DNA from: Clostridia bacterium | GTDB lineage: Bacteria; Bacillota; Clostridia; Oscillospirales; CAG-272 | Reading direction: 5' to 3' | Assembly: GCA_017547755.1 (NCBI GenBank) | Contig: JAFYOX010000062.1 | Span: 1 to 33,793 of the forward strand | DNA: 33,793 nt | Shown here: positions 1-33,793 of the stretch, piece by piece | How the letters are laid out: every line of letters begins with the position of its first letter | Numbering within the stretch: the first letter of the stretch is position 1 | Notes under the pieces: generated by a model | Told to the model about the DNA's origin: nothing | The model's input: only the letters and a program-made list of their open reading frames with translations | The model's database searches: none | Position numbers and translations under genes: made by a program

Positions 1-360
1 GGCTGCACAATGGAGTTTCACTTCGTGAACCTCCGGGCTCAGGCGCCGCCCCTTTGTGAATTGCCGGCTGGGAGACCCTGTGGGTCTCCGGAAGCCCTTC
101 GGGCGGATTGTGTTCAGCTTGAGAGTGGAGAATACAAACGGGACGGATATACCGTCCGTATGGGAAGTTGATTCTGGCTGACCGCCGGAGGTTAAGGGTA
201 GCGTTTACTGCTTTATTGAAAGATAACCTTCACCGCTGTTTCTACTGAACGTGCGCTTTGGACAGATCTGCACCCAACGTTGTAATTTCCAAACGGTCTG
301 CCGCGTGAAAACCGCTGTCTGTCCGAGCGCTCAAGCGCGAGTCACACGTACACAGGAGAA
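1..360. other. Unexplained structured non-coding region at the left edge
   Basis: No convincing reading frame or ribosome site is visible. The stretch is dense in short hairpins: 12-34 (10-nt arms, one mismatch), 71-89 (8-bp perfect stem GGAGACCC/GGGTCTCC), 94-104, 141-157 (GGACGG/CCGTCC), a longer imperfect arm pair around 188-231, 251-273 (GTGC/GCAC) and 327-338. This density suggests a structured RNA cut by the window edge, but the strand is not clear. Hallmarks of RNase P RNA, tmRNA, SRP RNA, 6S RNA, T-box and S-box were looked for by eye and not found. CTGCAC boxes like those of the dispersed repeat family lie at 3-8 and 268-273, so it could also be part of such an element. Large ornate RNAs are known to sit beside tRNA genes, as this does, but that is only a hint. 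Confidence 0.3.
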
Positions 361-361
361 T

Positions 362-422
362 CCAAGGGGGAACCCCCTTGGTCGAGGTGATTCACAAGAG
401 GGCATCGACATGCCCTCTTGTG
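362..422. repeat. Two adjacent perfect palindromes
   Basis: A 9-bp perfect stem with a 2-nt loop (362-381, CCAAGGGGG/CCCCCTTGG) is followed 11 nt later by a 12-bp perfect stem with a 6-nt loop (393-422, CACAAGAGGGCA/TGCCCTCTTGTG). Neither is followed by a T tract on either strand, so they are not standard intrinsic terminators. They lie beyond the tRNA terminator and may close the structured region to the left or be repeat debris. Confidence 0.6.
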
Positions 423-491
423 CGCCGTCCGCGCAGGACAAAGAAAGAATTTGCAGATACAAAATTTGATAAGTGCGCCGTCCGTGCAGGA
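420..491. repeat. 19-bp direct repeat, two copies 53 nt apart
   Basis: The 19-mer starting GTGCGCCGTCC occurs at 420-438 and again at 473-491 with one mismatch. Each copy is followed by an A/G-rich run. The second copy overlaps the T tract of the tRNA-Leu terminator as read on the minus strand. The 13-mer ACAAAATTTGATA between the copies (459-471) recurs at 30539-30551, at the edge of the composite repeat beside metK. Confidence 0.6.
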
Positions 492-522
492 AAAAGAAAA
501 AGCAGACTCACTCGAGTCTGCT
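491..522 (-). terminator. Intrinsic terminator of tRNA-Leu
   Basis: A perfect 9-bp stem (501-509 with 514-522, AGCAGACTC/GAGTCTGCT, 4-nt loop) begins 4 nt past the tRNA 3' end on the minus strand. It is followed by a T-rich tract complementary to 491-500. This is a textbook intrinsic terminator. Confidence 0.85.
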
Positions 523-525
523 TTA

Positions 526-607
526 TGCGGAAAACGGGACTTGAACCCGTACGGTGTGAACCACACGCCCCTCAAACGTGCGCGTCTGCCAGTTCCGCCA
601 CTTCCGC
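526..607 (-). tRNA. tRNA-Leu (anticodon GAG)
   Basis: Read on the minus strand, an 82-nt class II tRNA folds cleanly. The acceptor stem pairs GCGGAAG with TTTCCGC, with discriminator A at 526. The D arm carries TGGCGGAACTGGCAGACGC, the anticodon arm is CACGT-TTGAGGG-GCGTG, the long variable arm pairs GGT with ACC, and the T arm is ACGGG-TTCAAGT-CCCGT. The loop places GAG at the anticodon, reading CUC/CUU leucine codons. The 3' CCA is not encoded (TAA follows the discriminator), so it must be added by tRNA nucleotidyltransferase. The gene has its own promoter and terminator and is monocistronic. Confidence 0.95.
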
Positions 608-613
608 AGGCGT

Positions 614-646
614 TTGCTTCGCAACCGCTGGGAGCTTGCTTCGCAA
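614..646 (-). other. Paired GCGAAGC mini-hairpins in the tRNA-Leu leader
   Basis: The 11-mer TTGCTTCGCAA occurs twice, at 614-624 and 636-646. On the transcribed minus strand each reads TTGCGAAGCAA, a 4-bp stem closed by a GAA triloop, and contains GCGAAGC, known as an exceptionally stable mini-hairpin. Both lie in the predicted 5' leader that RNase P removes, roughly 608-680. Confidence 0.6.
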
Positions 647-686
647 TCTCCGTATCTTTCAAACGGTTGTTCCGTCAACGTCATAT

Positions 687-715
687 ATTATAGCACGGGC
701 ATCCGCGTTTGTCAA
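687..715 (-). promoter_or_regulatory. Sigma-A promoter of tRNA-Leu
   Basis: On the minus strand a perfect -35 TTGACA (710-715) and perfect -10 TATAAT (687-692) are separated by exactly 17 nt. Start of transcription is expected near 680. Confidence 0.9.
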
Positions 716-763
716 GGGGTATTTGAAAGTTTTTTGAGATTTTTCGGACTTTTTTTGGGATTC

Positions 764-1000
764 TCAGAACCACCAGACCGTATCCTTCATGATGATGCAG
801 ATGATGTCGATCAGCCACAGGAACGGAACGCCGACAAACAGCAGAACAACGCCGAGAATAATGCCGAGCGTGTTGTTGTCGCGTACGCTCTTGATGATGC
901 GGTAGATCACCCAAATGATGTCGAGTGCGGGGATCGCGAGGATCAGCTTGACGATCTTCGGGAGATTGTCAAACGACTTGATGAGTTCGTTCAGATTCAT
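764..1000 (-). CDS. Small two-segment membrane protein, unknown function
   Basis: This 78-residue protein has an amphipathic N-terminus (MNLNELIKSFDNLPK) and two hydrophobic segments, about residues 14-38 and 44-71, ending in VWWF. No family was recognised. The ATG is preceded by a strong AAAGGAG at good spacing, and a consensus promoter lies just upstream, so it is probably a genuine monocistronic gene. The middle loop (KSVRDNNTLG) is basic, suggesting it stays cytoplasmic, which would place both termini outside. Function is unknown. It resembles in size the short phospholipase_D-nuclease-like or PLDc_N membrane peptides, but I see no clear motif to assign it. Confidence 0.8.
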   Translation of the reverse strand: MNLNELIKSFDNLPKIVKLILAIPALDIIWVIYRIIKSVRDNNTLGIILGVVLLFVGVPFLWLIDIICIIMKDTVWWF

Positions 1001-1033
1001 TTTTGTACACTCCTTTACGGATTTGATAGTTAC

Positions 1034-1062
1034 ACTATAGCATAAATATGTGCCGCCGTCAA
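1034..1062 (-). promoter_or_regulatory. Sigma-A promoter of the small membrane protein
   Basis: On the minus strand -35 TTGACG (1057-1062) and -10 TATAGT (1034-1039) are 17 nt apart. The ATG at 1000 follows a short leader with AAAGGAG. Confidence 0.8.
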
Positions 1063-1089
1063 GGGAGGTGCCGGATTTTTCATCGGATT

Positions 1090-1986
1090 CTAATCCAGCA
1101 GTGCCGACAGCTTCTTCAGTTCGTCTGCCTGTGCCGCGTCAAAACTTCCGTCGGGATAGATGATGATGTCGATCGTCAGCGAACACGGGACTTCCCGCAG
1201 CCGCCGGATGTAGTCCGCGAGGTATGCCGCATCCCGCTTCACGCCCGGTCTGCACCACGAATTCCATTCCGTTCCGTCCGGTGATAAACCGAGCGGTGCA
1301 AGAATGTGGACCTGTGCGCCGCCCGCAAACTGCGTTTCCGGGATCACCGTGAAGTCGTTGTATTCGCCGCAGGTGAATTCTTCCCGGCTGAACCGCTTTG
1401 TCGGACCGTCGGCAGGAACGCCGCCGTTCATCGCAACGATGCAGTCCGGATTTCCGGCCTTGCACGCATCATAATACGGTGCCAGCAGTTTGTCGTTGTA
1501 GCCGAAATAATCGTAGCAGCCGTCGATCCACCATCCTTTGACCAGGTCTCCGTAGCGGATGCTGTATTCACGGAGAACCGCCGCCCATTTTTCAACGAAA
1601 TCCATCGAAACATTCTGCCGCGGTGCCGTGAAGCCGAACCGCTTCCCGATCACTTCGTCGATGTGCGGACCGTCGCCGGTGTAGTAGAGATACAGATCGA
1701 TCCCGTATTTCTTCAGTTCCAGCCCGAGTTCCATCGGGATGTCGCGGACCGCGCACGCTTCGCCCGGCACCGTTCCGGCGATCCGGTCATAGGTTTCGTT
1801 CGGCGCGAGCATATATTTCGTGCCCTGCATCAGCGTGATCACATAGCGCGACGCGCCGGTTTCCGCAATATTTTTCGCCAGACGGGGAATATCCAGCGTA
1901 TTTGTCGTCTTTACCCAGTTCTCATCCCCGTATAAATAATGATTGAACAGCCCGAATTTCCCGTTCAATAACCGTTCCGCACCCAT
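1090..1986 (-). CDS. GH29-like (alpha-L-fucosidase superfamily) hydrolase
   Basis: A 298-residue cytoplasmic protein without signal peptide. The fold signature resembles GH29 fucosidases: N-terminal GKFGLFNHYLYGDENW (compare KFGIFIHWG), a strand with SRYVITLMQGTKYML where fucosidases have the RYVVLTAKHHDGF region, the helix and strand ELKKYGIDLYLYYTG, and VKGWWIDGCYDYFGY where GH29 has its nucleophile strand IWFDG. Asp in WWID is the candidate nucleophile. It is shorter than full GH29 enzymes (about 430-600 residues), lacking C-terminal beta domains, so true fucosidase activity is uncertain. The start chosen is Met at 1986, which follows GAGGAGG. A longer frame back to 2034 has no ribosome site. 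It lies downstream of a solute-binding lipoprotein on the same strand, suggesting a joint role in glycan use. Confidence 0.7.
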   Translation of the reverse strand: MGAERLLNGKFGLFNHYLYGDENWVKTTNTLDIPRLAKNIAETGASRYVITLMQGTKYMLAPNETYDRIAGTVPGEACAVRDIPMELGLELKKYGIDLYLYYTGDGPHIDEVIGKRFGFTAPRQNVSMDFVEKWAAVLREYSIRYGDLVKGWWIDGCYDYFGYNDKLLAPYYDACKAGNPDCIVAMNGGVPADGPTKRFSREEFTCGEYNDFTVIPETQFAGGAQVHILAPLGLSPDGTEWNSWCRPGVKRDAAYLADYIRRLREVPCSLTIDIIIYPDGSFDAAQADELKKLSALLD

Positions 1987-2040
1987 AAATACCTCCTCGT
2001 ATACAAAAAAATTGCACTTTCTGTATTTATCCATTTGTTT

Positions 2041-2120
2041 AAAAGTTTTTGAAGATGGGTCGAGACTTCCTTTGGAAGTCTCAGGGGGAAGGAACTTTTT
2101 TTAAAAAAGTTCCTTCCCCG
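2041..2120 (+). repeat. Dispersed palindromic repeat, copy 1 (half-unit)
   Basis: The tail AAAAGTTTTTGAAGATGGG (2041-2059) leads to an inserted extra hairpin (GAGACTTCC/GGAAGTCTC, about 2062-2082) and the terminal palindrome at 2085-2119 (GGGGAAGGAACTTTTT with its complement). It separates the solute-binding protein from the GH29-like gene. It may act as a partial terminator or mRNA 3'-end stabiliser, but lacks a following T tract outside the stem. Confidence 0.75.
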
Positions 2121-2136
2121 GTAAATATATTCTGAA

Positions 2137-3600
2137 TTACGGCAGCACGGTCGGCTGGATGGCTTCGATGAGTTTGTCGAGCTGCTTGCTGACGGGTTTT
2201 TCGAGTCTCTGCATTTCGGAGGCGTAGGTGTCGCTCTTGGAAACGATGAGGCTGAAGGGTTTGTCGGCGACGTAGGAGAGGTTGGTGCCGTAGACGAAGA
2301 ACGGGTCGATGTAGCAGGTGTCGATGATGAGGTCGAGCATTTCCGCGGTTTCTTCGTCACGTGCGACCTTGTCCTTCAGAATGGTTTCGTAGTAGGTCGG
2401 ACGGACGTCGCGGTAGCTGTAGAAGTTCTGCGCTTCCAGAACGACGGCGGACATTTCGAGATCCTTCGCCGTGATCGGGATCGCAAAGTAGGACGAGCCG
2501 AAGTTGCGGTTGCGGTAGCTTTCGTCTTCCGGATTGTACTTCGGATAGGGAAGTACGCCGAAGTCGCTTTCCATGTCGCGCAGACCCACCGCATTTCCGA
2601 TCGCGGACATCAGGAAGAGCGCCTGATCCGCAATGAAGATCGCGTTGCTTGCGCCGTTGTAGAGGTTCGTGTTGTCCTGATAGAACGCGAGGACGGTCGA
2701 GAAAATGTCGTAGTTCTTTTCGGTCGTCAGCGTTGCTACAAGAGCGCCCGTGTCGTCACGGTAGCAGAGCTCGAGACCGCTGCTCCACAGAAGCGCACGG
2801 CCGGACTGCAGATCGGACAGCGTACCGAACTGGTCGCCCTGCGTCATCTTGCCGTCACCGTTCAGGTCAAGCGCGGCACCCTGTGCCATCGCGGTAAACA
2901 GATCGTACGTCCAGTCGCCGGAACGGACGGTGTCGTACAGACCGGTGAGGTTGAACTGGGTGTCATATCCCAGCTTTTCGTACAGATTCTTGTTGAAGTA
3001 GATCATGTTCATGTTCTGGATCATGTCGAGCGTGTAGAAGCCGACCGCACCCGGAAGCATGTTGTTGATCGTCGCGGCGTCGTTCCAGCCGATACACCAC
3101 CACGGCATCGTGAGATCCAGATGTTCCATTTCCATGAGGTTGAGGAACCATCCGTTGACTTCCGTTGCCCACCAGTAGTCGGGCGCGATCACGTCGTACG
3201 CCGCATCCTGTGCCATGATGCTCTGGCCGACCGTGTTGTTGAACGTGCCGGAGTTGTCTTCAACGTCGACAAAGCCGATGTTTACGCCGAATTCTTCCGA
3301 TACGGTGTTGTTCCGTTCATACACCGCGTCGTTCAGCGCTTCGCCGGTCATTTCTTCCGCCGTGAAATGCGTCAGCTTGGACGTGCGGATCAGTCCGATG
3401 TAGTCTGCGCCGCCGAAATCCTTTTCCGGCAGACCGTGCGTCAGTTCGGTTTCCTCGATGACTTCCACAGCTTCGGGCTCGACCGCGGTGTCCGCCGAAG
3501 ACGGCGTGGTTTCGTCTGCATTGGCCGTGCTTTCGCCGCAGGAAGCGAACGTACCGAGAAGCATTGCGGAGACGAGAAGAAGGGTAAGCAGTTTCTTCAT
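2137..3600 (-). CDS. Extracellular solute-binding lipoprotein 1 (ABC importer type)
   Basis: A 487-residue secreted lipoprotein. MKKLLTLLLVSAMLLGTFAS is a type II signal peptide with the lipidated Cys at 21, followed by an acidic Ser/Thr linker to about residue 55. The mature part resembles family-1 carbohydrate-binding proteins of clostridia: GEALNDAVYERN (87-98), MPWW (165-168), an EF-hand-like loop DLNGDGKMTQGD (245-256), FGVLPYPKYNPEDESYRN late, and a C-terminal helix. The start at Met 3600 is set by AGAAAGGA; an in-frame extension upstream has no support. No permease or ATPase genes are adjacent, so partner and ligand are unknown. A GH29-like hydrolase follows on the same strand. Paralogues lie at 24566 and 28744. 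Confidence 0.85.
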   Translation of the reverse strand: MKKLLTLLLVSAMLLGTFASCGESTANADETTPSSADTAVEPEAVEVIEETELTHGLPEKDFGGADYIGLIRTSKLTHFTAEEMTGEALNDAVYERNNTVSEEFGVNIGFVDVEDNSGTFNNTVGQSIMAQDAAYDVIAPDYWWATEVNGWFLNLMEMEHLDLTMPWWCIGWNDAATINNMLPGAVGFYTLDMIQNMNMIYFNKNLYEKLGYDTQFNLTGLYDTVRSGDWTYDLFTAMAQGAALDLNGDGKMTQGDQFGTLSDLQSGRALLWSSGLELCYRDDTGALVATLTTEKNYDIFSTVLAFYQDNTNLYNGASNAIFIADQALFLMSAIGNAVGLRDMESDFGVLPYPKYNPEDESYRNRNFGSSYFAIPITAKDLEMSAVVLEAQNFYSYRDVRPTYYETILKDKVARDEETAEMLDLIIDTCYIDPFFVYGTNLSYVADKPFSLIVSKSDTYASEMQRLEKPVSKQLDKLIEAIQPTVLP

Positions 3601-3652
3601 GGTTGTTTTCCTTTCTGTATGGTTGGATTTCCGTTCGATTGTATCTGCCTCC

Positions 3653-3681
3653 ATTATAGCATAAAAAATCAGTCTTGGAAA
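3653..3681 (-). promoter_or_regulatory. Promoter of solute-binding lipoprotein 1
   Basis: On the minus strand a perfect -10 TATAAT (3653-3658) with an extended TGC just before it, and a weak -35 TTTCCA (3676-3681), 17 nt apart. The leader to the ATG is about 45 nt. Confidence 0.7.
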
Positions 3682-3771
3682 GACCGCACAAAAAATTAAC
3701 GCGATTTCAAATTATTTTTATCGCATATTTTCTGCGGAAAACAAAAAAAGTACATCCCGCCAGCAAGCGGT

Positions 3772-3860
3772 CTGCACAGACTTGATCCCCCTTTTTCAGT
3801 CGAAAGCTTTTTGAAAGAGGGTTTGGGAGAAAACTTTTTCTCGAAAAAGTCTTCTCCCAA
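3772..3860 (+). repeat. Dispersed palindromic repeat, copy 2 (half-unit)
   Basis: A CTGCAC box (3772-3777), a spacer, the tail GCTTTTTGAAAGAGGGTT and the palindrome 3823-3860 (TTGGGAGAAAACTTTTTC and its near complement). The palindrome starts 8 nt past the clpX stop on the minus strand, so it probably serves as the 3' hairpin of the clpX mRNA. Confidence 0.75.
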
Positions 3861-3868
3861 TAAATCGA

Positions 3869-5173
3869 TTATTTCAGCGTAAGCACAGGTTCGCCGCGGC
3901 CTTCGACGCAGTCCTTGGTGATCGTGACTTTTGCCACGTCCTTGCGGGAAGGGAGGGAGAACATGAGGTCGGTCATGGTTTCTTCGATGATGGAACGGAG
4001 ACCGCGCGCACCGGTGTTGCGTTCGATGGCACGTGCAGCGATGGTCTGCAGAGCTTCGTCGTCGAATTCCAGTTCGATGTTGTCCATTTCGAAGAGCTTG
4101 CGGTACTGCTTCACGAGGCTGTTCTTCGGTTCTGCGAGGATGCGTACGAGCGCGTCGCAGTCGAGGTTTTCAAGGCCTACGATGACGGGCAGACGGCCGA
4201 CAAGTTCCGGAATGATCCCGTACTTCACGATATCGTGCGCGGAAACGTCCTTGAATACGCCGTCACGCAGCTTTTCTTCCTTCTTCTTGATGTCGCCGCC
4301 GAAGCCAATGGACGACTGACCCTTTCTCTGGTCGATGATCTGTTCGAGGTTGTCGAACGCGCCGCCGCAGATGAAGAGGATGTTTTCGGTGTTGACCTGA
4401 AGGAATTCCTGGTTCGGATGCTTGCGTCCGCCCTGCGGAGGAACGTTTGCCGTGGTGCCTTCGAGGATCTTTAAGAGTGCCTGCTGTACGCCTTCGCCCG
4501 ATACGTCGCGGGTGATGGAACGATTTTCGCTCCGGCGGGAGATCTTGTCGATTTCATCGATGTAGATGATGCCGCGTTCCGCCAGTTCGATGTCGTAGTC
4601 CGCCGCCTGAACCAGACGGAGCAGGATGTTTTCGACGTCTTCGCCGACGTAGCCGGCTTCGGTGAGCGTCGTCGCGTCAGCGATGGCGAAAGGAACGTTC
4701 AGGGTCTTTGCGAGCGTCTGCGCGAGGAAGGTCTTGCCCACCCCGGTCGGACCGATCAGCAGGACGTTGCTCTTCTGGATGTCCACGTCGTCGACGAAGG
4801 ATTCCGTATCCTTGTTCTTCTTCGCGTTTGCGAGCTTCTTCTTGGTGTCGCGGTAAATGAGGCGCTTGTAGTGGTTGTAGACCGCTACGGACAGCGCGAC
4901 CTTTGCCTTGTCCTGACCGATGATATATTCGTCGAGCGTCGCCTTGATTTCGGCGGGAACGGGCAGATTTTCACGTTCCAGCGTGGGAGCCTCGGTCTCT
5001 TCGGAGAAATGGTCGAAGATGATGTCGTTGCAGGCGTCGATGCACTTGTCGCAGATGTAAAGTCCGGTCGGCGACGGAATCAGGAATTCCACCTGATTTT
5101 CGTTCCGTCCGCAGAACGAACACGACCGTTCGATCTTCATCCGCCCGCCCCCGTTACGAGTAGTCTGAGCCAT
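3869..5173 (-). CDS. clpX: ATP-dependent Clp protease ATP-binding subunit ClpX
   Basis: A 434-residue AAA+ unfoldase that recognises tagged substrates, unfolds them and feeds them to ClpP in the cytoplasm. Visible in order: an N-terminal C4 zinc domain (CSFCGR and CDKCID, residues about 17-45), Walker A GPTGVGKT, pore loop GYVGED, Walker [11 protein letters not shown], sensor region [17 protein letters not shown], and the IGFG loop (SSIGFGGD) that docks to ClpP. Length is normal. The start at Met 5173 ([10 protein letters not shown]) follows AGAAAGGT; Met 12 of this frame is an alternative. It is the last gene of tig-clpP-clpX, but a 259-nt gap filled by a composite repeat separates it from clpP, which may weaken co-transcription. 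Confidence 0.97.
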
Positions 5174-5201
5174 ATGGATACCTTTCTGAATGTGTGTTGA
5201 T

Positions 5202-5422
5202 CGGGAAAACCTTTTTGCAAAAAGGTTTTCCCGAACCCTTTTCAAAAAACTTCAAACGGTTGTATATACAGAGTGAGTGCAGATTGTCAGTTCCAAAGGA
5301 TTTTGTAAGCTGCACGAAATCGGGGAATCCCCGGATCTGTACCAGCCCTTGTCAGCACAATCGTCTGAAAGTTTTTGAAAAGGGGTTTGGGGAAAAACTT
5401 TTTTCAAAAAGTTTTTCCCCAA
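5202..5422. repeat. Composite inverted-repeat element between clpP and clpX (copies 3a and 3b)
   Basis: Two half-units of the dispersed family face each other. The left palindrome is 5202-5233 (CGGGAAAACCTTTTT and complement) with its tail at 5234-5262 in minus orientation. The right tail is about 5359-5386 with palindrome 5387-5422 (TTGGGGAAAAACTTTTTT and complement) in plus orientation. The tails match as inverted repeats over about 30 nt (ACAACCGTTTGAAG... against ACAATCGTCTGAAAG...). Inside are boxes GTGCAG (5277-5282) and CTGCAC (5310-5315) and a perfect 13-nt palindrome CGGGGAATCCCCG (5321-5333). The architecture is that of a MITE-like element with palindromic ends. No target-site duplication could be fixed by eye. 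Confidence 0.75.
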
Positions 5423-5432
5423 GCGCATCCCC

Positions 5433-6017
5433 TTACGGGCGATGAGCGATGACCTTGTCGATGAGGCCGTAAGCTGCTGCGGCGTCGGCAGTGAGGAAGT
5501 TGTCGCGTTCGGTGTCGGCAGCGATGACGTCGAGGGACTTGCCGGTGTTCTGTGCGAGGATGGTGTTGAGGCGTTCACGGGTGCGGAGAATGTGGTCGGC
5601 GTGGATCTTGATGTCGGAAGCCTGACCCTGCATGCCGCCGAGCGGCTGATGGATCATGATTTCGCTGTTCGGGAGAGCGAAACGCTTGCCCTTGGTGCCG
5701 GAAGAGAGGAGGAACGCGCCCATGGATGCCGCCATGCCGATGCAGATGGTGGAAACGTCGCACTTGATGAAGTTCATTGTATCGTAGATCGCGAGGCCTG
5801 CGGAAACGGAGCCGCCGGGGCTGTTGATGTAGAGGCTGATGTCCTTGTCCGGGTCTTCGGCTTCAAGGAAGAGCATCTGCGCAACCACGAGGGAAGCGGT
5901 CACGTCGTTGACTTCGTCCGCAAGGAAGATGATGCGGTCATTGAGAAGGCGGGAATAGATGTCGTAGGAACGTTCGCCGCGGTTGGTCTGCTGTACGACC
6001 ATAGGAACTAATGCCAT
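5433..6017 (-). CDS. clpP: ATP-dependent Clp protease proteolytic subunit ClpP
   Basis: A 194-residue serine peptidase forming the tetradecameric proteolytic chamber that works with ClpX and other Clp ATPases. The catalytic triad is seen as Ser98 (GMAASMGAF), His123 (MIHQPLGG) and Asp172 (ERDNF), at the usual spacing. The [11 protein letters not shown] segment supplies the oxyanion region. The start at Met 6017 (MALVPMVV) follows ACGGAGGT; a longer frame back to 6068 lacks a ribosome site. Length is normal. It lies between tig and clpX on the same strand. A hairpin separates it from tig and a composite repeat from clpX, so the three genes may be partly uncoupled. Confidence 0.97.
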
Positions 6018-6086
6018 AATGGTACCTCCGTTAATAATAAATGGGATAAATCGTCTTAATTTGTCCAAAAAAGGGGAAAAGGTACA

Positions 6087-6118
6087 TCGGGGATGACTTT
6101 ACAGAAAGTCATCCCCGA
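6087..6118 (-). terminator. Hairpin between tig and clpP (terminator-like)
   Basis: A perfect 14-bp stem with a 4-nt loop (6087-6100 with 6105-6118, arm TCGGGGATGACTTT) starts 23 nt after the tig stop. On the minus strand the downstream sequence is T/C-rich (TGTACCTTTTCCCCTTTTTT), not a clean T tract. It could be a leaky terminator or an mRNA-processing barrier, lowering clpP relative to tig. Confidence 0.55.
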
Positions 6119-6140
6119 AGATATGCGGTTGAAATTGGAA

Positions 6141-7442
6141 TTATTCAGCGTCGGTCTTTTCGACTTCGGTGATAACAGCCTTTTCGCGAACGAGTTCGAT
6201 CGCCTTCTTGACCTTGAGGTCTTCAGCGATAGCGTCTGCAGCAACAACTTCGCGAACCTTGTCAGCTTCCATGTTGTACATTTCAGCGAGACGAGCGTAT
6301 TCAGCTTCGGTTTCTTCTTCGGAAACAGCGATGTTTTCGAGAGCAGCGATCTTTTCGAGAGCAAGGCGGGTCTTAACCTGACGTTCTGCGTCGGGTCTCA
6401 TCTGTTCACGGAGCTTGTCGAGGTCGAGACCGGTGTACTGGAAGTAGGTCTTGAGATCGAGACCGTTCATGCGGAGACGGTTGTCGTAGTCACGAACGAA
6501 GTTTTCAACTTCGTTTTCGAACATAGCTTCCGGGATTTCAGCGTTGAGCTTTTCAACGAGAGCCTTGATGAGAGCTTCGTCAACCTGATTGTCAGCCTGC
6601 TTGGAGCGCTGTTCGGTAAGCTTTGCCAGGATGTCTGCCTTGTATTCATCGAGAGTATCGAATTCGGAAACGTCCTTTACGAATTCATCGTCAAGAGCGG
6701 GAAGTTCGTTGAACTTGATGGAGTTGAGCTTGCACTTGAAGGTAGCTTCCTTGCCTGCAAGGTTTTCTGCGTGGTAGTCAGCCGGGAAGGTAACAACAAC
6801 GTCGAATTCTTCGCCGATGTTCTTGCCTACGATCTGTTCTTCGAAGCCGGGGATGAATGCGCCGGAGCCGAGCTTGAGGGTGTGGCCTTCTGCCTTGCCG
6901 CCGTCGAATGCTACGCCGTCAACATAACCGTCGAAGTCGATGTTGGTGATGTCGTCCATCTGAGCTGCACGGTCGGTGATTTCAACCTGACGGGAGTTGC
7001 GCATCTGAACCTTGTTCAGTTCTTCAGCAACGTCTTCTTCGGTAACCTTGACAACCGGGCGTTCTGCCGGGATGCCGAGGTAGTCAGCGATTTCAACTTC
7101 GGGCTTTACGAAGTAGGTAGCGGTGAGAACTACGCCGTTTTCGTCGATGGTTTCAACATCGAATTCGGGACGGCTTACAACCTTGTCTTCGTTGCCTTCC
7201 ATAGCTTCGGTGTATGCAGCGGGGATGATTTCGTTGATTGCGTCTTCGTAGAATACTTCCTTGCCGTACATCTTTTCAACAAGCGCACGGGGAGCCTTGC
7301 CCTTACGGAAGCCGGGGATAGTGATGTTCTTTACAGCCTTCTTGTATACCTTGTTGATAGCGGTTTCGAAGGTAGCTTTGTCAACGCTGAAGGTAACCTT
7401 CTTCTGGTTTACAGCGATGGTTTCATTGGAAATGAGGCTCAT
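6141..7442 (-). CDS. tig: Trigger factor (ribosome-associated chaperone, PPIase)
   Basis: A 433-residue chaperone that binds the ribosome exit tunnel and receives nascent chains. The N-terminal ribosome-binding signature GFRKGKAPR is at residues 44-52. A central FKBP-type domain follows (DDITNIDFDGYVDGVAFDGG through GSGAFIPGFEEQIVG and FDVVVTFPADY). The C-terminal half is helical and charged, as in the substrate cradle. Length is normal for the family. The start follows AAGGAG with good spacing. Codon use is restricted, as expected for a highly expressed gene. It is first in tig-clpP-clpX, behind its own promoter. Confidence 0.97.
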   Translation of the reverse strand: MSLISNETIAVNQKKVTFSVDKATFETAINKVYKKAVKNITIPGFRKGKAPRALVEKMYGKEVFYEDAINEIIPAAYTEAMEGNEDKVVSRPEFDVETIDENGVVLTATYFVKPEVEIADYLGIPAERPVVKVTEEDVAEELNKVQMRNSRQVEITDRAAQMDDITNIDFDGYVDGVAFDGGKAEGHTLKLGSGAFIPGFEEQIVGKNIGEEFDVVVTFPADYHAENLAGKEATFKCKLNSIKFNELPALDDEFVKDVSEFDTLDEYKADILAKLTEQRSKQADNQVDEALIKALVEKLNAEIPEAMFENEVENFVRDYDNRLRMNGLDLKTYFQYTGLDLDKLREQMRPDAERQVKTRLALEKIAALENIAVSEEETEAEYARLAEMYNMEADKVREVVAADAIAEDLKVKKAIELVREKAVITEVEKTDAE

Positions 7443-7503
7443 TTCTGATGTTCTCCTTGCTTTTTATCTACAGTTTATAATGATTGTTTACACAGCTTTT
7501 TAT

Positions 7504-7532
7504 ATTTTACAGTTTTTTTCTCATATTGTCAA
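7504..7532 (-). promoter_or_regulatory. Sigma-A promoter of tig
   Basis: On the minus strand a perfect -35 TTGACA (7527-7532) and -10 TAAAAT (7504-7509), 17 nt apart. A second TATAAA-like box lies nearer the gene, around 7472-7478, without a good -35. No CIRCE or CtsR operator was found by eye. Confidence 0.75.
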
Positions 7533-7630
7533 TGACAAATGCGGAAAAGAATTTGAATATTTTGTGAAATCTTATTGCACATTGACAGGATGCACAAAAC
7601 ATCAGGGAATCCGCGGACCCGATTGGGGAT

Positions 7631-8350
7631 TTATCCCACTTTCAGCGGATAAAAATCCAGGAAATCCGCAGAGATCAGGTGCATGCGGATGCCGTCGTAT
7701 TCGAAATCTCCGGGGACGTTGTAGACCCCGTGGATGTGTCCGAAATAACAGTCGCGGATGCCGCGGGACTTCAGCGTCTCCACGATCGGTCCGCAGATGA
7801 AATCGCCGAAAACGGGCGGAAAATGCAGAAAGACGAGGATCTCTGCACCGGGATTTTCGGCTTTCCGTTTGTCCGCTTCGTCGAGCGACATGCCGATGCG
7901 CAGACATTCGCGCGCCACGATCTTTTCGTAGTCCGTCGGTTCCGGCGTGTTCTGCAGACGCTGCTCGATGTACCATCCGCGGGAACCCGCGATGATGAGG
8001 TTTTCCGCAGGATGGGCGCTGTTCTGCATGAATTCGAGCGTTGTGAAGCCTTCCGCTTCGCACATCGCACGCATTTTTGCGAGCGATGCCCACCAGTAGT
8101 CGTGATTGCCGCGCGAGAGCAGCTTTTTCCCCGGCAGACGGTCGATGAACGCGAGATCCTCGCGGGCTTCGTCCAGCGTCATGCCCCACGAAATGTCTCC
8201 GGGGATGACGACGGTGTCGCCGTCTTCCACCAGCGCGTTCCAGCGGGTCCGGATCTTCTCCGTGTGACCCGTCCAGCGGCGTCCGAACCGGTTCATCGGT
8301 TTGTTCACCGCGTGCGCCAGATGCAGATCGGCAATGGTCCAGACCGCCAT
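7631..8350 (-). CDS. Calcineurin-like metallophosphoesterase
   Basis: A 239-residue cytoplasmic protein of the metallophosphoesterase superfamily. Metal ligands are seen in the canonical order: an opening block with Asp and His (IADLHLAH, variant of DxH), GDTVVIPGDISWG (GDxxxxxGD), LSRGNHDYWW (GNHD), LVFLHFPP (His) and YFGHIHGVYN (GHxH). The dinuclear site is therefore complete. Substrate cannot be read from sequence; relatives are annotated only as predicted phosphohydrolases. Its ATG overlaps the thrC stop by one base (TAATG), so translation is probably coupled. It is the last gene of the apgM-to-thrC run. No clear terminator follows; tig starts 190 nt away with its own promoter. Confidence 0.85.
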   Translation of the reverse strand: MAVWTIADLHLAHAVNKPMNRFGRRWTGHTEKIRTRWNALVEDGDTVVIPGDISWGMTLDEAREDLAFIDRLPGKKLLSRGNHDYWWASLAKMRAMCEAEGFTTLEFMQNSAHPAENLIIAGSRGWYIEQRLQNTPEPTDYEKIVARECLRIGMSLDEADKRKAENPGAEILVFLHFPPVFGDFICGPIVETLKSRGIRDCYFGHIHGVYNVPGDFEYDGIRMHLISADFLDFYPLKVG

Positions 8351-9858
8351 TATACGCGGAACACCAGAGCGGGCATATCCGCCGGTGCGATGGTTTCCGT
8401 GAAGCGTACGGGCAGGGAAAGCGGCGCGGTCAGCGGCTTCGGGATGTCCGTATCCGTCTTCGCGGACAGGGTGTTCAGGATCTCTTCGATGTCGTCGCCG
8501 GCGGAGAGACCGAGCGCACCGCAGACGTCCGCCGCAAACTTGTACGGGCTTGCCGTGGATGCGAGGATGACGGGGGTCATGTCGCCGGTTTCGGTGCGGT
8601 ACTTCTTCACGCTGCCCATGCCGACCGCGGTGTGCGTGTCGATGAGGTAGTGGTGCGCGTCAAAGATTTCACGGATGGTTTCGCGGGTCTCGTCTTCGCT
8701 CATGCAGCAGCCGGCGAAGTTTTCGCGGATTTTTGCCATGAGGGCTTCCGGAGCCGTATATTTTCCGGCGGATTTCAGATCGGCCATCAGTTCGCCGGTC
8801 AGTTCCGCACCGCCGCAGACGGACAGGAGACGTTCGAGGTTGCTCGAGATCAGGATGTCCATGGACGGGGAAATGGTCTTGTGGAATTCACGGGTACGGT
8901 CGTATACGCCGGTATTGATGAAGTCCGTGAGGACGTTGTTGCTGTTGGAAGCGCAGATGAGCTTGGCGATCGGAATGCCCATTTCACGTGCGATGTATGC
9001 CGCGAAGATGTTGCCGAAGTTGCCGGTCGGAACGCAGACGTTCACGGAATCGCCGGACGCGATCTTGCCGCTGTTCACGAGATCGAGGTACGCGGAAACG
9101 TAGTATACGATCTGCGGTGCGAGACGGCCCCAGTTGATGGAGTTCGCGCTGGAGAAGAAGAAGCCGTTTTCGTTCGCCTTTTCCGCGAGGGATGCGTCGC
9201 CGAAGATGGCCTTGACGCCGTTCTGTGCGTCGTCGAAGTTGCCGTCGACTGCCGCAACGTAGACATTGCCGCCGAGGGTGGTGGTCATCTGGAGCTTCTG
9301 CATCCGGCTGACGCCGTCCACGGGATAGAATACGGTGATCTTCACGCCGTCAACGTCGGAATAGCCTTCGAGAGCCGCTTTGCCGGTGTCGCCGGAGGTC
9401 GCAACGAGGATGTGCGCGGTGCGCTGTTCGTCGGTCATCTTGAGCGCACGGGAAAGGAGACGGGGCATGATCTGGAGCGCCATATCCTTGAACGCGGAGG
9501 TCGGACCGTGCCAGAGTTCGAGGACGTAGGTGCTGTCGTCGAGGTTATAAAGGGGAGCCGCGCCGCCGGAGAGGTACTTTTCGCCGGAAACTTCGGCGAA
9601 TTTTTCTCTGGAATATGCCGCATGGCAGTCGGAGACGAGGGCTTCGCGGTCGTAGTCGTCGAGGAATTTTGCAAGAACGTATGCCGCGCGGTCTTCGTAG
9701 GACATTTTTGCGAGGGTTTCCATATCGCCGTGGGTCAGCGCGGGGATTTCACAGGGGATGTAGAGACCGCCGTCCGGTGCAAGCCCTTCCTTGATGGCTT
9801 CGGCGGCGGATACGGTGTGAGGGAGACTGCGGTAGTCTCTTGTGCTTCTGTAGTTCAT
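8350..9858 (-). CDS. thrC: Threonine synthase
   Basis: A 502-residue PLP enzyme that converts O-phospho-homoserine to threonine. The PLP lysine sits in WHGPTSAFKDMALQ, and the phosphate-binding and substrate segments are recognisable (LVATSGDTGKAA, CVPTGNFGN). The N-terminus MNYRSTRDYRSLP with GGLYIP is typical of the longer ThrC class. The start at 9858 follows AAAGGAAG. The frame stays open for another 216 codons upstream, but that part overlaps yraN and rnhB antisense to frame and has no coding character, so it is not a fusion. It sits in one operon with an ApgM-family enzyme of the proposed homoserine kinase type, which would make its substrate. Confidence 0.95.
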   Translation of the reverse strand: MNYRSTRDYRSLPHTVSAAEAIKEGLAPDGGLYIPCEIPALTHGDMETLAKMSYEDRAAYVLAKFLDDYDREALVSDCHAAYSREKFAEVSGEKYLSGGAAPLYNLDDSTYVLELWHGPTSAFKDMALQIMPRLLSRALKMTDEQRTAHILVATSGDTGKAALEGYSDVDGVKITVFYPVDGVSRMQKLQMTTTLGGNVYVAAVDGNFDDAQNGVKAIFGDASLAEKANENGFFFSSANSINWGRLAPQIVYYVSAYLDLVNSGKIASGDSVNVCVPTGNFGNIFAAYIAREMGIPIAKLICASNSNNVLTDFINTGVYDRTREFHKTISPSMDILISSNLERLLSVCGGAELTGELMADLKSAGKYTAPEALMAKIRENFAGCCMSEDETRETIREIFDAHHYLIDTHTAVGMGSVKKYRTETGDMTPVILASTASPYKFAADVCGALGLSAGDDIEEILNTLSAKTDTDIPKPLTAPLSLPVRFTETIAPADMPALVFRV

Positions 9859-9881
9859 GATGATGCTTCCTTTGGTGGAAT

Positions 9882-10304
9882 TCAGAGATCGTATTTTATA
9901 GATTTGCGCGAAAATTTTCCGTGTTTCCGGACGGCATTTTCGAAATGCCGGACATCCAGAACGCGGTATTCCGGTGTATCCGGATCGGCGTAGACTTCGA
10001 TCACGTCGATGCGGAAGAACCGGTCCGGCGCGTGCTCCGCGAGGTAGGCTTCCGCCGCGCGGACGAGAACGGACTGCTTTTTTGCGTCCACGGCCTGTGC
10101 CGGGGTTCCGAACGGTGCGGAGGTGTCCGGGATCTGCCGCCGGGTCTTGACTTCCGCGAAGACGACAAAGGCGTCGTTTTCCGCGATCAGGTCGATTTCG
10201 GCGTGTCCGATGCGGAAATTCCGGTGCAGGATGCGGAATCCGCGCGCTTCCAGAAAGACGGCGGCGGTGTCTTCGCCGTATTTTCCGAGGGTTTGGGTAT
10301 CCAT
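9882..10304 (-). CDS. yraN: YraN family protein (UPF0102, predicted endonuclease-like fold)
   Basis: A 140-residue cytoplasmic protein of the UPF0102 family, which has the restriction-endonuclease-like fold and unproven function. Family signatures are clear: GKYGEDTAAVFLEARGFRILHRNFR at the start, GHAEIDLIAENDAFVVFAEVK (the E...D...E-K pattern of the nuclease-like site, with EIDLI and FAEVKTR), then a C-terminal FRIDVIEV strand. Length is usual. The start at Met 10304 lies 6 nt after rnhB, with a weak ribosome site, suggesting translation coupled to rnhB. The rnhB-yraN pairing is conserved widely in Firmicutes, hinting at a role in nucleic acid processing. Confidence 0.92.
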   Translation of the reverse strand: MDTQTLGKYGEDTAAVFLEARGFRILHRNFRIGHAEIDLIAENDAFVVFAEVKTRRQIPDTSAPFGTPAQAVDAKKQSVLVRAAEAYLAEHAPDRFFRIDVIEVYADPDTPEYRVLDVRHFENAVRKHGKFSRKSIKYDL

Positions 10305-10310
10305 GGGATC

Positions 10311-10964
10311 TTATTTCTGTTTTTCGAGGAATTTCTGCTTTGCCGCCTCGAGTTTGGCTTTGTCGCGTTCGAGGAATCCGAGGAAAGACTTCCGGTGGAT
10401 CGGGCACGGACCGTTCATGTAGACGGCGAGCTTGTGTTCCGGTGTGGGATATCCCTTGTGCTTGGCGAAGCCGTAGCCGGGATAATCCGTTTCGTAATCC
10501 GCGCACATCCGGTCACGGGTGACTTTCGCAAGAATGGATGCCGCCGCGATCGACTGGGACAGCGCATCGCCGTGGACGACGGGAACGCTCGGGATACCGA
10601 AATCGGTGTTCCGGTTGCCGTCGACGAGGATCACGTCCGGCGTGACCGTTTCACGGACGATCGTTACGGCGCGGCGCATCGCGGTGAGGGATGCGGCGAG
10701 GATGTTCATCTCGTCGATCTCTTCCTGCGTTGCCTGCGCGATGCCGAACGCGAGTGCTTTTCCGATGATCTCGTCGTAGAGCTTTTCGCGCTTCTTTTCG
10801 GTCAGCTTCTTGGAGTCGTCGAGTCCTTCGATGACCAGCCCTTCTGGAAGGACGACGGCCGCGGCAACGACCGGACCTGCAAGAGGTCCGCGTCCCGCTT
10901 CGTCCGTCCCGCAGACGATGCCGTACTGTGCGGCGTAGGTGCTGTCAAACGATGCGTCATTCAT
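10311..10964 (-). CDS. rnhB: Ribonuclease HII
   Basis: A 217-residue enzyme (220 from the alternative start) that removes ribonucleotides from DNA and cleaves RNA in RNA-DNA hybrids. The acidic active site is visible: GTDEAGRGPLAGPV (Asp, Glu, Gly-Arg-Gly), VILVDGNR (Asp), and SIAAASILAKVTRDR with the following Asp. KHKGYPTPEH is also a family marker. Length is normal. Two starts are possible: ATG at 10964 (8-nt overlap with rbgA) and GTG at 10973 (17-nt overlap); ATG is preferred here. Overlap with rbgA implies coupled translation, and yraN follows after 6 nt. Confidence 0.95.
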   Translation of the reverse strand: MNDASFDSTYAAQYGIVCGTDEAGRGPLAGPVVAAAVVLPEGLVIEGLDDSKKLTEKKREKLYDEIIGKALAFGIAQATQEEIDEMNILAASLTAMRRAVTIVRETVTPDVILVDGNRNTDFGIPSVPVVHGDALSQSIAAASILAKVTRDRMCADYETDYPGYGFAKHKGYPTPEHKLAVYMNGPCPIHRKSFLGFLERDKAKLEAAKQKFLEKQK

Positions 10965-11943
10965 TGCCGTCACCGTTTTCCGAAGGTTCTTCGGGCTTGA
11001 CTTCCGCTTCCGGCTTGGCAGTCGGTTCCGGCTTCGGCTCGGGTTTCTTTGCAGCCGGCTTCTTTTCGGGATATTCGAGGGTCACACGGCCGATCTTTGC
11101 TTCGCGGAATTCGTCGAGGACGATGTCCGCCGCACGTTCGGTGTCGAGTTCGCCGCCGGAGATGAGGAAGCCGCGCTTCTTTGCGACCGCGCAGAGCAGT
11201 TCGTACGGTGTGCATTCCGCGAGAGCGGCGCGGTCGAGCTTGTAGCGGGTGCAGAACAGATCCGGAACGGTATTGTAGAGACGCGCGCAGAGGTTCGACG
11301 CGAGTTCTTCGATGTCGAGGATGTCATCCTTGATCGCGCCTGTGAAGGCGAGATTCTGACCGATGATGTTGTCTTCGAATTTCGGCCAGAGAACGCCGGG
11401 CATATCGAGCAGTTCGATGCCGATGTTCGTGCTGACCCACTGCTTGGTGCGGGTCACGCCGGGACGGTCTTCGACGCGGGTATGCTTGCCGCCGCTGAGA
11501 CGGTTGATGAGGGAAGACTTCCCGACATTCGGGATGCCGACCATCATGGCGCGGATCTTCCGTCCTTCCATGCCCTTGTTCGCGTAGCGTTCGAGCTTTT
11601 CGGCGAGGACTTTCCGGATCATGGGTGTGATCTCCTTGACGCCTTCGCCGGTGACGGTGTCCACGGCAAGAGCGGCGCAGGAGAATTTCTTTTCTGCGGC
11701 GAGGGCCGCATAGTAAGCCTCCCACTGCTTCGTCGCGGAAGCGTTGGCGAGAGAGGACTTGGTGAGCAGGATCAGGCGGGGTTTGGTGTTGACCAGCTTA
11801 TCGATTTCGGGATTCTTGGAACTTTTCGGAATACGCGCGTCGAGCAGTTCGATCACGATGTCGACCTGGGACAGGTTTTCCGTGATGAGACGGCGCGTTT
11901 TCGCCATATGCCCCGGAAACCACTGGATTGTCTGTGAAGGCAT
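10957..11943 (-). CDS. rbgA: Ribosome biogenesis GTPase YlqF/RbgA
   Basis: A 328-residue circularly permuted GTPase needed for late 50S assembly. The N-terminus QTIQWFPGHMAKTRR is the family hallmark. G1 is GIPNVGKSS, G2 region RPGVTR, G3 LLDMPG with GVLWPKFED after it, and the C-terminal ANTAR-like helical domain is present. The G4 motif before G1, normally NKxD, reads TKSS (residues 61-64, LILLTKSSLAN), lacking the guanine-specifying Asn and Asp. The tail beyond about residue 290 is a Lys/Pro/Glu-rich low-complexity extension not found in the B. subtilis protein. The start follows AAAGGA. It lies between lepB and rnhB, the usual order. Confidence 0.95.
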   Translation of the reverse strand: MPSQTIQWFPGHMAKTRRLITENLSQVDIVIELLDARIPKSSKNPEIDKLVNTKPRLILLTKSSLANASATKQWEAYYAALAAEKKFSCAALAVDTVTGEGVKEITPMIRKVLAEKLERYANKGMEGRKIRAMMVGIPNVGKSSLINRLSGGKHTRVEDRPGVTRTKQWVSTNIGIELLDMPGVLWPKFEDNIIGQNLAFTGAIKDDILDIEELASNLCARLYNTVPDLFCTRYKLDRAALAECTPYELLCAVAKKRGFLISGGELDTERAADIVLDEFREAKIGRVTLEYPEKKPAAKKPEPKPEPTAKPEAEVKPEEPSENGDGNE

Positions 11944-11982
11944 GATGATGGTATCCTTTATATATTACTTGTGTTCTTGTGT

Positions 11983-12600
11983 TCAGTTTTCTCGCGGGTT
12001 TTTGAATACTTCAAACTTCTGCATCGGGAAGATGCGGACGTAGGCTTTGCCGACGACACAGCGCTCATCGATCATGCCGATCTCGCTGGTACGGCTGTCG
12101 GCGGAGTTGTTGCGGTTGTCGCCCATGACAAAGATCTCGTTTTCGCCGACGGTGACGGGGAAGGTCCAGTCGGAGGTCAGGCGCGGACCGTCGTCCACGT
12201 AGCGGTACGGTTCGTCGATGACTTTGCCGTCGACGGTGAGCGTCCAGGTGGCAAAGTCGATGTCAACGACCTGTCCTTCCGTGGCGATGACGCGCTTGAC
12301 GATGGGGGCGTCGTACGGATCCGCATTGATCTTGTGGACGATGACGATGTCGCCCGGCTCCGGATCGTAGAACAGGTCGGAAACGGCAAGATATTCCCCG
12401 TGGGTGAGCGTCATATCCATGGAATGGCCGTCCACGATGTTCAGCCGGATGACGAACGCGAACAGGAGCATGATCGTCACCGAGACGATGCCGAGCATTT
12501 CCGCGAGTTCGTAGATATCGCCGAGCCAGTCGCGCAGACTGCGCTTTTCTTTCTGCGGCTTTTCCGGTGCGGAAACGGGAGTAGTGGGAGCGTTGTTCAT
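11983..12600 (-). CDS. lepB: Signal peptidase I
   Basis: A 205-residue membrane serine/lysine peptidase that removes signal peptides of exported proteins. After a charged cytoplasmic N-terminus there is one membrane span (about 36-54). The catalytic Ser60 lies in VDGHSMDMTL; families usually read SMxPTL, so the Pro is replaced by Met here. The catalytic Lys102 is in IVKRVIATEG, and the box GDNRNNSADSR is intact. The start is the ATG at 12600, which follows AGGGGG; the preceding TTG is less likely. It lies 10 nt after the apgM stop, so translation may be coupled. Confidence 0.95.
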   Translation of the reverse strand: MNNAPTTPVSAPEKPQKEKRSLRDWLGDIYELAEMLGIVSVTIMLLFAFVIRLNIVDGHSMDMTLTHGEYLAVSDLFYDPEPGDIVIVHKINADPYDAPIVKRVIATEGQVVDIDFATWTLTVDGKVIDEPYRYVDDGPRLTSDWTFPVTVGENEIFVMGDNRNNSADSRTSEIGMIDERCVVGKAYVRIFPMQKFEVFKNPREN

Positions 12601-12610
12601 CAAATCCCCC

Positions 12611-13831
12611 TTACTTTTCGATCATATGGGAAAGCAGGGTGCTTCCGTCGGGGATGAAGTAATCCTTCTTTGCGCATTCGGCTTCGCTGTAGGAGGAAAC
12701 GCCTTCGGTGATCTTCGCGGGATCATAGAGGAAGAAGGGAACCGGATCGGAGGAATGGGTGCGGATCGCAACCGGCGTCGGATGGTCGGGAAGAACGAGG
12801 ATGCGGAAATCTTCGCCGGACGTTTCAAGATACTTGAGAACGGGCGCGAGGATGAGTTCGTCGATCTTTTCCACAGCCGCGACCTTGACGTCCGCTTCGC
12901 CGCGGTGACCGCATTCGTCGGGAGCTTCCACATGAACGTAGACGAGGTCACAGCCGTTCTTGAACGCGTCGACGGCGGCGTCTGCCTTGCCGGTGTAGTT
13001 GGTCGCGAAGTTGCCGGTCGCGCCTTCAACGTCGATGACGTCGCAGTTTGCGCAGATGCCGATGCCCTTGATGAGGTCAACGGCGGAGATGATCGCCGCG
13101 CGTACGCCCCACTTTTCCGGGAACGACGGAAGTGCCGGCTTCTTTCCGGGGCTCCAGAGCCACGGGGAGTTTGCAGGACGGAGTCCGCGTGCGCGTCTTG
13201 CTTCGTTGATCGGATGATGTTCGAGGATCTTTGCGCCTTCCTTCATGAATGCGAGGAATTCTGCGCCGCCGTTGTCTTCCTTCGGGAGATATTCGCCGAT
13301 GACACGACCGAGAATATCGTGCGGACGCATGAAATCATAGGTTTCGCAGGCGTTTTCCCAGAGGAGGCAGTGACGGTAGCTGACGCCGGTGTACAGGGTG
13401 CGTCCGGGCATCGGGAGCGCTTCGTTGAGTGCTTTGACGAGTTCTGCCGCTTCGGCGGTGGTGATCTCGTCGGAGCTGTGGTCGAGGATCACGCGTTCTT
13501 CGTAGACGTCGGTTTCCGCGTCGCCGGAGAGGGTGACGAAATTGCAGCGGAGCGCGGTGTCGGCGGGAGACATTTCAAGTCCCTGGCTCATCGCTTCGAG
13601 CGGAGAACGGCCCTTGGAATAGGTACGCGGATCGTAGGAGAGGATGGCGAGGTTGGCGGTGTCGCTTTCGGGAACCATGCCGGACGGTACGTTCAGAACG
13701 GTGCCGCAGAGGGACTTTGCCGCGAGCATATCCATCGTGGGCTTGTGTGCCGCTTCCATCGGGGTGCGGTTATCGAGCGACGGGACGGGCGTGTCCGCCA
13801 TGCCGTCGGGGATGAGTACAAAGTATTTCAT
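12611..13831 (-). CDS. apgM: ApgM-family enzyme, proposed homoserine kinase type (or cofactor-independent phosphoglycerate mutase)
   Basis: A 406-residue alkaline-phosphatase-superfamily enzyme. Metal and catalytic blocks are seen: IPDGMADTPVP (first metal Asp), PESDTANLAILSYDP (catalytic Ser), GRSPLEAMSQG, HVEAPDECGHRG and LPDHPTPVAIRTHSSDPVP (remaining metal ligands). The whole length matches the archaeal-type phosphoglycerate mutase group whose ThrC-linked branch has been proposed to act as homoserine kinase; the segments GVSYRHCLLW, NPxxxxRRARGLRPANSPWLW and GKKPALPSF fit that branch as I recall it. It heads the operon that contains thrC, which supports the kinase role by inference. Start at 13831 follows a GAAAGG site at long spacing. 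Confidence 0.85.
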   Translation of the reverse strand: MKYFVLIPDGMADTPVPSLDNRTPMEAAHKPTMDMLAAKSLCGTVLNVPSGMVPESDTANLAILSYDPRTYSKGRSPLEAMSQGLEMSPADTALRCNFVTLSGDAETDVYEERVILDHSSDEITTAEAAELVKALNEALPMPGRTLYTGVSYRHCLLWENACETYDFMRPHDILGRVIGEYLPKEDNGGAEFLAFMKEGAKILEHHPINEARRARGLRPANSPWLWSPGKKPALPSFPEKWGVRAAIISAVDLIKGIGICANCDVIDVEGATGNFATNYTGKADAAVDAFKNGCDLVYVHVEAPDECGHRGEADVKVAAVEKIDELILAPVLKYLETSGEDFRILVLPDHPTPVAIRTHSSDPVPFFLYDPAKITEGVSSYSEAECAKKDYFIPDGSTLLSHMIEK

Positions 13832-13936
13832 TTTATATACACGACCTTTCGGTGAGAATTTGCTATAGTATAATCCGATATCATGCAATAGCATAAAGTT
13901 ATACCATGAGAAACATCAATTTCATGATAATGTATT

Positions 13937-13965
13937 ATTATATCACACTTTGCCCGGAGAGACAA
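13937..13965 (-). promoter_or_regulatory. Sigma-A promoter of the apgM-lepB-rbgA-rnhB-yraN-thrC operon
   Basis: On the minus strand -35 TTGTCT (13960-13965) and perfect -10 TATAAT (13937-13942) are 17 nt apart. This leaves a leader of about 100 nt before apgM. A second TATACT-like box about 70 nt nearer the gene has no good -35. Confidence 0.7.
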
Positions 13966-14062
13966 GCGGAATCGGAAAATAGGGGGTGAAAATATACCTA
14001 AAAATCGGAAATAAAAGGGGTGAAATTTCGCTGATTTTATGCTTTAATTTTCCGGAAAAGTA

Positions 14063-14091
14063 TTGCTTTTTTTCACGGACTGTGATAAAAT
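14063..14091 (+). promoter_or_regulatory. Promoter of rpsT
   Basis: -35 TTGCTT (14063-14068) and -10 TAAAAT (14086-14091), 17 nt apart. The leader of about 95 nt contains no structure I can assign, though S20 is autoregulated in some bacteria. Confidence 0.6.
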
Positions 14092-14191
14092 ACCTTACTG
14101 TATGATATTATTCGAATTGCGCACCCTCTCAGGCGCAAGACGGATTGTTTCGGTTATCAAACCGTAAAAATTTGAAAGGGAGAATGAATCC

Positions 14192-14455
14192 ATGCCTAAT
14201 ATTAAGTCTGCTAAGAAGCGCGTAAAGGTTATTTCCGTTAAGACCCTCCAGAACAAGATGTTCAAGAACAACCTCCGTACCACCGTTAAGAAGTTTGAAG
14301 CTGCTGTTGCTTCCGGCGACAAGGCTGCTGCTGAAGCTGCTTACAAGGCTGCAGTCAAGAAGATCGACCAGGCAGCTGCTCGTGGTACCCTCCACAAGAA
14401 CAACGCTGCTCACAAGAAGAGCCAGTTCACCCTCAAGCTCAACAACATGCAGTAA
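14192..14455 (+). CDS. rpsT: 30S ribosomal protein S20
   Basis: An 87-residue basic, helical protein of the small ribosomal subunit. The family start MPNIKSAKKRVKV is intact, as are KNNLRTTVKKFE and the C-terminal GTLHKNNAAHKKSQ. Length is normal. It follows AAAGGGAG, and codon use is strongly biased (GCT, AAG), as in other highly expressed genes here. It is transcribed alone, divergently from apgM, and ends at an intrinsic terminator. Confidence 0.97.
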   Translation: MPNIKSAKKRVKVISVKTLQNKMFKNNLRTTVKKFEAAVASGDKAAAEAAYKAAVKKIDQAAARGTLHKNNAAHKKSQFTLKLNNMQ

Positions 14456-14476
14456 TTTCGGACTTACGTCCACTGA

Positions 14477-14514
14477 AAACCTTCCGGTCATGCTCCGACC
14501 GTGAAGGTTTTTTT
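14477..14514 (+). terminator. Intrinsic terminator of rpsT
   Basis: Arms AAACCTTCCGGTC (14477-14489) and GACCGTGAAGGTTT (14497-14510) pair with one bulge, with a 7-nt loop. A run of seven T follows, starting within the stem. Confidence 0.85.
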
Positions 14515-14528
14515 GTTTTCCGGAACCC

Positions 14529-14558
14529 TTGACAAAGCATAAAATCATCCTTTATAAT
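14529..14558 (+). promoter_or_regulatory. Sigma-A promoter of the SGNH hydrolase and GNAT genes
   Basis: Perfect -35 TTGACA (14529-14534) and perfect -10 TATAAT (14553-14558), 18 nt apart. Transcription should start near 14565, so the whole repeat copy 4 lies in the 5' UTR. Confidence 0.8.
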
Positions 14559-14579
14559 AAAATCACAGAAACAAACGGT

Positions 14580-14663
14580 CTGCACGAATTTTGTCTGTCC
14601 GTTTGCTGAAAAGTTTTTGAAGAGGGGTTCGGGGAGGAACTTTTTTCAAAAAGTTCCTCCCCG
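14580..14663 (+). repeat. Dispersed palindromic repeat, copy 4 (half-unit, in a 5' UTR)
   Basis: A CTGCAC box (14580-14585), a spacer, the tail GAAAAGTTTTTGAAGAGGGG (14607-14626) and the palindrome 14630-14663 (CGGGGAGGAACTTTTTT and complement). It ends 13 nt before the SGNH start codon and so forms a stable hairpin next to the translation start. Confidence 0.8.
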
Positions 14664-14676
14664 AGAAAAAATCACC

Positions 14677-15333
14677 ATGAAAAACATCCTGATTTTCGGC
14701 GACTCCAATACATGGGGTTATGATATGGAACGGTATCTGCCCGATCTGGGGACGGCACAGCGCATGACGGCGGACGAACGCTGGGGCGGCCGTGTACGCA
14801 CCATCCTCGGGGAAGGGTATCATGTCATCGAAGACGCGCTCAACGCGCGTACGCTTATGTGGGACGACCCGTATTTCGAGAACCGCCACGGTCTGACCGG
14901 ACTGAAGACCGCGCTCGATACGCACGCACCGCTTGACCTCGTCGTACTTCAGCTCGGCTGCAACGAACTCAAGCATATGTTCAGCCTGACCGCCGGCATG
15001 ATCGCGTGCGGCATGGAAAAACTCGTTGAAGTGTGCTTCACGAAGTATTACGGCTATCCCGCACCGAAGGTCCTGCTGATCGCACCGCATCCGACGCATC
15101 CGAAGATCGGCGACCTGCTGTACGGCTTCAATTTCGGGCCGGAGGCGTATGAAAAGAGCGTACAGCTCGGTGAAAAATACCGTGCGATCGCGGAAAAGTA
15201 CGGCTGCGGCTTCCTCGACTGCGCGGAACTTGGATTTGAACTGAACGAAATCGACGGTCTGCACTACTCCAAGAAAGACCACGCGAAACTCGCGGACGCG
15301 GCGGCAGTGAAGATCAAAGAAATGATCGGGTAA
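14677..15333 (+). CDS. SGNH/GDSL-type hydrolase (arylesterase-like)
   Basis: A 218-residue cytoplasmic esterase-fold protein with no signal peptide. Block I is IFGDSNTWGYD (catalytic Ser), block II lies around GEGYHVIEDALNART (oxyanion Gly/Asn), block III is VLQLGCNELK (LGTND in most members, here GCNE), and block V is IDGLHYSKKDH (catalytic Asp and His). This pattern fits the arylesterase/acyl-CoA thioesterase-like group; the natural ester is unknown. The start at 14677 has no strong ribosome site; the open frame upstream runs through the repeat and is not coding. It is 3 nt from the GNAT gene, so the two are probably co-translated. Confidence 0.88.
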   Translation: MKNILIFGDSNTWGYDMERYLPDLGTAQRMTADERWGGRVRTILGEGYHVIEDALNARTLMWDDPYFENRHGLTGLKTALDTHAPLDLVVLQLGCNELKHMFSLTAGMIACGMEKLVEVCFTKYYGYPAPKVLLIAPHPTHPKIGDLLYGFNFGPEAYEKSVQLGEKYRAIAEKYGCGFLDCAELGFELNEIDGLHYSKKDHAKLADAAAVKIKEMIG

Positions 15334-15336
15334 GCC

Positions 15337-15852
15337 ATGTATCTGACGCATAAGGAACTCTGTATCCGGGAAGCCGGTGTCGGGGATGCGGAGCAGCTCT
15401 GTATCTGGTGGAACGACGGAAAGGTCATGGAACACGCGGGATTTCCGCTGGGACTGGGAACAACGGCGGAAGCCATTGCGGAAAAGATCCGGAAGGATCC
15501 CGGAAACTGCCGGCACATTCTTCTGTACCGGGATATTCCCATCGGTGAAATGAACTACCGGGAAACCGAACCGGACGTCTGTGAGATCGGGATCAAGATC
15601 TGCGATTTTTCCATGCAGAACAAAGGGTTCGGGAAAATTGCGCTCAGTATGTTCCTTGCCGCGCTGTTCGGAACGTACCGGAAAATTATTCTCGACACCA
15701 ATCTGCGCAACGAGCGCGCCCAGCATGTTTACGAACAGCTTGGATTTGAAAAAGTCCGTGTCCGTGAAAATTCGTGGAAGGATCAGCTCGGAAACTGGCA
15801 GTCTGCTGTGGACTACGAACTGACGGAAGAAAAATTCCGGCCGTATCTGTGA
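15337..15852 (+). CDS. GNAT family N-acetyltransferase (RimJ/RimL type)
   Basis: A 171-residue acetyl-CoA-dependent acetyltransferase. The N-terminal strand ELCIREAGVGDAEQL, the beta4 strand CEIGIKICD, the acetyl-CoA pyrophosphate loop QNKGFGKIAL (Q/RxxGxG/A) and the C-terminal NLRNERAQHVYEQLGFEKV are all present. The form resembles RimJ/RimL-like enzymes that modify protein N-termini or small amines, but the acceptor cannot be read from sequence. It follows the SGNH gene by 3 nt with a weak ribosome site, implying coupled translation, and is closed by an intrinsic terminator. Confidence 0.9.
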   Translation: MYLTHKELCIREAGVGDAEQLCIWWNDGKVMEHAGFPLGLGTTAEAIAEKIRKDPGNCRHILLYRDIPIGEMNYRETEPDVCEIGIKICDFSMQNKGFGKIALSMFLAALFGTYRKIILDTNLRNERAQHVYEQLGFEKVRVRENSWKDQLGNWQSAVDYELTEEKFRPYL

Positions 15853-15876
15853 TACGGCGGAGAACCGATAAAAAAA

Positions 15877-15908
15877 GTCACGGGTTGCACGTCCCGTGAC
15901 TTTTTTTT
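15877..15908 (+). terminator. Intrinsic terminator of the SGNH-GNAT operon
   Basis: Perfect 8-bp stem GTCACGGG/CCCGTGAC (15877-15884, 15893-15900) followed at once by eight T. Confidence 0.9.
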
Positions 15909-15942
15909 AACCCCCGGTTAATCTCCGTTTCCCGCGTGTACC

Positions 15943-15971
15943 TTGCGCGCTTCACGAAAATCCGGTATACT
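15943..15971 (+). promoter_or_regulatory. Promoter of the XRE regulator
   Basis: -35 TTGCGC (15943-15948) and -10 TATACT (15966-15971), 17 nt apart. A GAGGT ribosome site precedes the ATG at 16022. No clear dyad operator was seen. Confidence 0.65.
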
Positions 15972-16021
15972 ATCCCCAGAACAAGCCGGCGGTTCAATCC
16001 AACAGAAACGAGGTACACCCC

Positions 16022-17143
16022 ATGAATCTTGCCATCGGCGAAACCATCAAACGCCTGCGCCGCGAACGCGGCATCACGCAGGAAACCCTCGCGGAGTATA
16101 TGAACGTCTCCACACCCGCCGTCTCCAAATGGGAACGCGGCGAAACGCTTCCCGACATCACGATGATTTTTCCGCTCGCGTCCTATTTCGGCGTGACCGC
16201 GGACGAACTGCTCGGTTTCGACGCCGCCAAAAGCGAGCAGAAGATCCAGGCCATTCTCGACGAATACCATCGTCTCGGCGCAATTGGGAAGGATCACGAA
16301 AAATTCGACCTCATGATGCAGGCGTACGCCGAATTCCCGAACGACTGGCGCATCGTCGAGGAATATATGTGGCAGCTCAACTACGATCCGCACCATTTGG
16401 AGGAACCCTACGGAAACGAAGTCCACAAGGACGAACTTTACCGCCTCTGCGACCGCGTGCTGACCGAATGCACCGCCGATTCTCCGCGTTACGCCGCGCT
16501 GTCCATCCTCGGCGGACTGTACGTGGTTGACGGACAGATCGACAAAGCGGTTGAAACGGCGAAACGCTTCCCGCCGTCGTATCTGACACAGGAATGGGAG
16601 CTTGAAAACATCTGGGAGCGCGGCAGTGACGAATGGTGGAAGCAGGCAAGAGAGAATACGTGGAGCATTATGTACGACCTGCAGGTCAAAATCCGCAATG
16701 CCGGACTGTATGCGTCCGATCCTGCCGAACAGATCCGTCTGCTGCAAAAAGCGATTGCCGTAATTGAACTGATCTTCGACGACGGTGATTACGGCTTCTG
16801 TCATTACGATCTGTGTGAACTGCATCTGTGGATCGCCAACCGGTACGTACAGCTGGACGACATCCCGGCGGCGCTCGAGCATTACGAAAAGGGCTTTGCT
16901 CATGCAAAGCAGTACGACAGCCTGTCGCGGAAGAGCGTGCATACGTCGTTCCTTGTGCGCGGGTATGTACAGGATATGTCGCAGGTCACCAGTGGCTCGC
17001 AGGTGAACGAAGTGGCGAGAGAACTTGCGTACGTCCGGAAATGCGGGGTTTACGAAAAGGTGAAGGATCTGCCGGAGATGCAGGCGATCCTTGCGGAATA
17101 CGAACCGTTTGCAGGGGAAAAGCGGGATTATACGAAGGAATAA
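16022..17143 (+). CDS. XRE-type helix-turn-helix regulator with long C-terminal domain
   Basis: A 373-residue DNA-binding protein. Residues about 5-65 are a Cro/C1 helix-turn-helix (IGETIKRLRRERGITQETLA, then VSTPAVSKWERGETLPD). The rest is helical with many Trp and Tyr and resembles the TPR-like sensor domains in large XRE regulators of Clostridia: repeated pairs such as DGQIDKAVETAKRFP and DDIPAALEHYEKGFAHAKQYD look like tetratricopeptide helices. Such proteins usually bind a peptide or small ligand; the target genes are not evident. It has its own promoter and a bidirectional terminator and faces the MATE gene tail to tail. Confidence 0.88.
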   Translation: MNLAIGETIKRLRRERGITQETLAEYMNVSTPAVSKWERGETLPDITMIFPLASYFGVTADELLGFDAAKSEQKIQAILDEYHRLGAIGKDHEKFDLMMQAYAEFPNDWRIVEEYMWQLNYDPHHLEEPYGNEVHKDELYRLCDRVLTECTADSPRYAALSILGGLYVVDGQIDKAVETAKRFPPSYLTQEWELENIWERGSDEWWKQARENTWSIMYDLQVKIRNAGLYASDPAEQIRLLQKAIAVIELIFDDGDYGFCHYDLCELHLWIANRYVQLDDIPAALEHYEKGFAHAKQYDSLSRKSVHTSFLVRGYVQDMSQVTSGSQVNEVARELAYVRKCGVYEKVKDLPEMQAILAEYEPFAGEKRDYTKE

Positions 17144-17151
17144 GGGAATAA

Positions 17152-17177
17152 GAAAAAGCACCTTCGGGTGCTTTTTC
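17152..17177. terminator. Bidirectional intrinsic terminator between XRE and MATE genes
   Basis: A perfect 11-bp stem with a TTCG tetraloop (GAAAAAGCACC/GGTGCTTTTTC). T tracts form the 3' arm in both directions, so it serves both convergent genes. Confidence 0.85.
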
Positions 17178-17186
17178 GATTTGGAT

Positions 17187-18575
17187 CTATATTTTCTTCA
17201 TCCAGTTGCCGCTGTTGACCTTCACAACTGCCACGATGCATTTCAGGATCTGGTCTGCCTTGAGGCATATGAAAATGAATACCGGGTGCAGTTCGAAGAT
17301 GAACGCCGCCGCGAACGAGGACGGGAGAACAAGCCCCCACATGAAGATGATGTCGTTGAACAGGACGAATTTCGTATCGCCGCCGCCGCGGACGATCCCC
17401 GTCAGACACGGCATCTGGTACGACGAGCCGATGACCGTGACCGACAGCACCGTCATGAACTGGATGGCGAGCGTCATGGTATCGGGCGTAATGTTGTAGA
17501 AGCCGATGATGAAGTCCTTGAACAGGAACAGCGCAAGACCCGTCGCCGAGCCGATGCACAGGAACACGATCTGCAGAACGTGCGCGCGGTGCATGACTTC
17601 CTTTTTCAGAAGATCGGCACCCGCATCCTTGCCTTCGCCGATCGTCTTGCCGATCATGACGGACGCCGCCGTTGCGGAACCGTAGGAGAAGACGGAGATG
17701 ATCTGGAAGACCGTGGACGCGATGCTGTTCGCGGAGATGACCGGGTCGGTCAGACGTCCGAGGATCGCGGTCTGCATTCCCATCGCGATGCCCCATGAGG
17801 TACCGGAGAGCACAACGGGAAGGCTGACGCGGAGGAATTTGCCGACTGCTTCCCTGGAGGTGCGGAACATTTCGGCGGCTTTTACCTTCAGTTTCCTGTC
17901 AAAGAAGGCGAGGTAAACAACGATATATCCGGTTTCGACGACACGTGCCGCGAGGGTAGCGATCGCCGCACCTTCGATGCCGAGTTCCGGGGCACCGAAC
18001 TTACCGAAAATGAGCGTATAATTCAGCACAAGGTTGACAAGCAGGGAAATGCACGAAGCGATAAATCCGACGAACGCGCTTTCCACACTGCGGAGCATGC
18101 CGAGCATGACCTGCGAAGCCGCAAAGAAGATGTAGGAGAAGCAGACGATGCGGAGGTATTTGGTCGCTTCTTCGATGACGTACGCCTTGTCCGTGAAGAT
18201 GGACAGAAGCGGTACCGGAGCGGCGAGTGCGGCGATCATCATGATCCCGGAGAGGGACAGACCGATCAGAAGTCCGCACGCGGCGGTCTTCTTGATGCCG
18301 GGGATGTTCTTTTCTCCCCAGTGGCGCGAGGAAATGACGACCGTACCGTCGGCAACGCCGTTGAGCATCATCTGCAGGAGGAACTGGAGCTGGTTGACGA
18401 TGAACACGCCGGAGAGGGCAAGCTCGGAGTACCGGCCGAGCATGATGTTGTCGAGCAGATTGACGCCGTACACGATGACGTTCTGGAACGCGATGGTGAC
18501 GAGCAGGCGGCCGTACCGCCGCCAGAAGTCCGAACGTGCGGACTTGGAAGAGATGTCGGGAAGGGTGGAAGTCAT
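17187..18575 (-). CDS. MATE family efflux transporter
   Basis: A 462-residue inner-membrane antiporter of the multidrug and toxic compound extrusion family, driven by Na+ or H+. About 12 hydrophobic spans are visible. Early markers are LVTIAFQNVIVYGVNLLDNIMLGRYSE; the second half repeats the fold from PVVLSGTSWGIAMGMQTAILG, and MPCLTGIVRGGGDTKFVL is a common family segment. Length is normal. The ATG follows AAAGGACGG. It is a single gene with no regulator next to it; the XRE gene is convergent, so control by it is not implied. The transported compounds cannot be inferred. Confidence 0.92.
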   Translation of the reverse strand: MTSTLPDISSKSARSDFWRRYGRLLVTIAFQNVIVYGVNLLDNIMLGRYSELALSGVFIVNQLQFLLQMMLNGVADGTVVISSRHWGEKNIPGIKKTAACGLLIGLSLSGIMMIAALAAPVPLLSIFTDKAYVIEEATKYLRIVCFSYIFFAASQVMLGMLRSVESAFVGFIASCISLLVNLVLNYTLIFGKFGAPELGIEGAAIATLAARVVETGYIVVYLAFFDRKLKVKAAEMFRTSREAVGKFLRVSLPVVLSGTSWGIAMGMQTAILGRLTDPVISANSIASTVFQIISVFSYGSATAASVMIGKTIGEGKDAGADLLKKEVMHRAHVLQIVFLCIGSATGLALFLFKDFIIGFYNITPDTMTLAIQFMTVLSVTVIGSSYQMPCLTGIVRGGGDTKFVLFNDIIFMWGLVLPSSFAAAFIFELHPVFIFICLKADQILKCIVAVVKVNSGNWMKKI

Positions 18576-18749
18576 GACAGCACCGTCCTTTATAAAGTGG
18601 AAAAACGTCTGTGGAAAATTATCAGATAACTGTCACACAAACGCCTTTCAATGAACATTTTGGTTTCATAAAATTATGGGGAAGGGGATCTCCGTGTCCG
18701 CCGATGTGCGGGGGACGGAGAAATGCTTCCTTTTCCGGAAAACGTGGGA

Positions 18750-19766
18750 TCACACGCGCATCCGGCTGATGTTGATGGAGCCTTCGGGGATGTGCGAGAT
18801 GTTGTCAAGGCTCTTGCCGGTACCGATGGCGACGCACTGGATCGGACGATCCGCCACGCGTGTCCGGATGTCGGTCGCGTAGTTGATGAGCCGGTCGAGA
18901 CCGTACAGCAGGCTTCCGCCGCCCGTCATGACAATGCCGTTCGAGAGAATGTCGCCGATGAGTTCCGGAGGCGTCCGTTCAATGACGGAGCAGATCGCTT
19001 CGATCACCGCCGTGAGGGGTTCTTCGAGCGCATTGGGGATCTCATGGGAATGGATCCGTACCACACGGGGAAGTCCCTGGATGAGGCAGCGTCCCTTGAC
19101 GTCGAGATAACGGGGTTCTTCTCTGGGCCACGCGGAGCCGATCTTGATCTTGATTTCTTCCGCCGTCCGTTCGCCGATGAGGACGTTGTGCTTCCGGCGG
19201 ACGTAGCGGATGATGGCTTCGTCGAACTTGTCGCCCGCCACCTTGATGGATTCGGAGACGACCACGCCGCCGAGGGACAGCACCGCGATGTCGGTGGTAC
19301 CGCCGCCGATGTCAACGACCATGTGACCGTTGGGTGCGGAGATATCGATGCCTGCGCCGATGGCTGCAGCAACCGGTTCCTCGATGAGGTAGGTGCGCTT
19401 GGCGCCCGCCTGGGTCGCAGCGTCCACGACGGAGCGTTCCTCAACTTCGGTGATGCCGGAGGGAACGCAGATGATGACGCGGGGCTTGAAGATGACGGAA
19501 CCGCCGCACGCGCGCTTGATGAAGTGCTGGATCATGCGGAACGTGATCTCGTACTGGCTGATGACGCCGTCGCGGAGAGGGCGTACCGCCGTGATATTGC
19601 CGGGAGTACGGCCGAGCATCATCTGTGCTTCGCGGCCGAACTTGAGGATCTTGTCTGTATTTTTATCGATTGCAACAACGGAGGGTTCTCGGATCACGAT
19701 CCCCTTACCTTTGACATACACGAGGACCGAGGCAGTCCCGAGGTCAATTCCGATGTCTTTGCTCAT
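18750..19766 (-). CDS. mreB: Rod shape-determining actin homologue MreB/Mbl
   Basis: A 338-residue actin-like ATPase that forms membrane-bound filaments guiding lateral wall synthesis. Phosphate 1 loop IGIDLGTASVLVYVKGKG, connect and phosphate 2 VVDIGGGTTDIAVLSLGG, adenosine region GIVMTGGGSLLYGLDRLI and catalytic CVPSGITEVEERSV are present. The start at Met 19766 (MSKDIGIDLG) is family-typical, although the nearest AAAGG is about 16 nt away; a TTG 12 codons upstream is the alternative. No mreC or mreD follows, so this is an orphan copy, as with mbl in Bacillus. It is divergent from the GldA-type operon. Confidence 0.93.
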   Translation of the reverse strand: MSKDIGIDLGTASVLVYVKGKGIVIREPSVVAIDKNTDKILKFGREAQMMLGRTPGNITAVRPLRDGVISQYEITFRMIQHFIKRACGGSVIFKPRVIICVPSGITEVEERSVVDAATQAGAKRTYLIEEPVAAAIGAGIDISAPNGHMVVDIGGGTTDIAVLSLGGVVVSESIKVAGDKFDEAIIRYVRRKHNVLIGERTAEEIKIKIGSAWPREEPRYLDVKGRCLIQGLPRVVRIHSHEIPNALEEPLTAVIEAICSVIERTPPELIGDILSNGIVMTGGGSLLYGLDRLINYATDIRTRVADRPIQCVAIGTGKSLDNISHIPEGSINISRMRV

Positions 19767-19838
19767 TCTGTAATAACCCGTACCTTTCGCTTGGAAATTC
19801 AAGTGAAAACTTTGTTGAAAATGAAGATATCACATATT

Positions 19839-19867
19839 ATTATACATCATGGGGATATAATTTGCAA
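19839..19867 (-). promoter_or_regulatory. Sigma-A promoter of mreB/mbl
   Basis: On the minus strand -35 TTGCAA (19862-19867) and perfect -10 TATAAT (19839-19844), 17 nt apart, about 70 nt upstream of the chosen start codon. Confidence 0.8.
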
Positions 19868-19937
19868 TAGAAGGAAGAAAAATGTCGGAAGGACATTTTA
19901 AAATTGTCAGTTTATTCAAGACTTTGTAAGCATAACG

Positions 19938-19946
19938 TGCTATAAT
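19938..19946 (+). promoter_or_regulatory. Extended -10 promoter of the GldA-type operon
   Basis: TGCTATAAT is a perfect extended -10 element. No good -35 lies 16-18 nt upstream (AAGACT at 17). The leader to the start codon is about 45 nt. Confidence 0.65.
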
Positions 19947-19999
19947 ATAAAAACGCCATAATTATTAAATTTACATATATTTCCCGGAGGACTACTGCA

Positions 20000-21115
20000 T
20001 TGATTGAAGTGAAAAACCTCGTCAAACGCTACGGCGATAATACCGCCGTCCGCGGCGTCAGCTTCACCGTCGAGAAAGGCCGCATCTACGGCTTCCTCGG
20101 CCCCAACGGCGCCGGAAAATCCACGACCATGAACATCATTACCGGATGCCTTGCTGCGACCGAAGGTGAAGTCACCATCGGCGGCTACGACATCTACGAA
20201 GATCCGGTCGAAGCCAAGGCGATGATCGGCTATCTTCCCGAACAGCCGCCGCTGTACATGGACATGACGCCCTACGAATACCTCGGATTCGTCGGACGTG
20301 CCAAGGGACTGCGCGGCGACAAGCTGTACAAAGCCGTTGATTCCGCTGTCGCAAAGACCGGACTGACCGCGTACGCCGACCGTCTGATCAAGAATCTCTC
20401 CAAGGGTTACAAGCAGCGCGTCGGGATCGCACAGGCGATCATCGGGGACCCCGAGATCATTATCCTCGACGAACCCACCGTCGGTCTTGACCCCCGTCAG
20501 ATCATCGAGATCCGCGAACTCATCCGCGAACTCGGACAGGACCATACCGTTATTCTGTCGAGCCATATCCTGACCGAAATTTCCGCGGTCTGCGATTATG
20601 TGATCATCATCGCAAAGGGACGCATTGTGGCGAGCGATACCCTTGAAAACCTCACCAAGCTTTATGAAGGCAGAAACTACGTCGATCTCACCGCGCGCGG
20701 CGACGAAGACAAGATCCGCCGGATCATCAATTCCATCCCCGGTGCGGAAAGTGCGGAACTTGACGCGGGCGAAATGGGCCGCGTTCACGCACGCATTGCG
20801 ATGCAGAAGGAGGTCGATATCCGCGAAGACCTGTTCTTCCGGTTTGCCGATGCGAAGGTGCCGATTCTCTCGATGGATTATGAGGAAGTCACCCTGGAAA
20901 AGGTCTTCCTTGAACTGACCGGCGATCATTTTGAACCCGGAACCGTCGCAGCGGAAGAATCCGGCGAGGAAGCTCCCGCAGAAGAAATTCCTGCGGAAGA
21001 ACCTTCCGCGGAAGAATCCGTTCCGGCACCGGAACCGGCGGAAAAGCTTGCGGAACCGGCGAAAAACGGAAACGATGACGACTACACACCGCTGTTCGGC
21101 GGCAACGGAACCTGA
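20000..21115 (+). CDS. ABC transporter ATP-binding protein (GldA-like)
   Basis: A 371-residue cytoplasmic ATPase subunit of an ABC-2-type complex. Walker A is GPNGAGKST, the Q-loop is in YLPEQPPLYMDMTPYEYLG, the signature is NLSKGYKQRVGIAQA, Walker B IIILDEPTVGLDP and the switch His is in ILSSHILTE. Residues after about 310 form an acidic Pro/Glu/Ala-rich tail ending DDDYTPLFGGNGT, not needed for ATPase function and of unknown role. The start codon is TTG at 20000, supported by GGAGG 8 nt before it; no ATG fits. Three further genes follow closely: permease, GldG-like and DUF4340. Confidence 0.93.
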   Translation: MIEVKNLVKRYGDNTAVRGVSFTVEKGRIYGFLGPNGAGKSTTMNIITGCLAATEGEVTIGGYDIYEDPVEAKAMIGYLPEQPPLYMDMTPYEYLGFVGRAKGLRGDKLYKAVDSAVAKTGLTAYADRLIKNLSKGYKQRVGIAQAIIGDPEIIILDEPTVGLDPRQIIEIRELIRELGQDHTVILSSHILTEISAVCDYVIIIAKGRIVASDTLENLTKLYEGRNYVDLTARGDEDKIRRIINSIPGAESAELDAGEMGRVHARIAMQKEVDIREDLFFRFADAKVPILSMDYEEVTLEKVFLELTGDHFEPGTVAAEESGEEAPAEEIPAEEPSAEESVPAPEPAEKLAEPAKNGNDDDYTPLFGGNGT

Positions 21116-21129
21116 ACCGGAGGAAGATC

Positions 21130-21993
21130 ATGTCTGCTGTATACAGAAAAGAACTGAGAACTTACTTTACCGGCATGACTGCGCCGGTGTTCATCGCCTT
21201 TATCCTGCTGATGACCGGGATTTTTACCGTGGTCTACAACCTGCAGGGACTTTACCCCAATTTTGAAGTGACCGTCAATCAGGTGGTCTTCGTGTATCTG
21301 CTCGCGGTTCCCGTGCTGACCATGCGCTCCGTCGCGGAAGAAAAGCACAGCCGCACCGACCAGCTCCTGTACTCCCTGCCGGTGAGCATGACCTCCATCG
21401 TTATGGCGAAGTACCTCGCCATGGTGACCGTTCTTGCGATCCCGGTCGCTGTGATGGCGTTCTACCCCCTTCTCCTCGCTTCCTTCGGGACCGTGCATCT
21501 CGCGTCCGCGTACGGAATGCTGCTGGCGTTCTTCCTGCTCGGCTCCGCACTGATCGCGATCGGGATGTTTATCTCGTCTCTGACCGAAAGCCAGGTCATC
21601 GCGGCGGTGGTCAGCCTTGCCGTGACTCTGCTGATCTACTTCATGTCCGGTCTTGCCAACATGATCTCTGCCGACGCGTCCGTTTCCCTGATCGCGTTCC
21701 TTGCCCTTGCCGCAGTGATCGGTCTGGTGGTCAACGCCATGATCCGGAACACGGTGCTTTCCCTCAGCGTGACCGCGATCCTCGCGCTGGTGACGATCGG
21801 CGTATATCTGGTGGACTCCAGCCTGTTTGCCGGTGCGGTACCGGAAATTCTTTCCGCAGTTTCCCTGTTTGACCGTCTGACGACGTTCCAGAACGGGATG
21901 TTCGACCTTACCGCGATCATTTTCTATCTTTCCGTCTGCGGACTGTTCGTTTATCTGACGGTACAGTCTCTGGAAAAGAAGCGCTGGAACTGA
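21130..21993 (+). CDS. ABC-2 type permease (GldF-like)
   Basis: A 287-residue polytopic membrane protein with six hydrophobic spans, pairing with the upstream ATPase. The cytoplasmic start MSAVYRKELRTYFTG is typical of ABC-2 permeases that begin with a short amphipathic helix. SVAEEKHSRTDQLLYSLPVSM is the conserved coupling segment (RSxxEEKxxGTLELLL type). A CCGGAGGA ribosome site lies just before the ATG, 14 nt after the ATPase stop. With its neighbours it matches the GldA-GldF-GldG arrangement first named in gliding Bacteroidetes, widespread without gliding in Firmicutes. Confidence 0.9.
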   Translation: MSAVYRKELRTYFTGMTAPVFIAFILLMTGIFTVVYNLQGLYPNFEVTVNQVVFVYLLAVPVLTMRSVAEEKHSRTDQLLYSLPVSMTSIVMAKYLAMVTVLAIPVAVMAFYPLLLASFGTVHLASAYGMLLAFFLLGSALIAIGMFISSLTESQVIAAVVSLAVTLLIYFMSGLANMISADASVSLIAFLALAAVIGLVVNAMIRNTVLSLSVTAILALVTIGVYLVDSSLFAGAVPEILSAVSLFDRLTTFQNGMFDLTAIIFYLSVCGLFVYLTVQSLEKKRWN

Positions 21994-22011
21994 CGGAAGG
22001 AGAAAACAACG

Positions 22012-23490
22012 ATGAATAACGAAAACAAAACCATGAACAAGAAACTGAACAAAAAATATCTGAAGATCGGCTCGTTCAGCATGGTCATGACGGCGGTGGT
22101 TCTCGCGGCGGTCATTCTGCTGAATCTGTTCGTCTCCGAGATCCCGTCCACGTACACCAAGTACGACCTCTCGAGCCTGCAGCTCTACTCCATCAGTGAA
22201 GAGACCGAGAAGATCCTTGCCGGTGTGGAAGAGGATATCAACATCTACATCCTGACGCAGCGCGGCTATGAAGCGGCGAATACGGTGGAACTTCTCGACC
22301 GTTACGAAGCGCTGAACTCCCACATTACCGTCTCGACGGTCGACCCGATCGCAAATCCGAACTTTGTTGCGAACTACACGGAAAAATCTCTCAGCGACAA
22401 CTCCGTGATCGTGGAAAGCGCAAAGCGTTCGACGGCGATCGACTACAACGAGATCTATACCCGTCAGTATTCCGAAGAAGAACTTTACTACTACTATTAT
22501 TACGGTCAGATGCCGACCGGTACGCCCTATTTCAACGGGGAACTGCTGTTCACCACAGCGATCGACTACGTGACCCGCGATGACCTCCCGACGATGTACA
22601 GCCTGACCGGTCACGGCGAGACCACGCTCGGTGCGTCCTATCTTGAATACATTTCCAGCGAAAACGTGGCGACGGCGGAAATCAGCCTGCTGACCGTGGA
22701 CGCGATCCCGGCGGACTGCACGTCCATCCTCATCAACAATCCGACCTCCGACCTGTCCGTGACGGACGCGGATATGCTCAAGGCTTATCTGGATGAAGGC
22801 GGGAACATCATTCTCGTGACCGGCGCGGGCACGTACAGCGAAGCGGCGATGCCGAATCTCGCGGGACTGACCGCATACATGGGGATGGAATCCGTGGACG
22901 GCATCGTTGTGGAAACGAACCGCAACAACTACATGGGCTACCCGCACTACCTGCTCCCGAACATCAATACCACCGCCGCGGAAGGCCCGACGTCTCTGAT
23001 GTCTTCCTCGGACGCGTATCTGCTGATGAACGCGGCGCACGGGATCATCTCCGGCGGCTCCGCGAATGTGATCCCGCTTCTGGCGACGTCCTCCGATGCG
23101 TATGTCAAGGTCGACCTGACCTCCGATACGCTCGATAAGGCGGACGAAGATATTTCCGGCATGGTGTACGTCGGTGCGGCGGCGACCGGTGCGGCGAACG
23201 GTACCCGTTCGGATTCCTATAAGTTCGTGTGGTACTCTTCGCCGGCGATCTCCGACGAAAACGCGGATATGTACGTTTCCGGCGGCAACTCCGACCTGTT
23301 CATCTCCACCGTCAACTGGATGAGCGCGAACAAGACCAACCTCTCCATCATCGCAAAGCAGATGCAGGTGGAAGCCCTCACCGTGACCGAAGCGGACGTT
23401 GCTCTCTGGGTACCCATCATCATCTTTATCATCCCGATCGCGTTCCTCGTATGGGGCTTCGTGATCTGGTTCAAGAGAAGAAAGAAGTAA
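22012..23490 (+). CDS. GldG family extracytoplasmic ABC component
   Basis: A 492-residue protein with an N-terminal membrane anchor (about 23-43), a long extracytoplasmic GldG-type domain, and a C-terminal span (about 464-486) followed by a basic tail KRRKK. Family marks are the YDLSSLQLYSISEETEKIL segment, YSLTGHGET (conserved TGHGE), and IPADCTSILINNPTSDLS leading to an LxxYLDxGGNIILVTG strand. A run of six Tyr lies at EELYYYYYYG. GldG proteins are thought to work with the ABC permease at the cell surface; the exported or moved substrate is unknown. AAGGAG precedes the ATG. Confidence 0.9.
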   Translation: MNNENKTMNKKLNKKYLKIGSFSMVMTAVVLAAVILLNLFVSEIPSTYTKYDLSSLQLYSISEETEKILAGVEEDINIYILTQRGYEAANTVELLDRYEALNSHITVSTVDPIANPNFVANYTEKSLSDNSVIVESAKRSTAIDYNEIYTRQYSEEELYYYYYYGQMPTGTPYFNGELLFTTAIDYVTRDDLPTMYSLTGHGETTLGASYLEYISSENVATAEISLLTVDAIPADCTSILINNPTSDLSVTDADMLKAYLDEGGNIILVTGAGTYSEAAMPNLAGLTAYMGMESVDGIVVETNRNNYMGYPHYLLPNINTTAAEGPTSLMSSSDAYLLMNAAHGIISGGSANVIPLLATSSDAYVKVDLTSDTLDKADEDISGMVYVGAAATGAANGTRSDSYKFVWYSSPAISDENADMYVSGGNSDLFISTVNWMSANKTNLSIIAKQMQVEALTVTEADVALWVPIIIFIIPIAFLVWGFVIWFKRRKK

Positions 23491-23507
23491 TTTCCGGAGT
23501 CTGATTC

Positions 23508-24497
23508 ATGAACAAACGTAAAAAGAAGAATAAGTATATTCCTTTGATCGTCCTGCTCGTTCTCATTGTCGTGATGGCGGCAGCGTATACGATGCTTTCG
23601 TCCGCGAACGATCAGAAAGAAGCGGAACAGGCAGCGGCTGACGCGGCGGCGAATGCCGTGGAAATGATCGCCGAATACGACTACACCACGACGGTCGGGC
23701 TGATGTATCAGCGTGCCGGCTCCGATCCGGTGGAACTGAAAGTGGTGAACGGCGTATGGCAGATGGCGGACGACGAACATTTCCCAGTCAGCCAGACGGC
23801 GGTGGCATCGATGGCAAACGCGATCGCGTCCATCGGCATCAAAAACCATGTCACGGAAGGCGATCCGGCGGACTACGGTCTTGCGGAACCCGCGTATCTC
23901 ATTGAAGTGACCTACGACGGCGGCGTATCCCATCAGTACCGCATCGGCGACTACAACGCTTTCGGCGGCGGCGCGTACTACTTCATGATGGACGGTACGA
24001 TGTACACCATCCCGACCGGTCTGACGTCCTATTTCGACTACGGCCGAGACGATCTGCTTCAGCTTGACACCATGCCGACGGACATCGAGACGGACTACAT
24101 CAACTCGATCACCGTGACCGCGGACGGCACGGATAAGGTCATTGACGATGCCGACGGCATCGCGGCGCTGTTCGATCTCTTTGGTGATATCGCGCTGACG
24201 TCCTGTGCGGACTACTACACCGACGAAACCGAGCGTGCGGAAACGTACGGTCTCGACGGCAGTGACAAGATCACGATTTCGTACAAGCGTGCGGTAACTT
24301 CCACCGACGCAAACGGAAACCAGACGACGAACCGTCTCGATACGTCGTACACGTTCCTGTTCGGCGAAGCGGCGGACGGCGGTTATTACGGATCTCCGGA
24401 AAAATCCACGATCGCGTACCTCATCGGTGCGGAAACCGCGGATGCCATCGCGGAGTATCTGACCTACGAACCGGCTCCCGTTTCGGAAGAACCGTAA
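23508..24497 (+). CDS. DUF4340 domain-containing membrane-anchored protein
   Basis: A 329-residue protein with a basic N-terminus (MNKRKKKNKY), one membrane span (about 11-30) and an extracytoplasmic domain of the DUF4340 type. Features are the early strand pair ELKVVNGVWQMADDEHFPV, then DYGLAEPAYLIEVTYDGG and YRIGDYNAFGGGAYYFMMDG (the IGD/Y block), and a final FGEAADGGYYGSPEKST. This domain is regularly found as the last gene after GldG, and its function is not known. A CCGGAG ribosome site precedes the ATG, and a bidirectional terminator follows. Confidence 0.9.
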   Translation: MNKRKKKNKYIPLIVLLVLIVVMAAAYTMLSSANDQKEAEQAAADAAANAVEMIAEYDYTTTVGLMYQRAGSDPVELKVVNGVWQMADDEHFPVSQTAVASMANAIASIGIKNHVTEGDPADYGLAEPAYLIEVTYDGGVSHQYRIGDYNAFGGGAYYFMMDGTMYTIPTGLTSYFDYGRDDLLQLDTMPTDIETDYINSITVTADGTDKVIDDADGIAALFDLFGDIALTSCADYYTDETERAETYGLDGSDKITISYKRAVTSTDANGNQTTNRLDTSYTFLFGEAADGGYYGSPEKSTIAYLIGAETADAIAEYLTYEPAPVSEEP

Positions 24498-24503
24498 CCC
24501 TAT

Positions 24504-24546
24504 AAAAAACGAACACCGTACCGGTTTTCCGGTACGGTGTTTTTTG
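24504..24546. terminator. Bidirectional intrinsic terminator
   Basis: Stem ACACCGTACCGG/CCGGTACGGTGT (24513-24524 and 24529-24540) with a TTTT loop. Six T follow on plus, and six A precede it, so it serves the DUF4340 gene and the convergent solute-binding gene. Confidence 0.9.
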
Positions 24547-24565
24547 CTGTGATCGGGAGAAAAAC

Positions 24566-26074
24566 TCAACCTTCCAGACTGCTTATCCATCTTTCGACGG
24601 TCTTGTTGATGGCCTTCTGCTGACGGGCAACGGCGGAAGCGAACGTGCCGCTGTTGCTGTTGATCGCATCCGGGATCAGACCGAATACGTTGGCGAAGGA
24701 AGAGTTCATGATACGGCCGATGTCAAAGATCAGACTGCCGCGCACGATGTCGAATACCTGGGACTGGAGCTGGGAGTCGGTGGTATTGTACTTGACCTTG
24801 TAGGAGGTTTCGAAAATCGCGGGAATGACGTTGAGGAAGCCTTCGTACGCCATGTTTTCCATGATCGCCGCGCTCATCGCCGGGTCTTTTGCGGCCAGCG
24901 GGATGGACCAGAGAGAGTAGGCGTTGGAGGTGCAGACAACGTAATCTTCCTGCTGTTCGTCGATCTTCGGGAAGGGAACAAAGCCGATCTCAAATTCAAG
25001 GTCACGCAGTTCGGAGCTGATGATCGCCATCGGGAAGGCATAGAAGACGGAACGTCCTTCCTTGAACACGGTGGTATCGTCGATCGCGGCGATGAAGGAA
25101 GTGTCGGGCGAGTTGTGCATGAGGGATGCCCAGCGGTCGACCAGATTGACGGCGCGTTCGGAGATGTAGTTTTCGGAGACGCCGAGTTTGCCGGTCTCAT
25201 CGGCTTCCAGCGAAACAAAGCCGGAGCAGAGACCGATGGCCTGTACCTGAACGCCGTCGATGACAAAGCCGAACTGGTCCGCTTTTTCATCCTTCTTGCC
25301 GTTGGAGTTGAGGTCAACGTAAGTGCCGGAGCACATTTCATAGAACTTGTCGAACGTCCAGTCTCCGCTGATTACGAGTTCGTACGGGTCTTCCAGATTG
25401 TAGTCGGCAAGAAGCTTGCTGTTGAAGAAGATCCCCTGGCTGCGTCCGATGGAGCTGGGCGCGATGTCGCCGGTCGCAAAGAAGAGATTTCCCATAACCG
25501 TCGCTTTTTCGGTCAGGGCTTCACGCCACCACGGAGCGGAGAAATCGAAGTGTTCCTGATCGAGCATATTCTGGAACTGGAGCGAGTATGTCAGCGAGCC
25601 GATGTTGTTGCTGTGACCCGCGACGAAGTCGTACGCACCGTCGCCGGAAGTATTGGAGTTGCGGACGAGACCCATCCAGTTGCTGTCGCCGGAACGGCCG
25701 CCTTCTTCGAGGAAGGTGAGGGTGACGTTGAGATTTTCTTCGACCGCGAGATTGCGGGCAAAGATCGCGTCGTTGACGATTTCGCCGTTGAGTTCTTCGG
25801 TATCAAATTCTACGTCTTCATAGTGCTGCCAGCCGAGAACGGTGACGCCGGTACCCTGATAATCGAGACCTTCCGGCAGACCGAGCGGATATTCCTCTTC
25901 GGTTTCTTCGGGGACGATCTCTTCCGCGGCGGTACCCGCATCGGCGGAAACGGAGGCGGACGTGTCGGTCTTTTCGGTATTGTCGGTGCCTTCACTGCAC
26001 GCGGTCAGAAGGGAACCGGCGAGAAGGATGGCGGCAAGAAGCGCGGCCATCAGTTTTCTGGAATAGTGTTTCAT
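24566..26074 (-). CDS. Extracellular solute-binding lipoprotein 2
   Basis: A 502-residue secreted lipoprotein. The signal peptide ends in SLLTAC with the lipidated Cys at 26, then an acidic Ser/Thr/Glu linker to about residue 62. The mature domain shares landmarks with the other two binding proteins in this window: NGEIVNDAIFARN (96-108), APWW (180-183), an EF-hand-like loop DLNSNGKKDEKAD (254-266), and the late FPKIDEQQEDYVV segment. The start at 26074 follows AAAGGAG; 31 extra in-frame codons upstream are over the promoter and not coding. There is no permease or ATPase beside it; ligand unknown. It has its own perfect promoter and is convergent with the DUF4340 gene. Confidence 0.85.
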   Translation of the reverse strand: MKHYSRKLMAALLAAILLAGSLLTACSEGTDNTEKTDTSASVSADAGTAAEEIVPEETEEEYPLGLPEGLDYQGTGVTVLGWQHYEDVEFDTEELNGEIVNDAIFARNLAVEENLNVTLTFLEEGGRSGDSNWMGLVRNSNTSGDGAYDFVAGHSNNIGSLTYSLQFQNMLDQEHFDFSAPWWREALTEKATVMGNLFFATGDIAPSSIGRSQGIFFNSKLLADYNLEDPYELVISGDWTFDKFYEMCSGTYVDLNSNGKKDEKADQFGFVIDGVQVQAIGLCSGFVSLEADETGKLGVSENYISERAVNLVDRWASLMHNSPDTSFIAAIDDTTVFKEGRSVFYAFPMAIISSELRDLEFEIGFVPFPKIDEQQEDYVVCTSNAYSLWSIPLAAKDPAMSAAIMENMAYEGFLNVIPAIFETSYKVKYNTTDSQLQSQVFDIVRGSLIFDIGRIMNSSFANVFGLIPDAINSNSGTFASAVARQQKAINKTVERWISSLEG

Positions 26075-26113
26075 GATAGCTCCTTTTTGGGTTCTCATCG
26101 TAATATTTTCTAC

Positions 26114-26142
26114 ATTATACAGGAGCGGAATTTTTTTGTCAA
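26114..26142 (-). promoter_or_regulatory. Sigma-A promoter of solute-binding lipoprotein 2
   Basis: On the minus strand perfect -35 TTGACA (26137-26142) and perfect -10 TATAAT (26114-26119), 17 nt apart. The -35 directly abuts the T tract of the recD2 terminator. Confidence 0.9.
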
Positions 26143-26143
26143 C

Positions 26144-26179
26144 AAAAAGAACCTGCAATTTTTTCAAATCGGCAGGTTC
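26144..26179 (-). terminator. Intrinsic terminator of recD2
   Basis: On the minus strand an 8-bp stem GAACCTGC/GCAGGTTC (26172-26179 and 26149-26156) with an A/T-rich loop, followed by TTTTTG. It starts 20 nt past the recD2 stop. Confidence 0.8.
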
Positions 26180-26198
26180 CTGATTTTTTCTGAAAAAC

Positions 26199-28457
26199 TT
26201 ATTCCTGTAAAAAATGCTTCAGCATGGTGCAGCGGATCGTGTGGCGGTTGTTGGCGATCATCTGCTGGAGGACGGACGGTTTTCCGACGAGGATGACCAT
26301 TTTCGACGCACGCGTCACGGCGGTGTACAGCAGGTTCCGCGAGAGGAGCATCGGCGCGCAGGAGTACAGCGGCAGGATCACGACGGGATATTCGCTTCCC
26401 TGACTTTTGTGCACCGTGATGGCGTAGGCATGATCCACTTCTTCCAGCTGGGCGGCGTCGAGCACGCAGATGCGTTCATCGAACGCGACGGTCACGAGGT
26501 TGTCCTCGCGGTCAATGTCCGTCACAACGCCGATATCGCCGTTGTAGACCCCCACGCCGGTCTTGCCGTCGTCGGTCTCCCATTCGATTTCGTAATTGTT
26601 CTTCGTCTGCATGACACGGTCCCCGACGCGGAAGATCACGTCGCGGGATTTTCTTTCGGCTTTGCCCGGTGCGCGCGGATTCAGGGCTTCCTGCAGACCC
26701 GCGTTGAGGATATCCGTTCCCGACAGCCCTTTTCTGGAAGGCGTCAGTACCTGGATCTTTGAGACGATGTCCGCGCCGTACGAGCGCGGCAGGCGGTTCT
26801 GCACAAGGTCGATCACCGTTGCGGAGATGGCTTCCTCGCTTTCGCGGCGGAGGTAGAAGAAATCCGCGTCGGTGCGCGAGGTATCGGGCAGTTCGCCCGC
26901 ATTGATGCGGTGCGCGTTCGTGATGATCAGGCTCTGTTCGGACTGACGGAAGATTTCGGTCAGCCGGATGACGGGGAACGCTCCCGATTCGATGAGGTCG
27001 CCGAGGACGTTTCCGGCACCGACGGACGGAAGCTGGTCGCTGTCCCCGATGAGGATCAGTCTGGCGCCGTTTTTGATCGCTTTCAGAAGGGCTTCCATGA
27101 GCTGTACGTCGATCATGGACGCTTCGTCGATGATGATGACGTCCGCGTCAAGGGTATTGTTTTCGTCGCGGAGGAACTTCGAGCCGTTTTCGTCGGAGAA
27201 GTCCATTTCCAGCAGACGGTGGATGGTCTTTGCTTCGTGGGAGGTCGCTTCGCTCATCCGCTTGGCGGCGCGTCCGGTCGGTGCGGCGAGGGAGATTTCA
27301 TAGTCAAGGGATCCGAAAATCGAGATCAGCCCTTTGATAATGGTGGTTTTCCCGGTACCGGGACCGCCGGTCAGGATCATGACGCCGTCCGCCAATGCCT
27401 GCGAGAGCGCTTTTTTCTGCATGACGGCGTAGGTGATGCCGCTTTTTGCTTCGGAGGATTCGATCATGCGCATACTGTCACGGGCGTTCATTTTCGGACA
27501 GCGCTCGTGGATCTGCCGGAGCTTTTTCGCAATATAGGTCTCCGCGCGGTACATATAGGGATCGAACAGATAACGCGTTCCGCCGACGTCCAGAGGCACG
27601 AGAGACAGCTTCAGCACCGCTTTTTCGATACATTCCGCGACTTTTTCGGCGTAGTTCGTGTCACCGCCGAAGAGAAGATCCACGGCGCACCGCAGAAGTT
27701 CGCTGTCGGGGATGCACGTGTGACCCGAACGGACGGCTTCCTGACGCAGAACGTACACGAGACCGTGCATGATACGGTCGTCGGAATCGGAGGCGAGCCC
27801 CATTCCCATGGCGATCCGGTCGGCACGGCTGAAGCTGATGCCGCGGAAGTCCTCGCACAGCCGGTAGGGATTGTTCCGGATCCGGTCGACGGCGGCGCCT
27901 CCCCATTTCTGGTAGATCTTCATGGCGGTCTGCGGCGTGAAATAATCACGGCAGAACATCATGACCGAGCGTGCGCCGGACATGGATTTGAAGCTTTCGG
28001 TGATGGTTTCGGCTTTCTTTTTTGTGATTCCGGGGATCTCGCTGAGCCATTCGGGGTGATTTTCGATGACGGAAAAGGTGTCCGTACCGAACTGTTCAAC
28101 GAGTTTCTGTGCGGTTTTCGGACCGATGCCCTTGATGTTGCCGCCCGAGAGGTAGCGGAGAATGTCGCTTTCCTCGGCGGGAAGGGTCTTTTCATAGGAA
28201 TCGGCTTTGAACTGCCGGCCATAGACCGGATGATTCGTCCAGGTTCCGTGTGCGGTGATTTTGTCACCTTCGGCGAGGTAGGGAATGATGCCGACGACGG
28301 TCACGGGCTCTCCGGCGGAGTCTTCGATTTCACACACGGTGTAGCCGGATTCCTCGCTTTGGTAGATGATGGAATCGACGATGCCGGAGACGGAATCCTC
28401 CGGTTCGGCGGATGCGGCGGATGACAGGATGGGTTCCTGCGGATAAAAATTATTCAA
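26199..28457 (-). CDS. recD2: ATP-dependent 5'-3' DNA helicase RecD2 (RecD-like, YrrC)
   Basis: A 752-residue SF1B helicase of the RecD2 type, which occurs without RecBC and is linked to DNA repair and fork processing. An OB-like N-terminus (GIVDSIIYQSEESGYTVCEIE) is followed by helix-hairpin-helix repeats (GGNIKGIGPKTAQKLVEQFG, WLSEIPGITKKKAE). Helicase motifs: I GGPGTGKT (364-371), Ia LAAPTGRAAKR, II IIIDEASMID, III ILIGDSDQLPSVGAGN, IV TEIFRQ, V AYAITVHKSQGSEYP, VI LYTAVTRASK. Length is normal. The start codon is TTG at 28457, backed by CGGAG about 10 nt upstream and the promoter. Expressed alone, divergently from solute-binding protein 3. Confidence 0.95.
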   Translation of the reverse strand: MNNFYPQEPILSSAASAEPEDSVSGIVDSIIYQSEESGYTVCEIEDSAGEPVTVVGIIPYLAEGDKITAHGTWTNHPVYGRQFKADSYEKTLPAEESDILRYLSGGNIKGIGPKTAQKLVEQFGTDTFSVIENHPEWLSEIPGITKKKAETITESFKSMSGARSVMMFCRDYFTPQTAMKIYQKWGGAAVDRIRNNPYRLCEDFRGISFSRADRIAMGMGLASDSDDRIMHGLVYVLRQEAVRSGHTCIPDSELLRCAVDLLFGGDTNYAEKVAECIEKAVLKLSLVPLDVGGTRYLFDPYMYRAETYIAKKLRQIHERCPKMNARDSMRMIESSEAKSGITYAVMQKKALSQALADGVMILTGGPGTGKTTIIKGLISIFGSLDYEISLAAPTGRAAKRMSEATSHEAKTIHRLLEMDFSDENGSKFLRDENNTLDADVIIIDEASMIDVQLMEALLKAIKNGARLILIGDSDQLPSVGAGNVLGDLIESGAFPVIRLTEIFRQSEQSLIITNAHRINAGELPDTSRTDADFFYLRRESEEAISATVIDLVQNRLPRSYGADIVSKIQVLTPSRKGLSGTDILNAGLQEALNPRAPGKAERKSRDVIFRVGDRVMQTKNNYEIEWETDDGKTGVGVYNGDIGVVTDIDREDNLVTVAFDERICVLDAAQLEEVDHAYAITVHKSQGSEYPVVILPLYSCAPMLLSRNLLYTAVTRASKMVILVGKPSVLQQMIANNRHTIRCTMLKHFLQE

Positions 28458-28503
28458 CGGTATGTTCTCCGTGGGATTTTTGGATACAGATTCTTACAAT
28501 CAT

Positions 28504-28532
28504 ATTATACCCGGTCGGGCATGGTTTGTCAA
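28504..28532 (-). promoter_or_regulatory. Sigma-A promoter of recD2
   Basis: On the minus strand perfect -35 TTGACA (28527-28532) and perfect -10 TATAAT (28504-28509), 17 nt apart; leader about 40 nt. Confidence 0.85.
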
Positions 28533-28586
28533 CGAAAAAAGGAGTGTGGGCAAATCGCCGGAATTTGGTGTTTTTGTGAAACACGA

Positions 28587-28615
28587 TTGACAAGCCGATG
28601 GAGGTGTGTTATAAT
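28587..28615 (+). promoter_or_regulatory. Sigma-A promoter of solute-binding lipoprotein 3
   Basis: Perfect -35 TTGACA (28587-28592) and perfect -10 TATAAT (28610-28615), 17 nt apart. It is divergent from the recD2 promoter, with the -35 boxes 54 nt apart. Transcription should begin near 28622. Confidence 0.9.
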
Positions 28616-28625
28616 GCCTTTAGCG

Positions 28626-28672
28626 AATCCGTACAATTTCGCATGGATTTATTGCGGAAAACTGTACGGATT
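28626..28672 (+). other. 5'-terminal stem-loop in the mRNA of solute-binding lipoprotein 3
   Basis: A perfect 10-bp outer stem (AATCCGTACA 28626-28635 with TGTACGGATT 28663-28672) and an inner 7-bp stem with one bulge (TTTCGCA with TGCGGAAA) close on a 9-nt loop. It begins about 4 nt after the predicted start site. No T tract follows, so it is not a plain terminator. A 5' mRNA stabiliser or ligand/protein-binding leader is possible. Confidence 0.65.
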
Positions 28673-28743
28673 TCTGATGTGCGTTAAATATTGCAGTTTC
28701 AAGCAAACGATTCTATGATTCAACATACGAAAGGAAACAGATC

Positions 28744-30258
28744 ATGAAGAAACAGAGACTGATCTCCCTGCTGCTGGCGCTGACAATGCTCGCGTCTTCG
28801 GCAGCCCTGTTGTCCTGCTCGAGCGGAACGGAAAACGCGGACGATGCGGCAGCAGTAAACACCGATGCTCCCTCGGCCGGTGAAGAAGTTGTAGCGGAAA
28901 CCGAACCGCAGAAGGACTCGCTGGAAGCGCGTATGGACGTATCCGACGAACTCCCGGACAAGAAGTTTGACGGACGCACGTTTGCGATCATCGGTGACGA
29001 CGCGTGCACCGACCACTATCTCTCCGAAGAACTGAGCGGCGAACCGGTCAACGACGCGGTATTCGAACGCAATACGGAAATCTGCGAACGCTTTGATGTT
29101 ACCCTTGACGCGGTCGTCTATCCGGAAGCGAACATTACCGGTGCGGCGAAGAACTCCGTAGCGGCAGCGGATGACGCATACCAGCTCGTAGCGTGCCACA
29201 TCATTTATCTCGGTATGTCTGCGACCGGCGACTATATGTACAACTGGTACGACCTTCCGAGCGTAAACTTTGATCAGCCGTGGTGGTCCGACAGTACCGT
29301 GACCGACCTGAAGTACAAGGACAAGGCGTTCATTGCGATCGGTGACTTCGCTCTGTCCGCGCTGGGCTCCACCTACTGTATGTTCTACAACAAGATGCTT
29401 GCAGAAAACTACGGTCTGCCGGATATGTATGAACTGGTAGCGGAAGGCGCATGGACGATCGACAAGCAGTACGAATTCAGCAATGGCGTTTATATTGACA
29501 CCAACGGTGACGGACAGCGTGACGCAAACGATACCTACGCACTTACCACGGACTGCAAGAGTAATGCAAACGCATACCTCTGGGCATTCGGCAAGAAGAT
29601 TGCAACCCAGCAGGCAGACTGCACCTATGTTCTCGACTACTACGATGAAAAGCTCGTATCTCTTGTAGAAAAGCTGTACAACCTCTACTACGAAACCGAC
29701 TATGTATACTTCAATACGAACGACCACGGTATCGGTCAGGTCGTATTCCCGCTTGGCAACACCCTCTTCACCAACGGTCAGATCGGCTGGGCGAACGGTG
29801 CTCTCCGCGACGTGGAATTTGACTACGGTATCATCCCCTACCCGAAGTGGGACGAACAGCAGGCAGACTACTACACCAGCGTTGACGGCGGTCACGAAGG
29901 TCTCGCAATTCTGAAGACCATCCAGGATCCCGAATTCGTAGGTATCATCTCCGAAGCGCTCAACGCAGAAAGCTGGAAGCGCGTTGTTCCCGCTTACTAC
30001 GACGTCTCCCTCAAGTTCAAGGGTGCGCGTGACGAACAGTCCATCGAAATGCTCGACCGCATCGTCAACTCCCGTATCTTCGACTTCGGTTACGTATACG
30101 GCGGCTGGGGCTGCGTATTCTGGATCCAGTACCTCCTCGAAGGTGCTTCCAAGGACATCACCTCCTACTACGAAAAGAACTTCAAGCCCTACAACAAGAC
30201 CATGGAAAAGGTATTCGAAGCATTCGACGAATACACCACGGCTGCCGGCACTCCGTAA
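28744..30258 (+). CDS. Extracellular solute-binding lipoprotein 3
   Basis: A 504-residue secreted lipoprotein. The signal peptide ends in ALLSC with lipidated Cys25, then an acidic linker to about residue 70. Shared landmarks with the two other copies are SGEPVNDAVFERN (98-110), QPWW (178-181), an EF-hand-like loop DTNGDGQRDAND (252-263) and YGIIPYPKWDEQQADYY. Aromatic residues are abundant, as expected for carbohydrate contact. The ATG follows GAAAGGA and a 120-nt leader with a 5'-terminal stem-loop. No transporter genes lie nearby, so its permease must be encoded elsewhere. It is convergent with metK across a composite repeat. Confidence 0.87.
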   Translation: MKKQRLISLLLALTMLASSAALLSCSSGTENADDAAAVNTDAPSAGEEVVAETEPQKDSLEARMDVSDELPDKKFDGRTFAIIGDDACTDHYLSEELSGEPVNDAVFERNTEICERFDVTLDAVVYPEANITGAAKNSVAAADDAYQLVACHIIYLGMSATGDYMYNWYDLPSVNFDQPWWSDSTVTDLKYKDKAFIAIGDFALSALGSTYCMFYNKMLAENYGLPDMYELVAEGAWTIDKQYEFSNGVYIDTNGDGQRDANDTYALTTDCKSNANAYLWAFGKKIATQQADCTYVLDYYDEKLVSLVEKLYNLYYETDYVYFNTNDHGIGQVVFPLGNTLFTNGQIGWANGALRDVEFDYGIIPYPKWDEQQADYYTSVDGGHEGLAILKTIQDPEFVGIISEALNAESWKRVVPAYYDVSLKFKGARDEQSIEMLDRIVNSRIFDFGYVYGGWGCVFWIQYLLEGASKDITSYYEKNFKPYNKTMEKVFEAFDEYTTAAGTP

Positions 30259-30295
30259 GTTCTGTCAAATCAAATATTGTTTTGCTGGATTTTTT

Positions 30296-30524
30296 GAGGG
30301 AAACCTTTTCAGAGGAAAGGTTTCCCTCAAACTCCCTTCCAAACCTCTTTGATCTGTTACAGTGATTTTGACTGTGCAGATTTTTTCTTTTGAAAAAAAC
30401 CTTCCAACCTCAAATCTGCACAGACACAGCGATCTGTAACAGCCCAAAGAGGTTTGGAAGGGATTTTCTGCGACTTTCGCAGAAAGCTTCCGAGGGGAAC
30501 CTTTCCTCTGAAAAGGTTCCCCTC
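30296..30524. repeat. Composite inverted-repeat element between SBP3 and metK
   Basis: Nested inverted repeats. Outer palindromes: 30296-30328 (GAGGGAAACCTT and complement) and 30492-30524 (GAGGGGAACCTT type). Next, 29-nt arms 30334-30362 and 30434-30462 are inverted repeats with 27 matches. Inner boxes CTGTGCAGATTT (30372-30383) and AAATCTGCACAG (30412-30423) are perfect 12-nt inverted repeats. An extra hairpin TTTCTGCGA/TCGCAGAAA is inserted at 30465-30485 on the right arm only. The head-to-head arrangement is the same as at 5202-5422. It lies at the convergent ends of SBP3 and metK, where no ordinary terminator is seen, so the palindromes may provide 3' ends. Confidence 0.8.
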
Positions 30525-30560
30525 AGGAATCTGCACAAACAAAATTTGATAGAAAGAAAC

Positions 30561-31745
30561 TCAGTTAAAGTTGAAGATAGAGCGGATTTCGTCAGCGAAA
30601 TCGACCTTTTCCCAGGGAGCGTTGACGTCTTCGCGGCCCATGTGACCGTAAGCAGCGAGATCACCGTAGATGGGACGGCGGAGATCGAAGCGGTCGATGA
30701 TGGCAGCGGGACGCATGTCGATGCGGGAGGTAACGAATTCGGAGAGGCTCTGGTCGTCGATCTTGCCGGTGCCGAAGGTGTCGAGCATGACGGAAACGGG
30801 ACGGGCTACGCCGATCGCGTATGCGATCTGAACTTCGCAGCGGCTTGCGATGCCGGAAGCAACAACGTTCTTTGCGATGTAGCGAGCCATGTAGGAAGCG
30901 GAACGGTCAACCTTGGTCGTGTCCTTGCCGGAGAATGCACCGCCGCCGTGACGGGAGTAGCCGCCGTAGGTGTCAACGATGATCTTACGGCCGGTCAGAC
31001 CGCTGTCGCCCATGGGGCCGCCGATAACGAAACGGCCGGTCGGGTTTACGTAGATCTTGGTGTCGTCGTCCATCATGCCTTCCGGAGCGATCGGGCGGAT
31101 GACGTGTTCGATGATGTCACGGCGGATTTCGTCAAGGGAAACTTCCGGGTCGTGCTGGGAAGATACAACAACGGTGTCAATACGTACGGGGGTGTTGCCT
31201 TCGTATTCTACAGTAACCTGGGTCTTTCCGTCGGGACGGAGGTAGGAAAGAGTGCCGTTCTTGCGGACTTCGGTCAGTCTCTGCGCCATCTTGTGTGCGA
31301 GAGAGATCGGAAGCGGCATCAGTTCGGGAGTTTCGTCGCATGCGTAGCCGAACATCAGACCCTGGTCGCCTGCACCGGTGTCAAATTCGTCGGTGATTTC
31401 ACCGGACTTTGCTTCTGCGGACTTGTCAACGCCGAGCGCGATGTCCGGGGACTGTTCGTGGATGGAGTTGATGACTGCGCAGGTCGTGCCGTCGAAGCCG
31501 AACTTTGCACGGTTGTAGCCGATGCTGCAGACGGTGTCACGTACGATGGACGGGATGTCTACATATGCGGAAGTGGTGATTTCGCCCATGACCATAACGA
31601 GACCGGTCGTGCAGCAGGTTTCGCACGCTACGCGGGACATCGGGTCAGCAGCAAGCATCGCGTCAAGAATACGGTCGGAAATCTGGTCACAGATTTTGTC
31701 GGGATGTCCTTCGGTAACGGATTCGGAAGTGAATAATTTTCTCAT
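30561..31745 (-). CDS. metK: S-adenosylmethionine synthetase
   Basis: A 394-residue cytoplasmic enzyme making S-adenosylmethionine from methionine and ATP. The N-terminal [20 protein letters not shown] carries the ATP-binding His and metal Asp. The two PROSITE-type signatures are present: [12 protein letters not shown] and [17 protein letters not shown]. Length is normal. The start follows AAAAGGAG. It is controlled by an upstream SAM-I riboswitch with an intrinsic terminator, giving product feedback on transcription. Codon use is biased as for a highly expressed gene. Confidence 0.97.
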
Positions 31746-31818
31746 TTTTAATCTCCTTTTTGATTCTCGTGAAAAGGGAATGGGCGGATACGCTGAGTTT
31801 TAACGGACGCTGTTTCAC

Positions 31819-31852
31819 AAAAAAAGTGTTCCTGCCGGCAGACAGGAACACA
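31819..31852 (-). terminator. Riboswitch expression-platform terminator of metK
   Basis: On the minus strand TGTGTTCCTGTC and GGCAGGAACAC form a strong stem at 31826-31852, followed by seven T (31819-31825). When SAM binds the aptamer, this hairpin should form and stop transcription before metK. Confidence 0.9.
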
Positions 31853-31869
31853 GAGTTTTTCCGTATTTC

Positions 31870-31957
31870 CTTATCTGTCGGGAATTAGCACCTTGCTGCA
31901 TTTTCGCGGTAGGTTGCCGGGCGTCACAGAGCCTGTCTCTCAGCCACTCTTGATAAG
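31870..31957 (-). promoter_or_regulatory. SAM-I (S-box) riboswitch aptamer
   Basis: On the minus strand the S-box consensus is clear: P1 CTTATC/GATAAG, AAGAGTGGCTGAGAGAC (K-turn and P2), GCCCGGCAACC, and GGTGCTAATTCCC. It lies upstream of metK and before the terminator at 31819. SAM binding represses metK. Confidence 0.95.
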
Positions 31958-31981
31958 TCTTTTCTTTGTTTTACGGGTATT

Positions 31982-32010
31982 ATTATATCATAGTTGTCCG
32001 GTGTACGCAA
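31982..32010 (-). promoter_or_regulatory. Sigma-A promoter of metK riboswitch transcript
   Basis: On the minus strand -35 TTGCGT (32005-32010) and perfect -10 TATAAT (31982-31987), 17 nt apart, about 20 nt upstream of the S-box. Confidence 0.8.
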
Positions 32011-32055
32011 TCTCAATTTTTCACAAAGATTATGTACCGCGAACCCCTTTTTTTA

Positions 32056-32754
32056 TCATCCGATTTCAAACGAACCGTGCAGGTAGAGGAAGAAGAACAG
32101 CAGTGCCGCGATCGCTACGATCAGCGGAATTGCCAGTCCGAGCGGATTCGGACGGTACTTTTCCCGGACGGCGTTGTCCTCGCTCTTCAGGAAACCGGCG
32201 GATTTCAGCGCGGTGGAGATCGGCTTGTACAGCAGGAAGACCAGCGCGGCGTTGAAGACCGCTTTTGTCATATTGAAGGGGAGGAGCAGGGGAACGATCA
32301 GTGCTTTGACCTCATCGACGGTTACGCCCATGTAGAACGGCGTGATGAGAAGGTTTGCGCCGATCATGACGGCGGTCATCATGACGACGGACAGACCCAT
32401 GCCGAGCAGTGCGCCGAGCATATTGCGCGTGCGCGTGTAGACGAAGCTGCCGATGCAGACGAAAACGACGCTGGAGAGGATGTTCATGATGTAGCCGTAG
32501 ATACCGGTGCTGCTGATGGTAACAAGTTCGATCGTGGAAACAAGCAGCGACATGGAGAAGCCGTATGCCGGGCCGAAGAACATGGCGCCGATGGTCATGA
32601 CGGCATCCTTGAGGTCGAAGGAAAGGAACGAGACCTTGAAATGGAAGAGGACGCAGCAGATGTACGCCAGGGCGGAGAATACGCCGACTGCGGCGAGCGT
32701 GCGGATCTTCTTGTTGGAGAAGGTTTCTTTTGCAGATTTAGAAAGTTTTGACAT
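32056..32754 (-). CDS. ribU: ECF transporter S component, RibU-like (riboflavin)
   Basis: A 232-residue polytopic membrane protein of the energy-coupling-factor S-component fold with about six spans. The N-terminal basic region is followed by TLAAVGVFSALAYICCVLFHFKVSFLSFDLKDA; the segment F(x)LSFDLKD occupies the place of the substrate-loop LKYDxSD of RibU. GAMFFGPAYGF is the usual helix-2 glycine segment. The family alone does not fix the vitamin, but the FMN riboswitch upstream points to riboflavin. The ECF A/A'/T module is not in this window. An ATG follows GAGGTG. Confidence 0.88.
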   Translation of the reverse strand: MSKLSKSAKETFSNKKIRTLAAVGVFSALAYICCVLFHFKVSFLSFDLKDAVMTIGAMFFGPAYGFSMSLLVSTIELVTISSTGIYGYIMNILSSVVFVCIGSFVYTRTRNMLGALLGMGLSVVMMTAVMIGANLLITPFYMGVTVDEVKALIVPLLLPFNMTKAVFNAALVFLLYKPISTALKSAGFLKSEDNAVREKYRPNPLGLAIPLIVAIAALLFFFLYLHGSFEIG

Positions 32755-32795
32755 AATTCACCTCATCGATTGACTGAAGGCGGAATTTATGAAAT

Positions 32796-32822
32796 AAAAA
32801 AATCCCGTCAGGCTGACAGGAA
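32796..32822 (-). terminator. FMN riboswitch terminator
   Basis: On the minus strand TCCTGTCAG pairs with CTGACGGGA (one mismatch), followed by seven T (32796-32802). It lies between the FMN aptamer and the S-component gene. Confidence 0.85.
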
Positions 32823-32862
32823 TACGCATAACGTACGGAACATACCATGTACCGTCACACAT

Positions 32863-32969
32863 TTTCTCTCATCCGGACTTTGACCGTCGGTACGGGAATC
32901 ACACCCGTTCGGCCCGCATACGCAGGTTCGTGGACTATACCACCGGTAAGGAATTACGCCTATCCCTGA
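32863..32969 (-). promoter_or_regulatory. FMN riboswitch (RFN element)
   Basis: On the minus strand the RFN consensus runs CAGGGATAGGCG, AATTCCTTACCGGTGGTA, GTCCACGAAC, GATTCCCGTACCGACGGT, AAAGTCCGGATGAGAGA. FMN binding should terminate transcription before the S-component gene. The aptamer begins only about 24 nt after the palindrome of repeat copy 5. Confidence 0.95.
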
Positions 32970-32992
32970 AAATTTTTATTGAATTGGGTTTC

Positions 32993-33104
32993 TTGGGGGA
33001 ACCTTTTTTGAGGAAAAAGGTTCCCCCAAACCCCTTCCCAAAACCTTTTCAAATAAAAAGGTGAGACAAAATTCTGTGCAGAGCTGTTTGAATTTCAGCT
33101 GCAC
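32993..33104 (-). repeat. Dispersed palindromic repeat, copy 5 (half-unit)
   Basis: The palindrome 32993-33029 (TTGGGGGAACCTTTTTT and complement), then tail ACCCCTTCCCAAAACCTTTTC to about 33052 in minus orientation, then boxes CTGTGCAG (33074-33081) and CTGCAC (33099-33104). It lies between tuf and the FMN riboswitch, on the same transcript direction as both. Confidence 0.75.
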
Positions 33105-33170
33105 ATTGCAGCCGGAAAGTTTTGTGCAAGCCGTGACATCCGGAGATGTCGCAACTTTCATAAAAATGTC

Positions 33171-33199
33171 AAAACGGGGAACCCCGAAGGATTCCCCGT
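33171..33199 (-). terminator. Intrinsic terminator of tuf
   Basis: On the minus strand ACGGGGAATCC and GGTTCCCCGT form a strong stem (33174-33199) with a short loop, followed by TTTTGACATTTTT. It is about 45 nt after the tuf stop. Confidence 0.75.
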
Positions 33200-33242
33200 C
33201 TGGACTAAGCGTACCAAGCGCTAATTAATTTATGAAAATTAA

Positions 33243-33793
33243 TTACTTGTTGATATCGATAACAACGCCGGAACCAACGGTACGACCGCCTTCACGAATA
33301 GCGAAGCGGAGACCCTTTTCGATAGCGATGGGGGTGATGAGTTCAACGCCCATGTCTACGTTGTCACCAGGACGGCACATTTCTACGCCTTCCGGGAGCT
33401 TGATGGTACCAGTAACGTCGGTGGTTCTGAAGTAGAACTGCGGTCTGTAACCGGAGAAGAAGGGCTTCTGACGGCCGCCTTCCTTTTCGGTAAGAACGTA
33501 TACCTGACCGATGAAGTCAGTGTGGGGCTGGATGGAGCCGGGCTTGCAGAGAACCTGACCACGTTCGATAGACTTCTTGTCAACACCACGGAGAAGGAGA
33601 CCTACGTTGTCACCAGCTTCAGCGGAGTCAAGGAGCTTACGGAACATTTCTACACCGGTGATAACGGTGGTCTTCTTTTCTTCGGTAAGACCAACGATTT
33701 CTACAACGTCACCCATCTTAACGATACCACGTTCTACACGACCGGTAGCAACAGTACCACGACCGGTGATGGAGAATACGTCTTCTACAGGCA
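33243..33793 (-). CDS. tuf: Elongation factor Tu, C-terminal part (cut by window edge)
   Basis: The last 183 residues of EF-Tu, which delivers aminoacyl-tRNA to the ribosome as GTP complex. The visible part starts at [22 protein letters not shown] (domain II, about residue 210 of the full protein) and includes [21 protein letters not shown] and the domain III markers [13 protein letters not shown] and [12 protein letters not shown], ending VVIDINK. The G domain lies beyond the window, so it cannot be checked. Codon use is extremely biased, as expected. The open 5' end means this is partial only because of the window. Confidence 0.97.

What the first reader, a model, noticed from the sequence alone, without database searches (positions are those of the whole stretch)
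30296..30524. Dispersed MITE-like repeat family with palindromic ends, seen best in two head-to-head composites
Direct reading finds six loci sharing one plan: CTGCAC box, T/A-rich tail ending AAAAGGGGTT, and a terminal palindrome of GGGGAAC...GTTCCCC type (2041-2120, 3772-3860, 5202-5422, 14580-14663, 30296-30524, 32993-33104). At 5202-5422 and 30296-30524 two half-units face each other, with 29-nt arms at the latter matching in 27 places. The arms differ in sequence between loci yet keep pairing, which suggests selection on structure or copying of whole units. Extra hairpins are inserted between tail and palindrome in copy 1 and in the right arm at 30296. No transposase is present here, so a non-autonomous element is the natural reading. 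I do not know a named family that matches.
Basis: partly seen in the sequence, partly recalled or inferred. Interest (0 to 1): 0.78.

Follow-up and report, generated by a model that had tools for sequence, protein, structure and literature searches.

The report
Folding repeats with mirror-image tails
The window's palindromic repeats belong to a large non-coding repeat family that has multiplied in three sister gut bacteria, and the tail of each hairpin tends to be a mirror image of its own stem, a pattern expected if the DNA can fold into a three-stranded structure.

Summary
A hairpin-only pattern gives 166 matches in this genome, 336 and 382 in two sister MAGs, and 0-15 in the 22 other congeners searched. 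The unit is a hairpin (G-rich base, T/A-rich top) plus a tail; facing units bound an interior, giving elements of mostly 0.18-0.69 kb. 30296-30524 reads as an internally deleted copy. In sister G004 whole 664-692-nt elements recur in unrelated flanks (16 compared, mostly 80-92% identical). No conserved ORF was seen, no target-site duplication in 27 elements, and Y1 transposase genes do not track the family. So 'MITE-like' is partly right.

New: the tail mirrors its own hairpin arm (GGGGAACC-TTTT with CCCCTTCC-AAAA) and covaries with it (0 of 5000 permutations; arms with interior A 31 of 40 against 9 of 82; own hairpin beats the partner's 24 to 7 with 10 ties). This fits triad rules for an intrastrand DNA triplex that changes strand midway. 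Triplex formation is inferred, not shown; the small non-Clostridia set gave little or no signal. Units often follow stop codons; the consensus scan does not see them as terminators. Closest known: BoxC/PIT/TM triplex repeats, REP/BIME mosaics, MITEs.

The parts
2041..2120 (-). Single unit: tail 2041-2059, inserted mini-hairpin about 2062-2082, hairpin about 2085-2119
   Evidence: Read; site occupied in G004 and G217, each with a different hairpin/junction
3803..3860 (-). Single unit: hairpin 3823-3860, tail to its left (CCCTCTTTC on the - strand)
   Evidence: same unit in G217; in G004 the contig start there lies in a 0.67-kb-type element
5201..5254 (+). Left unit (hairpin + tail) of a 222-230-nt class element
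   Evidence: fold z -10.2 for 5196-5425
5367..5422 (-). Right unit of the same element; hairpin GGGGAAAAAC-TTTT, tail CCCCTTTTC-AAAA on the - strand
   Evidence: orthologous element in G004, and its two ends on two contig ends in G217
14609..14664 (-). Single unit between a TTGACA-18-TATAAT promoter match (14529-14558) and the start of a GDSL lipase-like ORF; empty in G217
30295..30350 (+). Left unit: hairpin 30295-30328 and tail
30351..30444 (.). Short interior with GTGCAGATTT/AAATCTGCAC inverted boxes; reads as the two ends of a 0.7-kb element joined (internal deletion)
   Evidence: Reading against the 0.7-kb element in L042
30445..30525 (-). Right unit: tail, inserted mini-hairpin about 30466-30486, hairpin 30492-30525, just 3' of metK
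   Evidence: site occupied in G004 (674 nt) and G217
32993..33049 (+). Unit (hairpin + tail) 16 nt upstream of the FMN riboswitch match (32977-32857, -)
   Evidence: same unit with changed arm and kept pairing in G004

Best explanation
These are non-coding fold-back repeats that multiplied in one small clade of gut Clostridia. The unit is a hairpin with a G-rich base followed by a tail that is the mirror image of the hairpin's own arm; facing units bound an interior that is often itself palindromic. SHOWN here: many copies, copying of whole 0.66-0.69 kb elements in one sister genome, the fold-back design, mirror covariation of tail and arm in Clostridia, sharing of sites between sister species with a few gains or losses, no conserved ORF, no target-site duplication. 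INFERRED: (1) when a strand is single (replication, transcription) the unit folds into a hairpin whose tail lies in the major groove, an intrastrand triplex that uses the purines of one arm in the lower half and of the other arm in the upper half; on the strand that reads tail-then-hairpin the triads would be G.G-C and A.A-T (or T.A-T) below and T.A-T above; (2) the family spreads through a single-stranded DNA route by an enzyme not yet found, and copies then lose interior parts; (3) copies persist mainly just after stop codons because they do least harm there.
For: Copy numbers 166/336/382 against 0-15 in 22 congeners. Whole-element copies: 16 of 664-692 nt in unrelated flanks; 30 G004 matches longer than 600 of 673 query bases, 78-92% identical besides the query itself. 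Rod-like fold of a 680-nt element, z -24, 20 shuffles. Mirror covariation: tail-free detection, both sides, z 4.7 (G000), 3.4 (G004), 5.0 (other Clostridia); tail sides, 46 distinct cores, z 9.0, 0 of 5000; out of sample, 9 distinct arms, 0 of 5000; interior-A arms 31 of 40 against 9 of 82, Fisher 3e-13, one vote per purine run 12 of 19 against 0 of 15; own hairpin against the partner's, 24 to 7, 10 ties. Triads on 47 cores: G to C 200 of 214, A to T 109 of 141, T to A 205 of 212. Compensating changes: 12 of 48 predicted pairs in 12 aligned elements, and at the orthologous 5196 site.
Against: No structure was measured. Related copies are not independent, so the permutation odds are too strong; the one-vote test is the most cautious. 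The 'reverse' control also rises (z 5.0, 0 of 5000; z 4.6-4.7 in the G000 and other-Clostridia subsets). Other phyla gave no signal with both sides scored (z 0.3, n 19) and a weak one on tail sides (z 2.7, n 10). The excess of canonical triads over permuted tails is modest (0.870 against a permuted maximum of 0.850; 0.950 against 0.931). Tail sides were picked by C-run and A-run, and a few picked sides are not true tails. No mobilising enzyme was found. In G004 a facing pair at the metK leader encloses what looks like ordinary leader sequence, so not every pair is one copied element. PMC4666352 reports that E. coli triplex motifs were not seen to fold in vivo by DMS.
Confidence: 0.55

Rival explanations
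1. They are mRNA 3'-end elements (terminators of an unusual kind or barriers to exonucleases), kept by selection at gene ends.
For: The hairpin side faces a gene 3' end in 29 of 49 intergenic units of G000 (6 a 5' end, 14 no ORF end within 400 nt), 37 of 64 in G004 (13, 14) and 4 of 7 in G217 (1, 2), at a median of 15, 21 and 7 nt. Sites are shared between sister species.
Against: The consensus terminator scan overlaps only one of the six loci (32986-33004, part of one arm), with one further call just beside 3772. One unit lies between a promoter match and a start codon, one element lies directly upstream of clpX, and in G004 a pair lies in the metK leader. 21 of the 24 other genus genomes have 0-3 such hairpins. 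Expression was not measured.
Confidence: 0.2
2. The mirror relation is not a triplex signal but a by-product of few founder units copied together with their tails, plus shared base composition.
For: Units are copied and related; the reverse-order control also rises; other phyla show little or no signal.
Against: One vote per distinct purine run still gives 12 of 19 against 0 of 15; genomes not used to find the pattern show it (9 arms); within one element each tail fits its own hairpin better than the partner's.
Confidence: 0.3
3. Classical MITE: terminal inverted repeats moved by a DDE transposase in trans.
For: Non-coding, inverted-repeat ends, whole-element copies, internally deleted forms.
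Against: No target-site duplication: own flanks 3.44, swapped flanks 3.38 on average, 736 of 2000 permutations as high (27 elements). DDE transposase families were not searched genome-wide.
Confidence: 0.12
4. REP/BIME-type repeats moved by a RAYT (Y1) transposase.
For: One Y1_Tnp gene in the genome; mosaic palindromes next to gene ends resemble BIMEs.
Against: No GTAG or CGTC tag at the unit ends, by reading. The only Y1_Tnp gene lies beside a different, GTAG-type repeat, and no family hairpin was found in its 3.3-kb locus. G217, with the most copies, has no Y1_Tnp match and G008, with four, has three hairpin matches; these genomes are incomplete (73-90%).
Confidence: 0.08

Closest known systems
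Intrastrand triplex repeats: BoxC / PIT elements / TM_ECO (PMC4666352; read: abstract, introduction, about half of methods, two of four parts of results, first part of discussion, and find passages)
   Same: Dispersed intergenic repeats, numbers differing strongly between related genomes, able on paper to fold one strand into a triplex; no transposase tied to them; linked there to genomic instability.
   Different: Those motifs are homopurine stems with loops of 1-6 nt. Ours is a hairpin whose purines change strand midway, with a covarying mirror tail, built into 0.2-0.7 kb fold-back elements.
Recurrent G-rich/C-rich repeats of Methanomicrobiaceae (PMC8044849; find passages read)
   Same: Intergenic repeats that can form a hairpin with a third strand.
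   Different: Antiparallel G-rich third strand and G-quadruplex competition; no strand switch is described in the passages read.
REP / BIME / REPIN repeats and RAYT (PMC3733652; find passages read)
   Same: Short palindromes in mosaics, often next to gene ends.
   Different: No GTAG/CGTC tag, no linked RAYT; larger units; tail in mirror order.
MITEs (general knowledge; short definition in PMC4666352)
   Same: Non-coding, inverted-repeat ends, dispersed, internally deleted forms.
   Different: No target-site duplication; the ends are themselves hairpins; no partner transposase found.

Membership tests
MITE | Dispersed non-coding element with terminal inverted repeats | tested here: met
MITE | Target-site duplication | tested here: not met
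   27 elements, own 3.44 against swapped 3.38, 736 of 2000 permutations as high
MITE | Autonomous partner with the same ends | not tested
REP/BIME (RAYT) | GTAG or CGTC tag at one end of the palindrome | tested here: not met
   By reading the unit ends
REP/BIME (RAYT) | Linked RAYT gene | tested here: not met
   genomes incomplete
Intrastrand triplex motif (TM/PIT) | Three stems obeying triad rules in one strand | tested here: met
   Triad table and covariation tests, with a strand switch and a skipped position that the published class definitions do not contain
Intrastrand triplex motif (TM/PIT) | Homopurine stem with loops of 1-6 nt (published search rule) | tested here: not met
   Stems are purine then pyrimidine, and the lower half is closed by the upper stem
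Intrastrand triplex motif (TM/PIT) | Triplex measured in vitro | not testable with these tools
   Needs CD, NMR or chemical probing
Intrinsic terminator | GC-rich hairpin followed by a U-tract | tested here: not met
   Of six loci only 32993 overlaps a call, covering part of one arm; one call lies beside 3772

The most novel reading that the evidence does not exclude
A general bacterial DNA device: a hairpin with a purine/pyrimidine switch and a covarying mirror tail that folds as an alternate-strand intrastrand triplex, present with the same layout in other Clostridia and, in single matches, in Desulfovibrionaceae, a Methanocella MAG and others, and used in one gut clade as the recognition end of self-spreading fold-back elements moved through single-stranded DNA.
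Probability: 0.3. Interest if true: 0.85.

Novelty: new variant of a known kind. Interest (0 to 1): 0.62.

Why it matters
Covariation is the standard sequence evidence for two-strand pairing in nucleic acids; covariation in mirror order would be the matching evidence for a third strand, and selection on natural DNA triplexes has been hard to show. Three sister genomes hold hundreds of natural variants with which to test it. The family is also a candidate new type of mobile fold-back repeat whose enzyme is unknown.

Tried and rejected
Rejected or weak: ordinary terminators; RAYT mobilisation; target-site duplication (an 8-nt match, AAAATCAC, on both sides of the 14578 unit was seen by eye and not credited, since swapped flanks give matches of up to 10); coding content; a known RNA family (best E 0.0024, below that family's gathering score; two riboswitches and a tRNA in the window, none at the units); phages, plasmids and viral contigs (no match); Watson-Crick re-pairing of tail with hairpin (direct and 3'-arm-copy relations z 1.2 and 2.2; up to 3.2 in the G004 subset); the tail being set by the opposite tail. 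An inversion of window 26211-28550 in G004 begins beside a 673-nt element; one case proves nothing. Literature: six searches listed no paper on alternate-strand intrastrand triplex repeats in bacteria or on this repeat; only open PMC text is held, and apart from three papers only listings were seen. The original PIT papers were not read; they are known here through PMC4666352. Alternate-strand triplex recognition is recalled from general knowledge.

Full report
OBSERVATION. The six loci are real. The repeat finder gives 34-nt arms at 30295-30328/30492-30525 (94%) and paired tails 30329-30362/30434-30467 (91%). As single-stranded DNA 5196-5425 and 30285-30535 fold with z -10.2 and -14.5.

SCALE. 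The 251-nt region gives 85 BLAST matches in its own genome (117 contigs, 3.05 Mb, 74.8% complete) at E up to 10, strands and fragments counted apart, and 62 at E up to 0.001 in congener G004. A pattern for the hairpin alone, silent about the tail, gives 166 matches in G000 (overlaps counted), 336 in G004, 382 in G217, 15 in G216 and 0-3 in the other 21 of 25 genus genomes. In a class-wide draw of 196 genomes including G000 it gives 0-1 in 194 and 11 in one of the same order. G004 is the MAG titled Oscillospiraceae bacterium SIG618 and G217 the MAG titled Clostridia bacterium RGIG1778 (goat cecum), judged from matching contig lengths only. An exact hairpin-plus-part-of-tail pattern hits 76 stretches in GTDB genomes, 59 of them titled Oscillospiraceae or Clostridia; the other 17 include Desulfovibrionaceae and a Methanocella MAG, with much the same layout. 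Some of the 17 may be misbinned: the Methanocorpusculum hit reads like the G004 element. That pattern contains part of the tail, so it does not test the tail.

ANATOMY. Unit: hairpin with G-rich base and T/A-rich top, then a tail. Outer lengths of facing pairs fall in classes: 183, 222-230, 419, 575-605 and 664-692 nt (values of 33-38 there are the two sides of one hairpin, and single values of 119, 1216 and 3806 also occur). In G004 18 elements of 575-692 nt were compared: the 16 of 664-692 nt are mostly 80-92% identical in pairs (one, L052, 73-79%) in unrelated flanks; the two of 575 and 605 nt share 87%. A 680-nt element folds as one rod (z -24, 20 shuffles). The longest ORFs differ from copy to copy. 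30296-30524 reads as the left end of the 0.7-kb type joined to the right end, an internal deletion by reading. Mini-hairpins at the hairpin/tail junction (about 2062-2082 and 30466-30486) recur elsewhere.

MIRROR TAIL. In one search the tail was seen to follow its own hairpin: GGGGAACC-TTTTT with CCCCTTCC-AAAAA; GGGGAAAAC with CCCCTTTC; GGGGAAAAAC with CCCCTTTTC; GAGGGGAACC with CTCCCTTCC; GGGGGAAACTTCTT with CCCCTTTCAAGAAC. This is mirror order (parallel complement), which Watson-Crick templating does not make. Tests. (a) Hairpins found without the tail, both sides scored, distinct arms: mirror z 4.7 (G000, n 114), 3.4 (G004, n 33), 5.0 (other Clostridia, n 52), 0.3 (other phyla, n 19: no signal); the control relations reach at most 2.9. 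(b) Tail sides only (picked by a C-run and an A-run): 46 distinct cores, mirror 8.55 against 6.99, z 9.0, 0 of 5000; direct z 1.2, 3'-arm copy z 2.2, but reverse z 5.0, so composition contributes; other phyla z 2.7, 39 of 5000, n 10. (c) Out of sample: 20 hairpin loci in other genomes taken by the hairpin pattern, 16 with a C-rich and A-rich side, 9 distinct arms: mirror 0 of 5000, other relations 129-1279 of 5000. (d) Arms with an A inside the G run: 31 of 40 tails have an interruption, against 9 of 82 with plain arms (Fisher 3e-13); one vote per purine run 12 of 19 against 0 of 15 (p 1.4e-4); two ambiguous rows of 124 set aside, and a few rows are sides that are not true tails. (e) Inside one element each tail fits its own hairpin better than its partner's in 24, worse in 7, tied in 10 of 41 pairs (p 0.003); of 29 distinct arm combinations 21, 4 and 4 (p 9e-4). 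Triads on 47 cores: G to C 200 of 214, A to T 109 of 141, T to A 205 of 212, switch C to C 42 of 58; canonical fractions 0.870 and 0.950 against maxima of 0.850 and 0.931 in 300 permutations; arm and tail lengths correlate (rho 0.50, p 3e-4), the tail one shorter in 26 of 47. By reading, in eight rows (L064, L072, L077, L113, L168, L173, L188, L200) the tail has A rather than T at the interior position; the opposite strand then reads T over an A-T pair, which PMC4666352 lists among purine-motif triads. So on the strand reading tail then hairpin most positions fit a known triad, with a strand change at the switch. The same paper says purine-motif triplexes do not form in RNA, so the fit points to DNA.

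HISTORY. 2013: occupied in G004 and G217. 3766: occupied in G217; in G004 one contig starts inside a 0.67-kb-type element there. 5196: occupied in G004; in G217 its two ends lie at two contig ends; left arms GGGAAAACC (G000), GGGGAAACC (G004), GGGGAAAAC (G217) with tails CCCTTTTC, CCCCTTCC, CCCCTTTC. 14578: occupied in G004, empty in G217. 3' of metK: occupied in G004 (674 nt) and G217, whose MetK is 95% identical (over 121 aa in G217). 32993: occupied in G004, G217 not examined. By reading, no unit of this family lies in the 420 nt (340 in one) 3' of MetK in the 18 other congener loci printed. The reverse case: at the metK leader (window 31746-31817, no hairpin) G004 has two facing units around a stretch resembling the G000 leader. 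So most window copies predate the split of these species while arms and interiors keep changing, by compensating mutation or by exchange between copies, which these data do not separate; gains or losses do occur. Twelve aligned elements of the 0.22-kb class have 12 of 48 predicted pairs with changes on both sides. Target-site duplication: none above swapped flanks in 27 elements; complementarity of the flanks slightly raised (38 of 2000).

PLACE. The hairpin side faces a gene 3' end in 29 of 49 intergenic units of G000 (6 a 5' end, 14 no ORF end within 400 nt), 37 of 64 in G004 (13, 14), 4 of 7 in G217 (1, 2), at medians of 15, 21 and 7 nt. 17 of 66, 31 of 95 and 1 of 8 units fell inside mechanically called ORFs and were left out; some of those ORFs may be spurious. 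The consensus scan does not see the units as terminators. One unit lies between a promoter match and a start codon, and one element lies directly upstream of clpX.

VERDICT. A real, lineage-specific family of fold-back repeats: MITE-like in dispersal but without target duplication, not REP by tag or RAYT, with a mirror-tail covariation in Clostridia that makes a strand-switching intrastrand DNA triplex the leading explanation of the unit. The triplex itself, the moving enzyme and any benefit to the host are unproven.

Noticed in passing
L031 (G000:C89), palindromes about 1285-1309 and 1394-1418, ORF 1459-1959 (-): A Y1-type (RAYT-like) transposase gene (Pfam Y1_Tnp, 23.6 bits, cut-off 23) beside two facing GTAGGGGCGATTC...GAATCGCCC palindromes: a different repeat family.
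   Followed up: partly
L065:5123, L114:4099, and 3' of MetK in G007 (L213): A second, unrelated hairpin (GTTCTTTTTCTCC...GGAGAAAAAGAAC) is followed by CAAAAAGAGGAAC, again near mirror order (mirror score 10): hairpin plus mirror tail may be a wider device.
   Followed up: no
window 31746-31817; L207:2703-2873: In G004 two facing units lie between the SAM riboswitch and the metK start, around a stretch resembling the G000 leader, which has no hairpin.
   Followed up: partly
window 26211-28550; L122:1294-5515: This stretch is inverted in G004, with an extra ORF beside it, and the inversion begins next to a 673-nt element.
   Followed up: partly
G161, L283-L288: A genome of the same order has 11 pattern matches of another type (GGGGGAGACCC arms) with tail CCCCCTCACTAAAAC.
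   Followed up: partly
L173:1281-1512 (G000_C22 row): A tail-plus-arm stretch is duplicated in tandem inside one unit, as if by slippage at the hairpin.
   Followed up: no
window 32857-32977 (-) and 31868-31959 (-): FMN riboswitch upstream of an ECF riboflavin-type transporter gene and SAM riboswitch upstream of metK.
   Followed up: no
G000 contigs C1, C55, C59, C68, C103: Several contigs of this MAG begin within or near a copy, so the repeat probably breaks the assembly and copies are undercounted.
   Followed up: no
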